In this document: positions 1-64,000 of the stretch, one piece after another
Numbering within the stretch: the first letter of the stretch is position 1
How the letters are laid out: every line of letters begins with the position of its first letter
The notes under the pieces: model-generated
Database searches by the model: none
Seen by the model: only the letters and a program-made list of their open reading frames with translations
Told to the model about the DNA's origin: nothing
Translations under genes and position numbers: made by a program
Assembly: GCA_017983465.1 (NCBI GenBank)
Contig: JAGOBK010000006.1
Coordinates: 1 to 64,000, forward strand
Length of the DNA stretch: 64,000 bases
Direction of reading: 5' to 3'
Origin: Crocinitomicaceae bacterium
Lineage (GTDB): Bacteria > Bacteroidota > Bacteroidia > Flavobacteriales_D > Crocinitomicaceae

Positions 1-697
1 GTAGGTAGTTCAAAAATGCAAAAACCATCAAAATGTGTCCCCACCATCCAATGCGTTCAATAATATGAAGCGCATCGATGCTTAGGTTTTCAAAGAACAA
101 TGGTCCCATCCACGAGGAAATGGCAAAATCATAATGACCTTTCGCAAATTCGACATGAGAACCACCACGACTATATAATACTTCATCTGCACCGTTCATG
201 CTGAAGATACAACAGATCAATACAATTTCCATCAGTAAAATCAAGTTCGCATCTTTTGTCGGCCAACCCATTAACTCTTTCATGGTGAAACGAGGCAGTT
301 TCAACAAGTTTCTACGAATTAAAAACGCCAATGTCGCAACAAACGCTAATACTGAGAGGATTTCAATGAAACTGATCATGAAGGTATAGAATCCGCCTAG
401 CTTGAAGTAAAAGAAACGGTGATGACCACTTAATCCATCAATCGCAATTTCGATGAGTTCAATTTGCGTTATGATAAAGGCCACATAAAGTGCTAAATGC
501 AACAATGCTGGAATAGGTCTAGAGAACATTTTCTTTTGTCCAAAAGCAACCAAGATCATTGTTTTTAACCGTTCTCCTTTTCTGTCGGAGCGATCAATGT
601 CTTGTCCAAGTAAAATATTGTAGCGCACTTTCCATGCGTTGTACGCGAAGAATCCAACTCCCGCGCTTAAAAGAATGGCAAATAATATGATTTCCAT
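1..697 (-). CDS. (Fe-S)-binding oxidoreductase, N-terminal membrane part (partial)
   Basis: The frame opens at ATG 697 and stays open to the window edge, so about 232 N-terminal residues are visible and the C-terminus is missing. They contain several hydrophobic segments (near residues 2-20, 65-85, 105-130, 150-170 and 215-230), typical of the NarI/HdrE-like cytochrome b portion that precedes the cysteine-rich iron-sulfur part in heterodisulfide-reductase-like (Fe-S)-binding proteins. No iron-sulfur cysteine motif lies in the visible part. The start is 11 bases after the stop of the MCE-family gene on the same strand, so the two probably share a transcript. Family assignment rests partly on this neighbourhood, which I recall as common in flavobacteria; an electron-transfer role is inferred. 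Confidence 0.6.
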   Translation of the reverse strand, partial: MEIILFAILLSAGVGFFAYNAWKVRYNILLGQDIDRSDRKGERLKTMILVAFGQKKMFSRPIPALLHLALYVAFIITQIELIEIAIDGLSGHHRFFYFKLGGFYTFMISFIEILSVLAFVATLAFLIRRNLLKLPRFTMKELMGWPTKDANLILLMEIVLICCIFSMNGADEVLYSRGGSHVEFAKGHYDFAISSWMGPLFFENLSIDALHIIERIGWWGHILMVFAFLNYL

Positions 698-708
698 GAA
701 CGTTTAAA

Positions 709-1746
709 TTAATCTGGAATGGTATCTAACCATTTTTTGAATTTCACTTCTTCTTTCTCACTTAAAATAAGTCCTTCTGATTTCTTGCCGAACACAGAGA
801 AATGGATGTACCTGTTTGGATTTGCTTGAAGATCTGTCACAAGGTTTTGAAGGTCTTTATTGGTAACAACTAACTCGTTGTAAAGTTTTTCATCATGAAT
901 AAGTTTTCCAAGTGTCCCATGTCCATTCTCGACATCTTCCAAAACGAGGTTCAATTTTTTCACTGTTGTTTGTGCATCTAATAAAATGGACTTAAAGTCT
1001 GCGCTGACAAAGTCGTCAGTAATTTTGCGTGTATTTCCAATAATTTTAGACAATTCATCATTGCTACGACGGATATTCATGGTGATGGACTCCACGTTCG
1101 CCATGATTTTGGTAAATTGATTGCGTTCAGCAGCAACAAATCCTTCGATTTCGTTTGCAACGCGTCCCAATCGTTTGATCGTAATCTTCACTTCTTTCAG
1201 ACTTCCTTCAATCTCTGATGTAGCCGTAGTATCCCAGAAAGAGGACAATGAAATTACCATTCGGTCGATCGAACTCATCATTTTTTGAAGTCTTTGGGAA
1301 ATGGGATCGGCATATGCTTTTACCTGTGTAACCATGTCAATGGAAACTTTTCCAGGGATGACACTATTTTCTTTGTAATAACCTTTCGAAATATCCTGAG
1401 GAGTGTGAATTATTAAACATTTATTTATAAAATCTAGGGAACCTATTTCTACAAATGAGCCTTTTGGTAAGCGAATTCCCTTTTCTTGGATGTTAAAGGT
1501 CATTTTTACTTTTCGGTTGATGGAACCATTCGGCATGGATTTTATTCCGGTTACTTTACCAACAGTAACCCCATTCAGGGTAACATTGCTGGACACCATA
1601 ATTGACCCAGTATTAGGGAAATAGGAGCTATATTCGGTGTCTCCGCCTAGAAAACTATTGCCTTTTAGAAAGTTAATTCCAGCATACAATATGGCAATTG
1701 ATGCGATAGCAATAAGGGCGGCTTTAATTTCTTTTGTGAACTTCAA
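709..1746 (-). CDS. MlaD/MCE-family lipid-binding protein
   Basis: This 345-residue protein has one N-terminal membrane anchor (about residues 8-26), then an MCE domain (about 35-120, containing the GVTVGKVTGI stretch), then a long helical region with probable coiled coils (about 130-310). MCE proteins of this type bind phospholipids in the periplasm and work with an ABC permease and ATPase in lipid transport between membranes; no such partner is adjacent here. The only plausible start is TTG at 1746: an in-frame TAG lies six codons upstream with no ATG between, and the anchor begins immediately after. The TTG is one base after the amidase stop, which suggests translational coupling. Confidence 0.85.
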   Translation of the reverse strand: MKFTKEIKAALIAIASIAILYAGINFLKGNSFLGGDTEYSSYFPNTGSIMVSSNVTLNGVTVGKVTGIKSMPNGSINRKVKMTFNIQEKGIRLPKGSFVEIGSLDFINKCLIIHTPQDISKGYYKENSVIPGKVSIDMVTQVKAYADPISQRLQKMMSSIDRMVISLSSFWDTTATSEIEGSLKEVKITIKRLGRVANEIEGFVAAERNQFTKIMANVESITMNIRRSNDELSKIIGNTRKITDDFVSADFKSILLDAQTTVKKLNLVLEDVENGHGTLGKLIHDEKLYNELVVTNKDLQNLVTDLQANPNRYIHFSVFGKKSEGLILSEKEEVKFKKWLDTIPD

Positions 1747-1747
1747 A

Positions 1748-2920
1748 CTACTTTTTTTCTGCTAATTTAATAGCTTTTTCGATACTAATTCGTTCTCCAT
1801 TGAGGAAGGCTGCAACGAAAGCATGATTAAATCCTTTTTCGATGAGTTCGTTTTTGTAGTTTTTAGCACCGGAGAGGTCATTTTTGAAGGTCCCGGTACA
1901 ATACTTGAAAATGTTATTTTCTTCGTATTCAAATACCTCTAGTCCTTTAAACCTTGCCGCATTCAGGGCAACTTTTCGATCGGATGTTTCGATTTGTACA
2001 CGGAATACAAGTCCAGATGAATCAGCTACTTGAATTGGCTGTTCTGTTGTTTTTGGTTCCGGTGTTTTTTCAAGGACTTCAGCAGGACGATTGCTTACTG
2101 GTTTTCCCTCCATTTGACTTTTGTAATTCTCAAAAGCTCTGAACATGGCAGAAGACATTTTTTCTTGTCCGTCTGATGACCCGATAAATTTCTCTTCTGT
2201 CGGATTAGGTAAAAAGCCCGTTTCGATGAGGACACTTGGCATGGTTGTTTTATAGAGAACCAAAAATCCAGCTTGCTTTACACCTCGGTCGTAACGCCCA
2301 ATTTTTTTAAATTCTTTTTGTAAATATTCCGCAAATTCGATGGAATGATTCAAATAAACTGATCCTTGAAGTTGTAACTGAATAATGGCATCTGGGGATA
2401 AGTCAAAGTCCTTGTATTTTGCTCCTTTATCATCTTCTAAAACAATAATGGAGTTTTCTCGCTCCATGACGCGTTGCTGCGCCTCCGTTCTGTGTAATCC
2501 GAGTACATAGGTCTCCGTTCCATAAGCTGAGCTGCTTCCCGCATTGGCATGTATACAGATGAATAAATCCGCATTTGCTTTATTTGCGATGTTTGCTCGG
2601 TCAATTAACTCAACAAAAACATCGGTAGTTCGTGTGTAAACAACATTAATTTCTGGATATTTCGCTTTAATCTTTGCTCCTAGTTTTAAGGCCATTTCTA
2701 AACATACGATCTTCTCATGAGCGAACGAACCGTGGCATCCTGGATCTTTCCCTCCATGTCCAGCATCGATAACAACGGTTTTAATCCCATGTTTTATTGG
2801 ACCTTGTCCGTAGGAATTTAGGGAAACAAGAAAAAGAACCACCCATGCAAATAAATGGAGTTTTTGTTCGTTTTTCTCAAACAACTTGAATTTTGGTAGC
2901 TTTGTACGTTTAAGGCGCAT
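1748..2920 (-). CDS. N-acetylmuramoyl-L-alanine amidase (AmiC-like)
   Basis: This 390-residue zinc amidase cleaves the bond between MurNAc and the peptide stem, as in septum splitting. A signal or anchor segment (about 22-39) precedes the Amidase_3 domain (about 46-270). The domain shows VVIDAGHGGKDPG, with the first zinc histidine, the Glu of HEKIV, FICIHANAG with a later zinc histidine, and VLIETGFLPN with the catalytic Glu. After a Pro/Glu-rich linker the last 80 or so residues (about 305-385) resemble a SPOR-type peptidoglycan-binding domain; that part is less certain. It starts at ATG 2920, 22 bases from the divergent lptD start, and is followed directly by the MCE gene. Confidence 0.9.
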   Translation of the reverse strand: MRLKRTKLPKFKLFEKNEQKLHLFAWVVLFLVSLNSYGQGPIKHGIKTVVIDAGHGGKDPGCHGSFAHEKIVCLEMALKLGAKIKAKYPEINVVYTRTTDVFVELIDRANIANKANADLFICIHANAGSSSAYGTETYVLGLHRTEAQQRVMERENSIIVLEDDKGAKYKDFDLSPDAIIQLQLQGSVYLNHSIEFAEYLQKEFKKIGRYDRGVKQAGFLVLYKTTMPSVLIETGFLPNPTEEKFIGSSDGQEKMSSAMFRAFENYKSQMEGKPVSNRPAEVLEKTPEPKTTEQPIQVADSSGLVFRVQIETSDRKVALNAARFKGLEVFEYEENNIFKYCTGTFKNDLSGAKNYKNELIEKGFNHAFVAAFLNGERISIEKAIKLAEKK

Positions 2921-2942
2921 ACGACAAAATTAAGAGCCAACT

Positions 2943-5468
2943 TTGACCAAAAGAACATTGATACAACAACTTTTCTTCGTCACATTGTTAATAATGTGCA
3001 ATTCGTCTGTGGTTACAGCCCAGGACACCTTGTTTGTCAATGACTCAAGTATGCAGAATATCATCACCTATTCAGCGGATGAACGAATTTTAAATGATGT
3101 TGACAAAAAACAAGTCCATTTGTACGGAAATGCAAGGGTCGAAATGGAAGGACTGCTAATCACCGCAGGTTATATTTTATTGGACCTCAACGCGAACGAA
3201 ATTTGGGCAAAATACCGCTACGATAAAGACAGCAATAAAGTGGAGTTCCCGGTGTTCACCGATGGAGGAGAATCAGTGACTTGTCACACCTTGAAGTTTA
3301 ACACCAAAACAAAAAAAGGATTTTTAGAAGAATTAGCCATTAAGCAGGATGAATTTTATTTCCACATGGAAACTGCGAAACGACAACCGAACGAGGAAAT
3401 ACACTTGGTGAAAGGACGCCTAACTACTTGTGATTTGGATGAACCGCATTACCACTTTCAATTGAGTAAAGGAGTAATTGTTCCGAACGAACGCATTGCA
3501 ACTGGACCTATGAATCTTTGGGTGAATGGAATTCCAACTCCGCTCGGATTACCCTTTGCATTTATACCAACGAAGGAGCAAAAATCAAACGGTTTGTTAT
3601 TTCCGGAGTTCGTTCCTTTATCGAATTACGGATTTGGTATTCAAAATTTAGGTTATTACATTCCAATCAACGATCAATTGCAAACTGCTGTCTATGCAAA
3701 CTTGTATAGTCGAGGTTCATGGGGCTTGCGAAACGACCTAGATTACTCCAAGCGTTACGGATTCTCCGGTCGTATTTCGGTTGGATTCCAGCAATTTAAT
3801 TTGGGATTTCCAACAAAGGACAAAAACAATAAACTAAGCATACAATGGTCGCACAGAAAAGCGCCAAAGTCAAATCCATATTGGAGTTTTTCATCGAATG
3901 TGAATTTCATTTCGGATAACACAGCAAAAAATAACTTAGACCCGATTAATCCTGAATATTTCACCAATTCATTTAATTCGGATATTAACATCAATCGATC
4001 ATTCCCGGGGAAACCATTCAATATGGGTATGAAAATATCCATGCGTCAAAATTCCATCGCGAAAAACATTGCCCTGGTGAGTCCAGTGTTAAATGCCAAT
4101 CTTACACGTGTATTTCCGTTTAAAAACACCTTTAAAGCAAGTGATAAAAATTGGAAAAAGACCATTGAACGCATAGGAATCACGTATAACTTCGAAGGAC
4201 AAAACAGATCAAACTTTTCTGATCAACTATTATCTGTCGGTGATTTTAATGGTATTTCGCAACAATTCATGAATGGATTCTCGCAATCGATGTCCATTCA
4301 AACGACTAGTGGACTATTTGGAAATGCCATCAAGATAAATCCATCCGTCAATTATGGAAATAAAATCAACTTCCAACAGATTCAAAAGTTCTACGATCCT
4401 ACCGCGAATAAGTCTCAAAATGACACCTTGCAACAATTTGGAATGGCTCATGAAGTCAATTTCAGTATGAGCATGACCAGTGTTATTTATTCTTATTATC
4501 AATTTGTCGGCAAGAACAAACCAAAATTGCGTCATTTAATTACGCCTTCTGTTGGATTCCGTTACGTCCCGCAGTTAAATGAGTTAGCACAAGCAAATGT
4601 TGGAGTCAATCAATCTTTGGTGAAGTATTCTCCGTTTGAAAATTCCATCTATAGCGTCGGGAATAATCAAAAAGCAGCATTATTGAATTTTGGGATCAAT
4701 AATACCATGGAGTTAAAAGTGAAGTCAGACAAAGACACCTTGACTGGATTTCGTAAAATTCGTTTGATCGATCAATTGTCCATCAATGGAAATTATGATT
4801 TCATGAAGGATTCCATGCGTTTATCCAATCTTTCTTTGAACTTGAGAATTAGTCCAGCGGATTGGATCAACTTTGTTTCTGGCGCAAATTTTAGTCCATA
4901 TGCTTGGGATGCGAGCACAGGGAAAACAACCAAGGATTATGCATTCTCAAGTCAGCAAGGACTCGGTCGTTTTATTTCATCGAATCTCACCACTTCCATT
5001 ACGATTGCGCCGAAAAAAACACGTGAAAAAGTCGCAAACAGTACTTCAACGGTCAATGAGCAAAATTGGAATTCGGAGTTTAATTATTATGCTTTGCATC
5101 CTGAGCGTGCCATTTACTTCGATATTCCCTGGAAAATGAGCTTGTCTCATGTGTATACAATCAATGTGAATCAAAGTATTTCTAGCACGAATCCAGCTAA
5201 AAATATTTTTGCCCAAACACTAGTGGTCAGCGGAGATGTGAGCATGACAAAAAGATGGAATGTATCAGGGAACTTGAATTTTAATGTGCAAGAATTCCGC
5301 TTGACAAATGCTTATTTTTCCTTGAATCGAAATTTGCATTGTTGGGCCTTGTCTTTCTATTATGTACCGGTTGGTGGAAATAAAAGCTTCTTGTTTAGCA
5401 TTCGCAATACTTCTTCGATATTTAAGGATGCGAAGATTGAAATCAGGAAACCACCGGCATTATTGTAA
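2943..5468 (+). CDS. lptD: LPS-assembly protein LptD (OstA family)
   Basis: This 841-residue outer-membrane protein should insert lipopolysaccharide into the outer leaflet. A signal peptide ending near VVTAQ is followed by an OstA/LptA-like periplasmic domain (about 40-165; YSADERILNDVDKKQVHLYG region) and then by a long beta-barrel of alternating aromatic strands reaching the C-terminus. The length suits Bacteroidota LptD. I place the start at TTG 2943 because an in-frame TAA lies at 2931, and the first in-frame ATG (about 2994) would remove most of the signal peptide. It is divergent from the amidase gene and its stop is three bases from the convergent yihY-type stop. Confidence 0.85.
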   Translation: MTKRTLIQQLFFVTLLIMCNSSVVTAQDTLFVNDSSMQNIITYSADERILNDVDKKQVHLYGNARVEMEGLLITAGYILLDLNANEIWAKYRYDKDSNKVEFPVFTDGGESVTCHTLKFNTKTKKGFLEELAIKQDEFYFHMETAKRQPNEEIHLVKGRLTTCDLDEPHYHFQLSKGVIVPNERIATGPMNLWVNGIPTPLGLPFAFIPTKEQKSNGLLFPEFVPLSNYGFGIQNLGYYIPINDQLQTAVYANLYSRGSWGLRNDLDYSKRYGFSGRISVGFQQFNLGFPTKDKNNKLSIQWSHRKAPKSNPYWSFSSNVNFISDNTAKNNLDPINPEYFTNSFNSDININRSFPGKPFNMGMKISMRQNSIAKNIALVSPVLNANLTRVFPFKNTFKASDKNWKKTIERIGITYNFEGQNRSNFSDQLLSVGDFNGISQQFMNGFSQSMSIQTTSGLFGNAIKINPSVNYGNKINFQQIQKFYDPTANKSQNDTLQQFGMAHEVNFSMSMTSVIYSYYQFVGKNKPKLRHLITPSVGFRYVPQLNELAQANVGVNQSLVKYSPFENSIYSVGNNQKAALLNFGINNTMELKVKSDKDTLTGFRKIRLIDQLSINGNYDFMKDSMRLSNLSLNLRISPADWINFVSGANFSPYAWDASTGKTTKDYAFSSQQGLGRFISSNLTTSITIAPKKTREKVANSTSTVNEQNWNSEFNYYALHPERAIYFDIPWKMSLSHVYTINVNQSISSTNPAKNIFAQTLVVSGDVSMTKRWNVSGNLNFNVQEFRLTNAYFSLNRNLHCWALSFYYVPVGGNKSFLFSIRNTSSIFKDAKIEIRKPPALL

Positions 5469-5471
5469 GAA

Positions 5472-6374
5472 TTACTTGATGCCTTGTCCGGTCATCTTCC
5501 CAACCACATACGTGAATTTTGCTCCAAGGAAGACGATTTGTGCCGAATAGTGCACCCACGCTAAAGTGACAAACAGTGAATTTGCGATTCCGATTTTCCC
5601 AAGTACAAAATAATTTTGCAAGTAGTAGTTGATCATAAACTGACTGAGCACCAATAAAATGGAAGTGAAAATGGCGCCCTTGAAAGCGACATTCCATTGG
5701 ACTTTTGCATCGGGAATAAACTTAAATACCAAGGTGAAAATCATTAAGTTACTACCAATGGTCAAGATGTTCTGCAGCACAACAAGTGAAAAATCAACAA
5801 TGCCACTATGGTAATGATTCCAATTTTGAATGGCAGAAAAAATAAACACTTGGGCAAAATAAAAGAGGATGATAATCAAAGCGAAAACAGCGAGTAGTCC
5901 CATCGAAATAAATCGAAAGCCGATGATGTCCATGAATAAATTCTCTTCGTGTCTATTTTTCTTGGTAACCATAAAGAACTCATTCAAACTTCGTTTCAGG
6001 GATACAAAAAAGGCGGAACAGCTGTAAAGAAGAACGCCAACACTGATCATTTCAAAGAAAAAACTGGGTTTGTGCAGGGACATGCCGTTTACAACCTCCA
6101 TGATGGAAGAACTATCCTCCATGCCCATCTGATTTCGAAGTAAATCAGAAACCATTTCTTTCATGTTCTTCGGACCAACGATTCGACCAAAGATTGAACT
6201 CGTTAAATAAATAATAGGAATAAACGCAAATAGGGTGTAATAAGCCAGTGCTGCGCCATGATAAAATGCACCATCTCTAACATAGGTAATGAGGGCTTCT
6301 TTAAAAGCTGTGAATCCCCAGTACCAATTAAGTTTACTGCGTTTTTTTAACGATTTCGATTCCTCTGGTGTCAT
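5472..6374 (-). CDS. YihY/BrkB-family inner-membrane protein
   Basis: This 300-residue integral membrane protein has about six transmembrane segments. The family-typical GAALAYYTLFAFIPIIYL stretch lies near residues 40-57, and LAWVHYSAQIVFLGAKFT lies near the C-terminus. The YihY/BrkB family is widespread and its molecular role is unsettled; the old RNase BN label should not be used. ATG 6374 lies inside the 3' end of the upstream ABC ATPase gene, a 41-base overlap, and no better internal start exists before the first membrane segment. This implies coupled expression and makes it the last gene of the six-gene minus-strand run. Confidence 0.85.
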   Translation of the reverse strand: MTPEESKSLKKRSKLNWYWGFTAFKEALITYVRDGAFYHGAALAYYTLFAFIPIIYLTSSIFGRIVGPKNMKEMVSDLLRNQMGMEDSSSIMEVVNGMSLHKPSFFFEMISVGVLLYSCSAFFVSLKRSLNEFFMVTKKNRHEENLFMDIIGFRFISMGLLAVFALIIILFYFAQVFIFSAIQNWNHYHSGIVDFSLVVLQNILTIGSNLMIFTLVFKFIPDAKVQWNVAFKGAIFTSILLVLSQFMINYYLQNYFVLGKIGIANSLFVTLAWVHYSAQIVFLGAKFTYVVGKMTGQGIK

Positions 6375-7263
6375 TTAAGCGTTCAAATTGATAAAGTACA
6401 ATTGTTTCTCCAGATGCTGTTTGAAAGTAGTTGTGGTAGAGTCCACCAACAAAAATACTACGAATAAATTCAACGGGAAGAGCATCCTTCGCTGAAGATA
6501 CTTGGTATTCATCCGGACGAAAAAGAATGGTTTCATCTCCCAATTTCATCGCATTCACGGGTCCAAAAAGACGGGCTTGATGAATATTGGAATAATGGTA
6601 GTATAAAAATTCAGGCTTGTATTTTTTACTCAAAGTTCCATTTTTCAATATGCATATGCAATCGCATAGTCCAAGGACATCTTGACCCTCATGGGAAACC
6701 AAAATGATGGTGGTATTTTCTTCTTCTCGCAAGCGAATTAAATGCTCGGTTAGCCGTGCTCGTAAATTTGCATCCAAGTGACCGAATGGTTCATCGAGTA
6801 ATAAAATTTCCGGTTGATCAGCAATCGCTCGGGCAATTGCCAAACGCTGTTGTTCTCCCCCAGAGATTAGATGTGCTTTGGTTGCTGAAATGGATTTAAG
6901 GTCAAACAAGCGCAATAATTGTTGAACGCGCTTATCACGTTTGTGATTTGGCAAATGCAAAACAACTTCACGTAGATTTTCTTCCACCGTATGGTAAACA
7001 TCTAACTTGAAGTCCTGATTAACCATAGCAACGCCCTTGAATCCGGGTATCAACAATTGATGAACGCGCGGTTGAACTTGTTGATCGATGGAAATCTCAC
7101 CAGTATCTGGATCAATGAGTCCAGCAATGATTTTTAATAAGGAGGATTTTCCAGCGCCACTCTTTCCAACGAGACCGAGAATTTCACCTTGAGCAACGGT
7201 TAAATTTGCCCGTTTGATAATGGGTTTATTGTAGGATAATTGTATGTTTTTTAATACAATCAT
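6334..7263 (-). CDS. ABC transporter ATP-binding protein, orphan
   Basis: The protein has 309 residues. The ATPase domain (about 1-225) shows Walker A GKSGAGKSS, signature ISGGEQQRLAIARA, Walker B ILLLDEP followed by FGHLD, and the switch His in LVSHEGQD. The last 80 or so residues (about 230-309) form a beta-rich extension resembling the TOBE-like regulatory tail of importer ATPases such as ModC or PotA; that comparison is by eye. No permease or binding-protein gene is adjacent, so substrate and direction are unknown. ATG 7263 overlaps the preceding stop by four bases (ATGA), and the 3' end overlaps the YihY/BrkB gene by 41 bases. Confidence 0.88.
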   Translation of the reverse strand: MIVLKNIQLSYNKPIIKRANLTVAQGEILGLVGKSGAGKSSLLKIIAGLIDPDTGEISIDQQVQPRVHQLLIPGFKGVAMVNQDFKLDVYHTVEENLREVVLHLPNHKRDKRVQQLLRLFDLKSISATKAHLISGGEQQRLAIARAIADQPEILLLDEPFGHLDANLRARLTEHLIRLREEENTTIILVSHEGQDVLGLCDCICILKNGTLSKKYKPEFLYYHYSNIHQARLFGPVNAMKLGDETILFRPDEYQVSSAKDALPVEFIRSIFVGGLYHNYFQTASGETIVLYQFERLNDTRGIEIVKKTQ

Positions 7264-7691
7264 AAACGAATTAATTCTTTTGGGAACGATTTTGCTGCAA
7301 TGAAAATTCCTGGAGTTGGATTGGACATTGGTTCGTAATCTTTCAAGAAGATTTCAATCGTATAAGTTTCCTCCGTTTTATTAAACGTTGCAGATGAAAC
7401 AATGCTTTCTGAAGCACCTACATATACGTTTGGCGCGTCCGAAGAACTGATTTCAAATAAATGCATGTTTGGAATGTCGAATTGAAAAGCTTCATTGTTC
7501 TCATTCATTCCTGCAAGTGGATAAGCCACATCGGATAATTCTGTCACCGAAGTTACATCACTAGAAATAGATAATTCATCCTCCCATTCGTATTTGATGT
7601 TGTCAATGGATTGATTCCCTTCATGCTCTAAATCAGCTAATTCTTGTGAATATAAATCGTTTAGAAGGTAAATGTGGATCTTACAGTTCAT
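7260..7691 (-). CDS. Hypothetical protein, 143 aa
   Basis: I do not recognise this protein. It is acidic, has no clear signal peptide or membrane segment, and reads as mixed alpha/beta, with an Asp/Glu/Ser-rich stretch (about 20-55) and an amphipathic strand near TYTIEIFLKDYEP. Its reality is supported by position: ATG 7691 overlaps the LETM1-related gene's stop by four bases, and its own stop overlaps the ABC ATPase start by four bases. Such back-to-back ATGA junctions are unlikely for a spurious frame. It may be a cytoplasmic partner of its neighbours, but this is inference from gene order only. Confidence 0.65.
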   Translation of the reverse strand: MNCKIHIYLLNDLYSQELADLEHEGNQSIDNIKYEWEDELSISSDVTSVTELSDVAYPLAGMNENNEAFQFDIPNMHLFEISSSDAPNVYVGASESIVSSATFNKTEETYTIEIFLKDYEPMSNPTPGIFIAAKSFPKELIRL

Positions 7692-8968
7692 TTTTTGTCG
7701 TTGTTTTTTTCTATTTCATTCACTTTGAAGGCGGATGGCATTAATTCAGGGACAAGTTTAAGAATTAAAGGGAGAAGTAAGCTTCCTCCGGGTAAAAGAA
7801 ATAGTGCCAGTGAAGGCATTGTCTTTATTAAATCGAGGAATTGTGTGCGTACTTGTTCTTTTTCCTCTGCACTTAATTCTTCTTTGGTCGATTTCTGTAT
7901 CAAGGACATCAATTCCTTGCTTTCGCGCATTTCTTGAACCAGTTTATCTTTATTTCGACCTAAGATTCGAATCCACCGCTTGCTGAAAGCCTTAAAAACG
8001 TAACCGGTTTCCGTTTCTGATTGAAAAACGAGAATTTCATTCTGGTTCTGAAGCATGTAGGCATTACACATTTCAATGGACTCTTGAATTTCGGTACTTG
8101 TTAAATCAAGCGCTTGTCCGAGTGACGCCAATTTTTTTTGTTCCTCTTCATTCGGTTGATGTGTTCCTTGAATGAGAAAAAGTCCGAGTTCAACCGTAAA
8201 TTTTGAAAGTAATTTATCGACGACGTGTTCCTTTTTTAACACGCGAAGTGTGACGCCGGTCAATATCCTATTTTCAAAACGTAATTTTTTTGATTTTTCG
8301 AGTTCTGTTGAAGCTAAAAAGTGCCACAAGACTCGTTGTTCTTTATCTTCTGCGTTATCATCGGTATACGCCGCATAGATCATCCCATTCATCAGGGAAC
8401 TTGCGTAATCAGCGTAATGACGGGAAAAGGATTGAATGTTTCCCTCTAAAAAAGCGCGGTATAAAACGACATCGAGAAAAATAAAGGCGTTTGAAAGATG
8501 ATTCAACCAATAATTTGCACCAAAAAAAGTACTTTTTACTTGAATGCGGTGCGCCAATATTTCTTCGATGCTTTGATTGGTTTTTCCCGTAAACATTCGA
8601 TCAAACCACGCGAAAACACCGCCATCTTTAGTGTTGCCATAAAATTCGATGAGGTTTTCCATGAAAGCATCTTTATCGAATTCGCCTTGGTTTTTTCTCA
8701 GATAGGTAAACAACAAGGTCTCAAAAAGGAGCAATTTCAGTTTTTCATCGTTCGTGTATTTCGATGAGTCTAGTTCGTTTGTAAACAACAGGTGTAACGC
8801 ATTTCCATAGACAAGTCCTGTTCGATGCGATACAAAATGTGTTAAGTCTGTTTCCTTCGTTTGAATGAGCTCTAAATCCAAGGAAATGACTCCTTTTTCC
8901 AATAATTGAAAAAACTTGGGAATCCAATTTTTGGACCCGGGAGATATGCTGTTCTTAAGGGAGGACAT
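7688..8968 (-). CDS. LETM1-related protein (biofilm-associated type)
   Basis: This 426-residue protein ends in a LETM1-like segment: LALFLLPGGSLLLPLILKL followed by VPELMPSAF (about residues 385-416) matches the LETM1 domain signature seen in mitochondrial ion-homeostasis proteins. The rest is largely helical. Flavobacterial homologues carry the label LETM1-related biofilm-associated protein, which I recall but cannot verify here; the biochemical role is unknown. The frame could extend to TTG 8986, but ATG 8968 gives a normal N-terminus and overlaps the upstream barrel gene by 14 bases. The stop overlaps the next start by four bases (ATGA). Confidence 0.78.
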   Translation of the reverse strand: MSSLKNSISPGSKNWIPKFFQLLEKGVISLDLELIQTKETDLTHFVSHRTGLVYGNALHLLFTNELDSSKYTNDEKLKLLLFETLLFTYLRKNQGEFDKDAFMENLIEFYGNTKDGGVFAWFDRMFTGKTNQSIEEILAHRIQVKSTFFGANYWLNHLSNAFIFLDVVLYRAFLEGNIQSFSRHYADYASSLMNGMIYAAYTDDNAEDKEQRVLWHFLASTELEKSKKLRFENRILTGVTLRVLKKEHVVDKLLSKFTVELGLFLIQGTHQPNEEEQKKLASLGQALDLTSTEIQESIEMCNAYMLQNQNEILVFQSETETGYVFKAFSKRWIRILGRNKDKLVQEMRESKELMSLIQKSTKEELSAEEKEQVRTQFLDLIKTMPSLALFLLPGGSLLLPLILKLVPELMPSAFKVNEIEKNNDKK

Positions 8969-9416
8969 ATCGTGCTGCAAGTCCAATGTTCCAACCCAAA
9001 CTTAATCTTGGAATGATTTGTAAGTATGGTCCTGACTCAAGTGCGAAGGTAAACGGGTAATCAGGAAGTTTATATTCCACACCAATGACTCCATTGGCTC
9101 CTAACATAAATCGATCGTTTGCAGAATTTTGCATGATGGGATTTCCTGAAACAATTCCTAATCCAGGTCCTACTCCAAAATAATAATCAACATCATCCAC
9201 CAATGGATGTTGCCACTCGTAATTCCCCTGCATCCATATATAGTTCGTACTACCACCCAAACTTACTTCAACGGCGTTGTTTTCATTCAGAAAATGCTTT
9301 CCATTGATTTGAGTAAAACCTAAACTCGCGAATTTTAGTCCAACAGAATTGGTATAACGCTGACCGAAAAGTGTCAAGGTAAAGAATAGGCTACATGAGA
9401 GCAAGAATGGTTTCAT
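8955..9416 (-). CDS. Small outer-membrane beta-barrel-like protein
   Basis: This 153-residue protein starts with a clean signal peptide (MKPFLLSCSLFFTLTLFGQ). The mature part is rich in alternating hydrophobic and aromatic strands, such as YYFGVGPGLGIV and the closing WNIGLAARYVLP, as expected for an eight-stranded outer-membrane barrel. No specific family is recognised. It starts 18 bases after the lamin-tail gene's stop and overlaps the LETM1-related gene by 14 bases, placing it second in the six-gene run. A structural or small-ligand role in the outer membrane is possible; function is not known. Confidence 0.72.
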   Translation of the reverse strand: MKPFLLSCSLFFTLTLFGQRYTNSVGLKFASLGFTQINGKHFLNENNAVEVSLGGSTNYIWMQGNYEWQHPLVDDVDYYFGVGPGLGIVSGNPIMQNSANDRFMLGANGVIGVEYKLPDYPFTFALESGPYLQIIPRLSLGWNIGLAARYVLP

Positions 9417-9434
9417 CGTTTTGTTTTTACAAAG

Positions 9435-12029
9435 TTACAATTTGCCAGCTAGAGTAAATGGGATTTTTTTTGCTAAAATAACAGCTCCATCAACAGAGAA
9501 AACTTCTATGACCAATACGTAAATTCCTATTGGTGCTTTTGCTTGCTTTGTATTTACACCATCCCAGGTGAAAAATCCAGTTGTCCCCATTAATTCATTG
9601 GAGAAAAGCACTTTCACTTCTCTTCCGAAGTCATCAAAGATTCTTGCTTTTGCTAATAATCCACTTTCTGAAAATGCATAATTGACCACAAGAATATCTT
9701 CAAATCCGTCTTGATCTGGTGAGAAAACATCTTTTTGTAGGCTAATCGATTCGCTTGTTCCTACGTATTGATATTGGGAGTTCACCCTTCCAGGTGTGGC
9801 AAAACCAATCGATTCAGCAGCAGAATGCCAATTGGATGTTTGATTAGAGGAAGCATTTGGTGAGATGCGCTCCAAACTAACACCGTCCGAATTATCGATC
9901 AAAGATAATTGCCAATCTTCCGAATAGGAAACACGGTCGATTTGTTCGCTATTGTAAAATAAATAAATCGTTCCAGAATCGATATTATAACTTGGCATAT
10001 CCATTTGAATCATTCTTCCAGAAATACTTGCGGGATAATTCTCGAGAAGAAAACTAGTGTCTTCACTGATGGCAACATAGGAATTGGGCTCCAAAATAAA
10101 GTGATTCGAAATCGTTTTTAAATTGGAAATGGTATCGTTGTCATAATTCGCGATTTGCCAGTCCTTCAAATCAATCACTTTCGTTGAACGGTTGTATAAT
10201 TCAATAAAATCTTGTCCACCATTCAGTGGATTCGCTAGAATTTCGTTAATGACGATATCGCCTGCTTGCGCTTGTTCCGGCAGGGTGAATTGACCGATGA
10301 ATGTCGTGTCATTTTGCCAACAATCACTCACGGGTCCAAGTTGAATTTGATACGTAGTAGATGGAAGGAAATTCTCGTTGAATTGTATGATGAACTGAGG
10401 TGGTCCGTTTGGATTATCGTTCACCACTTGAATAAAAGTTTCTTGAACACTTAAATTAGGACTCGCACTAATTTGAGTATTTGCAAGGCTAATCGAATCC
10501 ATTCCTTCAGAAAAAGATACTTCCAAGAAGTTTGGACTCAAGGCAATGAGTGAAAGCAAATTTGGATTTTGGTTATCCGGTGCAGCGCTGAAAATGGAAT
10601 TGATTGTTCCTGGAGATCCTCCTGATGGATCATTCGATGCGGACCAATTATCGTAGTTTGAACAGGGATCGTTTAAATTAATTCGCTCCAAACTATAGCC
10701 ACCTTCTTGTTTAGTTGGATCTTGATACCATTCGTCCGTGTAGGTCAATCGGTCGAGGAGTAATCCAGTTTGATCAGTTAATATCAGTTGATCCCCAGCA
10801 TTGTTTAAGCTTGGGAAACTTGTAACTCCCGCAACATTGGTAAATAGTCCGAAGTTTGCATTGGCCGTCAAAACAATATAAGAACCAGGCAGTAACCAAA
10901 AATCACCGATGGTACCATTGGAGGAACCATCACTGATTGTCCAGTTTTGTAAATGAAAAACCTTTCCAGTTTTATTGAAAATCTCTACATATTCCACTTC
11001 TGGAAGTCCGATGACTGGCGTAGGATCAGCGAAAAATTCGGTAATGATTACATCTCCTTTTTCGGCGGTATCCGCTACCAAATAATCAAAACTCGCCGCT
11101 TGATTACCGCTGGTATTTCCAACTAAATCGGAGAGGTTTGCCGTCATTATTGAATACGAATTACCATTTGTCAGTGGAAACATGGTCGTCAAATGCACCA
11201 ATGCTTGATTCACGTTGTCTTGTTGCGCCGTAACAAACGAGTTAAAGGGTAAAATAGCATAGTTTGCGACTTCATTGGCTGATGTTGGACTGAGTGCCTC
11301 GTTAAATAATACATCGACTTGATTTGGAGTAATAACGGAAGCTTGAAGTAAGATCGGGGCTTGAAGATCTAAAATTGGATTGCCAATATAGACGTCATCT
11401 AAGTAGAATTTATTCGCATTACTCGAGGTGTAAGTGCACAAATAGCCAAAATAAGATCCAGAGAGAATATTCGGGTCATTTGCACTTCCTTGAAGGACAT
11501 AATTGGTTCCACCGCTTAGATCTGCGGATAATTCCCAGTTACCACTAGGGTTTAAAACAACTTTAATACCCACCGTAAAACTGTTCGAAATTTGTCCGTC
11601 AACACCTGAACATAATTGCGTAGGAATCCCATTAACCAATTTGAACAGGCGAATCGCATCAACCGCATTTGCTTCTCCAAACAAAACAAAGTAGCCATTT
11701 TGAACAGCCGTCAAATCGCTATTGTCGGCACTTAAAAAGACTTTTCCGTAATTGCTGGAGGATGGAGAAAAACTTTGCTTCACCCAAAAATGCCATTCGT
11801 GATTTTGTAAAGTGTTGATTCCATGAGTCAAGCTCAGGTATGAACTTCCTGAAATGGTATTGTTCAATTGCAACTGTTGACTAGCATTTACAGCGAACTC
11901 TGCCGTGTTTCCATTCCATGATGGATTATTACTGAAATCTCCATCTGAGAAATCATCCATGACTTGGGAATGAACATTCACCGTAGTCATCCATAAAAAA
12001 AACAATATTATTTGGGGAATCCACTTCAT
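9435..12029 (-). CDS. Secreted lamin-tail-domain (LTD) protein, possible T9SS client
   Basis: The protein has 864 residues. A signal peptide (MKWIPQIILFFLWMTTVNVH) is followed by a beta-rich N-terminal region (about 25-225), an Ig/SbsA-like segment, a first lamin-tail domain (about 320-470, beginning GDVIITEFFADPTP), another Ig-like segment, a second lamin-tail domain (about 585-735, beginning GDIVINEILANPLNG), and a C-terminal FlgD/CHU-type domain (DVFSPDQDGFEDIL and WDGVNTKQAKAPIGIYVLVI). That end resembles sorting domains of type IX secretion clients, and a T9SS is encoded at 44-53 kb. ATG 12029 is chosen over a TTG 72 bases upstream because the signal peptide starts there. It is the first gene of the minus-strand run. 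Confidence 0.8.
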   Translation of the reverse strand: MKWIPQIILFFLWMTTVNVHSQVMDDFSDGDFSNNPSWNGNTAEFAVNASQQLQLNNTISGSSYLSLTHGINTLQNHEWHFWVKQSFSPSSSNYGKVFLSADNSDLTAVQNGYFVLFGEANAVDAIRLFKLVNGIPTQLCSGVDGQISNSFTVGIKVVLNPSGNWELSADLSGGTNYVLQGSANDPNILSGSYFGYLCTYTSSNANKFYLDDVYIGNPILDLQAPILLQASVITPNQVDVLFNEALSPTSANEVANYAILPFNSFVTAQQDNVNQALVHLTTMFPLTNGNSYSIMTANLSDLVGNTSGNQAASFDYLVADTAEKGDVIITEFFADPTPVIGLPEVEYVEIFNKTGKVFHLQNWTISDGSSNGTIGDFWLLPGSYIVLTANANFGLFTNVAGVTSFPSLNNAGDQLILTDQTGLLLDRLTYTDEWYQDPTKQEGGYSLERINLNDPCSNYDNWSASNDPSGGSPGTINSIFSAAPDNQNPNLLSLIALSPNFLEVSFSEGMDSISLANTQISASPNLSVQETFIQVVNDNPNGPPQFIIQFNENFLPSTTYQIQLGPVSDCWQNDTTFIGQFTLPEQAQAGDIVINEILANPLNGGQDFIELYNRSTKVIDLKDWQIANYDNDTISNLKTISNHFILEPNSYVAISEDTSFLLENYPASISGRMIQMDMPSYNIDSGTIYLFYNSEQIDRVSYSEDWQLSLIDNSDGVSLERISPNASSNQTSNWHSAAESIGFATPGRVNSQYQYVGTSESISLQKDVFSPDQDGFEDILVVNYAFSESGLLAKARIFDDFGREVKVLFSNELMGTTGFFTWDGVNTKQAKAPIGIYVLVIEVFSVDGAVILAKKIPFTLAGKL

Positions 12030-12035
12030 AGCTAT

Positions 12036-12043
12036 CAAATATA
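12036..12043 (-). promoter_or_regulatory. Candidate -7 box for the lamin-tail gene
   Basis: The minus strand reads TATATTTG, a perfect TAnnTTTG Bacteroidota -7 box six bases before ATG 12029. A TTTG lies 15 bases upstream, shorter than the usual 19-21 spacing, so only the -7 box is well supported. Confidence 0.35.
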
Positions 12044-12076
12044 TTAATTTTACAGGCTCAAATAGCTTAATAACGT

Positions 12077-13060
12077 ATGAAAGTAGCAGTTGTTGGAGCA
12101 ACAGGTATGGTTGGACATGTCATGTTGCAAGTTTTAAAGGAACAAAATTTCCCGATTACGACCTTAATCCCCGTTGCATCTGAGAAATCAGTGGGTAAGA
12201 AAATGGAATTTGGTGGACTAGAATTTGAGGTGGTTGGACTACAAGCGGCTGTGGATATGCATCCGGATATTGCCATTTTTTCAGCAGGAGGGGAGACTTC
12301 CTTGATTTGGGCTCCTAAATTCGCTGAAGTTGGAACAGTTGTTATTGATAACTCGTCCGCTTGGAGAATGGATCCAACGAAAAAACTGATTGTTCCTGAA
12401 ATCAATGGACACACATTGACCAAAGAAGATAAAATCATTGCGAATCCAAATTGCAGTACCATTCAATTGGTCATGGTATTAGCTCCTTTGCATCAACGAT
12501 TTGGAATCAAACGTGTAATTGTATCCACATATCAATCGATTACGGGTACGGGTGTGAAGGCTGTGGAACAAATGGAAAACGAGCGCGCTGGACAATCGGG
12601 AGAAATGGCCTACAAATACCCAATTGATAAAAATTGCATTCCTCAATGTGATTCATTTGAAGAAAATGGATACACCAAAGAGGAAATGAAATTGACTAAC
12701 GAGACAAAGAAAATTTTGGATCCTGCTATTTTAGTGACGGCAACAGCAGTACGTGTACCGGTTGTTGGTGGACATTCAGAAGCAGTGAACATCGAGTTTG
12801 AAAAAGACTTCAATTTGGATGAGGTTCGTAAAATTCTACATGAGACTTCCGGCATTACCTTACAAGACAATCAGGACACCTACACGTACCCAATGCCGAA
12901 ATACGCACAAGGAAAGGACGATGTTTTCGTTGGACGCATTCGTCGTGATGAAAGTCAAGCGAATTCCTTGAATTTATGGATTGTTGCCGATAACTTGAGA
13001 AAAGGTGCCGCGACAAATGCCGTTCAAATTGCTAAAATCGTGGAAGGATTACTTCAATAA
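12077..13060 (+). CDS. asd: Aspartate-semialdehyde dehydrogenase
   Basis: This 327-residue cytoplasmic enzyme reduces aspartyl phosphate to aspartate semialdehyde with NADPH, at the branch to lysine/diaminopimelate, threonine and methionine. Visible signatures are the N-terminal nucleotide-binding GATGMVGHVM, the catalytic cysteine C126 in NPNCSTIQ, the STYQSITGTG stretch and VPVVGGHSEAV with the conserved His. The length is normal. It is divergent from the lamin-tail gene with 47 bases between start codons. No gene of the same pathway is adjacent, so it is probably expressed alone. Confidence 0.96.
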   Translation: MKVAVVGATGMVGHVMLQVLKEQNFPITTLIPVASEKSVGKKMEFGGLEFEVVGLQAAVDMHPDIAIFSAGGETSLIWAPKFAEVGTVVIDNSSAWRMDPTKKLIVPEINGHTLTKEDKIIANPNCSTIQLVMVLAPLHQRFGIKRVIVSTYQSITGTGVKAVEQMENERAGQSGEMAYKYPIDKNCIPQCDSFEENGYTKEEMKLTNETKKILDPAILVTATAVRVPVVGGHSEAVNIEFEKDFNLDEVRKILHETSGITLQDNQDTYTYPMPKYAQGKDDVFVGRIRRDESQANSLNLWIVADNLRKGAATNAVQIAKIVEGLLQ

Positions 13061-13195
13061 TTTTCACGTCATCAGTCAAACATTCATTTACAGCATCCAA
13101 ATTTCACATTGATTCAAACGTGCTATAGGATGAATTAAAAGTGCTAAAAATCATAGAAATTGATTTGTTCATTTGTAGAACTAAAACAATTAACT

Positions 13196-14701
13196 ATGAG
13201 CAATTTAGCAAACAGACCGACTTTCAAGTCGCACTACGACAATTTTATTGGAGGGAAATTTGTTCCACCGGTAAAAGGAAATTATTTCGAAAATATTTCT
13301 CCAATCGACGGGAAATTAATCGCAAATGCAGCACGTTCAACCGCGGAAGACATCGAATTAGCATTGGATGCCGCTCACGAAGCATTTAAATCGTGGTCCA
13401 AAACTTCGGCAACAACAAGAAGTAACATCTTATTGAAAATCGCTGACGTAATGGAAGCGAATTTGGAATACTTAGCGACCGTTGAAACCATCGACAATGG
13501 AAAAGCTATTCGCGAAACGCGTGCAGCGGATTTACCATTATGTATTGATCATTTCCGTTACTTCGCTGGTGTGATTCGTTCAGAAGAAGGAACTATTTCT
13601 GAGCACGACGAACATACAGTAAGCATCAACTTACATGAGCCACTTGGAGTGGTTGGACAAATCATTCCTTGGAACTTTCCATTATTGATGGCGACTTGGA
13701 AAATTGCACCAGCTTTAGCAGCAGGAAACTGTGTTATTGTGAAGCCAGCTGAGCAAACACCAACATCCATTATGGTGTGGATGGAGTTAATCCAAGATTT
13801 ATTACCAGCAGGTGTGTTAAATGTCGTTTCAGGATTTGGTCCAGAAGCAGGAAAACCATTAGCGACTTCACCTCGCGTTCAAAAAGTAGCATTTACAGGT
13901 GAAACAACTACTGGACGTTTAATTATGCAATACGCATCAGAGAATTTGATTCCTGTTACCATGGAATTAGGTGGGAAATCACCTAACATTTTCTTCCCAT
14001 CTGTGTGTGATCATGATGATGAGTTCTTCGATAAAGCTGTCGAAGGAGCGGTGTTATTTGCCTTGAATCAAGGGGAAGTATGTACGTGTCCATCTCGTAT
14101 TTTGGTTCATGAATCCATTTACGATAAATTCATGGAACGAGTAATTGCTCGTACAAATGCAATTGTTTGTGGAAATCCACTAGATGGAAACACGATGATG
14201 GGAGCGCAAGCATCGAATGATCAATACGAGAAAATTCAGTCGTATTTAAAAATTGGTAAAGAAGAAGGTGCGGAAGTACTAGCTGGTGGAGATGCAAATC
14301 ACCTAGGAGGAGATTTAGCGAATGGATTCTACATCAAACCTACGATTTTCAAAGGGCACAATAAAATGCGTGTTTTCCAAGAAGAAATCTTTGGACCAGT
14401 TGTTTGTGTGACAACATTCAAAACAACGGAAGAAGCTTTAGAAATCGCAAACGACACATTATATGGTTTAGGAGCGGGTGTTTGGACACGTGATGCACAC
14501 GAATTGTATACGGTTCCTCGTGCAATTCAAGCAGGACGTGTTTGGGTGAATTGCTACCATGCTTATCCAGCTCATGCACCATTTGGTGGATACAAAAAAT
14601 CAGGATTTGGACGTGAAACACATAAAATGATGTTGGCGCATTACCGTCAAACAAAAAACATGTTGATTTCATACAACAAAAACAAACTTGGATTCTTTTA
14701 A
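13196..14701 (+). CDS. Aldehyde dehydrogenase (ExaC/AldB type)
   Basis: This 501-residue NAD(P)-dependent enzyme oxidises an aldehyde, probably acetaldehyde or a similar short one, to the acid. Seen are the catalytic Cys296 in the GEVCTCPSR motif typical of the ExaC/AldB subgroup, the glutamate in [11 protein letters not shown], the [10 protein letters not shown] cofactor region and [13 protein letters not shown] at the C-terminus. ATG 13196 is preferred over an upstream alternative start at 13160 because [16 protein letters not shown] matches the usual N-terminus. A terminator follows, then a DUF779 gene and a convergent AraC regulator, a combination I recall as recurrent for this ALDH type. 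Confidence 0.92.
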
Positions 14702-14720
14702 TTGGATTTAATTTCAAAGA

Positions 14721-14747
14721 AAACCCGAGGTTCACTCGGGTTTTTTT
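14721..14747 (+). terminator. Rho-independent terminator after the aldehyde dehydrogenase
   Basis: A nine-base-pair stem (AAACCCGAG / CTCGGGTTT, loop GTTCA) ends in a T-run, 20 bases after the ALDH stop. It lies only 12 bases before the DUF779 start. Confidence 0.85.
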
Positions 14748-14754
14748 ATCTTTA
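14747..14754 (+). promoter_or_regulatory. Candidate -7-like box for DUF779
   Basis: TATCTTTA (one mismatch to TAnnTTTG) begins at the end of the terminator T-run and is five bases from ATG 14760. If real, the DUF779 transcript would start at or next to its ATG. No convincing -33 element is seen. Confidence 0.25.
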
Positions 14755-14759
14755 TTACT

Positions 14760-15140
14760 ATGGCATTTCAAAGAATAACAGTCACTGAAAAAGCAAAAGA
14801 GCTGATCCAAATACTGAAAAAGGATCATGGGAATTTGATGTTTCATCAATCAGGTGGATGCTGTGATGGCTCACAACCTATGTGTTTTCAAAAAGGCGAA
14901 TTTTATTTGGGGTCATCCGATGTTTGTCTGGGTATAATTGAAGATTGTCAATTTTGGATGAGCAAAGATCAATTTGAATACCTGAAACATACGCATCTAA
15001 CGATGGATGTTGTAGCCGGAAGAGGTTCTAGTTTTTCACTTGAAATTCCTTATGGATTTCGTTTTGTCATTCAATCGCGCTTATTTACGGACAGTGAATC
15101 AGTAGATCTCGAACCTTTGCGGACTAAAGAGGATTTTTAA
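14760..15140 (+). CDS. DUF779-family protein
   Basis: This 126-residue protein matches the DUF779 family by its HQSGGCCDGSQPMCF motif (about residues 29-43), a Cys-rich segment that could bind a metal, and the LEIPYGFRFVIQ stretch. The family has no settled biochemical role, but its genes commonly sit beside acetaldehyde-type dehydrogenases, as here, and may help aldehyde metabolism. It begins just after the ALDH terminator, so it may have its own start site or depend on read-through. Its stop TAA shares the palindrome TTAA with the stop of the convergent AraC gene. Confidence 0.88.
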   Translation: MAFQRITVTEKAKELIQILKKDHGNLMFHQSGGCCDGSQPMCFQKGEFYLGSSDVCLGIIEDCQFWMSKDQFEYLKHTHLTMDVVAGRGSSFSLEIPYGFRFVIQSRLFTDSESVDLEPLRTKEDF

Positions 15141-16054
15141 TGTCCCGACATCTTTTGGTATTGTCGTGGTGACAATCCTTCCATTTTTTTAAAGACACGA
15201 GTAAAGTAATTTGCATCGTCAAAACCTGAAGCAAAAGCAATTTCGGTAATCAGTAAATTCGGATTTTTCAACAAGTGTTTGGCATGACGAATACGCTCAC
15301 GTAGAAGCAATTCAACCGGACTCATTCCCGTTTCCCTTTTGATGTAACGATAAAGTGTCGCATTACTCATGCAAGCTTTATTCGTTAATTCTTTCATACT
15401 GATTTTTTGCGTCAAATTCCCTCGAATGAAATCAATCAAATGTCCGATGGGTGAATCAAGTTGTTTCACCGATGAAAGAGAACTACGTGTTTGTAATTGG
15501 ATGAGGTGAATTAATAATTCTTGAAGCGTTAAATCGGCCAAAACATCTTTAGTGATTTGTGCGCTCATGCATATGCTCATGAGTTTATTTAATGTCCCAG
15601 CGATTTCTTCGTTGTTGGACAATAAATAATGATCGAAATTCAAGGACCATTCTTCCTTATTTTCCTTTGGATAGTTGTTATTCAAGAAATCAATGATTCG
15701 TTGAATTTTTGTCCGATCTATTTCTAGTGCTAAACATTGGGTAGGATTGTCAGCGCGGGCCTCTGGAAAATCAATTTTCATTTCCACATTAGACGGCAAG
15801 ATCACCGTTTCACCCGGTAAATATTCGAACTCGGGATCCTCATACAAATGCATCACCTTTTTGCCACGTAACATACTCGTTAACACGACATCATTAAATT
15901 TCAAGGCTACTTTTTCAGTAGATTCATAGGTTTCGAATAAATTCAACTCGCAATCCTTCAAATTAAAAATCGTGCGATTTTCCACCAAGGTCTTCAAGGA
16001 AGATTCGTGGGTCAAATGCGGTTGATTCAATAATTTACCTTTCGTCGAGAGCAT
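15137..16054 (-). CDS. AraC-family transcriptional regulator
   Basis: This 305-residue regulator has an N-terminal AraC_N-type domain (about 20-185; YLPGETVILPS cupin-like stretch) and a C-terminal AraC DNA-binding domain (about 200-300). The latter has two helix-turn-helix units: KELTNKACMSNATLYRYIK and ITEIAFASGFDDANYFTRVF. AraC_N regulators often lie next to alcohol or aldehyde oxidation genes, and this one is convergent with the ALDH/DUF779 pair, so it probably controls them. The ligand is unknown but may be the aldehyde substrate. Confidence 0.9.
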   Translation of the reverse strand: MLSTKGKLLNQPHLTHESSLKTLVENRTIFNLKDCELNLFETYESTEKVALKFNDVVLTSMLRGKKVMHLYEDPEFEYLPGETVILPSNVEMKIDFPEARADNPTQCLALEIDRTKIQRIIDFLNNNYPKENKEEWSLNFDHYLLSNNEEIAGTLNKLMSICMSAQITKDVLADLTLQELLIHLIQLQTRSSLSSVKQLDSPIGHLIDFIRGNLTQKISMKELTNKACMSNATLYRYIKRETGMSPVELLLRERIRHAKHLLKNPNLLITEIAFASGFDDANYFTRVFKKMEGLSPRQYQKMSGH

Positions 16055-16118
16055 TTATCATTTTTCTGTCACCAATTTACAAAAAAAAGCCCATCATTCA
16101 AAAAATCCATTTCCTTTC

Positions 16119-16135
16119 GCAAATGAAGCAAATGA
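16119..16135. repeat. Tandem GCAAATGA pair
   Basis: GCAAATGA occurs at 16119-16126 and 16128-16135, one base apart, between the AraC start and the riboswitch promoter. It could be an operator for either flank, or chance in AT-rich DNA. Confidence 0.3.
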
Positions 16136-16150
16136 TTTTTTTTTTTGCTT

Positions 16151-16182
16151 TTTGAGTGATTTAAAATGATTGCGTACATTTG
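16151..16182 (+). promoter_or_regulatory. Bacteroidota-type promoter of the TPP riboswitch transcript
   Basis: TTTG (16151-16154), a 20-base spacer and TACATTTG (16175-16182) match the Bacteroidota housekeeping consensus TTTG-N19-21-TAnnTTTG exactly. Transcription should start about 16187-16189, at the beginning of the riboswitch P1 stem. This is the best promoter in the window. Confidence 0.75.
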
Positions 16183-16185
16183 TCC

Positions 16186-16259
16186 CGTCTCTAAGGGGTG
16201 CCGAAAGGCTGAGATTACACCCATTGAACCTGTAGGATAATGCCTGCGCAGGGAAGATG
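16186..16259 (+). promoter_or_regulatory. TPP (THI-element) riboswitch
   Basis: All conserved blocks of the thiamine pyrophosphate aptamer are present in order: GGGGTGCC, GGCTGAGAT, ACCC, TTGAACCTG, GGATAATGCCTGCGCAGGGA. A P1 stem can form between CGTCT (16186-16190) and AGATG (16255-16259) with one G-U pair. It lies 64 bases before the start of a TonB-dependent receptor, so that receptor should be expressed when thiamine pyrophosphate is low. Confidence 0.96.
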
Positions 16260-16264
16260 ACCGA

Positions 16265-16318
16265 GCTAATTGTTATTTATTCACCAAGAATTAGCCCCTT
16301 GTTCTTGTTTAATTTTTT
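16265..16318 (+). promoter_or_regulatory. Candidate riboswitch expression platform
   Basis: Two mutually exclusive hairpins are possible: GCTAATT (16265-16271) with AATTAGC (16289-16295), or CAAGAA (16285-16290) with TTCTTG (16302-16307). The second precedes a T-rich stretch with six Ts and would act as a weak terminator; the first would prevent it. This is hand folding without energies. Confidence 0.35.
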
Positions 16319-16323
16319 ATAAA

Positions 16324-18792
16324 ATGAAAACAAGAATTATTACCAGTGTCCTTTTTTTAGGTCTCTCTCACCTTGCGTTCTCTCAACAACGCATCCATGG
16401 TGTTGTTGAAGATCGAACAGGAGCAGTTATTCAAGCCGCCCAAGTTTCTGTATTGAATTCCAATGTTCAAGTAAATTCAGATGCGAAGGGGAAATTTGAA
16501 TTCGCACAAATCCCTGCTGCAGATTCAACCTACACAATTTTGGTTGAAAAACCGGGATTTTTACCGCAATCGATGACTATTTCTTCAAATTCTAATGAAG
16601 AAGTTAAAGTTCTGCTTTTCTCTAATATGAAAACCTTAGAAGACATACACGTGAACACCACACGCTTGTCGGATTTTAGTACCTCTCAAATTTTAATACG
16701 AAAAATCAATCCACTGGAACGGAAGAATTTCGGTCAAGATATTCCGGTTCTTCTGGAGGCAACGCCATCCTTGGTTACAACCTCAGATGCAGGAGCTGGA
16801 GTTGGCTACACTGGACTTCGTATTCGAGGTGTGGATGCAACACGCATCAATGTGACAATCAATGGAATTCCAGTGAATGATCCAGAATCACATGCGGTTT
16901 ATTGGGTCAACATGCCAGATTTAGCTTCGTCCATTGAAAACATACAAATTCAACGTGGCGTTGGATCATCCACTAATGGAGCAGCTTCATTTGGAGCGTC
17001 GTTAAACATTAAAACACAAGATATTTCTGAAAAACCATTCGGGTCAATTGACCAATCGATGGGTTCTTTTGGAACGTATAAAACCACGATCAAAGCGGGA
17101 ACAGGGATCATCAACAAACATTTTTCCCTAGAGACTAGAATGTCCAGTATTCAATCCAATGGATACCTAGATCGTGCAAGTTCGGACTTAAAATCTTACT
17201 TCATTTCTGGTGCGTACATTGGAAAAAAGTCTGTTCTAAAAGCCATCGTTTTTAGTGGCAAAGAAATCACTTACCAAGCTTGGTACGGAACGCCAGAAAG
17301 CAGGGTGAATGGCGATACAACTGCCATGAATGCCTACGCTGATCGAAATGGATTAAGTTCTGAAGACCGTCAAAATTTGCTGAATGCAGGAAGAACCTAT
17401 AATTTTTATACTTACAAAAATGAAGTGGATAATTATCAGCAGGATAATTATCAATTGCATTTTACACACACCTTCAACGATAAATTAATTTTAAATCTTG
17501 CCGGACACTACACTTACGGTCGTGGATACTATGAGCAATACCGCAAGGGAGAAAATTTAACGGATTATGGTTTAAATCCGGTGATTATCGGTTCGGATAC
17601 CGTTCAACAAACGGATTTGATTCGTCGCTTATGGTTGGATAATGATTTTGTTGGAGCAGTTTATGGACTTACCTATAAACCAACAGCTCATTTGGATTTT
17701 GTTTTGGGCGGATCCGCAAATACTTATTTTGGAAGACATTTTGGAGAGTTGGTTTGGGCACAGTATGCATCGAATAGTGAAATTTACCAACGCTACTACA
17801 GCAACGATTCCAGAAAATCAGAAGTCAGTTCCTATGTAAAAGCCGTGTATAAACGAGATCGTTTTGATGTGTATACGGATTTGCAATTTAGACACGTGGA
17901 TTACTCCTTTATTGGTAAAGAACTGGTGGACGGAATTCCTATCGATGTGAATCAAGCAGTTCAATTTAATTTCTTCAATCCGAAAGTTGGTGCAAGTTTT
18001 AAATTAAACACAAATCAAACCTTGTTCTTGAATGGCGGAATCAGTCATCGTGAACCCGTTCGTGCAGATTTCATTGCCAGCACAGCTGAAAACCGTCCAA
18101 CTTTTGAAACCTTGCAAGATGTGGAATTTGGACATCAAATAAATACAAGTAGATTGAGTTTAACGACGAATCTTTACTACATGAATTACCAAAATCAATT
18201 ATTATTAACTGGAGAGATCAATGATGTGGGTGCCTACATTCACACCAATGTGGCCAAAAGTTACCGAATGGGTGTGGAGCTGTATGGATCTTATCGTTTT
18301 GATAAAAAGCTAAAAATGACGGGAGGAATTACGCTAAGTCAAAACAAAATCCCTCAATTTAATGAATACGTAGATGTCTATTTGGATACCTTGCCCTATT
18401 ACACTCAGAAAGTGATTTCTCACCAAAACACGGATATGTCTTTTTCACCAAATGTTGTTGGTAATATTGGCTTGGAATGGATACCGTTAGACAATTTCAC
18501 CATCGCTTGGATGTCCAAACTTGTGGGTAGACAATTTTTGGATAATACCGGAGATGTCAATCGCAGTATAGACCCATATAATTTCTCGAATCTTCAAGTA
18601 AACTATTCAATTTTCGATAAGTTTTGCAAAGAAATTCAATTTGGTGTCATGGTAAATAATGTATTAAACCAATATTATTCGAATAACGGTTATACGTTTT
18701 CGTACGCATATGGTGAACAAACGACCACCGAGAATTTCTACTACCCTCAAGCTGGAAGAAATTTCATGGTACGTGTGCTCTTAAAGTTTTAA
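16324..18792 (+). CDS. TonB-dependent receptor, probable thiamine uptake
   Basis: This 822-residue outer-membrane receptor has a signal peptide (MKTRIITSVLFLGLSHLAFS), a carboxypeptidase-regulatory-like domain (about 22-100), a plug domain (about 120-235; GLRIRGVDATRINVTINGIP) and a 22-strand-type barrel ending in FMVRVLLKF. It takes up a ligand using TonB energy. The TPP riboswitch directly upstream points to thiamine or a precursor, as described for riboswitch-controlled receptors in Bacteroidota; specificity is inferred. ATG 16324 is chosen over an upstream frame extension because the signal peptide begins there. No inner-membrane thiamine transporter is adjacent. Confidence 0.9.
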   Translation: MKTRIITSVLFLGLSHLAFSQQRIHGVVEDRTGAVIQAAQVSVLNSNVQVNSDAKGKFEFAQIPAADSTYTILVEKPGFLPQSMTISSNSNEEVKVLLFSNMKTLEDIHVNTTRLSDFSTSQILIRKINPLERKNFGQDIPVLLEATPSLVTTSDAGAGVGYTGLRIRGVDATRINVTINGIPVNDPESHAVYWVNMPDLASSIENIQIQRGVGSSTNGAASFGASLNIKTQDISEKPFGSIDQSMGSFGTYKTTIKAGTGIINKHFSLETRMSSIQSNGYLDRASSDLKSYFISGAYIGKKSVLKAIVFSGKEITYQAWYGTPESRVNGDTTAMNAYADRNGLSSEDRQNLLNAGRTYNFYTYKNEVDNYQQDNYQLHFTHTFNDKLILNLAGHYTYGRGYYEQYRKGENLTDYGLNPVIIGSDTVQQTDLIRRLWLDNDFVGAVYGLTYKPTAHLDFVLGGSANTYFGRHFGELVWAQYASNSEIYQRYYSNDSRKSEVSSYVKAVYKRDRFDVYTDLQFRHVDYSFIGKELVDGIPIDVNQAVQFNFFNPKVGASFKLNTNQTLFLNGGISHREPVRADFIASTAENRPTFETLQDVEFGHQINTSRLSLTTNLYYMNYQNQLLLTGEINDVGAYIHTNVAKSYRMGVELYGSYRFDKKLKMTGGITLSQNKIPQFNEYVDVYLDTLPYYTQKVISHQNTDMSFSPNVVGNIGLEWIPLDNFTIAWMSKLVGRQFLDNTGDVNRSIDPYNFSNLQVNYSIFDKFCKEIQFGVMVNNVLNQYYSNNGYTFSYAYGEQTTTENFYYPQAGRNFMVRVLLKF

Positions 18793-18817
18793 TTGTACTT
18801 TTGAGAAAATATTGATC

Positions 18818-19966
18818 ATGAAAATCTTACTTTCCTTCATCATTTTATTAAGTGTGCCTACCTTCTTTGCGCAGCAAGTAGAGGTTGTTACGGGCGGAGT
18901 ACCTGAGCCAATACTTGTCAGTATCGCTCCACCGGATTCGTTAGTGAATTTTCCTGATACAGAGGCTGAATATCCTGGTGGACCAGATTCGTTGGCTGAA
19001 TTTATTTTCGTGAATTTTATTTTACCAGATGATACTGCTGAAGTATTATGGGACCAACGTGTTTACCTCTCTTTCATAGTTGAAAAAGATGGAACCATTA
19101 ATAATATTGTTGTCGAAAAAGGGGCAAATGAATTGTATGATTCGATTTGTGTGGCTGTTGTGAAACAAATGCCAAAATGGATTCCTGCTCAAAAGGACGG
19201 ACTTCCAGTTCGCTCATTGATGCGCTTACCGATTAACATTGATGATGCCATTATTGGTACAGATGATGATTTCGAACTTTCAGACGAAGAATGGTCCGAA
19301 GAAGATTCCGAAGACGAAGGTTCAAAACGCAAATTCGGAAACGGACACTATGCTGGATTTGATGTCTATTTTTCTCAATTTGCCAACGAAAATGGAGATG
19401 TTACGTTTGACCAAAATCCATATTGGGAAATCAATCAAATGAAATCGTTTGGATTTAATTACAACATGTTTGATTTAAAGTTTCCAATCGCTGGAAAGCA
19501 ATTAGGAATAACTACTGGATTAGGTTTTGGATACCACAATTATAGTTTCAGAAACAACTATGTTTTAGCGCATACAGCGGATACGATTTTTGCTATTCAA
19601 GATACAGTTTTCGATTTTAGAACCAATAAATTGCAAGTCGCATCGGTTTCAATTCCCCTTTTATTGGATTATTCTTTCGGTAAAAATTTTGAAAAAAGTT
19701 ACTACATGGCAGTTGGGGTAATCGGTACATATAATTACGGAACCAAACAAACCTTGACAGGTACCTATGCAAATGGAGATCAATTTGTGAATTCCACTAT
19801 TTCAGCATTTAATATGAATAGATGGACCTTAGATGCTACAACTCGTATCGGTTACGGTCACTTTGGGATGTTTATAAGCTATCAGTTGAATTCCATGTTC
19901 AAAACTGGACATACAGTTGCTGTTTATCCATTCCGTATCGGATTCAATGTTCTTTTTGGAATTTAA
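18818..19966 (+). CDS. TonB C-terminal-domain / outer-membrane beta-barrel fusion
   Basis: This 382-residue protein has a signal peptide (MKILLSFIILLSVPTFFAQQ) and a TonB_C-like domain (about 45-145), recognisable by YPGGPDSLAEFI, VYLSFIVEKDGTINNIVV and MPKWIPAQKDGLPVRSLM. A strongly acidic linker (about 150-172) follows, then a PorT-like barrel of about 200 residues ending in IGFNVLFGI. TonB_C normally sits at the end of an inner-membrane-anchored TonB; here the only N-terminal hydrophobic stretch looks cleavable. It starts 25 bases after the thiamine receptor and may share its riboswitch control. The upstream TTG 18812 is an alternative start adding two residues. Confidence 0.75.
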   Translation: MKILLSFIILLSVPTFFAQQVEVVTGGVPEPILVSIAPPDSLVNFPDTEAEYPGGPDSLAEFIFVNFILPDDTAEVLWDQRVYLSFIVEKDGTINNIVVEKGANELYDSICVAVVKQMPKWIPAQKDGLPVRSLMRLPINIDDAIIGTDDDFELSDEEWSEEDSEDEGSKRKFGNGHYAGFDVYFSQFANENGDVTFDQNPYWEINQMKSFGFNYNMFDLKFPIAGKQLGITTGLGFGYHNYSFRNNYVLAHTADTIFAIQDTVFDFRTNKLQVASVSIPLLLDYSFGKNFEKSYYMAVGVIGTYNYGTKQTLTGTYANGDQFVNSTISAFNMNRWTLDATTRIGYGHFGMFISYQLNSMFKTGHTVAVYPFRIGFNVLFGI

Positions 19967-20925
19967 GAGGCAGTAAAAAACAGTTCATTCAAATCATTGC
20001 CCGCTAAAAAGGACTTGTAATCCATGCGTTTTTTTCCTTCGGCTTGGATTTCCTTCAGCAACACAAATCCACTTCCGCTTGGAAAGACAATTCCTTCTGG
20101 TATTGAGAACGGACCATCGTTTCGAGAGGCTTCATTCAAGTTTACCAAGGTTGAATCAAAAAGTTTAAATGTAATCCAATTGGATTTTTTTGTTGACCAA
20201 AGTTTACACCATGCGGCAGGATAGGGGGACAATCCTCTAATTCTATTGTGATTCAATTCCGCGGATTGACTCCAGTCAATTTCACAATCTGCTTTGAATA
20301 TTTTTGGCGCGAAGGGAACATTCATGTCGGATGGATCTTGTTCAATTGTTGAAACAGCACCTGAACAAATTTGATCTGCGGTTTCTACCGTTAATTCTGC
20401 CCCAATCGCTTTTAGTTGATCATGTAACTCTCCAGCGTTCATGTCTTTAGATAGTGAAATGGATTTCTGTGCTATGATGGCACCGGTATCAATGTTTTCG
20501 TTAATGAAAAATGTACTTACTCCAGTTTCTGCCTCACCATTCATAATCGCCCAATTGATCGGCGCCGCTCCACGGTATTTTGGTAGAAGACTTGCATGCA
20601 GGTTAATTGTTCCAAAAGCGGGCATTTTCCATACAACATCTGGCAACATGCGAAATGCTACTACAATAAACAAGTCTGCATTTAAGGACGCTAATTCCGT
20701 TATAAACGATTCCTCCCGCAATTTGTCAGGCTGCAGAATAGGAAGTTCATTAGAAAGGGCATATTGTTTGACAGCACTTTGCTGTATCTGTTGCCCACGT
20801 CCAGCCGGTTTGTCTGCAACTGTTACAACACCAACAACTTCATGTTTGGATTGCACCAAAGCATCTAGAATTCCCACAGCAAACTCTGGGGTACCCATAA
20901 AAACAATGCGTAATTTATCTTTCAT
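19963..20925 (-). CDS. fmt: Methionyl-tRNA formyltransferase
   Basis: This 320-residue enzyme formylates initiator Met-tRNA using 10-formyl-tetrahydrofolate. It shows IVFMGTPEFAV at the N-terminus, the catalytic INLHASLLPKYRGAAPINWA region (Asn, His) and the DTGAII loop with the catalytic Asp. A C-terminal OB-like domain follows (about 200-320). ATG 20925 is preferred over the upstream TTG 20946 because it forms a TAATG junction with the MATE gene's stop, implying coupling. Its stop overlaps the convergent TonB_C-barrel gene by four bases. Confidence 0.95.
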   Translation of the reverse strand: MKDKLRIVFMGTPEFAVGILDALVQSKHEVVGVVTVADKPAGRGQQIQQSAVKQYALSNELPILQPDKLREESFITELASLNADLFIVVAFRMLPDVVWKMPAFGTINLHASLLPKYRGAAPINWAIMNGEAETGVSTFFINENIDTGAIIAQKSISLSKDMNAGELHDQLKAIGAELTVETADQICSGAVSTIEQDPSDMNVPFAPKIFKADCEIDWSQSAELNHNRIRGLSPYPAAWCKLWSTKKSNWITFKLFDSTLVNLNEASRNDGPFSIPEGIVFPSGSGFVLLKEIQAEGKKRMDYKSFLAGNDLNELFFTAS

Positions 20926-22253
20926 TATACAATTTTCTTTTTCCAATCATACAAACGGAGGTAGCTGATAGAAGCTAATCCCATTAAAATAAAATAAATG
21001 TATTCTACCGTCCAAATCCAATATACATCTAAATTCCACTCTTTGATAAAAAGGTAGCAAAAGACGACATAAACACTCACGGTTCCAAATTCAATAAACA
21101 TGGAATGAAGGGTATTTCCTGAACCATGAATCGTTTGGAAATAAACAGAAGCAAATCCATAAAGCATGATGGATACAGAGATTAAACGAAGGATTTGAGC
21201 GCTCTTTTCAACATATAATTCAGCCGGATTAATCAGTCGTATTAATGCTTCTGGATAGAAAATGGCTCCGTGGAATGTAACGCACAAGAACATAAGTGTC
21301 ATGAGCTGTATCCGTTTTTGGATGGTTGGAATCTCATCAAATTTCTTAGCGCCAATGTATTGCGAAATGTAGGTTTTTGTGGTTCCAGCGAAGCCCCAAA
21401 TTGGGACAAAGGCAAGGAAATAAATGGCTCGAATATTCTGTGATACGGTTAAATCAAATTGTCCTTTTTGTTCCAACCAAGTAAAAAAAAGTGTCCAGGT
21501 TGCCAATGCAAAGAATCCCTGTAACATAAGCGGACTCCCAACTTTTAACAATTCTTTCATCGATGCAAGTTCAAACTTGAAATGTGCGAATAGTTGATAT
21601 TCCCTTCTTTCGGATGAAAAAATCAAATAAATCACGAGAAATATCATACCCAACGCATCAGCAATGGTATTGGCTAACGCGGCTCCTTCAATACCCATTT
21701 CAGGAAAACCAAATTTCCCAAATATCAGTGAGTTAGCCAGGAAAATGTTACTAATTGCCGTAATCAATGCAGCATATAAAACAATCATTGTCTTACCTTT
21801 TGCCAATAAAAAAGCCTGAATGGTAATGGTAATCATTGCGAAAAACAAAGCGAAACTTCTAACCCGAATAAAATCGCCTTGTAAAATGGCTATTTCATTA
21901 TTCTTTGAATAGCCAACAATCGCTGAGGGAAGAAACCAATGCAATAGGATAAAGAAACCAATCGCTAATAGAAAATTGGTTAAAAAGGAAGTTCCGAAAA
22001 CTCGTCCAATCGCTGATATACGTTCTTCACCAATTCTTCTAGCAATAATGATCTGTGCGCCATCCCCCATGCCGAGCAAACACATGTAAACGGTGACGTA
22101 TAAAAGTCCACCGTTGCCCACTGCGTCGAAGGCCTCTGTAGAATATCGACTGATCAAGGATGCGTCCGTAATCAAGACAATCGACTGAATAAATCCAGAA
22201 ACCATCATCGGAAGTGCCATCCCTAAAATCGCCTTATAATTGAGTGCAAGCAT
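20925..22253 (-). CDS. MATE-family efflux transporter
   Basis: This 442-residue inner-membrane protein has about 12 hydrophobic segments and the MATE fold's internal two-fold repeat; ALPMMVSGFIQSIVLITDASLI-like first helix and GIEGAALANTIADALGMIF are recognisable. MATE proteins export cationic drugs or metabolites against Na+ or H+; the substrate cannot be read from sequence. It starts at ATG 22253, one base after the methyltransferase stop, and is coupled to fmt through a TAATG junction, so the three genes form one minus-strand operon. Confidence 0.88.
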   Translation of the reverse strand: MLALNYKAILGMALPMMVSGFIQSIVLITDASLISRYSTEAFDAVGNGGLLYVTVYMCLLGMGDGAQIIIARRIGEERISAIGRVFGTSFLTNFLLAIGFFILLHWFLPSAIVGYSKNNEIAILQGDFIRVRSFALFFAMITITIQAFLLAKGKTMIVLYAALITAISNIFLANSLIFGKFGFPEMGIEGAALANTIADALGMIFLVIYLIFSSERREYQLFAHFKFELASMKELLKVGSPLMLQGFFALATWTLFFTWLEQKGQFDLTVSQNIRAIYFLAFVPIWGFAGTTKTYISQYIGAKKFDEIPTIQKRIQLMTLMFLCVTFHGAIFYPEALIRLINPAELYVEKSAQILRLISVSIMLYGFASVYFQTIHGSGNTLHSMFIEFGTVSVYVVFCYLFIKEWNLDVYWIWTVEYIYFILMGLASISYLRLYDWKKKIV

Positions 22254-22254
22254 C

Positions 22255-23430
22255 TTAATCGACTTGAATAATCAATCCTTTTAAGTATTCTCCCTCTGGA
22301 TGAAACGCATGAATGGGGTGATCGGCTGGTTGATGAATTTGCTCTAAGATGCGTACATTTCTTCCAGATTCAATCGCCGCTGCAATAATGGTATTGGTAA
22401 ACAAGGCTTTATCGATGACCTGTGAACAAGAGAAAGTAAAAATGATTCCTCCGGGTTTGATCTGACGAATCGCATGCGCATTCAAACGTTTGTATCCTTG
22501 AATGGCTTGATGACGTTTTTCGCGGTGTTTCGCAAATGCAGGTGGATCCAACACAATGATGTCGTAATCTTCTTGCAAATCTTTCATGTAATCCATCGCA
22601 TCTGCGCAAATGGACAAATGTTTATCCGTATAATTATTTAAGGTGATGTTATCATCGGTTAAGGCAATCGCCTTTTTTGAACTGTCCAATGAATGCACCA
22701 AAGATGCTCCATGATTCAGTGCTTGAAGGGAGAATCCTCCGGAATAACAAAAGGTATTCAATACCTTTTTGCCTTTCGAATATTCGCCAAGAATGCGACG
22801 GTTAACACGTTGATCGATAAAGAATCCAGTTTTTTGTCCAGTAATCCAATCGATATTATATTTCACACCATTTTCTAGTGCAACATGAGGTGTTTCGCAG
22901 CTTCCGAAAAGATAAGCGTCCGTCACATCTGTTCTTTTTGGTAAAGTGTCGGTTGATTTTGAATAAACGGCAGTTAATTTTTTCCCAAAGGCGTTTTTCA
23001 ATGCAGTAGCGATCATCTCAACAGAAAAGTACATGCCAATGGAATGACATTGAATCACAGCGACACCATTATAAAAATCGATAACAAGTCCGGGAAGTTC
23101 ATCTCCTTCGCCATGACAAACACGAAAAATGTTGTTCTGCTTGGATAAAAGTCCAATGTTAATTCTGGAATCGACAGCCTGTTTAATTTTTCGATCGAAA
23201 AATGCTTGGTCTATTTCTTCGTAATCAAAACTCAAGATTCGAACGGAAATCGTTGCATGTTGAAAATGCCCAATTCCTAAAAACTGGTCTTTTCGTGTCA
23301 TCAGACAAACTAGGTCACCATCCTTTAAGGATTCAGTGGAAGATTCAATGGCTCCTGAAAAAACCCAAGGATGTCTTCGCATCAATGATTGTTCTTTGCC
23401 TTTGCGGATGTGTAGTATAGGATATGTCAT
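22255..23430 (-). CDS. Class I SAM-dependent rRNA methyltransferase, RlmI-like
   Basis: This 391-residue protein has an N-terminal PUA-like domain (about 1-70; HPWVFSGAIES) and a SAM-dependent Rossmann domain with VLNTFCYSGGFS as the SAM loop, the IIVLDPPAFAKHR catalytic segment and TFSCSQVI. This is the layout of RlmI, which methylates C5 of a cytosine in 23S rRNA; the exact target is inferred. ATG 23430 is chosen over TTG 23448 because a perfect -7 box (TAACTTTG) ends five bases before this ATG. It heads the fmt operon. Confidence 0.88.
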   Translation of the reverse strand: MTYPILHIRKGKEQSLMRRHPWVFSGAIESSTESLKDGDLVCLMTRKDQFLGIGHFQHATISVRILSFDYEEIDQAFFDRKIKQAVDSRINIGLLSKQNNIFRVCHGEGDELPGLVIDFYNGVAVIQCHSIGMYFSVEMIATALKNAFGKKLTAVYSKSTDTLPKRTDVTDAYLFGSCETPHVALENGVKYNIDWITGQKTGFFIDQRVNRRILGEYSKGKKVLNTFCYSGGFSLQALNHGASLVHSLDSSKKAIALTDDNITLNNYTDKHLSICADAMDYMKDLQEDYDIIVLDPPAFAKHREKRHQAIQGYKRLNAHAIRQIKPGGIIFTFSCSQVIDKALFTNTIIAAAIESGRNVRILEQIHQPADHPIHAFHPEGEYLKGLIIQVD

Positions 23431-23435
23431 GGACG

Positions 23436-23443
23436 CAAAGTTA
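23436..23443 (-). promoter_or_regulatory. -7 box for the RlmI-like gene
   Basis: The minus strand reads TAACTTTG, then CGTCC, then ATG 23430. This is a perfect TAnnTTTG five bases from the start codon, suggesting a leaderless or nearly leaderless mRNA. A TTTG lies upstream at a non-standard 13-base spacing. Confidence 0.45.
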
Positions 23444-23529
23444 CACAATCCGTTGTCAAACTTGCGGAAGTATCACATGCATCTGCACAGAAAATAGGGA
23501 GTTTTGTAGGGTAAGTCCTATTTTCGACT

Positions 23530-23537
23530 TACTTTTG
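23530..23537 (+). promoter_or_regulatory. -7 box for the 86-aa gene
   Basis: TACTTTTG matches TAnnTTTG, 19 bases before ATG 23557. A TTTG at 23503-23506 is 23 bases upstream, slightly long for a -33 element. Confidence 0.45.
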
Positions 23538-23556
23538 ACCTAAATAAAGTAGAAAT

Positions 23557-23817
23557 ATGTCAAATAAAAGAATTCTTAAGAGAAACATCAACGAGATGGT
23601 TTTTGATGTGGTAGAAGAGTGTTTTCACCACCAAATGTTGGATGAGTCTAAAGCTCCAGCAACAGAAAAATTAATTACAGAGGCAGCGAGTTTCCAAGAT
23701 GTTATCCTTGGACGTATGCACAAAGCAAAAGGTAAAGCTGAATTTCGCGCAATCGTTGCTGAAGTTGAAGCTAAAGCGTTAACTTTTGTTGATGCGTTAA
23801 ATGCATTGAATAAATAA
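23557..23817 (+). CDS. Conserved small helical protein, 86 aa
   Basis: This small protein is almost entirely helical and charged, with no signal peptide or membrane segment. It resembles short Bacteroidota proteins beginning MSNKR and containing a V-x-ECF-like motif (here VVEECFHHQML), whose function is unknown. It has its own -7 box and a start codon in good context, and is followed four bases later by the DASS transporter, so the two are probably co-transcribed. No function can be given. Confidence 0.7.
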   Translation: MSNKRILKRNINEMVFDVVEECFHHQMLDESKAPATEKLITEAASFQDVILGRMHKAKGKAEFRAIVAEVEAKALTFVDALNALNK

Positions 23818-23821
23818 TTAG

Positions 23822-25198
23822 ATGCTTCAGTTAGATTGGAAGCGCATGCTCGCAGCATTTGGCGCATTTTCTTTTCTAATGGTTCTTATTACTACCCGCG
23901 CAACTGATTCCTATTGGAACGCAGTTGCGCTTGGTGGACTCATGATTTTCTTTTGGATATTTGAGGTGATATCCATTTACATTACAGCCTTATTCCCTTT
24001 TATTTTTGCGATTCCACTCGGACTCCTAAACACAGCTGATCTTGCTGCTAGTTATGGAAATAATAATGTCTATCTGTTTTTTGGTGGATTTGTCCTAGCC
24101 TTAGGATTGGAAAAATGGAAAGTTCATGAGCAAATCGCTCGAAGAATCATCAATGTTGTAGGTGATTCAAAACCTCGTATCCTTTTAGGATTTATATTAA
24201 GTACAGGATTCCTCAGTATGTGGATTTCAAATACAGCCACCGCATTAATGATGTTACCAATGGCAATTGCCATTATACATGCAATGCCGGTTGCACATCA
24301 AAAATCAAAATTTTCTTTATTGCTGATGCTCAGTATTGCATACGCATCGAGTATTGGTGGGGTAGGGACCCTCGTTGGCTCGCCTCCTAACACGCAAATG
24401 GCAGCCATTCTTCAAAAGAATTTTCACATTACGGTTAGCTTTTTCGATTGGATGAAAATAGGAATGCCCCTAGCCATAACCATGCTTTTAGTGATGTATG
24501 GTATTTTTTATTTCGCACTTGGAAAGGAACGAAAGGAACTGCATGATGTGAATTTACCAAATGTCCCATGGACAAACGAACAACTCAGAGCCTTAGCAAT
24601 ATTCGGATTGGTGGTCATTTTATGGTCCTTCCGAGAATTAATTACCTCCATAACAGGACTCAACTATGGAGATGAAAGCGCTGCGATTTTTGGTGCAATC
24701 CTCTTGTTTATTATTCCAGGTAAAAGCGAGAAAAAACCACTTTTAGATTGGAAAGACACGGAAAAATTGCCCTGGGGAATTTTATTGTTATTTGGTGGTG
24801 GACTTGCCCTAGCACAAATTTTTGAAAAAAATGGAGTCGTTGAATCACTGACAAAGGTATTTCAGTCCTATGAAAACATGTCCGTACCGGCAATCGTTTT
24901 GTTGGTCGTTGTTATTTCGGTGTTTGCATCTGAAGTCATGTCAAATTTAGCCCTAGTAACTATATTTGTTCCGGTTATTGCAAGTTTTGCAAAGGAATCT
25001 GGCTACGATATTTTTCAGTTGTGTATTTCTTTGACACTTGGAGCTAGTTTGGCCTTTATGATGCCAGTTGGAACACCGCCCAACGCCATTGTTTTTTCAT
25101 CTGGACATGTGAAAATCCATCAAATGGTGAAAATGGGCTTTATTTTCAATGTGATTGGCATCGGTTTAATTTCCTTGTTCGCTATCCTTTTTTTGTAA
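23822..25198 (+). CDS. DASS (SLC13) family anion:Na+ symporter
   Basis: This 458-residue membrane protein has about 11-12 transmembrane segments and both diagnostic Ser-Asn-Thr-type repeats. The first is ISNTATALMMLP with GTLVGSPPNTQMA (about 130-190); the second is SNLALVTIFVPV with MPVGTPPNAIVFSSGHV (about 375-425). The family imports dicarboxylates such as succinate or fumarate, or sulfate, with sodium. The two SPPNT/TPPNA loops fit dicarboxylate transport, but sulfate or phosphate cannot be excluded. It follows the 86-aa gene by four bases and precedes an acyl-CoA ligase by 42. Confidence 0.9.
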   Translation: MLQLDWKRMLAAFGAFSFLMVLITTRATDSYWNAVALGGLMIFFWIFEVISIYITALFPFIFAIPLGLLNTADLAASYGNNNVYLFFGGFVLALGLEKWKVHEQIARRIINVVGDSKPRILLGFILSTGFLSMWISNTATALMMLPMAIAIIHAMPVAHQKSKFSLLLMLSIAYASSIGGVGTLVGSPPNTQMAAILQKNFHITVSFFDWMKIGMPLAITMLLVMYGIFYFALGKERKELHDVNLPNVPWTNEQLRALAIFGLVVILWSFRELITSITGLNYGDESAAIFGAILLFIIPGKSEKKPLLDWKDTEKLPWGILLLFGGGLALAQIFEKNGVVESLTKVFQSYENMSVPAIVLLVVVISVFASEVMSNLALVTIFVPVIASFAKESGYDIFQLCISLTLGASLAFMMPVGTPPNAIVFSSGHVKIHQMVKMGFIFNVIGIGLISLFAILFL

Positions 25199-25240
25199 TT
25201 CGAGAATATTTATTATTTTCGATAACCTTAAAACTAAACT

Positions 25241-27004
25241 ATGATTACTGCTGAAAGACTTTTTGAAGTCCCTGATCATCAATTAAAAAATTATCCAAAT
25301 TCATCGATGTTTGTCACCAAAACAGCTGGAATTTGGGTCCCAATATCTACAAGTGATTTTATTGATCGTACCATGAATGTTGCACGTGGATTAGTATCTA
25401 TGGGCATTCAGGCGGGAGACCGAGTGGCGGTTGCGAGTTCAAATCGATTGGAATGGAATATTTTGGATATTGCCGTTCAAAAAACTGGAGCGATTTTAGT
25501 CCCACTATATCCGAATATTTCAGAAAATGACTACCGTTTTATCTTAAACGATTGTGCAGCGAAAATCTGTATCGTTTCAAATCAAGAATTAGCCGATAAA
25601 ATATCGAATATTCGTGCGGATGTCCCGAGTCTAGAACACTTATTTTCCTTTGATAAATTAGAATCTGTACCGCACTGGTCTTTTATTGAAGAACAACGTA
25701 CCCATACCGAAGAAGAACTAGTTCTTGAACGAATGAAACAAGTAAAAAATGAAGACTTAGTCACCATTATTTACACTTCTGGAACAACGGGTAATCCAAA
25801 AGGGGTGATGCTTTCTCATCAGAATTTATTATCAAATGTTGGCGGTTGCATTGAACCAATTCCGGCGGATAATAATTCACGAGTTTTGACATTTTTACCT
25901 ATTTGTCACGTTTATGAAAGAATGCTACATTACCTCTACATGTATTTGGGATGTTCGGTATATTTCGCGGAGTCTATGGATACAATTGGAGAAAACATCA
26001 AAGAGGTTAAGCCGGATGTTTTCTCGGCTGTACCAAGATTAATTGAAAAAGTATTCGATAAAATCATGGCCAAAGGGGAGGACCTGAAAGGCATCAAAAG
26101 AGGACTGTTTTATTGGGCCTTAAACCTGGCGGAAAATTATGATAATGTAAACACAACTACATTTTTCAAAATTAAACTAGGTATTGCACGCAAATTGATT
26201 TTCTCGAAATGGCAGGAAGCATTGGGTGGGAATGTAAAAGCGATTGCATCCGGAAGTGCTGCACTTCAACCTCGCTTGGCACGAATCTTTCTTGCCGCTG
26301 ATATCCCAATTTTGGAGGGTTATGGTTTAACAGAGACATCACCAGTGGTTTCAGTAAATAATTTCGTTACCGGAATCCGCATTGGAACAGTAGGTGCATT
26401 AATTGATGGTGTTCAAGTGAAAATCGCAGCGGACGGAGAAATTCTAGTAAAAGGTCCAAATGTCATGATGGGTTACTATAACAATCAAGAGGCTACCAAT
26501 GAAGTAATGGACAGTGAAGGATGGTTCCACACGGGAGATATTGGTGAATTCCAAGAAGAAAAATTCTTAAAAATCACGGACCGTAAAAAAGAAATATTTA
26601 AAACGTCTGGCGGAAAATACATTGTTCCACAAGCGATGGAAAATCGTTTCAAAGAATCGCGTTTTATTGAACAAATTATGGTGATTGGTGAAGGAGAGAA
26701 GTTTCCGGCTGCTTTTGTGGTTCCTAATTTTGCATTTGCGAAAGAATGGGCGCACCGACATGGTTTGCATTTCGAATCTATGAGCAACGAAGAAATTATT
26801 AAGCAAACGGCATTTATTGATCGAATGGATCAGGAGATTGCTGAAATAAATCAAGTGTTTGGAAATTGGGAACAAGTGAAGAAAATCGCCTTGCTTCCAG
26901 CTGAATTTACCATTGACGGAGGAGAACTTACTCCAACGCTAAAATTGAAGAGAAAGAAAATCCTTGAGAAATACCAAGAGGGATATCAGAAAATATTCAG
27001 TTAA
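25241..27004 (+). CDS. Long-chain fatty-acid--CoA ligase (AMP-forming)
   Basis: This 587-residue enzyme activates fatty acids to acyl-CoA via acyl-AMP. It carries the AMP-binding loop YTSGTTGNPKGVMLSH (about 178-193), the LEGYGLTETSPVVS motif, GWFHTGDIGEF and the hinge/lysine region DRKKEIFKTSGGKYIVPQ of the long-chain subgroup (FadD15 type). The product may feed beta-oxidation or phospholipid synthesis; psd and cdsA lie nearby but convergent. A strong bidirectional terminator follows the stop. Confidence 0.92.
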   Translation: MITAERLFEVPDHQLKNYPNSSMFVTKTAGIWVPISTSDFIDRTMNVARGLVSMGIQAGDRVAVASSNRLEWNILDIAVQKTGAILVPLYPNISENDYRFILNDCAAKICIVSNQELADKISNIRADVPSLEHLFSFDKLESVPHWSFIEEQRTHTEEELVLERMKQVKNEDLVTIIYTSGTTGNPKGVMLSHQNLLSNVGGCIEPIPADNNSRVLTFLPICHVYERMLHYLYMYLGCSVYFAESMDTIGENIKEVKPDVFSAVPRLIEKVFDKIMAKGEDLKGIKRGLFYWALNLAENYDNVNTTTFFKIKLGIARKLIFSKWQEALGGNVKAIASGSAALQPRLARIFLAADIPILEGYGLTETSPVVSVNNFVTGIRIGTVGALIDGVQVKIAADGEILVKGPNVMMGYYNNQEATNEVMDSEGWFHTGDIGEFQEEKFLKITDRKKEIFKTSGGKYIVPQAMENRFKESRFIEQIMVIGEGEKFPAAFVVPNFAFAKEWAHRHGLHFESMSNEEIIKQTAFIDRMDQEIAEINQVFGNWEQVKKIALLPAEFTIDGGELTPTLKLKRKKILEKYQEGYQKIFS

Positions 27005-27006
27005 CA

Positions 27007-27036
27007 AAAAAAGGCCATCGTGAGATGGCCTTTTTT
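27007..27036. terminator. Bidirectional terminator between convergent genes
   Basis: A 13-base-pair stem (AAAAAAGGCCATC / GATGGCCTTTTTT, loop GTGA) has T-runs on both strands. It can end the acyl-CoA ligase transcript and the minus-strand Cys-rich gene transcript. Confidence 0.92.
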
Positions 27037-27052
27037 ATTCCATTAAAATGGA

Positions 27053-27265
27053 TTAGTTTGCTTTTTTAGAACAACAAGATGATTGTGTTGTAGTAGAACA
27101 AGATTTACCTTGTTGAGAAGAACAACAAGAACCTTTTTTCTTTTTCTTTTTTCTTTTATCGTCGTCTTTTTTGACAACTTCAGTTCCAGTTACTGCAGCA
27201 TACGTAGAAGTCGCCATTGACCCAGCGTAAGTGAATAAAGCTAATGCTAAAAATACTTTTTTCAT
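27053..27265 (-). CDS. Small secreted Lys/Cys-rich protein, 70 aa
   Basis: After a signal peptide (MKKVFLALALFTYAGSMATSTYA) the mature peptide has an acidic-to-basic stretch (DDDKRKKKKKK) and then a Ser/Thr/Gln tail containing five Cys in the arrangement CC, C, CC. No family is recognised. Paired cysteines could bind a metal or form disulfides in the periplasm, but this is speculation. ATG 27265 is chosen because the signal peptide starts there. It is 31 bases after the psd stop on the same strand and ends at the bidirectional terminator. Confidence 0.6.
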   Translation of the reverse strand: MKKVFLALALFTYAGSMATSTYAAVTGTEVVKKDDDKRKKKKKKGSCCSSQQGKSCSTTTQSSCCSKKAN

Positions 27266-27296
27266 GATGTTTGATTTTATAAGGTAAATATACAAA

Positions 27297-27959
27297 TTAA
27301 TTAAGTTCTCCAATACGTGTCAATTTTGCTTTGACAACATCTCCAATTGCAACATCAATTTTTGTGCCTAAAGGAAGGTATAGATCGATTCTGGATCCGA
27401 ATTTAATGAATCCAAATTCTGAACCCATCTCAACGTATTGTCCCTCTGTAGGGTAATAACAGATTCTTCGCGCTACTGCACCAGCTACTTGACGGAATAG
27501 CACTTCTTTTCCTGACTCATGTTCCACTACAACCGTGCTACGCTCATTATCCGTACTGCTTTTTGGATGCCATGCAACCAAAAATAATCCAGGGTGGTAT
27601 TTTACATATTTCACTATTCCTTTTATGGGATGGTAATTGGCGTGAACGTTAAGAGGAGACATGAAGATAGAAATTTGAATTCGGCGATCCTTGAAGTATT
27701 CACTTTCTGTTGTCTCCTCAATCACAACAACTTTTCCGTCTGCTGGACACATAATATCGTTGGATTCCCCCTCGCAGGTACGGCTTGGGACACGGAAGAA
27801 TTGAACAACCAATCCAAGTAGCACAAGAAAGCCTAATTGCAAAATCCAATAGATAATTGGACAGCAAGCACTCAAAAAATAATGTATTATCCCACTCAAT
27901 ATTACGGTGAAGATTAAACTCCACAACATGATATTTTTACCTTCTCTGTGTAATGTCAT
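27297..27959 (-). CDS. psd: Phosphatidylserine decarboxylase (short form)
   Basis: This 220-residue membrane-associated proenzyme makes phosphatidylethanolamine from phosphatidylserine. Two hydrophobic segments (about 11-28 and 33-52) precede the catalytic part. That part shows MCPADGKV, the VHANYHPIKG region with conserved His, and the self-cleavage site in FIKFGSRIDLYLP (Gly-Ser, giving the pyruvoyl group), as in short archaetidylserine-type enzymes. It lies three bases after cdsA, so successive phospholipid steps share an operon. Confidence 0.92.
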   Translation of the reverse strand: MTLHREGKNIMLWSLIFTVILSGIIHYFLSACCPIIYWILQLGFLVLLGLVVQFFRVPSRTCEGESNDIMCPADGKVVVIEETTESEYFKDRRIQISIFMSPLNVHANYHPIKGIVKYVKYHPGLFLVAWHPKSSTDNERSTVVVEHESGKEVLFRQVAGAVARRICYYPTEGQYVEMGSEFGFIKFGSRIDLYLPLGTKIDVAIGDVVKAKLTRIGELN

Positions 27960-27962
27960 AGT

Positions 27963-28784
27963 TTACCAAAATAAATAAATCATCGACCAACAATAAAAAA
28001 ACGGAATTGCAAACAATGCCGCATCGAATCGATCTAATATGCCACCATGTCCTGGAAGGATGGTGCCTGAATCCTTAATATTTAAACTTCTTTTGAAAAG
28101 TGATTCAAGTAAATCTCCGAAAATAGCACAAGGCGCAATAATGATAGCCGAAACTATCCAAAACAGGGTTTCTCCTTCATTTATATACGTTCCAATAATA
28201 TAACCTAAAATCAAGGTGAATACCACGCCTCCAATTGTGCCTTCCCATGTTTTTTTTGGGGAAATACGTTCGAATAATTTATGCTTTCCAAATAGCCTAC
28301 CGCTAAAATAAGCAAAGGAATCATTTGTCCAAATCAATAAGAACATTCCTACAACATGAGGTAGATAAGATGTGTTTCTTAGGCTTAAGTCAATACTTAA
28401 ATAGAATGGAATAACGACATAAACAATACCGAAGACCAACACGGAAATATTGATTAAAGGATGTTCCTTTTTAGCCCAAAGTTCATTTAATATTAAGGTA
28501 AAAAACAAGGGGAAAAGAATGGTGATAACAATGATTGGGAGCCTTGATAAGCTAAGTCCGATCAATAGAACATATATGAAACAACCAATAAAAATTCCGA
28601 TTTCAGAACTTACTTGAACAACAGAATGATTTTTAAACAAGCGGTAGAACTCAGCAAGTCCAATGACCATGAATACCGAAAAAACAGCCATCTGAGCATA
28701 CGGATGCCAAAGTATGGAACCGATGACAATAGCGCCAAAGATTGCTCCAGTAATACTTCTTAATGCTAAATTACCTAAAGGCAT
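27963..28784 (-). CDS. cdsA: Phosphatidate cytidylyltransferase
   Basis: This 273-residue integral membrane enzyme makes CDP-diacylglycerol from phosphatidate and CTP. It has about eight transmembrane segments and the family signature near the C-terminus: SPKKTWEGTIGG (about 175-186) and GDLLESLFKRSLNIKDSG followed by PGHGGILDRFD. The length is normal. ATG 28784 overlaps the DUF2007 gene's 3' end by 14 bases and psd follows by three bases, indicating tight co-expression. Confidence 0.95.
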   Translation of the reverse strand: MPLGNLALRSITGAIFGAIVIGSILWHPYAQMAVFSVFMVIGLAEFYRLFKNHSVVQVSSEIGIFIGCFIYVLLIGLSLSRLPIIVITILFPLFFTLILNELWAKKEHPLINISVLVFGIVYVVIPFYLSIDLSLRNTSYLPHVVGMFLLIWTNDSFAYFSGRLFGKHKLFERISPKKTWEGTIGGVVFTLILGYIIGTYINEGETLFWIVSAIIIAPCAIFGDLLESLFKRSLNIKDSGTILPGHGGILDRFDAALFAIPFFYCWSMIYLFW

Positions 28785-28971
28785 CGTTTAATCGTTTTTT
28801 CGCTTCGCTTTCAAACTCCGAAGTTACATATATTTCAAAACTACCGAAATCATTAAACATCGAATCCATTGTATTCCTTTCTTGAAATGGAATGTCTAGA
28901 TCGGATAATATCAACTTCGCTTGAACGAAGGAATATTGCTCTCGGGATTTAAAAACGAGTACTCTTTCCAA
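28771..28971 (-). CDS. DUF2007-family putative signal-transducing protein
   Basis: This 66-residue protein starts MERVLVFKSREQYSFVQAK and ends near FEIYVTSEFESEAKKRL. It matches short DUF2007 proteins, a ferredoxin-like fold of unknown role. The start is TTG 28971, one base after the ftsH stop. The frame stays open further upstream but only by running through the FtsH repeat tail as an Arg-Ala-rich artefact, so I reject longer starts. It overlaps cdsA by 14 bases. Confidence 0.78.
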   Translation of the reverse strand: MERVLVFKSREQYSFVQAKLILSDLDIPFQERNTMDSMFNDFGSFEIYVTSEFESEAKKRLNDAFR

Positions 28972-28972
28972 A

Positions 28973-31030
28973 CTATTTTGCCTCCGTTTCTCCGCTCTCG
29001 TTCTCACTCTGAACATCGCTCTCGCTCTGATTCTCGCTCTCGCTCTGATTCTCACTCTGAACCTCGCTCTCGCTCTGATTCTCGCTTTGAACTCCACTCT
29101 GAACCTCCGTCTGCTCCACTAATTCATCGCTTTCCCATTGACGATTCCCAAAAATGCGTTCCAAGTCTTCTTTGAAGATGACTTCTGTCGACAATAATTG
29201 TTCTGCTAAGGCATTTAATTTATCCTGATTTTCAGTCAATACGTGTAGTGCACGTTGGTATTGGCCTTCTACTAGTTTAGAAACTTCTTCATCAATAATG
29301 CGTGCAGTATCTTCAGAATATGGCTTTGTAAATGAATCACGTCCCTGAGAATCGTAGTAAGAAATGTTTCCTACGCGTTCATTCAATCCGTAAATAGAAA
29401 CCATCGCATATGCTTGTTTGGTTACTTTTTCTAAATCGCTTAAGGCGCCTGTACTGATTTTTCCGAAAGTTAACTGTTCGGCTGCACGTCCACCTAATGC
29501 TGAACACATTTGATCTAAAATCTGCTCAGTCGTTGTAATGCTACGTTCTTCCGGCAAATACCATGCTGCACCAAGTGATTGTCCACGAGGAACAATTGTT
29601 ACTTTAACAAGTGGATGAGCGTATTGAAGCATCCAGGAAATAGTTGCATGTCCAGCTTCATGGAAGGCAATGGCTTTCTTCTCCGCTTTCGTGATGATTT
29701 TGTTTTTCTTCTCAAGACCACCTACAATGCGATCTACTGCATCTAAGAAATCTTGTTTCTCCACATGTTTCTTGTTGTGACGAGCGGCAATCAATGCGGC
29801 CTCATTACATAAATTAGCGATATCTGCACCAGAGAATCCAGGTGTTTGTTTTGCTAAGAAGTCGATGTCTAATCCTTCAACCAATTTCAAAGGTTTCAAG
29901 TGAACTTGGAAAATTTCCTTACGTTCATTCAAATCCGGCATATCAACGTAAATTTGACGATCAAATCGTCCTGCTCGCATTAATGCTGCATCTAATACAT
30001 CTGCGCGGTTTGTTGCTGCAAGAATAATGACTCCGGAGTTTGTCCCAAATCCATCCATCTCCGTTAACAACTGATTTAATGTGTTCTCACGCTCATCATT
30101 GGAGTTGAATCCATTATTTTTTCCACGAGCACGTCCAATTGCATCGATCTCATCAATGAAGATGATGGAAGGTGCTTTTTCTTTTGCTTGACGGAAAAGG
30201 TCACGTACTCTTGACGCACCAACACCAACAAACATCTCTACAAAGTCTGAACCGGATAATGAGAAGAAAGGTACTTTTGCTTCACCTGCCACCGCTTTTG
30301 CTAAAAGGGTTTTTCCAGTTCCTGGAGGACCTACCAACAAGGCTCCTTTCGGAATTTTCGCTCCCAGTTCTGTGTATTTTTTTGGATTTTTTAAGAATTC
30401 AACGATTTCAACAATCTCTTCTTTTGCACCAACTAAACCCGCTACATCTTTAAATGTAACATTCGTAGATTTTCCTTTCTCGTATACTTGAGCTCGTGAC
30501 TTTCCGATATTGAAAATTTGGCCTCCGCCACCTCCAGCTCCACCGCCACCTGACATGCGACGCATCACGAACATCCAAATAATGATAATGATAACAAATG
30601 GAAGTAGGTATCCTAGTATATCGCCAAGGTAGTTTACTTCTGTATCATTTTGATAATCATGGTAACCACGGTCATCTAGTGCTTTCTCGAAATTCGTTGG
30701 ACTCCCAATGTTTTCAAGTTCAAAAGTAACTTCTGTAGGTTTTCCTTTGCGCGTTTTAAGCATCTTTTTCATCTTCGGAAAATCAAGCTTGTTTGTTTGG
30801 TTAACATACGCCACACCTTGATTCTTCAATTGAAATTCAGCTTTCGATTGATTAATAATTTTTACATTTTTAACACCTTTATTGTCCACTAACTCCATCA
30901 AGGTTTCCTTGTACTTAATCGTAGCAGAAGGTGTGGAATTCATGAAAATATTGAAGGATATCAATGCGATTCCTAATGCTCCATATATCCAATAAATGGA
31001 AAAAGGACTTTTCTTATTTTCTTTCGACAT
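28973..31030 (-). CDS. ftsH: ATP-dependent zinc metalloprotease FtsH
   Basis: This 685-residue membrane-anchored AAA+ protease degrades misfolded membrane and regulatory proteins. Two transmembrane helices (about 13-31 and 137-156) flank a periplasmic domain. The AAA module has Walker A GPPGTGKT (about 234-241) and Walker B IIFIDEID (about 289-296), and the zinc site is HEAGH (457-461). Oddly, the tail from about residue 635 to 685 is low-complexity, made of repeated Gln-Ser-Glu-Asn/Val units encoded by short DNA repeats. The gene lies between rsfS (15-base gap) and DUF2007 (one-base gap), a conserved Bacteroidota order. Confidence 0.97.
28990..29105. repeat. Degenerate short tandem repeats in the ftsH 3' end
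   Basis: On the plus strand this stretch is built from variants of CTCGCTCTGATT and CTCACTCTGAAC in direct repetition. It encodes the Ser/Glu/Gln-rich FtsH tail. All frames here are unusually open because the repeat lacks stop codons. Confidence 0.8.
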
Positions 31031-31045
31031 AACGCTTATTTCTAA

Positions 31046-31420
31046 TTATAAATTTGGGATGTCCGTGCGAACAGCATCCGACCACAAATCCTCGATTTCA
31101 AAAAATGATCGAGCGTCTTTGTAAAAAATGTGTCCCACGACATTGATATAATCTAACAGGACCCATTCACTATTTGTTTTACCTTCAATATGCCAAGGTT
31201 TTTCTTTTAACTCTTTTCTTGTGAAACGTGTCACTGCATTTGAAATACCGTCAACATGTGTGTTCGATTCACCGCTACATATGACAAAGAAGTCACATAC
31301 CGCACTCGGTAAGTGTCTCAGATCTAGCACCGAAATGTCTTTCGCTTTGTTATCTTGCATTCCTTCAACAATGGCTTGGCACAATTGTTCTGATTCTGTA
31401 ATTCCTGTCTTTTTTCGCAT
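31046..31420 (-). CDS. rsfS: Ribosomal silencing factor RsfS
   Basis: This 124-residue protein (Iojap/DUF143 family) binds ribosomal protein L14 and blocks subunit joining in stationary phase. Recognisable are VLDLRHLPSAVCDFFVICSG (about 34-53), HIEGKTNSEWVLLDYINVVGH and the FYKDARSFFEIEDLW C-terminal motif. It starts at ATG 31420, is divergent from birA, and is followed by ftsH 15 bases later. Confidence 0.95.
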   Translation of the reverse strand: MRKKTGITESEQLCQAIVEGMQDNKAKDISVLDLRHLPSAVCDFFVICSGESNTHVDGISNAVTRFTRKELKEKPWHIEGKTNSEWVLLDYINVVGHIFYKDARSFFEIEDLWSDAVRTDIPNL

Positions 31421-31435
31421 TTCAAATATTTAATA

Positions 31436-31443
31436 CAAAACTA
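31436..31443 (-). promoter_or_regulatory. Candidate -7 box for the rsfS-ftsH operon
   Basis: The minus strand reads TAGTTTTG, matching TAnnTTTG, 15 bases before ATG 31420. No TTTG is found at the expected -33 position. Confidence 0.35.
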
Positions 31444-31482
31444 CGTGATAAATTTTAATTTTACTGCTCCTTAATAACCGAC

Positions 31483-32217
31483 ATGACACCGATTGGAAAA
31501 CAAATATACCACCTTGATTCTGTAGACTCCACCAACAATTTTGCTGCCAAATTAATTAACGACCAAATTTGTCAAAATGGTTCGGTAATATTGGCAGATA
31601 AACAAACAGCTGGCAAGGGGCAAATGGGAAACACATGGGAATCAGCTCCTTCCGAGAATCTGCTTTGTTCGTTTGTTTGGAAGCCCGACAATCTGTCAGT
31701 CCTGGATCAAAGTAAAATAAATTGGATGATTTGTTTGTCAATACACAAACTACTTCTGCGTTTTGGCATTGATTCTTCGGTTAAATGGCCGAATGATGTA
31801 TATGTTGGTTCACGGAAAATTGCAGGTATTCTTATTGAAAATCAAATCGAGGGGAATCGAATTTCTTGGGTCATAGCCGGAATCGGACTAAATGTAAATC
31901 AAACTCAATTTGAAACGCCCAACGCAACGAGTATCAAGTTACAACTTGAAACAGAAATTCGAATCAAAACAATTTTAAACGAGTTAACCGATATTCTAAA
32001 CGGGTATTTACTCCATTGGAATACGGTGGAGTCCTCGCTGAAAGCTGAATACGAATTGTTGTTGTATCAAAAAGGTGAGCTTGCTTTGTACTCAGATAAT
32101 CATGGGAATTTTGAAGGCGAAATCCTTGGAGTTCAAGACGACGGAAGAATACTTTTGAAGGTGAAAGAAGAAATCCGCTGCTATTCCTTGAAAGAACTTC
32201 AGTTTTCTTCGAAATGA
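31483..32217 (+). CDS. birA: Biotin--[acetyl-CoA-carboxylase] ligase
   Basis: This 244-residue enzyme attaches biotin to carboxylase carrier domains via biotinyl-AMP. It shows LDSVDSTNNFA, the GKGQMGNTWESAPSENLLCS biotin/ATP loop, VKWPNDVYVGSRKIAGILIE with the catalytic Lys, and GIGLNVNQ. It lacks the N-terminal helix-turn-helix of E. coli BirA, so it is a ligase only, not a repressor. Its 3' end overlaps the convergent SRPBCC gene by 19 bases. Confidence 0.93.
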   Translation: MTPIGKQIYHLDSVDSTNNFAAKLINDQICQNGSVILADKQTAGKGQMGNTWESAPSENLLCSFVWKPDNLSVLDQSKINWMICLSIHKLLLRFGIDSSVKWPNDVYVGSRKIAGILIENQIEGNRISWVIAGIGLNVNQTQFETPNATSIKLQLETEIRIKTILNELTDILNGYLLHWNTVESSLKAEYELLLYQKGELALYSDNHGNFEGEILGVQDDGRILLKVKEEIRCYSLKELQFSSK

Positions 32218-32600
32218 GCTTTCATTTGAATACTCATTTGCTCAAATAGCCCTTTCAAAGGTTTCTCAATTAGCACTTTCATAAACCCGTTTACTTGTCC
32301 GTCAAAGGTAACTTGTCCGTGACAATTTACTCCTTCTTGCTTCAATGAGATGGTTAATGTAAAAGAAAATGGACTGCCCTCGCCAGAGCGATATTGAACG
32401 AATTCATCACCCTTTTCTGAAAACAAAAGATTTATCAAAATACCTCCTTGCGCCTTGAATGAACATTGCTCTTGAGTTGCTTGAAATCCAGAAATTTTCT
32501 CCTGAGGTAATAAAAATGAGAGATTCCTAGCGTCGCAAAGAAATGCACGAACGGATGTCAGGCTTGCATGAATGGAAACCGATGTGCTTTGAATGATCAT
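32199..32600 (-). CDS. SRPBCC-like small protein, 133 aa
   Basis: The protein begins MIIQSTSVSIHASLTSVRAFL and reads as a START/SRPBCC-type helix-grip fold: an N-terminal strand-helix, antiparallel strands around FSFTLTISLKQEGVN, and a long C-terminal helix (LIEKPLKGLFEQMS). Such proteins bind hydrophobic ligands; the ligand is unknown. It is seven bases after pyrE on the same strand and overlaps birA convergently. Confidence 0.7.
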   Translation of the reverse strand: MIIQSTSVSIHASLTSVRAFLCDARNLSFLLPQEKISGFQATQEQCSFKAQGGILINLLFSEKGDEFVQYRSGEGSPFSFTLTISLKQEGVNCHGQVTFDGQVNGFMKVLIEKPLKGLFEQMSIQMKAHFEEN

Positions 32601-32607
32601 GAAAAAA

Positions 32608-33249
32608 TTATTGATTCCAGGTGCTTGGATTCACACGCCACTCATGTAACGTTGTTAAATCCCCATCATTGATGTAATTCGTTTTTACAGCGACATCAAT
32701 TAATGTTGCGTAATCGGTAATGGTTTCGAATGGACATCCCGCTTCTTGAAAACCTTGATCAGCTTGTGAAAATCCATAGGTAAAAGTTGCTAATAATCCT
32801 TTGACAACAAGTCCACCTTGTCTTAATGCTTCAACGGCTTTTAAACTGCTTCCGCCTGTTGAAATTAAATCTTCGATGACAACTACTTTTTGTCCAGCTT
32901 CATATGCTCCTTCAATCAGATTTTCCATCCCGTGTCCTTTGGCTGCTGCACGGACATAAATGAACGGCAAACCAAGTTCTTGCGCAACTAAAGCACCTTG
33001 AGCAATTCCACCTGTTGCAACTCCAGCAATCACATCTGGTTTCCCATACACATCAAGAATAAGTTGAGCATATGCTTGACGAATGTGTGTGCGTACTTCT
33101 GGAAAGCTTAATGTAACGCGGTTGTCACAGTAAATTGGTGACTTCCATCCGGAAGCCCAAGTGAATGGTTTGTTAGGTTGTAAACGAACAGCTTTCGTTT
33201 TCAATAATAATTCTGCTACCTTTAGCGCTTGTTCTTGATTTGATGCCAT
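32608..33249 (-). CDS. pyrE: Orotate phosphoribosyltransferase
   Basis: This 213-residue enzyme converts orotate and PRPP to orotidine monophosphate in pyrimidine synthesis. The PRPP loop VVVIEDLISTGGSS (about 118-131), SGWKSPIYCDNR and GVATGGIAQGALVA are clear. I choose ATG 33249, whose CAT complement shares the palindrome CATG with the start codon of the divergent Nudix gene; ATG 33273 would add eight residues inside that gene. A perfect -7 box (TATTTTTG) ends four bases before ATG 33249, so the mRNA may be leaderless. Confidence 0.95.
   Translation of the reverse strand: MASNQEQALKVAELLLKTKAVRLQPNKPFTWASGWKSPIYCDNRVTLSFPEVRTHIRQAYAQLILDVYGKPDVIAGVATGGIAQGALVAQELGLPFIYVRAAAKGHGMENLIEGAYEAGQKVVVIEDLISTGGSSLKAVEALRQGGLVVKGLLATFTYGFSQADQGFQEAGCPFETITDYATLIDVAVKTNYINDGDLTTLHEWRVNPSTWNQ
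33235..33242 (+). promoter_or_regulatory. Candidate -7-like box for the Nudix gene
   Basis: TTGATTTG has one mismatch to TAnnTTTG and lies five bases before ATG 33248, inside the opposite-strand pyrE gene. No -33 element is evident. Confidence 0.25.
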
Positions 33250-33850
33250 GCCACAAAAATATAAAGTTTTCATGGATAAGCAGGTAATTCATTTTACTTC
33301 TGTCCCAATTCCAAATGTGGAAATCGTAGAAAATGCGATGCCCTTGAATGTTTTAGCTCTTCAAGGAATGTTTAAAAATCAAGAAATTCAATCGATTCAT
33401 CCCCATGCAAAAGCGGCCTTAAAATCGTTCTTTATTCAATTTAATAAAATTAAAACAGCAGGCGGACTCGTCTATCACCCCCAAAGTGATAGCTATTTAT
33501 GGATCAAACGTTTAGGTCTTTGGGATCTTCCAAAGGGAAAAATAGAACAAGGCGAAAGTTCAAAGGATGCGGCGATACGAGAAATTATCGAGGAATGTGG
33601 CTTAACAGGTAAACTCAGTCTGAAGTATCGGATTTGTTCAACCTACCATGTGTATGAATTTAAAAATAAGTCCATTCTAAAAAAAAATAACTGGTACTAT
33701 TTGGAGTATGAAGGGGATTTATCGACAAAACCTCAGGAGGAGGAAAGTATTACAGAAGTTCAGTGGGTCAAGAAAGAAGCCTTCGATAGTTTCCTTTCTC
33801 AAACATATCCATCTATTCAAGAAGTTATTTTGCATGCATTTGAATCCTAA
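33248..33850 (+). CDS. Nudix hydrolase-domain protein
   Basis: This 200-residue protein contains a full Nudix box, GKIEQGESSKDAAIREIIEE followed by CGL (about residues 97-119), with the catalytic Glu residues in REIIEE. Members hydrolyse nucleoside diphosphates linked to another group; the substrate is unknown. About 60 residues precede the Nudix fold. ATG 33248 is preferred over ATG 33272 because YKVFMDKQVIHFTS resembles the N-terminus of flavobacterial homologues as I recall them. Its start codon overlaps head-to-head with that of pyrE. Confidence 0.88.
   Translation: MPQKYKVFMDKQVIHFTSVPIPNVEIVENAMPLNVLALQGMFKNQEIQSIHPHAKAALKSFFIQFNKIKTAGGLVYHPQSDSYLWIKRLGLWDLPKGKIEQGESSKDAAIREIIEECGLTGKLSLKYRICSTYHVYEFKNKSILKKNNWYYLEYEGDLSTKPQEEESITEVQWVKKEAFDSFLSQTYPSIQEVILHAFES
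33254..33261 (-). promoter_or_regulatory. -7 box for pyrE
   Basis: The minus strand reads TATTTTTG, then TGGC, then ATG 33249. The box is a perfect TAnnTTTG inside the 5' end of the opposite-strand Nudix gene and predicts a transcript starting at the ATG. Confidence 0.4.
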
Positions 33851-33913
33851 TTTTATGTTAAATTTGATTTCTAAATAAAAATTCAAGTTACCATTGTAAA
33901 AAAAAAGAAAACC

Positions 33914-34315
33914 ATGAAATACGCATTACTTACATTCGCTTTCCTTTTCGTTGGATTTGCTCAAGCTCAAAAAGAAACAAAACCTTCTACAGGATTAAAA
34001 TTTACAACACTTGAAATCGTTCGTGAAAATATCCCTTACGATTCTAAAGACATGTTCGTTTTCGAATTCAAAAATGTTTCTAAAAAATCCATTACCGTAA
34101 GTAATGTTCAAACAAGTTGTGGTTGTACAGCAGCCGAGAAACCAACAGAGCCAATCAAAAAAGGTAAAAAAGGAGCCATTAAAGTAACTTACGACACGAA
34201 AAGAGTTGGTGCTTTCACCAAAACAATTACGGTATTTTCTGATGGAGGTGAACCAATTGTATTGACAATTAAAGGTTCAGTTCTATCTCCTTCCGATTCT
34301 CCAACGACAAACTAG
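33914..34315 (+). CDS. DUF1573-family secreted protein
   Basis: This 133-residue protein has a signal peptide (MKYALLTFAFLFVGFAQAQ) and one DUF1573 Ig-like domain (about 25-128), identified by FVFEFKNVSKKSITVSNV, the TSCGCTAAE cysteine motif and VTYDTKRVGAFTKTITVFS. The domain is very common in Bacteroidota periplasmic proteins and its role is unknown. A possible promoter lies at 33863-33896 (TTTG, 22-base spacer, TACCATTG), with one mismatch in the -7 box. Confidence 0.88.
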   Translation: MKYALLTFAFLFVGFAQAQKETKPSTGLKFTTLEIVRENIPYDSKDMFVFEFKNVSKKSITVSNVQTSCGCTAAEKPTEPIKKGKKGAIKVTYDTKRVGAFTKTITVFSDGGEPIVLTIKGSVLSPSDSPTTN

Positions 34316-34362
34316 TCAAGCTTTTTCTCTACTAACGGAGATTGTGCTGCAGAGATATTTGT

Positions 34363-34370
34363 TATCTTTG
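34363..34370 (+). promoter_or_regulatory. -7 box for valS
   Basis: TATCTTTG is a perfect TAnnTTTG, 16 bases before ATG 34387. An imperfect -33 element (ATTGTG near 34341) sits at slightly short spacing. Confidence 0.45.
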
Positions 34371-34386
34371 CAGCAAAGATTGTGTC

Positions 34387-37017
34387 ATGGAAATAGGGAA
34401 AACGTACGAGCCGCAAAAAGCGGAAGATAAATGGTATAAACATTGGTTGGATAAAGGATATTTTCATTCTGTACCTGATCATCGTGAACCCTATACCATA
34501 GTTATCCCTCCCCCAAATGTAACAGGTGTCTTGCACATGGGACACATGTTGAATAATACAATTCAAGATGTACTTGTTCGCAGAGCGAGAATGCTTGGAA
34601 AAAATGCATGTTGGGTACCGGGAACAGATCATGCCTCGATTGCTACCGAAGCGAAAGTTGTTCAAAAACTTCGTCAAGAGGGCATAAAAAAATCTGATTT
34701 AACTAGAGATGAGTTTCTTGCACATGCTTTCGAATGGAAAGATAAACATGGTGGAATCATCCTGGAACAATTGAAAAAATTAGGAGCTTCATGTGACTGG
34801 GAGCGAACACATTTCACCATGGATAAGGAATATTCCGAATCGGTGATTAATGTGTTTATGGATCTATATGCTAAGGGAAAAATTTACCGTGGTGTTCGCA
34901 TGGTGAATTGGGACCCAGAAGCATTAACCGCAGTATCTGACGAGGAAGTGAATTACAAAGAAGTGAATTCACGCCTTTTCTATGTTCGTTATAAAATCAC
35001 AGATACAACAGATGAATGGGTGACAATTGCCACCACAAGGCCTGAAACCATTTTGGGTGATACTGCCATTTGTGTGAATCCGGATGATGAACGCTACAAA
35101 AAGTTAATCGGGAAATTTGCGTTGGTTCCAATCATCAATCGCGAAATTCCAATCATCGCTGATGATTATGTTGATAAAGAATTTGGTACAGGTTGCTTAA
35201 AAGTAACACCCGCTCACGATACAAATGACTACGAATTAGGTAGAAAATACAACTTGCCTTCCATTGACTTATTCAATGATAATGGAACATTAAATGATAA
35301 CGGTGCACACTATGCAGGAAAAGATCGTTTTGATGTTCGTAAAGAAATTGAAAAAGAACTTGATGAAAAAGGGTATTTAGTTAAAACGGAGGATATCATT
35401 AATAAAGTTGGATTCTCTGAACGCACCAATGCGGTGATTGAACCAAAATTATCGATGCAATGGTTCGTTTCCATGAAAGAATTGGCGCAGCCAGCACTTG
35501 ATAATGTCATGAATGGAAACATTCAATTTCATCCAGATAAATTCAAAAACACGTACCGTCATTGGATGGAAAATGTGAAGGATTGGTGTATCTCTCGTCA
35601 ACTTTGGTGGGGACACAGAATCCCAGCTTGGTATTTCGGAAATCGTCCAGATGACTTTGTAGTAGCAAAAACGAAGGAAGAAGCCTTGCGTTTGGCAAGT
35701 GAAAAAGCGGGAAGAGAAATCCTTGAATCTGAGTTGAATCAGGATGAAGATGTGCTCGACACGTGGTTTTCTAGTTGGTTATGGCCTATTTCTGTGTTTA
35801 ACGGTTTGACACAACCTGAAAATGAAGAAATAAAGTATTATTACCCAACAAATGATTTAGTTACAGCACCGGAAATTATGTTCTTCTGGGTGGCGCGTAT
35901 GGTGATTGCTGGCTATGAATACCTTGGTGATTTGCCGTTTAAAAATGTATACTATACGGGAATTGTTCGAGATAAACTTGGACGTAAAATGTCTAAATCT
36001 CTTGGGAATTCACCTGATCCAATTGAATTGATTGAGAAATTTGGAGCGGATGGTGTTCGTGTGGGTATTTTGATTTCATCTCCAGCAGGAAATGACCTTC
36101 CGTTTGATTCTTCGCAATGCGAACAAGGAAGAAACTTTACCAATAAAGTATGGAATGCTTACCGCTTGGTTTCCTCGTGGGAAGTTCGTGAAATAGAACA
36201 ACCATTGTCATCAAAAGTGGCAATTGAATGGTTTGAAAATCGTTTTCAGAAAGTTCTGACTGAAATCAATGATCAATTCGATAAATTCCGAATTTCAGAT
36301 GCGCTCATGGCGATTTACAAGTTGGTTTGGGATGATTTCTGTTCATGGTATTTAGAAATGATTAAGCCTGGTTACGAACAGCCTATTGATCGTCAAACTT
36401 TGGAGAAAACAAAATTCTTTTTCGAGGAATTATTGAAAGTGATGCATCCATTTACTCCCTTCGTTTCTGAAGAGTTATGGCATGCGTTAAACGAGCGCAA
36501 AGATGGAGAGGATATCGTTATTGCTGAATGGCCGAAGGTGAAAACTATCGACGAAAATTACTTGACAGCCTTCGAAAAAGCTGAAAAAATCATCTCTCAC
36601 ATTCGAACGATTCGTAAAAACAACAACATCGCTAATAAAGTGAAGTTGGAAATGTACGTTCGTGCAGACGCAACTACTCAAACTGATTTCGATGCAGTAA
36701 TTTCAAAAATGGGAAATCTTTCTGTATTTGAATACGTTGCGGACAAAATGCAACAAGCGAATTCATTCATTGTGGAAGGAGTTGAGTATTTCATTCCATT
36801 TGGAGACACCGTAGATGTGGAAGCCGAAATCAAGAAAATGGAGGAGGAGTTAGGATACACAAAAGGATTCTTGAAAAGCGTGCAAGGAAAATTATCTAAC
36901 GAACGCTTTGTTGCAGGAGCTCCTGCGCAAGTGTTGGAATTAGAACGCAAGAAAGAAACCGATGCGTTAGGAAAAATTCAACTGTTGGAAGAGAAGCTTT
37001 CCTCCCTAAAAGGATAA
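34387..37017 (+). CDS. valS: Valyl-tRNA synthetase
   Basis: This 876-residue class I synthetase charges tRNA-Val. The HIGH-type motif is in [15 protein letters not shown] (about 40-54), an editing (CP1) domain follows with [12 protein letters not shown], the KMSKS motif is in [14 protein letters not shown], and a C-terminal coiled coil (about 810-876) is present as usual for ValRS. ATG 34387 is chosen over the upstream in-frame extension because [17 protein letters not shown] matches the normal N-terminus. Its stop is one base from the convergent OmpA-family stop. Confidence 0.97.
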
Positions 37018-37018
37018 G

Positions 37019-37867
37019 TTAAATAAAGCGAAAATCAACCCTGCGGTTCTTTTGTTTGCCGGTATCGGTGTCATTTCGATCGGCAGGTTCTTTTTCGCCT
37101 TTGAAATCAATTTCCACGCGTGACTTTGCAAGTCCGTTCTTTTCGAAAAAACGAACAAGTGCTGCTGCCCTTCGTTTGGATAAATCAATGTTGTATGCAT
37201 CAGAACCATCGGAGTCGGTGTGACCGGTAATCAAAATGCGCAAATCTGAATGACTCTTCACCATGCGAATCATTTCAATGAGATAGGCTTCGTATTGTTC
37301 TTGAATGTTGTCCTTGTCGTACTCGAAATAAATAGGCTCAAATTTAAAGGCGCGAAGTTCCTCCAATCGTTTTTCTGGAGAGGATAAGCCATCCTGAAGT
37401 TCTTGTTGAAATTTTGCCAATTGATTGATTGGTAATATGTTTGGTGTATTTTCTAAAATATTAAACTTTGCTCGATAAAGTGTTAACGTGGATTTTCCAT
37501 CCTTACTTTTGCCTAGTAAATACCCTTTTTTTGAATCGTATTCGAAATCAAACTGTTGCTTTTCAATTGGAGCATCATTTTTTGATTTAACACCAAGTCT
37601 TGTTTCATTGATTTCTAAGTGTCCGTTTTCGAGTACTTTTCCAACAAGATCATAAATGTAGTATTGGCCTTCGCTATTTTCATGCCTCATTTTTCCGTCA
37701 ATCATTCCTTTAACAATTGTGATGTCGAGGTATACCCAAGATGTTGAAGCTGTAATAGGATTGGATGGATTTGTGACAAAAGAACCACCCTGCCACGTTC
37801 CGGATAACTTTTGACCGTTAGACCAATTGGACAACAGTAGAAAAAGAAATAGGATGGCAGTTTTCAT
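37019..37867 (-). CDS. OmpA-family cell-envelope protein
   Basis: This 282-residue protein has a signal peptide (MKTAILFLFLLLSNWSNG), an N-terminal beta-rich domain of unknown type (about 20-135), and a C-terminal OmpA-like peptidoglycan-binding domain (about 170-282). The latter carries ITGHTDSDGSDAYNIDLSKR and NRRVDFRF. It should link the outer membrane or periplasm to the cell wall. It faces the glutathione-peroxidase-like gene divergently. Confidence 0.88.
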   Translation of the reverse strand: MKTAILFLFLLLSNWSNGQKLSGTWQGGSFVTNPSNPITASTSWVYLDITIVKGMIDGKMRHENSEGQYYIYDLVGKVLENGHLEINETRLGVKSKNDAPIEKQQFDFEYDSKKGYLLGKSKDGKSTLTLYRAKFNILENTPNILPINQLAKFQQELQDGLSSPEKRLEELRAFKFEPIYFEYDKDNIQEQYEAYLIEMIRMVKSHSDLRILITGHTDSDGSDAYNIDLSKRRAAALVRFFEKNGLAKSRVEIDFKGEKEPADRNDTDTGKQKNRRVDFRFI

Positions 37868-37933
37868 TCTCTTTTATTCGTAATAATTCAAAAAATGTTC
37901 CACAAATTCGAACTATCTTTCCATTTAAATGTT

Positions 37934-37941
37934 CAAATGTA
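37934..37941 (-). promoter_or_regulatory. Candidate -7 box for the OmpA-family gene
   Basis: The minus strand reads TACATTTG, a perfect TAnnTTTG, but 66 bases from the start codon and close to the divergent peroxidase start. No -33 element is evident. Confidence 0.3.
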
Positions 37942-37951
37942 AATCCGAATT

Positions 37952-38485
37952 ATGAAAACACTTTTTTTACTCATTTCAATCGTTGTCCTAATGAATAGCT
38001 CAGAAAAAGAAAACATCTACCAGTATAAAGTGAAAGATATCCATGGTGACACCTTTGATTTTGCTCAGTTAAAAGGAAAGAAAATCATGATTGTGAATAC
38101 GGCATCTAAATGTGGATTGACTCCACAATATGAAAAGTTAGAAGAGCTTTACGAAAAGTATAAAGGAAAAAACTTTTTAATCGTTGGCTTCCCAGCAAAT
38201 GACTTCATGTCCCAAGAGCCAGGATCAAATGAAGAAATTGAAAGTTTCTGTAAAATGAATTACGGCGTGAGTTTTCCGATGATGTCAAAGATTTCGGTGA
38301 AAGGAAAAGACATGCATCCAGTTTATCATTTCTTAACAGAAAAGGCGAAAAATGGATTGGAAGATAATAAGGTAGAGTGGAATTTTCAAAAGTATTTAAT
38401 CGACGAAAACGGACACCTGGTAAAAGTGATTTCTCCAAGAATTCAACCTGATGATGCGTCGATAACTTCATGGATTGAACAATAG
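37952..38485 (+). CDS. Glutathione-peroxidase-family thiol peroxidase, probably thioredoxin-dependent
   Basis: This 177-residue peroxide reductase has a hydrophobic N-terminus (MKTLFLLISIVVLMNSS) that may export it. The peroxidatic Cys54 is in NTASKCGLTPQY, and FPANDFMSQEPG and VEWNFQKYLID supply the Gln/Trp/Asn partners. A second Cys100 in IESFCKMNYGVSFP lies 46 residues later, the spacing I recall for yeast Gpx3/Orp1, so it is probably a 2-Cys, thioredoxin-linked enzyme. It is divergent from the OmpA-family gene. Confidence 0.92.
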   Translation: MKTLFLLISIVVLMNSSEKENIYQYKVKDIHGDTFDFAQLKGKKIMIVNTASKCGLTPQYEKLEELYEKYKGKNFLIVGFPANDFMSQEPGSNEEIESFCKMNYGVSFPMMSKISVKGKDMHPVYHFLTEKAKNGLEDNKVEWNFQKYLIDENGHLVKVISPRIQPDDASITSWIEQ

Positions 38486-38562
38486 TTTAAATCGTTGAAA
38501 TTTTGTTGATAAGTTAGGCTTCCCAAGCCCTTTAAAACCTTCCTAAAAGCCCTGCTTTTTCT

Positions 38563-38570
38563 TATTTTTG
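38563..38570 (+). promoter_or_regulatory. -7 box for gyrB
   Basis: TATTTTTG matches TAnnTTTG, 40 bases before ATG 38611. No TTTG is found at the expected -33 position. Confidence 0.4.
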
Positions 38571-38592
38571 TTAGACTTGAAAAAAGTGATAA

Positions 38593-40563
<1,971 letters not shown>

Positions 40564-40564
40564 G

Positions 40565-41341
40565 ATGCCATTTAGACATAATAAGCCAGTATCAACGTTC
40601 ATACGAATGATACTGGCTTTTTTTGTGTCCTATGGGTTCTATTCGAACCTGTCTATATCACCGCATCTTCCCATTGAAACACCGCGCTTGATGGAAGGAG
40701 AAACGTATCTTCATCATGTAGCTTATGGATTCGTTTATGATGAAACGCATGAACAGGCAAAGTGGATTGCTTATTGTCTGACCAAATCAGAGGCAATGGG
40801 CGTTTTGGAACGATCAGATAACTTTAAGGAGGATCCACTTGTCAAATCAGGGACGGCTACCGACATAGATTATGCAAAAAGTGGTTACGACCGCGGACAT
40901 TTAGCACCTGCAGCTGACATGCGTTGGTCTGTTCAAAGTATGGAGGAATCATTCTTTTACAGCAACATGAGTCCGCAATTACCTTCGTTTAATCGAGGTA
41001 TTTGGAAAAAATTGGAAGAGGAAGTACGCGATTGGGCAGTAACACTTGATTCTATTTTAATTGTAACAGGTCCAGTTTTAAGTGCGGATCTCCCAAAAAT
41101 TGGCATGAACAAAGTAAGTGTTCCAAAATACTATTTTAAAGCAATTGTAGACCTCAAAGGGACTCACTCGAAAGGCATTGCTTTTTTGTTGCCGAATGAA
41201 GGTTCAAAATTGCCGTTAATGAACTTTGCTCTGACCATTAACGAGTTAGAGAAATTAACGAAGATTGATTTCTTCTATCAACTAGATGACAAAATAGAGA
41301 ATACGCTTGAGTCAACTTTGTGTAAAACTTGTTGGCCATAA
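40565..41341 (+). CDS. DNA/RNA non-specific endonuclease (NUC family), secreted
   Basis: This 258-residue nuclease has an N-terminal hydrophobic export or anchor segment (about 12-28) and a His-Me-finger catalytic core. The core shows DRGHLAPAADM (His as general base) and the metal-binding Asn region in NMSPQLPSFNRGIWKKLE. It probably degrades external nucleic acids, for nutrition or biofilm turnover; the NUC1-type toxin alternative has no immunity gene here. ATG 40565 is one base after the gyrB stop; longer in-frame starts inside gyrB are rejected. Confidence 0.88.
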   Translation: MPFRHNKPVSTFIRMILAFFVSYGFYSNLSISPHLPIETPRLMEGETYLHHVAYGFVYDETHEQAKWIAYCLTKSEAMGVLERSDNFKEDPLVKSGTATDIDYAKSGYDRGHLAPAADMRWSVQSMEESFFYSNMSPQLPSFNRGIWKKLEEEVRDWAVTLDSILIVTGPVLSADLPKIGMNKVSVPKYYFKAIVDLKGTHSKGIAFLLPNEGSKLPLMNFALTINELEKLTKIDFFYQLDDKIENTLESTLCKTCWP

Positions 41342-41342
41342 A

Positions 41343-41367
41343 AAAAACCGCCTTTTGAGCGGTTTTT
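41343..41367. terminator. Bidirectional terminator, nuclease/gcvH
   Basis: Stem AAAAACCGC / GCGGTTTTT with loop CTTTTGA, two bases after the nuclease stop and 22 bases from the convergent gcvH stop. T-runs exist on both strands. Confidence 0.88.
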
Positions 41368-41389
41368 AATAATTTTTATGACTTCTTGA

Positions 41390-41767
41390 TTAATGAATCA
41401 AGCCTTCGTATGTAGCAGCATCTAATAATTGATCATACTGAGATGCATCTGTTAATTTTACTTTGATCATCCAACCTTCACCGTAAGGATCCGAATTGAC
41501 TAACTCTGGATTCCCTTCTAAGGCCTCATTGAACTCAAGAATCTCACCACTTACCGGCATAAATAAATCTGAAACTGTTTTTACTGCTTCTACACTTCCA
41601 AATACTTCTTCTTGGTTAAGCGTTTCACCGATTGTTTCGATTTCAACATATACGATATCACCTAATTCGCTTTGTGCAAATTCTGTAATCCCTACAATGG
41701 CAACATCTCCGTCGATTTTTACCCATTCATGGTCTTTTGTGTACTTTAATTCTGCTGGAATATTCAT
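41390..41767 (-). CDS. gcvH: Glycine cleavage system H protein
   Basis: This 125-residue lipoylated carrier shuttles the aminomethyl group between the P and T proteins. The lipoyl lysine is K63 in [16 protein letters not shown]. The N-terminus [16 protein letters not shown] is typical. ATG 41767 is chosen over longer in-frame starts, and a promoter sits just upstream. Other glycine cleavage genes are not in the window. It is divergent from prfB. Confidence 0.96.
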
Positions 41768-41784
41768 GTCAATTTTGATTTTTA

Positions 41785-41816
41785 CAAATGTAGCAATTTT
41801 GTTCATTTGTTTCAAG
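41785..41816 (-). promoter_or_regulatory. Promoter of gcvH
   Basis: On the minus strand, CTTG (41816-41813), a 20-base spacer and TACATTTG (41792-41785) closely match TTTG-N19-21-TAnnTTTG. The -7 box ends 17 bases before ATG 41767. Confidence 0.6.
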
Positions 41817-41838
41817 CCTTTGGGAAAGACTTTATAAT

Positions 41839-41846
41839 TACCTTTG
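41839..41846 (+). promoter_or_regulatory. -7 box for prfB
   Basis: TACCTTTG is followed by CACC and ATG 41851, so transcription may start at the initiation codon. A TTTG at 41819-41822 lies upstream at 16 bases, a little short. Confidence 0.45.
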
Positions 41847-41850
41847 CACC

Positions 41851-42933
41851 ATGACTATTGATCAGTATAAAGACTTATTGAAGCGCGTTGAAAGCATTCA
41901 AAATTACTTGAAAATCGAAGAGAAGAGAATGCAAATGAAGGAGGAGGAGCTCAAAACGCAAGACCCTTCCTTTTGGGATGACCCTAAAAAAGCAGAAACT
42001 CAGATGAAATCCATCCGTGGTTTAAAGTTTTGGGTGAATACCTTTGATCGTGTTCAGTCTTCTGTTTCTGATTTGGAAGTTGTTATGGAATTCGTCAAAG
42101 AAGGAATGTCTACGGAAGCAGAATTAGATCAGCAATTTCAGGTAATCCTAACAGAAATTGAAGAATTAGAGTTGAAAAACATGCTTTCGGGTGAAGAAGA
42201 TGCCTTAAGCGCTGTTCTGCAAATTACAGCTGGTGCTGGTGGAACGGAAAGCTGTGATTGGGCATCCATGTTGATGCGCATGTACCTGATGTGGGGACAA
42301 AAGAAAGGATATAAAATCACTGAATTAAATTTCCAAGAAGGGGATGTAGCAGGTGTCAAAACGGTTACGTTGGAACTAGAAGGTGAATTTGCTTTTGGAT
42401 ATTTGAAAGGAGAAAATGGCGTTCATCGTTTGGTGCGTATTTCTCCCTTTGATTCGAATGCAAAACGTCACACTTCGTTTGTTTCTGTATACGTTTACCC
42501 ATTAGTGGACGATAACATTGATATTCATATTAATCCAGCAGATGTATCCTTTGAAACGTTTAGATCTGGTGGTGCTGGTGGACAAAACGTAAATAAAGTC
42601 GAAACAGCAGTGCGCTTGCGACATGCTCCGTCTGGAATTATCATTGAAAACTCTGAGTCTAGGTCACAGTTAGCCAACAAGGAAAAAGCCATGCAATTAT
42701 TGCGTTCTCAATTATATGAGTTGGAATTGCGTGAACGTTTGGAAAAACGAAGTGAAATTGAGGCTGGAAAAAAGAAAATAGAGTGGGGGAGTCAAATCCG
42801 AAACTATGTCATGCAACCGTATAAATTGGTGAAAGATGTGCGCACCGGAACAGAAACCAGTGATGTGGATGCAGTGATGGATGGTGGACTAGATCCATTC
42901 TTAAAATCCTTCCTAATGATGTACGGTTCCTAG
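41851..42933 (+). CDS. prfB: Peptide chain release factor 2
   Basis: This 360-residue factor releases peptides at UGA and UAA. The tripeptide anticodon SPF is at 198-200 ([14 protein letters not shown]), and the catalytic GGQ is at 243-245 ([15 protein letters not shown]). The gene is one uninterrupted frame: the in-frame UGA and programmed +1 frameshift found after about codon 25 in many bacteria are absent, the corresponding place reading [10 protein letters not shown]. It shares CTAG with the convergent murF stop. Confidence 0.96.
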
Positions 42934-44207
42934 AATAAATCGATTAACTTTTCTAAGGCAATTCCTCTTGATCCTTTAAGTAGGATTAGTTGGTTTTTCA
43001 AATTCAGTTTAACAGCGTTTACTCGAAATTCTTCGTGGTTTTCGAATCCGCTTGGATGAAGTGCTTTGAAAATTGGACCAATTGTGAAGAATGGAATGTT
43101 ATTTTGTTTACAATAGTCTAATATCGTTTGATGCTCTGCAAAGCTTTCTTCACCTAACTCCAACATGTCTCCTATAATTGCTAATTTTTCCATTCCTTTA
43201 ATTTCATTGAAGGATTCCAATGCAGATTTCATACTGGATGGATTCGCGTTATAACAATCAATGATTAGGGTATTATTGACAGTTTTTGTTACTTGACTTC
43301 GGTTATTCTGAGGAATATAGCCCTCAATTGCTTCATTGATTTGCTCAACCGGAACGTCAAAAATATTTCCAAAGGCAATTGCTGCAAGAAAATTATTGAA
43401 ATTATATTTTCCAACTAAGTGTGTATGCAATATTGGTGAATGATAAGAGTGGTTATGCCAGCTGAAATGTACAAATGGATCCAAGTGACTTAATTCCCCG
43501 ACAATTAATGCATTTGGCGTACTTCCATAGGTAACAAGCGGAAGTGGGTAATTTTTACATGCTGTCATAAGAATTTCATCATCCATACAAGCAAAAAGAA
43601 CACCAGATTTTTTTTCAATAGATCGATAAAGTTCCGTTTTGGTTTGCAGAACTCCTTCAAAATTTTTGAATCCCTCTAAATGAGCCTTTCCGATATTGGT
43701 AATGATTCCATGTGTCGGTTCGGCAATTTCGCATAATTTAGCAATGTCTCCCGGTTTATTCGCACCCATTTCAATGATAGCAATCTCGTGTTCTGATGTC
43801 AGGCGAAGAAGTGTTAGCGGCACACCTATATGATTGTTTAAGTTCCCAATCGTACAGAGTGTATTGAATTTCTGAGATAATACGGCATTGACAAGTTCTT
43901 TGGTACTAGTTTTCCCATTACTGCCAGTAATTCCAATGAAAGGGATGTTGAATTTATTACGGTGAAAATTAGCAAGTTTTTGCAGGAAAACAAGTGAGTT
44001 TTCCACGTAAAAGATATTCTTTTCGTTGGCATATTGAACCTCGTCAACAATAGAATAAGTGGCACCTGATTCAATGGCTTTAGCTGCAAATAAATTCCCG
44101 TTGAAATGTTCACCTTTCAATGCAATGAACATTGATCCTTCCTGAATATTTCGAGTGTCCGTTGATATACCGGAGCATTCATAAAATAAATCAACTAATT
44201 TTTCCAT
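42930..44207 (-). CDS. murF: UDP-MurNAc-tripeptide--D-Ala-D-Ala ligase
   Basis: This 425-residue enzyme adds D-Ala-D-Ala to the cell-wall precursor. It shows [20 protein letters not shown] at the N-terminus, the ATP loop [13 protein letters not shown], the [12 protein letters not shown] and [11 protein letters not shown] motifs, and [14 protein letters not shown] in the C-terminal domain. ATG 44207 is preferred over longer in-frame starts running through the gldJ terminator. The start is only 13 bases after that terminator's T-run, so expression may depend on read-through or a start site within it. Confidence 0.95.
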
Positions 44208-44222
44208 GATGCAAAAATGCAA

Positions 44223-44252
44223 AAAAAAAGCCCGATTGCTCGGGCTTTTTTT
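44223..44252 (-). terminator. Terminator between gldJ and murF
   Basis: A 13-base-pair stem (AAAAAAAGCCCGA / TCGGGCTTTTTTT on the plus strand, loop TTGC) lies two bases after the gldJ stop, with a nine-T run on the minus strand. murF begins just beyond it. Confidence 0.9.
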
Positions 44253-44254
44253 AA

Positions 44255-46627
44255 TTATTCTTTCGGACTTTTCGGTCGGGAACTTCCAACTCGATCCATC
44301 GCACATCGGAAACCAATAGTTGCCGTTGATTTGTCTTCATCAAGGAATCTTCTGTTACCTGAAGATAACCAATATACACGGTCAGCCCAAGAACCACCTT
44401 TATATACTCTTGATTTATCAGAGATCAATGTAGTAGGCCATCCAGATGAACCAGCATTAATCATGTCATTGTTTAAGTTAAAGTTTTCATGTTGGTTTTG
44501 ATACATGACCTGTTTAGAATCACGTAGACCATTGTTGATGTCGTCTTTTCTCTTCGCGTTGTTGTAGAAAATAGAAGATTCTAAATCACCATCCATGTAA
44601 TCAATGTAATCATCTTTACGGTAGTTCAAACGTCCAGCATTTTCTTCAACTGTCACATCTCTCCAACGTTGTTTTCCTTTGGTCTCGGTGATGAATTCTG
44701 TTAATCCATTACGCAAAGTCATAATCCAAGTAGTAATTGTTGGATCAGTACTGTATGAGCGGAATTTACGTTCTAAATAATCTTTACTGAATAAAGCTGT
44801 ATCAATTCCTAAATAAGCATTTGGATCTGTACGTTCAAAAGCGATACTCATTAATTCAAGGATGTCTTGTTTTTTCGCTCCATCTTGAATTTCCATTGGC
44901 AAGTCTTTATTGAACAATACACGTTCAATAAATGCACTAGCAGCAATAGTTCTTCCCTGATTGTACAATGCAATAGCAGTATCCAACATGATGTTTAACG
45001 TATCCAAAAATTCGAACTGTAAACGTTCTTGAGACGTAAATTGAGAATTATTAGAAACATAGTAACTAGAAGGAGAGTTGAATTGGTATCCTCTAGGATC
45101 TTGTTTCGAGTAAATTCTTGAATTCATCGGATTGTTGTTCACTCCGCCTGGTTTTGGAGCAGCAGCAGCAGTTGCATTAGCCGTTGTATCAACCGTTCCA
45201 TTCGTGAAATTGGATTGGAAGTTAGTTCCTGCCGTCTGACCGTATTTTTTATTTGCGTAAGCTAGGTACTTCACACGAGCGAATTCGTTTACGAACTCTT
45301 TCATTCCATGAACATCGTAAATATTTTCATTTGCTTTCACTGGACGATCGTAAAGACCGTTAGGTACTAACAGTTGAGTTTGGTATTTATTTCCACGGAA
45401 AGGCATAAATTCTTCAGAAACTTCACTAGTCATCGGACGGTAAACATCCATTACCCATTCTGAAACGTTTCCAGCCATATTGTAAAGACCGAAGTCATTA
45501 GGCCAGTAATCGTCAACACGGGCAGTAATGTCAGAACCATCGTTTAGATTTCCAGAAACACCCATCATGTCACCTTTTCCACGTACGAAATTGGCTTGAA
45601 TTGCTCCTGCAAATTGCTCTTCTTCTTGACGTACATAGTGACCATCCCAAGGATAGATACGACGGTCGTTGATGTTTTCAGAACCTTCATCCAAGTTTCC
45701 AATTAACCCAAGAGCAGCGAATTCCCATTCTGCTTCAGTTGGTAGACGGTAGCTAGGTAATAAGATACCATCTTCCATACGAACTGCACGTGTACCCAAT
45801 CTACCATTATCCAAATCCGCATATATTGGATCGTAATTTTCTAATTGGTATGGGTCACGAGGAACGGAACGTTTTGTTTTTGAATCAACTTTTGCTTTTG
45901 GTTTATTGTCCTTATTCATGACATATCCACCTTCAGACTCTACAGTGTAATTACCATTTAAGTAATTTTCAGTGCTGAACATGTTTTGAGGTACAGAAGC
46001 AAATCTCTTGTCATAGTTTGCATCATTCGCAGCTCCAACATCAGTACTTCCTTCGTCTGCAAAATGCCATTTAAGAATTCCTTCTCTCACTAAGATTGCT
46101 TCATTCACACGGTCAGTTCTCCATTTACAAAAATCATTCGCTTGTAACCAAGAAACTCCAACTACAGGATAATCTGCATAAGATGGGTGACGTAAATAGT
46201 AATTCACATATTTCTCGCGATAACCCATTGCCGTTCTCCAAGATAAAGTATCTGGCAAACATTTTTTGTAAACATGAGGGTATGTTTTGTTGTAAACACG
46301 TTTCATCCAATACATGTATTCTAACCAGTGTAGGTTAGTAACCTCTGTACGATCCATGTAAAAAGAAGCAACTGTTACACGTGCAGCACGTGCATTCCAA
46401 TCTTGCATAACGTCTTGTTCCGTTCTACCCATGGTAAACGTTCCACCTTCAATCATGACCAATCCTGGTCCTGTTTCTTGTTCTTGTGCATCGAATTTCT
46501 CAAATCCACCGTTTTTATAGTTGTTATATTCCCAACCGGTTGAACTTGATCTTTCTGGAGAACAAGAGGAAAGTACCAATAGTCCAACTACTGATACTCC
46601 TAAAAATCTATTCATCAATCGCTTCAT
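44255..46627 (-). CDS. gldJ: Gliding-motility / T9SS lipoprotein GldJ
   Basis: This 790-residue lipoprotein (lipobox LVLSSC, Cys22) belongs to the GldJ branch of the sulfatase-modifying-factor (FGE/SUMF1) fold. Evidence is SSSTGWEYNNYKNGGFEKF, GLVMIEGGTFTMGRTEQDVM, DRTEVTNLHWLEYMYWMKR, YRLPTEAEWEFAALG, GLYNMAGNVSEWVMDVYRP, and YKGGSWADRVYWL with RRFLDEDKSTATIGFRCAM. In Flavobacterium GldJ is about 560 residues by memory; here about 200 extra residues (about 455-665) split the fold. GldJ stabilises GldK and is required for gliding and secretion. Confidence 0.93.
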   Translation of the reverse strand: MKRLMNRFLGVSVVGLLVLSSCSPERSSSTGWEYNNYKNGGFEKFDAQEQETGPGLVMIEGGTFTMGRTEQDVMQDWNARAARVTVASFYMDRTEVTNLHWLEYMYWMKRVYNKTYPHVYKKCLPDTLSWRTAMGYREKYVNYYLRHPSYADYPVVGVSWLQANDFCKWRTDRVNEAILVREGILKWHFADEGSTDVGAANDANYDKRFASVPQNMFSTENYLNGNYTVESEGGYVMNKDNKPKAKVDSKTKRSVPRDPYQLENYDPIYADLDNGRLGTRAVRMEDGILLPSYRLPTEAEWEFAALGLIGNLDEGSENINDRRIYPWDGHYVRQEEEQFAGAIQANFVRGKGDMMGVSGNLNDGSDITARVDDYWPNDFGLYNMAGNVSEWVMDVYRPMTSEVSEEFMPFRGNKYQTQLLVPNGLYDRPVKANENIYDVHGMKEFVNEFARVKYLAYANKKYGQTAGTNFQSNFTNGTVDTTANATAAAAPKPGGVNNNPMNSRIYSKQDPRGYQFNSPSSYYVSNNSQFTSQERLQFEFLDTLNIMLDTAIALYNQGRTIAASAFIERVLFNKDLPMEIQDGAKKQDILELMSIAFERTDPNAYLGIDTALFSKDYLERKFRSYSTDPTITTWIMTLRNGLTEFITETKGKQRWRDVTVEENAGRLNYRKDDYIDYMDGDLESSIFYNNAKRKDDINNGLRDSKQVMYQNQHENFNLNNDMINAGSSGWPTTLISDKSRVYKGGSWADRVYWLSSGNRRFLDEDKSTATIGFRCAMDRVGSSRPKSPKE

Positions 46628-46683
46628 ATTCTACTTTGCGTTTTATTAACGATAATAATCTTTATTAATTGTTTTAGTTACAC

Positions 46684-47691
46684 TTAAAATGATGGACAAG
46701 AAATTTTACGGAAGTTTTTCGGTTTTTTCTTGCACTTCAAGTTAATTCCCATTGAAATTTCATGTGAACCTCCTGAAACACCACCTAAATTTGAAACAGT
46801 TAAATCATAACTGTATCCAACTCTAAATTTATCTGTACTAATTCCTAAACTTAAGATGAAAGCATCTTTATTGCGGTACCATGCACCAATTGTAAAGCTT
46901 TCGTATCTCAAGTATGCACCAATATTAAATTCTTGGAATCCATTTTGATATTGGTAAATGATGTTTGGCATTAACATAGTGCTGCTTGAATAGCGACCAC
47001 GTTGACCAAGTTTGATGGTTGCACCCATGTGTCCAGTAACGCGAATAGGCAAACGAGATTGACCTAAGATCATAGATTCATCTGGACGATTTAAATGGTG
47101 TCCTGCAACTCCGAAGTAGAAGTTTTTTGTAAATCCTACTAATCCTGCTGATGCATCAAAGAAACCATGACGACCGTTACCACGGATTACATCACCTGTT
47201 TGATAAATGAATCCTCTTCTCGGATCAATCATATCACCAAACGTTAATTTATCCCAATCTAAAAATTTCTGAAAGTATGCTGCTCTTGCTCCAAACATCA
47301 AAGAGAATTTTCTATTGACCTTCAGGTTGTAAGAATAAACTCCTCCTATCATCGATGTTTGAATAGTACCTTGTCCCTGTTGGTCATGCATGGCGATTAA
47401 ACCAATTCCACCGGAAACATTTTTAGCATAAGTATCAAATGCTGCACTATAAGTAACGAAATTACCTGTAAGTTGCGGCCATTGATTACGATAGTTTAAG
47501 GCGATTCTTGGACAGCCTGTTGCTCCAGCAAGGGCAGGGTTAAGATACACAGGATTCGAATAGAACTGTGTAAATGTAGGGTCCTGAGACCAAGAATTAT
47601 TTGACAATGAAACAACAAATATATTTGCTATTACAATGACTAGAGTTCCGAATGTTTTCACAAACTTTGTTTTTAGCACGAACAATCTCAA
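46684..47691 (-). CDS. PorP/SprF-family T9SS outer-membrane protein
   Basis: This protein of up to 335 residues begins its mature part with QDPTFTQFYSNPVYLNPALAGATGCPRIALNYRNQWP, the hallmark of PorP/SprF (shown here only by its start, about residues 36-70). Barrel strands continue to a Cys/Lys-rich end. Such proteins help export or anchor T9SS substrates such as SprB. No ATG is available: TTG 47691 gives a 36-residue signal peptide, and GTG 47661 (KTFGTLVIVIANIFVVSLS) is an equally plausible start. It lies 56 bases upstream of gldJ on the same strand and is divergent from porU. Confidence 0.88.
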   Translation of the reverse strand: MRLFVLKTKFVKTFGTLVIVIANIFVVSLSNNSWSQDPTFTQFYSNPVYLNPALAGATGCPRIALNYRNQWPQLTGNFVTYSAAFDTYAKNVSGGIGLIAMHDQQGQGTIQTSMIGGVYSYNLKVNRKFSLMFGARAAYFQKFLDWDKLTFGDMIDPRRGFIYQTGDVIRGNGRHGFFDASAGLVGFTKNFYFGVAGHHLNRPDESMILGQSRLPIRVTGHMGATIKLGQRGRYSSSTMLMPNIIYQYQNGFQEFNIGAYLRYESFTIGAWYRNKDAFILSLGISTDKFRVGYSYDLTVSNLGGVSGGSHEISMGINLKCKKKPKNFRKISCPSF

Positions 47692-47791
47692 CGTAGTTTA
47701 GGTTTGAAAGGTTACAAATATCGAATAATTATTCAAATAAAATAAATATATTGACGTTTTTCTTCCATACAATTATTGAAAAATCTTGAAC

Positions 47792-50700
47792 ATGAACCGA
47801 ATTATTTTCTTATTCTTTCTTCTTTTTAGTGTAAACGCTTCGTTTTCTCAAGTCGTAAAAGTCGATTTGAATTGGTCTCAAACGCATAGCCATGAGGTGG
47901 AAGGGAAAGTTTACCCCATTCGTTTTATCGAGAATCAGGGAATCGACAATGGACTTCCTTATTTTTTCAGTAAAACAAAAACAAATTATACGCAGCAAAA
48001 GGTAGTGATTTCAGACATTGTAACTGAGCAAATTCCTAGCACAGACTTGACATATTACAAAGCGTCATTCGTTCAAGTTGCTGAGGATTTTATCATCGAA
48101 GCATCTATAACTGATGAGGCTGGACTTCCCTTTGTAGTTTTACACGCTGTGCCCATTCGTTTGCGAAATGGTGTCTACGAGCGTATAGTCCAATTCTCAT
48201 ATCAACTTAGTCCATCCGCTCCTTTTAATCAGAAAGATTTTGTACAAAACTCAGTCATGAAATCTGGATCTGGAACCTGGTACAAAATATCTGTCGAGAA
48301 GGACGGGATTTATAAAATTGACAAAGCATTCTTAGAGTCTTGCGGGATTAACACGACTGGCTTAAATCCAGCGCACATTCACATTTACGGCAACGGTGAC
48401 GGATTACTACCTGAGAAAAATAATCTACCTAGAACGGATGATTTAGCTGAAAATGCAATCTTTGTTCAAGGTGAATCTGATGGTGTTTTTAATGATAATG
48501 ATTACATTTTATTTCATGCATGGGGTCCACATCGTTGGTCCAGTTCAGAAACTGTTTTTCCTTATGTTCAGATTCGAAATATTTATAGTGATGTATCGAC
48601 TTATTTCATCAATATTAACGGAAATCAAGCGCCTTTGCGCATTCAAACAGAAGTTCAAAATGACAATCCTGCTGATACAACGATCAGTTCGTATGACTTC
48701 AGAGAAAGCTATGAAAATGATGAGGTGAACCTTGTTGAAGGTGGTCAGAGATGGTACGGTGAATTATTCGATGTGGAATTGGATAGAACTTTCAATTTCT
48801 CCATTCCAAACTTAGATACCGCAAAATTGGACTTTAAACTGGACATCGCTTCCAATTGTCCTAATAACACTCTTTTAAACACAATTAAAGCAAGTGTCAA
48901 TGGACAGAATTTATTCACGAATATTTTACCTATAAATTCCAAGGAATTTTCAAGGGGTGAATACAAGTTTTCCATGATCAATCCGCCGTCGTCTATTGCC
49001 TTGAAACTAAGTGTAACACGTCAATCACCACTAACATTAACTTACCTGGATAGAATCTTCCTGAGCACAAAAAGAAAATTGGTTTTTTATGGAACACAAT
49101 TTGGATTTAGGGTGAAGAATATACCGGGTAATCAATTGGTTTCCTATGATATTACTGGGTTACCATCAAGTGGATTTGTGTGGGACATCACAGATAAACA
49201 CGCTCCGAAAAAAAAGTATATTACTGCTAACGGTACGATAAAATCATTCAAATCTGATGGTGGATTCAAAGAATTTGTCGCATCTAATGGAAGTTCATTT
49301 TTTACTCCAGATAAAGTTGGGGCAGTTACCAATCAAAACCTTCATGGACTAGAGCAAGCAGATTACTTAATCGTATCTCATCCTGATTTTCTTTCACAAG
49401 CGAATAGATTGGCAGACCTGCACCGTGCGGAAGGATTAATAGTTCACGTAGTAAATGTCATGCAAGTGTATAATGAGTTTAGTTCTGGAATGCAAGATGC
49501 AACGGCCATCAGAATGTTTGCGAAAATGTTTTATGATCGAGCGCTACAAAATGATCCGAATTCAAAACCTAAATACCTATTGTTGTTCGGTGATGGAACA
49601 TATGACCCGAAAAACCGTTTGGACAACAACAATAATTTCATCCCAACTTATCAGGCAGTTATTAGTGAAAATCATGTTGACGCACTCGTATCCGATGATT
49701 ACTTTGGTATACTAGGTGATAATGAAGGATTTTCAAGTACAGACTTAATGGATATTGGTGTTGGTCGTTTTATTGTGAGTGATAACATTCAAGCGAAACA
49801 ACAAGTGGATAAAGTCGAACATTACCTCAAAAATGGCTCAGATCTTTATCCAAATAATTCATCTTGTTGCTTGGGTTCAACCGACTTGAGTTCTACTTTT
49901 GGAGATTGGCGTCTGAAGTTTGTTCAAATAGCTGATAATGATCCATCGAATCAATTTATCGATGACAATGCGGAACCACAATATAATTACGTCAAGTTAA
50001 ATCACCGTGAAATGAACGGTGAAAAATTGTACATGGATGCCTTTCCAATGGTCATCACCACAGGTGGAATACGTTTTCCTGCATTATCTGAGTCCATTAC
50101 TGATAGAGTTCAACGAGGTGTTTTGATGATTAATTATGTTGGGCATGGTGGAGAAGTTGGATTAGGAGAGGAGCGCATTGTGACAATCCCACAAATTCAG
50201 TCATGGAATAACATAAACGCCCTGAATCTTTTCGTTTCTGCAACTTGTGAGTTTACTAGATATGATGATCCAAAACGTGTGTCCGCAGGAGAATGGGCAT
50301 TTTTGAATCCAACTGGTTCGTCGATTGCCTTAATGACAACAACGAGAGCTGTCTATATTAGCGTGAACGAAGTTACGGGCGATGCCTTTTATCAGCAAGT
50401 ATTTGAACGAGATGCTGCCGGGATTCCGAAATCCTTTGGTGAAATCTCGATGTTAACAAAGAACAATTCGGGTTCAAGTGGGAATAAACGAAGTTTTACC
50501 TTGATTGGAGATCCAGCTTTACGCATTGCTCTCCCAAGATACCGCATCGTTACAGATAGCATCAATGGTATAAGTCCACTCGTTCAGATCGATACGATTA
50601 ATGCCTTGAGTAAAGTTCGAATCAAAGGACACATGGAAGATTGGAATGGGGCAGTCTTGAACACATGGAATGGCGAGTTGACGCCAACGATTTTTGATAA

Positions 50701-51616
50701 GTTTAAAACCCAACAAACACTCGGACAAGATCCACCTCAAGTGTTGAGTTTTCAACAGCAGCGAAATAAAATATACCGTGGAAAAGCCAGCATTGTCAAC
50801 GGATATTTTGATTTTGAGTTTATCGTACCTAAGGATATTGCATTAAACTATGGATTAGGGAAAATCAGTTATTACGGAAATAGTGACATTACCGATGCGC
50901 AGGGATTTGATACGATGTTAATCATCGGTGGTATCAATCCGAATGGACTAAATGATGACATTGCCCCAGCTATTCAATTGTTTATGAATGATGAAGCATT
51001 TATTTCGGGAAGTGTAACAGATGCGAATCCTGTTTTATTTGCTAAGGTTTTTGATGAAAACGGAATAAATACGGTTGGAAATGGGATTGGGCACGACATC
51101 GTCGCGGTCCTCGATGGTGAATCCAGTAATCCATTTGTTTTAAATGATTTTTATTCAGCTGGATTGAATGATTATCAAAACGGCGAAGTGAGGTATCAGT
51201 TTCAAGGATTGTCCAAGGGAAAACACACATTAGAATTGAAAGTTTGGGATGTAAATAACAATTCTGGGACAGCAAAAATTGATTTCATTGTGCAAGAAAA
51301 GGAAGTTCCTGTTTTGGATCATGTGTACAATTACCCGAATCCGTTTACCACCCGCACGGAATTTATGTTTGAGCACAATCAATCATGTAACCAACTTGAT
51401 GTGCAAGTTCAAGTATATACCATTTCTGGTAGACTTGTTAAAACGATTCAACAACAAGTGCAAACTCAAGGGTTTCGATCTGAGGGCATCGAATGGGATG
51501 GAAAGGATGACTTTGGAGATCAATTGGCAAAAGGTGTATACGTTTATCGCTTAAAAGTGAAAAATATCGATGGTCAAACAGCGGAAAAAACAGAGAAATT
51601 GGTTATTTTGAAGTGA
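47792..51616 (+). CDS. porU: Type IX secretion system sortase PorU
   Basis: This 1274-residue gingipain-like (C25) protease removes the C-terminal sorting domain of T9SS cargo at the cell surface and attaches it. It has a signal peptide (MNRIIFLFFLLFSVNASFSQ), a propeptide-like N-terminal region, and the C25 domain (about 490-910). Catalytic His785 is in NYVGHGGEVGLG and Cys819 is in SATCEFTRYDD. Ig-like domains and its own C-terminal sorting domain (YNYPNPF and WDGKDDFGDQLAKGVYVYRL) follow. ATG 47792 is chosen over TTG 47786. porV follows after 58 bases. Confidence 0.95.
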   Translation: MNRIIFLFFLLFSVNASFSQVVKVDLNWSQTHSHEVEGKVYPIRFIENQGIDNGLPYFFSKTKTNYTQQKVVISDIVTEQIPSTDLTYYKASFVQVAEDFIIEASITDEAGLPFVVLHAVPIRLRNGVYERIVQFSYQLSPSAPFNQKDFVQNSVMKSGSGTWYKISVEKDGIYKIDKAFLESCGINTTGLNPAHIHIYGNGDGLLPEKNNLPRTDDLAENAIFVQGESDGVFNDNDYILFHAWGPHRWSSSETVFPYVQIRNIYSDVSTYFININGNQAPLRIQTEVQNDNPADTTISSYDFRESYENDEVNLVEGGQRWYGELFDVELDRTFNFSIPNLDTAKLDFKLDIASNCPNNTLLNTIKASVNGQNLFTNILPINSKEFSRGEYKFSMINPPSSIALKLSVTRQSPLTLTYLDRIFLSTKRKLVFYGTQFGFRVKNIPGNQLVSYDITGLPSSGFVWDITDKHAPKKKYITANGTIKSFKSDGGFKEFVASNGSSFFTPDKVGAVTNQNLHGLEQADYLIVSHPDFLSQANRLADLHRAEGLIVHVVNVMQVYNEFSSGMQDATAIRMFAKMFYDRALQNDPNSKPKYLLLFGDGTYDPKNRLDNNNNFIPTYQAVISENHVDALVSDDYFGILGDNEGFSSTDLMDIGVGRFIVSDNIQAKQQVDKVEHYLKNGSDLYPNNSSCCLGSTDLSSTFGDWRLKFVQIADNDPSNQFIDDNAEPQYNYVKLNHREMNGEKLYMDAFPMVITTGGIRFPALSESITDRVQRGVLMINYVGHGGEVGLGEERIVTIPQIQSWNNINALNLFVSATCEFTRYDDPKRVSAGEWAFLNPTGSSIALMTTTRAVYISVNEVTGDAFYQQVFERDAAGIPKSFGEISMLTKNNSGSSGNKRSFTLIGDPALRIALPRYRIVTDSINGISPLVQIDTINALSKVRIKGHMEDWNGAVLNTWNGELTPTIFDKFKTQQTLGQDPPQVLSFQQQRNKIYRGKASIVNGYFDFEFIVPKDIALNYGLGKISYYGNSDITDAQGFDTMLIIGGINPNGLNDDIAPAIQLFMNDEAFISGSVTDANPVLFAKVFDENGINTVGNGIGHDIVAVLDGESSNPFVLNDFYSAGLNDYQNGEVRYQFQGLSKGKHTLELKVWDVNNNSGTAKIDFIVQEKEVPVLDHVYNYPNPFTTRTEFMFEHNQSCNQLDVQVQVYTISGRLVKTIQQQVQTQGFRSEGIEWDGKDDFGDQLAKGVYVYRLKVKNIDGQTAEKTEKLVILK

Positions 51617-51674
51617 TCCCACAATAAAAAACCTAGTTTTTCGTATATTTACGAACCTTTAAGTACTGTTATTT

Positions 51675-52949
51675 ATGAAGCACGTTTTTTTCGTTTTATC
51701 ATTCTGTTATTCTTCTTTTCTAGTCTTTGCTCAACCAAACGGTGGCGGATCAGGTGTAACGGATAATGACTTGCAATTAAATACCATCACAACGGCCTTG
51801 CCTTTCATGGCTATTACCCCTGATTCTAGGGCAGGTGGAATGGGGGACGCAGGAACGGCCTTGAGTCCTACTTCAACATCAGTTTATTGGAATACTTCCA
51901 TGCTGAGCTTTGCCAAAGAGAAGTCAGAATTAAGTTTGTCCTACACACCTTGGTTACGTCAATTAACAAACGATATTAGTTTGTCCTATTTAGCTGGATA
52001 CTATCGAATTAATAAAATACATACCATCGGTGGTTCATTGCGCTACTTTAGTTTGGGTGAAATTACCTTCACGGACATCAGCGGAAATGTACTTCGTGAT
52101 GACAAACCGAGTGAATTTGAATTAACTGGAGCTTATGCTTTCCGTTTGGCTAAGAAACTAAGTATTGGAATTAATGGGAAGTTTGCTTACTCGAATTTAA
52201 CGGGCGGATTGACTGTTGGAGGTGTGAATACAAAGGCAGGAGTTGTCGGAGCGGCAGATTTCTCCATTACGTATCGAAACGATGATGCGAAAATTGGAAA
52301 TACTGATGGAACGTACACATTTGCTACAACTTTGAACAATCTTGGAAACAAAGTCGCTTATTCTGAATTATCCAAACGCGATTTTATTCCCATGAATTTG
52401 AAAATTGGCAATGCCTTCGAAGCAGAGTTTGATGATTACAATAAAGTAACATTTGCATTAGATCTTCAGAAGTTACTTGTGCCAACACCGGCATTTTATG
52501 ATAACGTGAATGGAAGCTATACGATGTTATCTGGAATGGATGGTGATGTGGGTATTATCAATGGAATCCTTCAATCGTTTTACGACGCACCGGGTGTTGT
52601 AGGAAAGGATGAAAATGGTGATTACATTCAAAATAATGATGGTTCTTATGCAGTTGTTAAGGGGTCAAAATTGAAAGAAGAATTGACGGAAATTAACATT
52701 GCAGGTGGAATTGAATGGTGGTACAATGATGTACTCGCATTTAGAACTGGAATGTTCTATGAAAATAGAAACAAGGGTAACCGTCAATTTTTAAACTTCG
52801 GTGCAAGTTTGAAATACAACATGTTCTCCATAGATTTCTCTTACCTCGCATCCGTTAGTGGCAGACAAAGCCCATTAGCAAATACCCTGCGTTTCACGCT
52901 TAGATTGAATCTTGGACGCACTGGTGGATCAACACCAAGTGGAATATAA
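51675..52949 (+). CDS. porV: T9SS outer-membrane protein PorV (LptO)
   Basis: This 424-residue barrel of the FadL superfamily has a signal peptide (MKHVFFVLSFCYSSFLVFAQ) and the PorV signature PFMAITPDSRAGGMGDAGTA (about 44-63), with WNTSMLSFAKEKSELSLS and SYTPWLRQL following. PorV binds substrates' sorting domains and delivers them to PorU. It follows porU on the same strand, as expected for partners. ispF starts one base after its stop. Confidence 0.95.
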   Translation: MKHVFFVLSFCYSSFLVFAQPNGGGSGVTDNDLQLNTITTALPFMAITPDSRAGGMGDAGTALSPTSTSVYWNTSMLSFAKEKSELSLSYTPWLRQLTNDISLSYLAGYYRINKIHTIGGSLRYFSLGEITFTDISGNVLRDDKPSEFELTGAYAFRLAKKLSIGINGKFAYSNLTGGLTVGGVNTKAGVVGAADFSITYRNDDAKIGNTDGTYTFATTLNNLGNKVAYSELSKRDFIPMNLKIGNAFEAEFDDYNKVTFALDLQKLLVPTPAFYDNVNGSYTMLSGMDGDVGIINGILQSFYDAPGVVGKDENGDYIQNNDGSYAVVKGSKLKEELTEINIAGGIEWWYNDVLAFRTGMFYENRNKGNRQFLNFGASLKYNMFSIDFSYLASVSGRQSPLANTLRFTLRLNLGRTGGSTPSGI

Positions 52950-52950
52950 T

Positions 52951-53427
52951 ATGCAGATCCGAATTGGATATGGCGTCGATGTACATCGTTTAGCTGAAGG
53001 CTACGATCTTTTCATAGGTGGAAAGAGAATAGAATCCGATTTTGGGGCTGTGGGTCATTCCGATGCCGATGTGCTTTTACATGCTATTTGTGATGCCTTG
53101 TTAGGTGCCGCAAATCTACGTGACATTGGTTATCATTTTTCTGATAAGGATCCAAAATACAAAGGAATAGATTCAAAAATACTTCTAACAGAAGTGATGA
53201 AACTTGTCAATGAAAAAGGGTATCAGGTAGTTAATGTCGATTCTACTGTAATTTTAGAACGACCAAAATTGAATCCCCATATTCCTGAAATGTGTCAAAT
53301 CATTGCTGAAATTTTAAATGTTGATATCGATGCAGTGTCCATAAAGGCAACAACGCACGAATTAGTGGATTCATTTGGAGAAGGACGGGCAATAAAGGCC
53401 TATTCGAGTTGTTTACTGCAGAAATAA
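52951..53427 (+). CDS. ispF: 2-C-methyl-D-erythritol 2,4-cyclodiphosphate synthase
   Basis: This 158-residue enzyme of the MEP isoprenoid pathway has GYGVDVHRL (metal Asp and His), GHSDADVLLHAICDALLGA and STVILERPKLNPHI. The C-terminal signature is unusual: where many IspF proteins read ATTEKLGF-x-GRGEGI, this one has ATTHELVDSFGEGRAIKAYS, so substrate contacts there may differ. ATG 52951 is preferred over a longer start inside porV. The rest of the MEP pathway is not in the window. Confidence 0.93.
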   Translation: MQIRIGYGVDVHRLAEGYDLFIGGKRIESDFGAVGHSDADVLLHAICDALLGAANLRDIGYHFSDKDPKYKGIDSKILLTEVMKLVNEKGYQVVNVDSTVILERPKLNPHIPEMCQIIAEILNVDIDAVSIKATTHELVDSFGEGRAIKAYSSCLLQK

Positions 53428-53482
53428 AGTCCAATAGTTGGAGTTGTTTTCATTATTCTAACGTTAATTTGAATTGAACATC

Positions 53483-53869
53483 ATGAGAAATAAAATCATT
53501 TCTACTGTTAACATTCATGTAAAAACGTGGTTCCGTGCGGATTTATCGAATCCGGAGGACAGTCAATATTTCTTTAATTACAGAATTTTCATCGAAAACA
53601 AAGGGAGTGATTCGATTCAATTACTTCATCGTCATTGGATGGTTGAGCATTTGGTTTTTGGCATTCAACATGTTGATGGTCCAGGTGTGGTTGGAGAACA
53701 ACCAATCATCAAAGCAGGTGAACAATTTGAATACGTAAGTGGGTGTGAATTTTGGATGCCAATTGGACGAATGAGTGGGTTTTATACCTTTCAAGATATG
53801 TCTACAGAACAGTTGTTTTCAGTTCCTATTCCGCTTTTCACTCTAGAGTTTCCGGCCTTGTTATCGTAG
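53483..53869 (+). CDS. apaG: ApaG (CoQ10-like Fn3 domain) protein
   Basis: This 128-residue single-domain protein has the ApaG motifs YRIFIENKGSDSIQLLHRHW and HVDGPGVVGEQPIIKAGEQF, then YVSGCEFWMPIGRMSGFY. ApaG has been linked to Co/Mg resistance, but its biochemical role is unsettled. ATG 53483 follows an in-frame TTG at 53474 and gives the usual length. Its 3' end overlaps the convergent rsmG by nine bases. Confidence 0.93.
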   Translation: MRNKIISTVNIHVKTWFRADLSNPEDSQYFFNYRIFIENKGSDSIQLLHRHWMVEHLVFGIQHVDGPGVVGEQPIIKAGEQFEYVSGCEFWMPIGRMSGFYTFQDMSTEQLFSVPIPLFTLEFPALLS

Positions 53870-54484
53870 TTTAACGTAGATCACTTTTTTCGTTTCGAAA
53901 AAAGATTCTTCGAAGATGTCAGAGAGTAAAAATTCTTTGTGTAAGTGTTTCACAGGTTTCATTTCCTCTGTTAAATCGCCTCCTTTTAAGTATAGAATTC
54001 CGTTCACCAAGTCATGCTCTGATTTCTTTTTCATTTTACCCTTTACCCAAGTTAAAAACACAGGCATTTGAGTGACTGCTCTACTTACAATGAAATCAAA
54101 ATCACCTTTAATTTCCTCTGCTCGTGCATGATGTGCACTTACGTTCGTTAATCCGAGTGCCGCAGTAACTTCTGTAACAACTTTGATTTTTTTACCAATC
54201 GAGTCAACAAGGACAAAGGAAGTTTCTGGGAATAATATGGCTAGTGGAATGCCAGGAAAACCACCACCAGTGCCAATATCGAGAATTGAAGTTCCCGGTT
54301 TAAAGGCACACACTTTTGCTATTCCAAGCGAATGTAAAACGTGGTGAGTGTAAAAGTTATCCGTATCCTTTCTTGAAATCACATTGATTTGTGCATTCCA
54401 AAAAGTGTATAATTCTTCCAATTGAGCAAACTGCTGAATTTGAATCGGACTTAAATCGGGGAAGTATTTAGTAAGGATATCCAC
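53861..54484 (-). CDS. rsmG: 16S rRNA (guanine-527-N7)-methyltransferase
   Basis: This 207-residue enzyme methylates G527 of 16S rRNA. It shows INVISRKDTDNFYTHHVLHS, the SAM loop ILDIGTGGGFPGIPLAI and VLVDSIGKKI. The start is GTG 54484: no ATG lies nearby, and MDILTKYFPDLSPIQ matches the family N-terminus. It is four bases after the sigma-factor stop, so these genes are co-transcribed. Confidence 0.94.
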   Translation of the reverse strand: MDILTKYFPDLSPIQIQQFAQLEELYTFWNAQINVISRKDTDNFYTHHVLHSLGIAKVCAFKPGTSILDIGTGGGFPGIPLAILFPETSFVLVDSIGKKIKVVTEVTAALGLTNVSAHHARAEEIKGDFDFIVSRAVTQMPVFLTWVKGKMKKKSEHDLVNGILYLKGGDLTEEMKPVKHLHKEFLLSDIFEESFFETKKVIYVKLR

Positions 54485-54488
54485 TTGG

Positions 54489-55094
54489 TTAAATTGTATC
54501 TCTTGTTTTGTCCATCATAGCAGCAAGAAAATCCCGAGCACGAAATAGCTGAGCTTTAACGGTTCCTAATGGTAGGTTCATTTCCTCTGCAATTTCCTCG
54601 TAACTTAATTCCTCAAAATATCGTTTTTCTACGAGTTCTCTATACTTCGGTTTAAGTTTACTCACAAGTAAACGCATGTGAATAATTCGTTGACCGTGAA
54701 TGATTGTTTCCTCCGGGTTTAATCCCGTTGAACGCGCATCAATGCGAAGACGTCCACCATCTTCCGTCATCATGCCTTTATCGATTGACGTGACTTCAAT
54801 ACGTTTTTTACGGATGAAATCGATGCAGTTATTCGACGCGATTTTAAATAGCCATGTGCTAAAAGCAAAACTAGGAGAATATTGATCGAGACGACTAAAT
54901 GCTTTTCCAAATGCTTCGATCGTTAGGTCGTCTGCATCGTCGGAATTTTTCACCATTTTCAGCATCATATAGAAAATCGAATCGCGGTAACGATCCATTA
55001 AATCGGCATACGCAGCTTGATTTCCTTTTCGTGCTGCTTCAACCAACACGAGGTCGTGTTTAGCTTTATCCGATAAATGTTCGTTCTCTACCAT
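54489..55094 (-). CDS. ECF-type RNA polymerase sigma factor
   Basis: This 201-residue sigma-70-family factor has region 2 (about 25-95; DADDLTIEAFGKAFSRLDQY and FSTWLFKIASNNCIDFIRKKR) and region 4 (about 140-195; SYEEIAEEMNLPLGTVKAQLFRA split across helices). It lacks regions 1 and 3, as in ECF sigmas. No anti-sigma gene is adjacent; an envelope-stress role is possible but unproven. ATG 55094 overlaps the glycosyltransferase stop by seven bases. Confidence 0.92.
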   Translation of the reverse strand: MVENEHLSDKAKHDLVLVEAARKGNQAAYADLMDRYRDSIFYMMLKMVKNSDDADDLTIEAFGKAFSRLDQYSPSFAFSTWLFKIASNNCIDFIRKKRIEVTSIDKGMMTEDGGRLRIDARSTGLNPEETIIHGQRIIHMRLLVSKLKPKYRELVEKRYFEELSYEEIAEEMNLPLGTVKAQLFRARDFLAAMMDKTRDTI

Positions 55095-56224
55095 CTATAG
55101 TACTTTTGACGTTCTGATATGTAAAACAATATAGGCATCAACAAGGCATAAAACAAATCCCAGAAAGGTAAAAAGCGAATAAAACTTTTCTCTTTCAATT
55201 GAGCTAGACAACGTCCTTGCAACCACCATTTTAACAGTAAAACAATCCCAAAAATGCTGCTACTGAGCAAAATGAGATCACTACTAAACAGCAAAGTAAT
55301 AAAAGATACCCACATCAAAACGAGTGATAGAGGATATATTCCTAACAAGAGTTTCTTAATAAAGCGGTATTTCCCTGATGTAGCGTAGTGACGTGTCTTT
55401 TGAGTCATCCATCTAGACCATGAAGTTGGCGCTTGGGAGTGACAAAACGAATCCGGATTTAATTGAATGGAATAATTTGATTTTTTCGCCGCCTCTTGAA
55501 TAAACAGCACATCATCTCCTGTTGGAAGGGAATAGTGTGATTTAAATCCATTCACAGAATGAAAGACACTTTTCGTATAGGCAAGATTTCTTCCAACTCC
55601 CATATACGGTAGTTTTGCCAAGGCCATTGAGAAATAATTAACACCAATCCATGCGGTGTCAAAACGAATGAGTCTGTTTAAAAATCCTTTGTTTTTCAAG
55701 AATGGAGCGTAGCCAATAACGATTTGTTTTGAACGAGTATATTGGCTTGCCATTTGTTTGATCCACTGGTTATTGGTTGGTTTGCAATCTGCATCAGTAA
55801 GTACAAAATGTTCATATTTTGCAGCCTTAATGGCTAATGTGATGGGTAATTTCTTTCCAGGACGCAAATGTTTGTTTTTGCTCAACTCTACCACGCGTAA
55901 ATTTGGAAATTGTCGTGCGAATGCCGTAAGGATCCATCCACTGTCGTCAATGGATTGATTATTTACAACGATAACTTCATAAACAGGATAATCTTGACTT
56001 AAAATAGCCGGAAGATTCTCATAAAGATTATCCGATTCGTTCCGTGCCGCAATAATGACACTGATGGGCATCCAATTTTGATGATCATCAATCGGTTGGG
56101 ATTTATGAAAGGCAAGTCGGCTGTAGATAAACAAGACGTACAATACTTGCACCACGACAAACAATGCGAAACCAAGGAATGCGATGGTGAAAAAACTAAT
56201 TTCAAACGTAGGTATAAACTTCAT
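55088..56224 (-). CDS. Membrane-bound family 2 glycosyltransferase
   Basis: This 378-residue protein has an N-terminal transmembrane helix (about 12-34), a GT-A domain (about 50-290) with PISVIIAARNESDNLYENLP, VLTDADCKPTNNQWI as the DxD-type site and GDDVLFIQEAAKK, and two to three C-terminal transmembrane helices (about 290-370). It likely adds sugars to a lipid-linked glycan; donor and acceptor are unknown. It is divergent from tgt, with a -7-like box CATCTTTG (56247-56240) 15 bases before its start. Confidence 0.88.
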   Translation of the reverse strand: MKFIPTFEISFFTIAFLGFALFVVVQVLYVLFIYSRLAFHKSQPIDDHQNWMPISVIIAARNESDNLYENLPAILSQDYPVYEVIVVNNQSIDDSGWILTAFARQFPNLRVVELSKNKHLRPGKKLPITLAIKAAKYEHFVLTDADCKPTNNQWIKQMASQYTRSKQIVIGYAPFLKNKGFLNRLIRFDTAWIGVNYFSMALAKLPYMGVGRNLAYTKSVFHSVNGFKSHYSLPTGDDVLFIQEAAKKSNYSIQLNPDSFCHSQAPTSWSRWMTQKTRHYATSGKYRFIKKLLLGIYPLSLVLMWVSFITLLFSSDLILLSSSIFGIVLLLKWWLQGRCLAQLKEKSFIRFLPFWDLFYALLMPILFYISERQKYYRW

Positions 56225-56268
56225 AGGATAACTTCAGTACAAAGATGAATTCTCAAATCAAATACACG

Positions 56269-56276
56269 TATCTTTG
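56269..56276 (+). promoter_or_regulatory. -7 box for tgt
   Basis: TATCTTTG matches TAnnTTTG, 24 bases before ATG 56301. No -33 TTTG is evident. Confidence 0.45.
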
Positions 56277-56300
56277 TTGCAGTTATTTTTCAACATTTTT

Positions 56301-57431
56301 ATGCACTTTGAACTTCTGACGCAAAATTCTGACTCAAAAGCTCGTCTGGGTCGACTTCATACGGATCACGGAACCATTGAAACTCCGATATTTATGCCTG
56401 TCGGAACAGTTGGTTCCGTAAAAGGTGTCCACCAACAAGAATTACGAGACGATATTAACGCTCAAATCATTTTAGGAAACACCTATCATTTGTTTTTGCG
56501 TCCCGGAATCGAAGTTTTAGAAGCTGCCGGAGGTTTACATCAGTTTATTGGTTGGGAACGACCAATGTTAACAGATAGTGGAGGTTATCAAGTGTACTCC
56601 TTGTCTGGAAGAAGAAAAATCATTGAAGAAGGGGTTAAATTTCAATCTCATCTTGATGGTAGTTATCATTTCTTTACTCCAGAAAGAGCAATTGACATTC
56701 AACGTTCTATTGGTGCCGATATCATTATGGCATTTGATGAATGTACTCCTTATCCTTGTGAGTACAATTATGCGAAAAGGTCTATGGATATGACGCATCG
56801 ATGGTTAAAGCGTTGTTTTGAGGCTATGGATGCATCCGAACCAAAATACGGTTATGAACAAGCACTTTTTCCAATCGTTCAAGGTAGTGTTTATAAAGAT
56901 TTACGCAAAGAGTCTGCGGAAACAATCGCTTCTTGGGATGCTGTAGGTAATGCGATTGGCGGATTGTCAGTTGGAGAGCCGGACGATGATTTATATGAAA
57001 TGACGGAATTAGTGTGTGACATTTTACCAGTAGATAAACCACGCTATTTAATGGGAGTTGGGACACCAACGAATATTCTTGAATGTATTGCATTGGGAAT
57101 TGATATGTTCGACTGTGTAATGCCGAGTAGAAATGCCCGTCATGGACTACTATACACATGGGAGGGAACCATTAATATTAAAAATGAAAAATGGTCAAAG
57201 GACTTTTCTCCGTTGGATGAAACAAGTGGTGTATGGGTGGACCAAGTCTACACAAAAGCATATTTGCGTCATTTAGTGAAGTCGGGAGAGTATCTAGGAA
57301 TACAAATCGCTACGATTCACAATTTGGCCTTTTACTTGGATTTAGTAAAGCAAGCAAGGGAACATATTCAAGCCGGTGATTTTGTTGCTTGGAAAAATCA
57401 AGTTATACCAAAATTGTCGGTACGACGTTAG
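56301..57431 (+). CDS. tgt: tRNA-guanine transglycosylase (queuine type)
   Basis: This 376-residue enzyme exchanges guanine for preQ1 in the wobble position of certain tRNAs. Seen are FMPVGTVGSVKG, LTDSGGYQVYSL, MAFDECTPYPC with the catalytic Asp, GGLSVGEPDDD and LMGVGTPTNI. Notably, the zinc-binding cysteines typical of bacterial Tgt (CxCxxC before YxxAYLRHL) are missing: here the segment reads LDETSGVWVDQVYTKAYLRH, though TIHN is kept. ATG 56301 is the natural start. The LptF/G-type gene follows after six bases. Confidence 0.95.
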   Translation: MHFELLTQNSDSKARLGRLHTDHGTIETPIFMPVGTVGSVKGVHQQELRDDINAQIILGNTYHLFLRPGIEVLEAAGGLHQFIGWERPMLTDSGGYQVYSLSGRRKIIEEGVKFQSHLDGSYHFFTPERAIDIQRSIGADIIMAFDECTPYPCEYNYAKRSMDMTHRWLKRCFEAMDASEPKYGYEQALFPIVQGSVYKDLRKESAETIASWDAVGNAIGGLSVGEPDDDLYEMTELVCDILPVDKPRYLMGVGTPTNILECIALGIDMFDCVMPSRNARHGLLYTWEGTINIKNEKWSKDFSPLDETSGVWVDQVYTKAYLRHLVKSGEYLGIQIATIHNLAFYLDLVKQAREHIQAGDFVAWKNQVIPKLSVRR

Positions 57432-57437
57432 ATTGAT

Positions 57438-58514
57438 ATGCTGAAAATAATCGATCGTTATATTATCAAGAAATTCCTTTCAACATTCTTTTTTATGTTG
57501 GGAATCATCATGTTACTGGCGATCGTTTTCGATGTTTCCGAAAAACTCAGTGAGTTTATTTCGAATAAAGCTCCTATGTCAGAGATCATCTTCGACTATT
57601 ATGTGAATTTCATTCTTTTTTACGGAAATACATTTTCCTCCATGATTATTTTCATTTCTGTTATCTGGTTCACCGCCAAGATGGCTCAGGATACAGAAAT
57701 CATTCCCATCTGGTTTAGTGGTCGGCCAATCACGCGGTTTTTAAGACCATATATGATTGGCGCAACTGTTTTAATGATTCTATCATTTGTTCTGAACCAC
57801 TTTATTGTACCTCGTTCTTCCAAGGTTCGTTTGGCGTTTGAAGAGAAGTACTACCGAGATATTTTGTCTGTGGAGGATTATCAAGCTGAATATCCAGGAA
57901 ATGAAATGGTTTATTTCTCGAATTATACCTCCTCTGAAAATCAGATTCACGATTTGACCATTCAAAAGTGGAATGATGAAAATGAGCCCATTTACTTTTT
58001 TAGAGCACGTACGGCTAAAAGTATTCCAGGAACAAATCGTTGGTCAGTGAAAGATTACTACGAGAAAAATTATCAATTCCCGAAGGGTAAACTCGTACAT
58101 GGCTCCCGAAAGGATACTACATTTACCTTTACTTTGGAGGAAATTGCTCAACGTGAAAATGTAGCGGAAACGATGACTTACAGTGAGTTAACGCGTTTAA
58201 TAGAACGAGAAAAAATCAAGGGTTCCGCGTTGGTCCCGACCTATGAAATAGAACTTCACCAAAGAACATCCTATCCATTTGCGTCATATATTTTAACGAT
58301 TATGGGTGTTTCTGTTTCTTCGAGAAAGAAACGCGGAGGAATTGGTGTAAACGTGGCCATCGGACTCACGATTGTGTTTGTCTATATCTTTTCGATGAAG
58401 ATGCTAACTGTTGCTTCAATAAATGTGGGTTTGCCAGCGATTATTTCAGTTTGGATTCCAAACATCTTGTTTGCTTTAGCGGCGTATATTTTATACCGAT
58501 TTTCTCAGAAATAG
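57438..58514 (+). CDS. LptF/LptG-family LPS export permease
   Basis: This 358-residue membrane protein has the LptF/G layout: three N-terminal transmembrane helices (about 14-37, 50-75, 100-125), a periplasmic jellyroll-type domain (about 130-265) and three C-terminal helices (about 275-355). N-terminal YIIKKFLSTFFFMLGII and LNHFIVPRSSKVRLAFE are recognisable. It extracts LPS from the inner membrane for delivery to LptD; lptD is at 3-5.5 kb. Whether it is F or G cannot be decided. It overlaps rnz convergently by ten bases. Confidence 0.9.
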   Translation: MLKIIDRYIIKKFLSTFFFMLGIIMLLAIVFDVSEKLSEFISNKAPMSEIIFDYYVNFILFYGNTFSSMIIFISVIWFTAKMAQDTEIIPIWFSGRPITRFLRPYMIGATVLMILSFVLNHFIVPRSSKVRLAFEEKYYRDILSVEDYQAEYPGNEMVYFSNYTSSENQIHDLTIQKWNDENEPIYFFRARTAKSIPGTNRWSVKDYYEKNYQFPKGKLVHGSRKDTTFTFTLEEIAQRENVAETMTYSELTRLIEREKIKGSALVPTYEIELHQRTSYPFASYILTIMGVSVSSRKKRGGIGVNVAIGLTIVFVYIFSMKMLTVASINVGLPAIISVWIPNILFALAAYILYRFSQK

Positions 58515-59431
58515 GGTAATTTTTCTAGGTCAATCCATTCACCATCTTCGGCGGTTTGCGTATTTGGAAAAACACTTTGTGCTTCCAATAAATGCTGTTC
58601 ACTTGTATCGTAACGAGAGGAAAAATGTCCAATAACCAAGTGCTTCACATTCATTTTTTCTGCCATTTGAGCGGCTTGTTTGGCTGTGCTGTGATAGGTT
58701 TGCTTTGCTCGGGCTACATGTTGTTCCGTGAATGTTGCTTCGTGGTACATTAAATGTGCCCCTTCGATTGCTGATTCATATCCTGTCCAAGGTTTGGTGT
58801 CAGAGCAGTAAACATACGATAATGAAGGAGAAGGAGGAGAGGTGAATTTTGTATTTTTTAACACACGACCCTCTTTCATTACATCCATTCCTGCTTTCAA
58901 TTTCGGAAGGTCTTCCAAAAGCAATCCTGCTTCTTTGATTGCAGCAGCATTTAGGTGTAAGGGTTTTGGTTTTTCTTCGATCCGATAACCCCAAGTTGGA
59001 ATTCGGTGTTTTAAGGCAAAGCTTTTAATTTCAATGAGTCGGTCCTCGAAAATTGTTTGTAGTGACTTTGTCTCAAGTTGAACGAATTGAACATCAAAAC
59101 AAAGTTTGTGTCCACCGACTTCAATAAATGAGGTGATTAACTGTTGTAATTCTGGTGGACCATAAACCGTTAAGCCACGTGTTCTACCCAATAAATGCAT
59201 GGATGAAATTAATCCGGGTAGTCCAAAAAAATGATCACCATGAAGGTGAGAAATGAGGATATGGGTAATACGTTGTAGTTTAATGCCAAACTTGCGCAGT
59301 TGCAGTTGTGTTCCCTCACCACAATCAATTAATATGTGTCGATTATTGCATTCGATGTATTGAGCTGTTGGATTTCTTTTCCCTGTCGGAAGAGCAGCTC
59401 CACTGCCTAAAATACAAATGGTGAAACTCAC
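58505..59431 (-). CDS. rnz: Ribonuclease Z
   Basis: This 308-residue metallo-beta-lactamase-fold enzyme trims the 3' ends of tRNA precursors. Metal site motifs are ISHLHGDHFFGLPG, LMYHEATF and VIGHFSSRYD, with the tRNA-binding arm near SFALKHRIPTWGYRI. The start is GTG 59431, overlapping the STAS gene's stop as GTGA; MSFTICILGSGAALPTGKR is the family N-terminus. Confidence 0.93.
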   Translation of the reverse strand: MSFTICILGSGAALPTGKRNPTAQYIECNNRHILIDCGEGTQLQLRKFGIKLQRITHILISHLHGDHFFGLPGLISSMHLLGRTRGLTVYGPPELQQLITSFIEVGGHKLCFDVQFVQLETKSLQTIFEDRLIEIKSFALKHRIPTWGYRIEEKPKPLHLNAAAIKEAGLLLEDLPKLKAGMDVMKEGRVLKNTKFTSPPSPSLSYVYCSDTKPWTGYESAIEGAHLMYHEATFTEQHVARAKQTYHSTAKQAAQMAEKMNVKHLVIGHFSSRYDTSEQHLLEAQSVFPNTQTAEDGEWIDLEKLPYF

Positions 59432-59769
59432 GCGATTAGGACATCAATTCCTTTCTCCACCGAACTTGAAATGCTTAGCACTTTATCTAATTGAGCGATT
59501 TCAACCATTTTCTGAACATTGCTTTGTAATCCGCACAGGGCAAATCCACCGTTGGTATCTTTACAAAGACGATTCGCAATAAGGATGGCGCTTAAACCAG
59601 ATGAATCGCAATATTTAGTTTTAGATAGGTCTAATAAAATGAAATTACTTCCAATTTTATTCAATTGTAAGAAATGACTTTTCAGTTCAGGTGCATTACT
59701 GGCGTCGAGTTTTTCGACATGTGTAGATACAACTACTATTTTTCCTTGAGGGTCTACTGTAAAGTTCAT
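59428..59769 (-). CDS. STAS-domain anti-sigma factor antagonist
   Basis: This 113-residue single STAS domain resembles SpoIIAA/RsbV. The phosphorylatable serine is in LDLSKTKYCDSSGLSAIL (S56 or S57). Such proteins bind anti-sigma or switch kinases; none is adjacent, so its partner is unknown. It is coupled to rnz through a GTGA overlap. ATG 59769 is chosen; GTG 59772 would add one residue. Confidence 0.88.
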   Translation of the reverse strand: MNFTVDPQGKIVVVSTHVEKLDASNAPELKSHFLQLNKIGSNFILLDLSKTKYCDSSGLSAILIANRLCKDTNGGFALCGLQSNVQKMVEIAQLDKVLSISSSVEKGIDVLIA

Positions 59770-59798
59770 CACAATCGTTTTGTCAAATGTAAAAATTT

Positions 59799-60728
59799 TC
59801 AGCGTTCTATTTTCGATGCGAGTAAATAAATTACTGCCATGCGAACCGCCACTCCATTTTCTACTTGGTCAAGTATGATGCTTTGCTTTGAATCTGCAAC
59901 ATCGCTTGATATTTCCACGCCTCGGTTAATTGGACCTGGGTGCATTACGATGATTTCTTTCGAAAGTCCGTCTAGAATCTCTTTATTCAATCCAAACAAC
60001 ATCGTATATTCTCTCAGAGATGGGAAATATTTAATGTCCTGTCTCTCCAATTGAATGCGTAACATATTTGCTACATCACACCATTCTAATGCTTCACGAA
60101 GGTTGTGAGATACTTTTACACCTAAATCACCTATGTATTTAGGAATTAAGGTAGTTGGACCACACACCATGACTTCAGCACCTAATTTTTGAAGGCAATA
60201 AATATTCGAAAGGGCTACGCGAGAATGAAGGATATCTCCTACAATTACTACTTTTTTTCCTTCCACACTTCCCAAGCGTTCGCGAATGGAGAATGCATCA
60301 AGCAATGCCTGAGTTGGATGTTCATGTGTTCCGTCACCAGCATTGATGACGCGAGCTTTTACTTTTTGGGAAAGAAACAAAGCAGCACCTGGATTTGGGT
60401 GCCTCATGACTACCATGTCCACCTTCATCGCTAGGATGTTATTGACTGTATCGATTAAGGTTTCACCTTTTTTTACAGAACTGCTGGCAGCACTAAAATT
60501 AACAGTGTCCGCTGAAAGTCTTTTTTCTGCAAGTTCGAAGGAAAGTCTTGTTCGAGTAGAATTTTCAAAGAAAATATTAGCAATCGTTATATCTCTGAGG
60601 GATGGAACTTTCTTAATCGGACGATTGATAACCTCTTTAAAGCTATCTGCTGTCTTGAAGATTAACTCGATATCTTGTCGCGTTAAATCTTTAATTCCCG
60701 TAAGGTGATCAACACTTAAATTATTCAT
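59799..60728 (-). CDS. pyrB: Aspartate carbamoyltransferase catalytic subunit
   Basis: This 309-residue enzyme makes carbamoyl aspartate in pyrimidine synthesis. It shows FFENSTRTRLSFELAEKRL (carbamoyl phosphate loop), GDGTHEHPTQALLDAF and VMHPGPINRGVEI. ATG 60728 lies eight bases inside the pyrR 3' end; longer in-frame starts are rejected. No regulatory subunit (pyrI) is nearby, so feedback may differ from E. coli. Confidence 0.96.
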   Translation of the reverse strand: MNNLSVDHLTGIKDLTRQDIELIFKTADSFKEVINRPIKKVPSLRDITIANIFFENSTRTRLSFELAEKRLSADTVNFSAASSSVKKGETLIDTVNNILAMKVDMVVMRHPNPGAALFLSQKVKARVINAGDGTHEHPTQALLDAFSIRERLGSVEGKKVVIVGDILHSRVALSNIYCLQKLGAEVMVCGPTTLIPKYIGDLGVKVSHNLREALEWCDVANMLRIQLERQDIKYFPSLREYTMLFGLNKEILDGLSKEIIVMHPGPINRGVEISSDVADSKQSIILDQVENGVAVRMAVIYLLASKIER

Positions 60729-61269
60729 TGCTTTCTTTTGTAAACAAAACCACTTTATCTTCTCCTTCTGTTTCTTTCCACTCAACGGAAACGCGCTCTG
60801 AAATGAGTGTGTCGACTGTTTTACCGATGTAATCAGCTTGAATCGGTAAGTCACGACTATAGCGTCGATCGATCAGCACTAATAATTCCACCTTGGATGG
60901 ACGTCCAAACGTCAATAATGCATCTAGGCCCGAACGTATGGTTCGGCCTGTATACAATACGTCATCAACTAAAATGACACGTTTATTTTCGATGCTAAAA
61001 TCGATGTTTGTGATGCTCGGAATCATGGGTTTTTCTCGTCGACGAAAATCATCGCGATAAAACGTAATATCCAGATTTCCACATTGAACTTCTTTTCCAA
61101 GAATAGATTCCAAATAAGACTTAAGTCTTGTCACAACATGAATACCCCGTGGTTGTAAACCAACAAGAACAGTATCCGAGAAATTGTTGTGGGATTCAAT
61201 TAATTCATGGGAAAGACGTTTCAAAGTGAGGTCCAAATGTGTTGGATTCAGAATGATTTGCTTTTCCAT
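60721..61269 (-). CDS. pyrR: PyrR regulator / uracil phosphoribosyltransferase
   Basis: This 182-residue protein has the PRPP loop VILVDDVLYTGRTIRSGLDA (about 99-118), VGLQPRGIHVVTRL and the DIGKTVDT-like C-terminus (here YIGKTVDTLISERV). PyrR senses UMP and can regulate pyr genes by RNA binding, and has weak UPRTase activity. It overlaps pyrB by eight bases. ATG 61269 has a perfect -7 box (TATCTTTG) five bases upstream; GTG 61275 would lie at the end of that box. Confidence 0.93.
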   Translation of the reverse strand: MEKQIILNPTHLDLTLKRLSHELIESHNNFSDTVLVGLQPRGIHVVTRLKSYLESILGKEVQCGNLDITFYRDDFRRREKPMIPSITNIDFSIENKRVILVDDVLYTGRTIRSGLDALLTFGRPSKVELLVLIDRRYSRDLPIQADYIGKTVDTLISERVSVEWKETEGEDKVVLFTKESNE

Positions 61270-61274
61270 TGACA

Positions 61275-61282
61275 CAAAGATA
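61275..61282 (-). promoter_or_regulatory. -7 box for pyrR-pyrB
   Basis: The minus strand reads TATCTTTG, then TGTCA, then ATG 61269, so transcription may start at or next to the initiation codon. No -33 TTTG is clear. Confidence 0.45.
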
Positions 61283-61319
61283 AGGGATTTTATGTTTGAA
61301 AGGTGAGCAGATGAAATTT

Positions 61320-62555
61320 TTATCGATTAAATAAATCTAAATCAACATCCGCTAACAGAAAGAAGCTTCCTGTGACAAGTATGAGGTCTTGATTTGACAC
61401 CTCTGACATGAGTTTCTGTATAGTGGGATTTACATCCTTTGAAATGGATAAAATACGTTGATCAGATTGTATTAACCTTTCCAAATCTTGGGTTTTCAAA
61501 CTACGGTTGTTACGGAATTCACACAGGTGAATTGTTGTTTTTTCAGGAAATAATGATAAAATTGAACCTACATTTTTGTCCTGTGAGGCACCGTAAACGA
61601 CGTGTAAATTTTCAAAATGAATATTTCTCAAGTCCTTCATCGTTGCTTGAATTCCATCCTGATTATGCGAAACATCAAGGTAAACGAGTGGATTCGTATT
61701 CACTTTGGTTAACCTGCCAAACAATCCAGTATTTTGATGGAGATTTTGTAGCGCCTTTTGAAGTGTTTCTTCTAAAAATGGAACATTTAATTTTTCAAGT
61801 GCACAAAGTGCTGTTTTTAAATTTGTTTTTTGATGATCAGGAAGTTCAATGCGATCGATGATTTCCCATTTTTCTTCGTCCGCAAAGTAAATTGGTGCTC
61901 TATGACTGCTTGCTTTTTCTGTAAAAACTGATTTAATTTCTTTTTGGGTTTGTCCAATCACGACGGGTTGATTCGACTTAATGATTCCGGCTTTCTCCAA
62001 GGCTATTTCTGAAAGGGTTTCCCCTAAGAATTGTGTGTGGTCGAGACCGATGTTTGTAATGACAGCTATTTTAGACTGAAGTACGTTTGTTGAGTCAAGT
62101 CGTCCACCCATGCCTGTTTCAATTACCGCATAGGTGCATTGATTTCGTTGAAAATAATCAATAGCCATGGCGAAGGTCACCTCAAAGAAACTTGGTTCGA
62201 AATCAAGGTGAAGATCAATAACGCGTTGACAAAAGTCCACCACGGAAGATTCGTCAATTTGGACACCGTTAATGCGAATCCGTTCCCGAAAGTCGAAGAT
62301 ATGAGGAGAAGTAAACAAGCCAACTTTCTCCTTGTTTTCTGTTAGAATGGAACTCATGTAGGAACAAGTCGATCCCTTTCCGTTTGTTCCTGCCACGTGA
62401 ATAACGGACATGTTTTCTGGATCAATCCCGAGGAATTGAAGTAATTCTGTAGTTTGTTTTAACCCTGGTTTATACGCACTTGCACCGTTGTTTTGATAGG
62501 ATGGAAACTGATCAAAAAGCCATGAAACGGCTTGCGTATACGTTTCGAATTTCAT
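61320..62555 (-). CDS. folC: Folylpolyglutamate / dihydrofolate synthase
   Basis: This 411-residue Mur-ligase-like enzyme adds glutamate to folates. It has the ATP loop HVAGTNGKGSTCSYMSS, the AVIETGMGGRLDSTNV motif, TNIGLDHTQFLGETL and YLDVSHNQDGIQ. It is two bases from nhaD and 50 bases before pyrR, all on the minus strand. Confidence 0.95.
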   Translation of the reverse strand: MKFETYTQAVSWLFDQFPSYQNNGASAYKPGLKQTTELLQFLGIDPENMSVIHVAGTNGKGSTCSYMSSILTENKEKVGLFTSPHIFDFRERIRINGVQIDESSVVDFCQRVIDLHLDFEPSFFEVTFAMAIDYFQRNQCTYAVIETGMGGRLDSTNVLQSKIAVITNIGLDHTQFLGETLSEIALEKAGIIKSNQPVVIGQTQKEIKSVFTEKASSHRAPIYFADEEKWEIIDRIELPDHQKTNLKTALCALEKLNVPFLEETLQKALQNLHQNTGLFGRLTKVNTNPLVYLDVSHNQDGIQATMKDLRNIHFENLHVVYGASQDKNVGSILSLFPEKTTIHLCEFRNNRSLKTQDLERLIQSDQRILSISKDVNPTIQKLMSEVSNQDLILVTGSFFLLADVDLDLFNR

Positions 62556-62557
62556 TT

Positions 62558-63913
62558 CTAAATCAATTGGACTAAAAATACTGCGATACCCGCAAAATAA
62601 CCAATAGCGGCCAATAATGTAATGCGTTTTAAGTACCAGAAAAAGGAGATTTTTTCCATTCCCATTGCTACGACTCCGGCTGCAGAACCAATGATGAGCA
62701 TAGACCCACCTGTACCGGCTGCATAGGCGATGAAATGCCAGATTTCGTGATCTAATTCGAATTGGAACATCCCCATAGATGCAGCAACAATCGGAACATT
62801 ATCAATAATGGCAGAAGCGACACCAAGCAATGTGACGAATACATTCACATCCATGCTTTCTTGAATTTGCACTCCAAAACCGTAAATCATTCCCATCGAT
62901 TCCATGGCGGCAATGGTCATCAGAATACCTAAAAAGAATAGGATACTGGGTAATTCAATTTTAGTAAGTGCTTTGAATGTTGGACTAGTGTGTGAATGAG
63001 TCGCAGTAATATCGGTTAATGTAAACTGTCGTTTACTAATGATTTCTGCCACAATGGAAATCAATCCTAATGAAAACATCATTCCCATGTATGGTGGTAA
63101 ATGAGTTGCCATTTTGATTATCGGTACAAGGATGATCAAAAATAAACCAAGGATTAAAATAACAACACTTTGTTTTTTCGTTTTTTCACTTGAATCTGTT
63201 TGTTGAATAGTCCCTTTAAACGCTTTCATTTTTGAAGCGATTAATAAAGGAACAAGAATGGATACAAGAGCGGGGATAAAAAGATGAGTAATGAGACTTC
63301 CTGCATTCACTTTGTGATTCATCCACAACATCGTTGTAGTTACATCCCCAATTGGAGACCAGGCACCTCCCGAATTTGCGGCGATAATGATGAATCCAGC
63401 GTACCATCTGCGTAATTCAGGATCCGTAATTATTTTTCTAAGTATACTTATTAGGACAATGGTTGCTGTGAGATTATCGATTAGTGCAGACAAGAAAAAG
63501 GCAAGTAGGCAAATGATCCATAGTAGAACTATCTTGCTTTTTGTTTTGATGAGCGATTTAAAGACCTGAAATCCATCAAAGTGATCAATAATTTCCACGA
63601 TCGTCATTGCCCCGATTAAAAAGATCAGAATTTCACTGGTTTTTCCGAAATGGTGGAGCAAGGTACTTTCTATGAGTTCTTGCTTTTGAGCGATGGAACC
63701 TGTTAATTCAGGTATGCTCAATTGTCCACATTTGGGATCTATGAGTAAGCCAATACTAGGGTCAAGCCAAATTGTAGGAACTCCAATGAAAATCACTGCC
63801 CATGAGAGAACCATCATGAGTAGAGCAGGAACCAACTTATCGATTTTTAATGTATGCTCCATGGTGATTGCAGCATACCCAAAAATAAATATGAAAAGAA
63901 GTGTAAAGTACAT
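62558..63913 (-). CDS. nhaD: NhaD-type sodium:proton antiporter
   Basis: This 451-residue protein has about 12 transmembrane segments and NhaD-family features: SALIDNLTATIVLISIL (conserved Asn/Asp), GGAWSPIGDVTTTMLWM, and ASAIIDNVPIVAASMGM and TGGSMLIIGSAAGVVAMG near the C-terminus. It exports Na+ or Li+ in exchange for protons and fits a marine, brackish or sodium-tolerant life. It starts three bases after an upstream gene that runs off the window. Confidence 0.92.
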   Translation of the reverse strand: MYFTLLFIFIFGYAAITMEHTLKIDKLVPALLMMVLSWAVIFIGVPTIWLDPSIGLLIDPKCGQLSIPELTGSIAQKQELIESTLLHHFGKTSEILIFLIGAMTIVEIIDHFDGFQVFKSLIKTKSKIVLLWIICLLAFFLSALIDNLTATIVLISILRKIITDPELRRWYAGFIIIAANSGGAWSPIGDVTTTMLWMNHKVNAGSLITHLFIPALVSILVPLLIASKMKAFKGTIQQTDSSEKTKKQSVVILILGLFLIILVPIIKMATHLPPYMGMMFSLGLISIVAEIISKRQFTLTDITATHSHTSPTFKALTKIELPSILFFLGILMTIAAMESMGMIYGFGVQIQESMDVNVFVTLLGVASAIIDNVPIVAASMGMFQFELDHEIWHFIAYAAGTGGSMLIIGSAAGVVAMGMEKISFFWYLKRITLLAAIGYFAGIAVFLVQLI

Positions 63914-63916
63914 GTA

Positions 63917-64000
63917 TTACACCAATTGCTTCAAGGCAATTTCGAAAGCAGTTTTAGCGATAGCCGTTTTTGATGAGTTCAATTTATGCGCTTCTTTTAG
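63917..64000 (-). CDS. C-terminal tail of an unidentified protein (partial)
   Basis: A frame open to the window edge ends at TAA 63917. Only 27 residues are visible, ending KTAFEIALKQLV, with a helical pattern. The gap to the nhaD start is three bases, so it is probably the preceding operon gene. No family can be assigned from this length. Confidence 0.5.
   Translation of the reverse strand, partial: LKEAHKLNSSKTAIAKTAFEIALKQLV

Follow-up and report, generated by a model that had tools for sequence, protein, structure and literature searches.

Six genes follow one another on the minus strand from position 12029 to 5472 in a stretch of 64,000 nucleotides from a Crocinitomicaceae bacterium (the window), which raises the question of whether they act as one system or which of them belong together. 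In transcription order they encode a lamin-tail-domain protein (LTD), a small barrel, a LETM1-related protein, P143, an ABC ATPase (ABC), and a YihY/BrkB protein (YihY). The initial annotation considered all six as one module working jointly across the outer membrane, cytoplasm, and inner membrane. The run itself was real, and the reported gap of 18 bases followed by overlaps of 14, 4, 4, and 41 bases was exact in the open reading frame listing and the minus-strand sequence, but the interval assigned to it (6334-12029) omitted most of YihY, whose gene ends at 5472. For LTD, a longer TTG frame starts at 12101.

Table 1. Features of the six-gene run in the window
Feature	Block	Length (aa)	Position	Strand	Junction or start	Basis
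LTD protein	block A	864	9435..12029	-	ATG start	Pfam
Barrel	block A	153	8955..9416	-	gap 18 after LTD gene	weak PF13505
LETM1-related protein	block A	426	7688..8968	-	overlap 14 with barrel	PF07766, NF040639
P143	core	143	7260..7691	-	overlap 4 (ATGA) with LETM1	new family (candidate, by sequence)
ABC ATPase	core	309	6334..7263	-	overlap 4 (ATGA) with P143	ABC_tran
YihY/BrkB inner-membrane protein	core	300	5472..6374	-	overlap 41 with ABC	PF03631
ATGA overlap	block A/core junction		7688..7691	-	LETM1 stop/P143 start, in part of genus	sequence

Neither promoter-like sites (13 vs. 18.2 in shuffles) nor terminator-like sites (6 vs. 5.6) were enriched in the six-gene region. Since they did not exceed the shuffled sequences, an internal transcript break was neither indicated nor excluded.

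Two gene blocks in one run

Within the window's genus, LTD was located upstream of LETM1 in all 23 loci holding LETM1 (the window and 22 others), and the barrel was present in 15 of the 23 window-genus loci by BLAST (the window and 14 of 22). The LETM1-related protein occurred in 112 of the 120 family genomes. At 20 of 20 loci from other genera, a sample that excluded genome G318, its neighbors included none of LTD, P143, ABC, and YihY, and the barrel adjoined it in one. The LTD-barrel-LETM1 half also lay apart from the ABC-YihY genes in five genomes of the window's own genus (G004, G007, G012, G014, and G020); the surroundings of loci L063, L070, and L072 were judged from the BLAST comparison of genus loci alone.

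A single functional module spanning both membranes is therefore improbable. The overlaps are continuous in the window, 33 of the 80 named loci have LETM1 immediately preceding P143, and G318, from another genus, has ABC and LETM1 5.3 kb apart on one contig. However, those 33 loci show the surroundings of the window's genus (LTD, Asd, LptD) where more genes are visible, and joint function of all six was left unsupported because the halves lie apart in genus members and LETM1 is separate from the core at the 20 loci read from other genera. As read from gene order, LTD-barrel-LETM1 forms its own unit, belonging to the window's genus and attached to the core in some of its members. The six-gene run is a pair of gene blocks that came to lie side by side within a single group of freshwater bacteria.

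The products of block A were assigned mainly by domain searches. LTD matched Lamin Tail (PF00932, 118.2 bits, cut-off 34.3) and the CHU_C type IX secretion signal (PF13585, 29.8 bits, cut-off 27), with an arrangement of two lamin-tail domains, Big_5, and the C-terminal CHU_C signal; by its lamin-tail domain and C-terminal signal, it is a predicted type IX secreted lamin-tail protein. The only Pfam match of the barrel, PF13505, remained below its cut-off (16.3 vs. 28.7 bits); the protein resembled an outer-membrane beta-barrel, and its N-terminus looked like a signal peptide by eye. The LETM1-related protein carried a LETM1-like RBD (PF07766, 31.5 bits, cut-off 25.3) at residues 365-424 and one hydrophobic segment at 384-407 by hydropathy. 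It aligned with positions 2-395 of the 396 in NF040639, "LETM1-related biofilm-associated protein", and with 243.8 bits fell 6 bits short of the curated cut-off of 250, a near miss; of its relatives from other genera, one passed (257.3) and one failed (245.3). The link to biofilms is the name of this model, and no support for it was found in the portion of the open-licence PubMed Central literature that was accessible.

Conservation of P143, ABC, and YihY

The conserved module that had been suspected in the run does exist, but it consists of three genes and not six. P143, ABC, and YihY formed an uninterrupted row in 90 of the 120 Crocinitomicaceae genomes. Joint function was supported for the last three genes of the run. 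No described system of this make-up was found for P143-ABC-YihY in the accessible part of the open-licence literature. The neighborhood was conserved within the family, and P143 did not extend across Flavobacteriales, being detected in the sampled genomes only in Crocinitomicaceae.

P143 and ABC were adjacent in 93 of the 98 genomes having both, and ABC and YihY in 94 of 96, or perhaps 95 if G219:C132:3-350 is counted. This row was one of 23 YihY rows (E 3.5e-51 or weaker) that were taken as second copies and excluded from the 120-genome count, but it represents a fragment next to ABC where the contig stops. Also excluded were 10 ABC rows (E 1.4e-68 or weaker), including the only row of G311, and a 20-residue piece of P143 in G100. 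P143 and ABC were separated in five genomes: G118, G056, and G343, which have distant P143 relatives only, together with G342 and G100; in G100 the genes look split by contig ends, with the 20-residue piece adjoining ABC. Two other genes separate ABC from YihY in G091, and the contig runs out beside the operon in G316 and G341. Taishania pollutisoli (L211), a cultured relative, carries the complete operon.

Among the 80 named loci, P143 was followed by ABC in 78, and ABC by YihY in all 72 with room for it. The gene before P143 was LETM1 in 33, RlmI-like in 26, MATE in 8, and another in 12, with a contig end in 1; since this gene varies, the order P143-ABC-YihY is not mere background synteny. 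The P143 stop codon overlapped an ATG in 68 of the 80 loci (36 ATGA, 32 TAATG or TGATG), and this sharing of bases suggests translational coupling. Judged by these comparisons, what Crocinitomicaceae conserve is an operon of three genes whose frames overlap. A chance or inherited neighborhood without functional meaning is the least probable of the explanations considered: all cases were found within one family, but order and overlap were kept down to ~30-40% protein identity while the flanks change, and the idea is disfavored because the order was kept in several different neighborhoods.

Relatives of P143 were detected in 98 of 299 order genomes and 2 of 395 phylum genomes, every one within Crocinitomicaceae, and none was found outside this family in either sample. 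In the order-genome search, 9 of the 45 window-genus genomes had no match; absence rested on a single-sequence search for G014 and on the same search plus the profile for G012. Twenty P143 loci were fetched outside the window's genus, of which L102 was missed by BLAST and then read directly. By sequence, P143 thus represents a new family of small proteins, confined to Crocinitomicaceae in the genomes sampled. Outside Crocinitomicaceae, YihY had neither ABC nor P143 within ~1.5 kb at its 19 best loci.

Products of the core genes

The P143 protein of the window had no match in Pfam, NCBIfam, PADLOC, or PHROGs, and its family profile had none among PDB sequences. It lacked a hydrophobic segment and, by eye, a signal peptide. 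Its AF2 model was confident (pLDDT 90.3) but gave a best Foldseek E of 0.56, with none <=0.001. In VIA, where ATP synthase epsilon chains occupied the first rows, the best match reached Z 5.1 (65 residues, rmsd 3.4), below what the tool treats as meaningful. When single members of the 32-row P143 alignment were compared with Pfam, the matches were scattered, no family recurred between members, and the best, DUF3599 (E 0.0084), was considered chance, as was DUF7679 in the relative from L102 (16.5 bits, cut-off 27). A 518-aa open frame in G010 (L074) was rejected as a fusion and is a probable assembly artefact, with the P143 start on another contig.

Distant relatives of P143 bring up a different role for the core, a defence or stress-immunity module with YihY as its membrane effector. 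In G118 and G056, such relatives are flanked by a half-length HsdS and an HsdM-like gene (the HsdS domain of G118 was confirmed by domain search, the other HsdS/HsdM calls were made by eye), and in G343 one has bSEFIR and a HEPN/nucleotidyltransferase gene as neighbors. Nevertheless, we regard this role as highly improbable, as the operon is present in most family genomes, unlike patchy defence genes, and PADLOC gave no match for P143 or YihY and for ABC an ATPase-domain similarity only (best mad3, 89.6 bits).

ABC matched ABC_tran with 116.3 bits (cut-off 25). In 27 homologues, the Walker A residues G33, S35, G36, G38, and K39, the signature residues S134, G136, Q139, and R140, the Walker B residues L156-D157-E158-P159, and the switch histidine H191 were invariant, as was F248-R249-P250 in a C-terminal extension of ~90 aa. 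By eye this extension reads as TOBE-like, and the 25 Pfam families listed out of 64 did not include TOBE. Over the nucleotide-binding domain, the best profile matches were importer ATPases of the MalK/PotA/FbpC type (GlcV, PotA, and PhnT), but the scores fell far short of what the three best models require (score/cut-off 162.7/450, 162.2/482, and 155/499.15), and genes for a permease or binding protein were absent among the neighbors of the window ABC and not recognized by eye in the other neighborhoods examined. ABC was ruled out as a missing LptB, scoring 123.7 bits against a cut-off of 240 in TIGR04406; the match above the cut-off in the window genome was on a different contig, C7. A true LptB is encoded at a separate site in 8 of 8 genomes tested, which rules out this operon as the main LPS exporter.

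To our knowledge, the function of the large YihY/BrkB membrane family is unsettled. The window YihY is a member, with 113.7 bits against 33.7 in PF03631 (residues 33-291), 80 bits above the gathering score, yet is operonic with ABC and P143. It remained below the narrower models TIGR00765 (YihY; 51.6 vs. 73.15) and TIGR00766 (YhjD; 26.0 vs. 213.65). Hydrophobic segments indicated about six membrane helices, and the all-helical predicted model (pLDDT 84.7) had no Foldseek match at 0.001. The best VIA match, CysZ (Z 6.8 and rmsd 5.2 for 176 residues), was rejected because it did not reach the threshold suggested for helical folds. In a table of one study, the entry "YIHY: UPF0761 membrane protein" comprised 10,144 sequences (PMC4602095).

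Partial operons and possible modes of action

Several lineages retain part of the core. A clade of six genera has ABC without adjoining P143 or YihY (of 11 loci read, 10 had ABC and then an XRE regulator), four genomes of one ABC-only genus have a YihY of the second-copy type elsewhere, and ABC likewise lacks both neighbors in G016/G018. ABC-YihY without P143 was found in G012, G014, G042, and G312. Fluviicola sp. NORP3 (L203 = G209) has P143-YihY and cleanly lacks ABC, and G167 (= L205) has P143 with neither. Since lineages keep one or two of them, none of the three genes is strictly needed by the others. In the ABC tree, G313, which has P143-ABC-YihY, was sister to the ABC-only clade (98/91; the clade itself 94/56). 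With G313 in this place and the deep forks open, both gain and joint loss fit, and the ABC-only state may or may not be ancestral.

Rates were compared by mirror-tree in the 17 of 80 named loci that contained every one of the six genes used in this test. Holding out three control genes gave a correlation of 0.61 for ABC-YihY (0 of 2000 permutations as high), 0.37 for P143-YihY (2 of 2000), and 0.22 for P143-ABC (71 of 2000). When every other gene was held out, these values became 0.58, 0.31, and -0.01, and the controls ABC-MATE, ABC-XRE, and P143-RlmI gave 0.64, 0.53, and 0.40, so that ABC-YihY was not separable from ABC with control genes at 17 loci. Lineages with part of the core, and a rate comparison that did not single out ABC-YihY, speak against an obligate complex.

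It is quite possible that the three products are co-regulated but mechanically independent, with ABC an orphan importer-type ATPase, YihY and P143 acting alone, and the operon tying expression together. MsmK and MsmX are orphan importer-type ATPases serving permeases coded elsewhere. The persistence of ABC without P143 and YihY, that of P143-YihY without ABC in NORP3, and the importer-type profile matches of ABC fit such independence, as does the XRE regulator after YihY in 23 of the 80 named loci, whose S24-like part scored 23.2 bits (cut-off 23.3). Against it stand the conserved row of three overlapping genes in varied surroundings, and an ATPase-less permease was not identified in the neighborhoods examined.

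The reading we tentatively prefer, while holding it short of probable, is that a putative ABC-YihY pair moves or releases a lipid or an LPS/lipid-A precursor at the inner membrane. ABC would be the energy-using partner of YihY, and P143 might be a cytosolic accessory docking on ABC or YihY. This proposal builds on the observed order, overlaps, and breadth of the core, the intact ATPase motifs, the membrane family, and a P143 without known relatives, and it supposes coupled translation, contact between the products, ATP hydrolysis acting on YihY, and a lipid substrate. Points against it are the partial operons, the rate comparison, the YihY loci outside the family that lack ABC and P143, the absence of a clear solved-fold match for P143 or YihY, the true LptB encoded elsewhere, and the distance between YihY and YhjD. 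A more specific version, in which YihY is the putative membrane domain of an unrecognized kind of ABC transporter, with ABC-driven lipid flipping or extraction and the beta-rich P143 as a regulatory subunit, appears unlikely.

A precedent for an ABC-YihY pair comes from E. coli. YhjD, described there as a putative protein of the inner membrane with 5-6 helices, co-purified with the ABC ATPase LptB and bound rough LPS, and its loss led to build-up of a lipid-A precursor (PMC3219608). Here, a BrkB-kind inner-membrane protein is encoded beside an ABC ATPase. However, the BrkB kinship of YhjD rests on TIGR00766, and its weak match to the window YihY makes YhjD a distant relative at best; moreover, LptB is part of LptBFGC, and the lptB gene of the window genome lies elsewhere. 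If the more specific version, with YihY as a transporter membrane domain, were true, the widespread YihY/BrkB family would be lipid movers to which ABC ATPases can couple. The core operon offers a concrete, purifiable candidate partner for YihY, which fits the YhjD-LptB co-purification, and the question of YihY-type lipid movement and its drive by ATP becomes directly testable. Another LPS transport part, LptD (PF19838, 408.9 bits), adjoins the core operon in convergent orientation, which fits the proposal but was seen only in the window's genus.

Composition of the six-gene run

Six consecutive minus-strand genes had initially been annotated, separated by a gap of 18 bases and then by overlaps of 14, 4, 4, and 41 bases, and the ORF coordinates together with the sequence reproduced this arrangement exactly. 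The gene names given at that stage fit the domain searches. The genome carrying the run comprises 2.56 Mb in 13 contigs.

Coordinates of the six-gene run, its flanks, and related features in other genomes
Feature	Location	Coordinates	Strand or orientation	Remarks
Lamin-tail protein	window	12029-9435	minus	open frame
Small barrel	window	9416-8955	minus	open frame; weak domain support
LETM1-related protein	window	8968-7688	minus	open frame
P143, 143 aa	window	7691-7260	minus	open frame; no match in domain searches
ABC ATPase	window	7263-6334	minus	open frame
YihY	window	6374-5472	minus	open frame
Aspartate-semialdehyde dehydrogenase (Asd)	window	12077-13060	divergent from run	flank
LptD	window	2943-5468	convergent with run	flank
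OmpA-domain protein, ~307 aa	locus L056	11673-12593
OmpA-domain protein, ~307 aa	locus L067	6662-7585
OmpA-domain protein, ~307 aa	locus L060	10174-11103
Neighbouring LETM1-related matches	genome G242, C2	142798-145171
518-aa frame with ABC domain	locus L074	577-2133		open frame
Distant P143 relative	locus L109	9198-9635
Distant P143 relative	locus L102	9312-9806
Distant P143 relative	locus L243	7185-7619

Within the genus, 25 genomes including the window's own contained LETM1 in 23 cases, P143 in 19, the ABC ATPase in 23, and YihY in 22, and the neighbourhoods showed two blocks. In block A, Asd is divergent from the lamin-tail gene, which preceded LETM1 in 23 of 23 loci, and the barrel between them was found in 15 of 23. 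Block B comprises P143, ABC, and YihY and ends against LptD. The blocks were joined as in the window in most members having both, and were separate in G004, G007, G012, G014, and G020, where other genes followed LETM1. In G016 and G018, LETM1 adjoined ABC, with no match to P143 or YihY. Several genus members carried an OmpA-domain protein after YihY or ABC, adjoining LptD; its domain was confirmed by test in L060 and L067, and its N-terminus appeared lipoprotein-like by eye. The window has no gene between YihY and LptD.

Across the family, LETM1 was present in 112 of 120 genomes. In other genera, 20 LETM1 loci were read: none had a lamin-tail, P143, ABC, or YihY gene among the neighbours, and one had the barrel next to LETM1. 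Outside these 20 loci, genome G318 carried ABC and LETM1 5.3 kb apart on one contig. In genus g27, a second LETM1-related match lay directly beside the first (G242, G272, G335, G344, G347), suggesting tandem copies.

Conservation of the P143-ABC-YihY core

After some match rows had been dropped before counting, P143 was present in 101 of the 120 family genomes (three as distant relatives), the ABC orthologue in 113, and the YihY orthologue in 100. P143 and ABC were neighbours in 93 of 98 genomes, and ABC and YihY in 94 of 96. The run had been proposed as a single module; of its genes, P143, ABC, and YihY were kept together, lying consecutively in 90 of the 120 genomes, whereas LETM1 stood apart in the loci read from other genera.

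Among the named loci, which are the best 80 of 140 confirmed, ABC came next after P143 in 78, and YihY next after ABC in all 72 with room for it. The P143 stop codon overlapped an ATG in 68 of the 80. Ahead of P143 stood LETM1 (33 loci), an RlmI-like methyltransferase (26), a MATE transporter (eight), or another gene (12); in the one remaining locus the contig ended there. Since the core order and overlap were kept while the surroundings varied, the arrangement points to function and not to synteny that is merely frozen.

The core operon also occurred in records titled Polynucleobacter, Chryseobacterium gleum, Sphingomonadales, Chitinophaga pinensis, or Planktophila (L143, L149, L155, L161, L168, L171, L219), which are probably mislabelled or misbinned MAGs. 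No description of it was found among the open-licence papers searched for YihY, YhjD, LETM1, and Crocinitomicaceae; the ABC and YihY families were known already, and it is their pairing, together with P143, that was not found described there.

The ATPase, YihY, and their possible joint action

The catalytic motifs of ABC were invariant over 27 homologues. Its nearest relatives were importer ATPases of the GlcV/PotA/PhnT kind, with scores far under their cut-offs, and no permease gene was present among the window neighbours or recognized by eye in the other printed neighbourhoods. At 123.7 bits the protein fell short of the 240-bit cut-off for the LPS export ATPase LptB and so is not LptB; in all eight genomes tested, a true LptB was found elsewhere. 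The 518-aa frame of L074, with an ABC domain in its C-terminal part, is probably an assembly artefact, since in that genome a contig end truncates P143.

YihY scored above the BrkB family threshold, and its all-helical model (pLDDT 84.7) had no clear match among solved folds. One report describes E. coli YhjD as a putative inner-membrane protein of 5-6 helices that co-purified with LptB, bound rough LPS in vitro, and had alleviating interactions in common with lptBCFG, and whose loss led to lipid-A precursor accumulation (PMC3219608). The placement of YhjD in the YihY/BrkB kind rests on NCBIfam TIGR00766, a model that the window's YihY matches weakly.

P143, ABC, and YihY may act in one inner-membrane process, in whose simplest form the ATPase would work on YihY. 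This joint mechanism is the best-supported reading, a tentative one of somewhat less than even probability. LptD adjoining the core fits a lipid or LPS theme, and this convergent position was found in the window's genus only.

Several lineages keep only one or two of the three genes. ABC stood without adjacent P143 or YihY in the 11 loci read from a six-genus clade as well as in G016 and G018, and ABC-YihY without P143 in G012, G014, G042, and G312. In Fluviicola sp. NORP3 (L203, the G209 record), ABC was gone and P143 overlapped YihY by four bases, so that in this one of the 68 loci the ATG at the P143 stop is that of YihY; G167 had P143 without either partner. In the class outside this family, 93 genomes had YihY matches, and the 19 best of these loci had no ABC or P143 gene within ~1.5 kb. 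A rate-correlation test did not set the ABC-YihY pair apart from ABC paired with control genes. The partial sets stand against an obligate three-part machine, and because of this evidence co-regulation of the three genes without contact between their products is only slightly less probable than the joint mechanism. In the ABC-only clade (L227-L237), an XRE-type regulator followed ABC in 10 of 11 loci, ABC was preceded in several loci by a small unknown gene and a gene resembling PhoX (confirmed with Pfam in L231 alone), and four genomes of its genus g17 carried a second-copy-type YihY elsewhere.

The P143 family

By the tools used here, P143 represents a new family. The window's protein had no match in Pfam, NCBIfam, PADLOC, or PHROG, and the family profile had none among PDB sequences. 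All 98 matches in 299 genomes of the order and both matches in 395 genomes of the phylum fell within the family; in the order search, P143 was missing from 9 of 45 genus genomes. The closest named protein (98% identity) belongs to a record titled Crocinitomicaceae, and record titles of this sort are the source of the family name used here. An AlphaFold2 model from 32 homologues (pLDDT 90.3) was mostly beta with one helix near the N-terminus, and no solved fold matched it clearly. Among the positions that are invariant or almost so are N11, A19, G25, N31, W36, E37, G61, G128, and P137. The sequence has no hydrophobic segment and, by eye, no signal peptide, and P143 is therefore probably cytosolic.

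Distant relatives of P143 occurred in defence surroundings (L109, L102, L243), that of L109 sharing 24% identity with the window's protein. In a third genome the relative adjoins a bSEFIR and a HEPN/nucleotidyltransferase gene; in the other two it is flanked by a half-length HsdS on one side and a gene reading as HsdM on the other, and this small P143-like protein, lying between the S-half and M, may merit attention in its own right.

Follow-up and report, generated by a model that had tools for sequence, protein, structure and literature searches.

Organization of the locus

The window, by which we mean the whole stretch of 64,000 nucleotides that was analysed, contains an open frame whose product joins, in this order, a Sec signal peptide, a TonB C-terminal domain (TonB_C), an acidic linker and an outer-membrane barrel of the 8-strand type. 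The gene follows that of a probable thiamine receptor. The features of this region are listed below.

16175..16182, + strand: sigma-A -7 box TACATTTG, probably the promoter for riboswitch and receptor together (TAnnTTTG pattern; located just before the aptamer in relatives)
16184..16271, + strand: TPP riboswitch aptamer (RF00059, 48.7 bits, E 1.5e-8)
16324..18792, + strand: TonB-dependent receptor, probable thiamine receptor of the OMR1/OMthi type, with CarboxypepD_reg (Pfam, 47.7 bits), plug (38.5 bits) and barrel
16636..16656, + strand: putative TonB-box-like segment of the receptor, LEDIHVN, between CarboxypepD_reg and plug (receptor alignment; assigned by inspection)
18796..18803, + strand: sigma-A -7 box TACTTTTG between receptor and fusion, probably a separate promoter for the latter (TAnnTTTG, conserved placement)
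18818..19966, + strand: fusion gene, 382 aa, a single open frame that is intact in about 30 loci
18818..18871, + strand: signal peptide MKILLSFIILLSVPTFFA, then Q (sequence inspection; fits the Bacteroidetes Q-rule)
18947..19243, + strand: TonB_C domain, residues 44-142, Pfam core 81-140 (Pfam, PDB profile, AF2/Foldseek)
19241..19318, + strand: acidic linker, residues 142-167, with D or E at 15 of 26 positions (sequence)
19331..19963, + strand: outer-membrane beta-barrel, OMP_b-brl_2, residues 172-382, eight long predicted strands (Pfam, AF2, Foldseek)

The coordinates and frame of the fusion gene, and the 25 bases between the receptor stop codon and the fusion start, were re-checked against the window sequence and agree in full with the preliminary description. 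The TPP riboswitch that it placed before the receptor is real despite a score below the Rfam gathering cut-off for RF00059 (54.3); it is the single TPP match found in the genome, and such a riboswitch precedes the orthologous receptor across the order. No match to ThiC was found in this genome, which is 99.97% complete, and one PnuC/PnuT-type transporter is present; thus the bacterium probably needs to take up thiamine or a precursor of it. Thiamine would be the substrate of the receptor.

The preliminary description also implied that the riboswitch controls the fusion along with the receptor. This implication is weakened by the sequence in the gap between the two genes, which fits the sigma-A -7 box consensus TAnnTTTG (PMC9723704). 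The strict pattern is found in the gap of 27 of 36 relatives and most of the others are near the consensus. Its usual position is 14-16 nt ahead of the start codon, within a gap that is itself mostly 20-30 bases long, and it is kept even in clades with protein identities of about 40% or below. Across both strands of the 64-kb window TAnnTTTG occurs 80 times, no more than chance, and a generic sigma-70 promoter scan likewise returned no more than chance; it is the consistent placement of the box in so short a gap that is not expected by chance, with the caveat that the relatives are no independent samples. The fusion is probably transcribed from a promoter of its own, with read-through from the receptor possible besides, and the case for the riboswitch as its sole control is correspondingly weaker.

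Domains of the fusion protein

The fusion begins with a short signal-peptide-like segment that ends in FFA followed by QQ. In Bacteroidetes, a Q is expected after the signal peptide cleavage site (PMC5837995). This segment and the acidic linker, both claimed earlier, were seen in the sequence by inspection. Just ~25 residues lie between the signal-peptide-like segment and the TonB_C domain, and the uncleaved N-terminal TM anchor, motor-binding segment and Pro-rich rod of TonB-type proteins are absent by inspection.

The Pfam scores for TonB_C at residues 81-140 straddle the cut-off of 24.6 bits: 22.0 bits for the whole protein, 23.6 for the N-terminal half alone and 25.0 in a six-frame search. 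The domain, recognised by eye in the preliminary description, proved genuine. It was matched in 24 of 28 fusion homologues (best 3.5e-17), and a family profile searched against the PDB matched exclusively TonB/HasB chains (best E 2.2e-8). The AF2 model of the full protein, which is weak because it was built on few sequences, has a mean pLDDT of 44, with about 55-78 in the TonB_C part. At this low confidence, the N-terminal part shows the helix-strand-strand-helix-strand order of the TonB-CTD, and eight long strands form the barrel. In Foldseek searches with the N-terminal part, the top matches were TolA-III and TonB-CTD, with probabilities of 1.00 and no E below 0.001.

For the barrel, OMP_b-brl_2 scored 35.8 bits at residues 171-356 (cut-off 27) and was matched in 24 of the 28 fusion homologues; seven matches in the genome exceed the cut-off. 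The top Foldseek matches of a barrel-only model were PagL, OmpA and PagP (probabilities of 0.99-1.00, none with E below 0.001). The earlier term "PorT-like" holds for an outer-membrane barrel but not for strict PorT/SprT identity: the equivalog model NCBIfam NF052311, with its cut-off of 125, gave 16.4 bits. Together, signal peptide and barrel support the view that TonB_C would be held at the outer membrane on its periplasmic face. Related barrels occur inside open frames of ~450-540 aa in many genomes of the class (e.g. G279:C29, G126:C3), which suggests a different N-terminal extension or fusion that is widespread in the class.

The contrast drawn earlier with TonB_C domains anchored in the inner membrane is weaker than claimed. 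Of the four clear TonB_C proteins that the genome encodes, just one has a TM anchor and ExbB/ExbD neighbours; the other three are without an anchor. One TonB_C protein in this genome, 217 aa long (L038; G000:C7, ~371505-371852), has a lipoprotein-type signal (LFVSC) and no TM anchor, and is another candidate for an outer-membrane-held TonB tip. At a further locus (L128; G011:C50:161500-164500), two tandem TonB_C domains follow a lipoprotein-like start, adjoining a further small secreted TonB_C protein.

The single-protein TonB_C score, which sits at the cut-off, might raise the suspicion of a frameshift, a chimera or a chance match. Such an artefact can safely be set aside, since the frames are intact and stop-free in many separate genomes, the scores hold at the family level and the PDB profile matches TonB chains. 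The fusion is a real, conserved gene of freshwater Crocinitomicaceae bacteria that adjoins the thiamine receptor. It had no match among the PHROGs phage families. A literature search, in which subscription journals were thinly covered, found no paper on a TonB_C-barrel fusion; within that coverage the architecture looks new, with parts that are already known.

Distribution, constraint and origin

A survey of the neighbourhoods of homologues, together with a check for frameshifts, found the fusion intact and directly behind this receptor in about 30 loci within the genus, whichever gene comes next. In G003, G014 and G029 the fusion is located away from the receptor. Seven genomes (G009, G016, G018, G025, G026, G030 and G032) have a barrel without TonB_C in the same place, and in fifteen order-level loci the TPP-receptor has no adjoining barrel. 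When 295 genomes of the class were surveyed, with the best six candidates per genome scored, full-length matches were found solely in this genus's five genomes. Downstream of the fusion there is some variation: in L003, a gene for a 790-aa secreted protein (9143-11515, minus strand), with a gliding-motility-type C-terminal region by eye, lies between the fusion and fmt, and L002, L005, L007 and L010 have a gap of that size in the same position, which the window does not. Two contigs labelled Chryseobacterium gleum (L007) and Polynucleobacter meluiroseus (L011) bear this Crocinitomicaceae locus and are likely mislabelled or mixed bins.

TonB_C, barrel and receptor are under similar purifying selection, with dN/dS of 0.07, 0.08 and 0.06, respectively, at a dS near saturation. 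The linkers evolve faster (about 0.2; 0.23 for the acidic linker). The agreement of the TonB_C value with those of barrel and receptor argues that the domain is kept for a reason. The anchored TonBs of the genus retain the proline of the (Y/F)P segment, and YP or FP is retained in 10 of 31 fused domains. The YP segment has been lost in the window clade, which reads ILPDDTAEV, and in another large clade, which reads FADTNETFPWGE. The YP motif presumably adjoins the region around residue 160 of E. coli TonB. That region crosslinks to TonB boxes (PMC11658791). The remodelling of the segment in two clades, including that of the window, argues against simple TonB mimicry there.

The anchored TonB proteins of the genus share the TonB_C domain, and the fused domains of G003 and G033 share 56-58% identity with an anchored TonB tip. 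Those of G014 and G029 group with the TonBs of their own genomes (support 100/100), and the AU test rejects a tree in which all fused domains form one clade (p 0.001). A TonB tip has thus been grafted or replaced at least once, and the process may have been repeated. With G014 and G029 left out, a single fused clade is merely marginally disfavoured (p 0.058); for this reason, and owing to its long branch, the TonB_C of the window clade is not assignable to a particular TonB. The barrel tree nests the barrel-only versions within the fusions, which on a first reading indicated one gain followed by loss in six genomes. This reading was dropped, since in the receptor tree the barrel-only clade branches as sister to all others, favouring barrel-only first, and a single fusion clade is compatible with the barrel data (AU p 0.22). 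The fusion proteins of L051 (G029) and L032 (G014) are nearly identical, although they come from two species, and both lie away from the thiamine receptor; transfer or domain exchange is possible.

Proposed role and comparison with known systems

Our leading interpretation, held tentatively, is that the fusion is a receptor-side accessory barrel with a passive, TonB-like docking domain, and not an energiser. The protein would serve as an outer-membrane accessory of the adjoining thiamine receptor, with its barrel in the outer membrane and its N-terminus periplasmic, as in other 8-stranded barrels, so that TonB_C would hang below the membrane on the acidic tether. Since TM helix, motor-binding segment and Pro-rich rod are missing, TonB_C should not transmit force, and since a complete ExbB-ExbD-ExbD-TonB operon is present elsewhere in the genome, the fusion need not do so. 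Most likely, the domain would be a passive docking module at the periplasmic mouth of the receptor, where it would contact either the N-terminal extension/TonB-box region of the receptor or the tip of the real TonB, and so keep receptor and TonB close together. Docking is favoured over an energiser or a faithful decoy because of the absent anchor, the separate Ton operon and the altered YP segment. It agrees with the pairing of fusion and receptor regardless of the next gene, with the equal constraint on TonB_C, barrel and receptor, with the TonB ancestry apparent from the retained YP/FP motifs and the grouping of the G014/G029 domains, and with the probable need for thiamine or precursor uptake. 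Set against it are the two clades in which the YP segment has been lost, the genomes that lack TonB_C or have no barrel beside the receptor, the three genomes with the fusion elsewhere, the probable separate promoter, which weakens co-expression, and the low confidence of the structure model.

Several of these points would suit the main rival, an OmpA-like envelope tether, which we regard as unlikely but serious. Here the barrel would be an anchor, the TonB_C-fold domain would bind peptidoglycan or another periplasmic partner, and proximity to the receptor would be incidental. The layout of 8-strand barrel plus periplasmic domain, the resemblance of the barrel model to OmpA, PagL and PagP, the probable own promoter and the absence of the YP segment from two clades are all consistent with such a tether; its persistent pairing with one specific receptor in some 30 loci is not what a tether would call for, nor is the retention of the barrel without TonB_C in seven genomes.

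Two further explanations appear improbable, both to the same degree. As a competitor or decoy, the domain would occupy the TonB box of the receptor and block or gate the real TonB until substrate binds; the TonB-derived fold and the YP/FP motif of 10 of 31 fused domains would allow this, but the window clade and a second large clade have lost the motif, and inhibition of a vitamin receptor has no obvious benefit in a genome without ThiC. Alternatively, the barrel may be the functional part and TonB_C an N-terminal extension that the protein can do without, whose lineage-specific role has nothing to do with TonB transport. Barrel-only versions exist at the same locus, and the columns that are invariant across the wider family are mostly in the barrel; however, TonB_C is retained in most of the genus, and its dN/dS equals that of barrel and receptor, unlike that of the real linkers.

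In the usual picture of TonB-dependent transport, TonB extends across to the receptor from its place in the inner membrane. A bolder form of the docking proposal, which we consider doubtful, is that a TonB tip anchored in the outer membrane, which the cell's own TonB has supplied anew at least once, stably complexes one vitamin receptor and alters TonB recruitment, as an undescribed receptor-side partner. If true, a TonB tip fixed there would offer a natural experiment on the way in which TonB locates and pulls its receptors, and a clue to competition for vitamin B1 among bacteria that need an outside supply. Even as a structural tether, the fusion would be a documented case of the TonB tip being put to new use in the outer membrane.

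The fusion shares with TonB (PF03544) the fold and ancestry of the C-terminal domain, all PDB profile matches being TonB/HasB. It differs in having no TM anchor, motor-binding segment, Pro-rich rod or ExbB/ExbD neighbours, in the outer-membrane barrel that follows TonB_C, and in the remodelled YP segment of the window clade. Its barrel belongs with the OMP_b-brl_2 barrels of Bacteroidota (PF13568) by its score above the Pfam cut-off, but the other members examined bear short linkers or unrelated N-terminal parts and not TonB_C. To PorT/SprT of type IX secretion there is only a weak barrel similarity, far under the equivalog cut-off. As in OmpA-type proteins, an 8-strand barrel is joined to a periplasmic globular domain; in the fusion, this domain is N-terminal with a TonB_C fold, whereas that of OmpA is a C-terminal peptidoglycan-binding domain, and the Pfam scan of the fusion contained no OmpA domain. 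The neighbouring receptor resembles OMR1/OMthi (BT2390), a TPP-regulated thiamine receptor of B. thetaiotaomicron that has been studied genetically (PMC5613172), in the TPP riboswitch directly upstream and in being a plug-containing TonB-dependent receptor. The portion of that account consulted here mentions no TonB_C-barrel partner for the Bacteroides system, and the order-level relatives are also without one.
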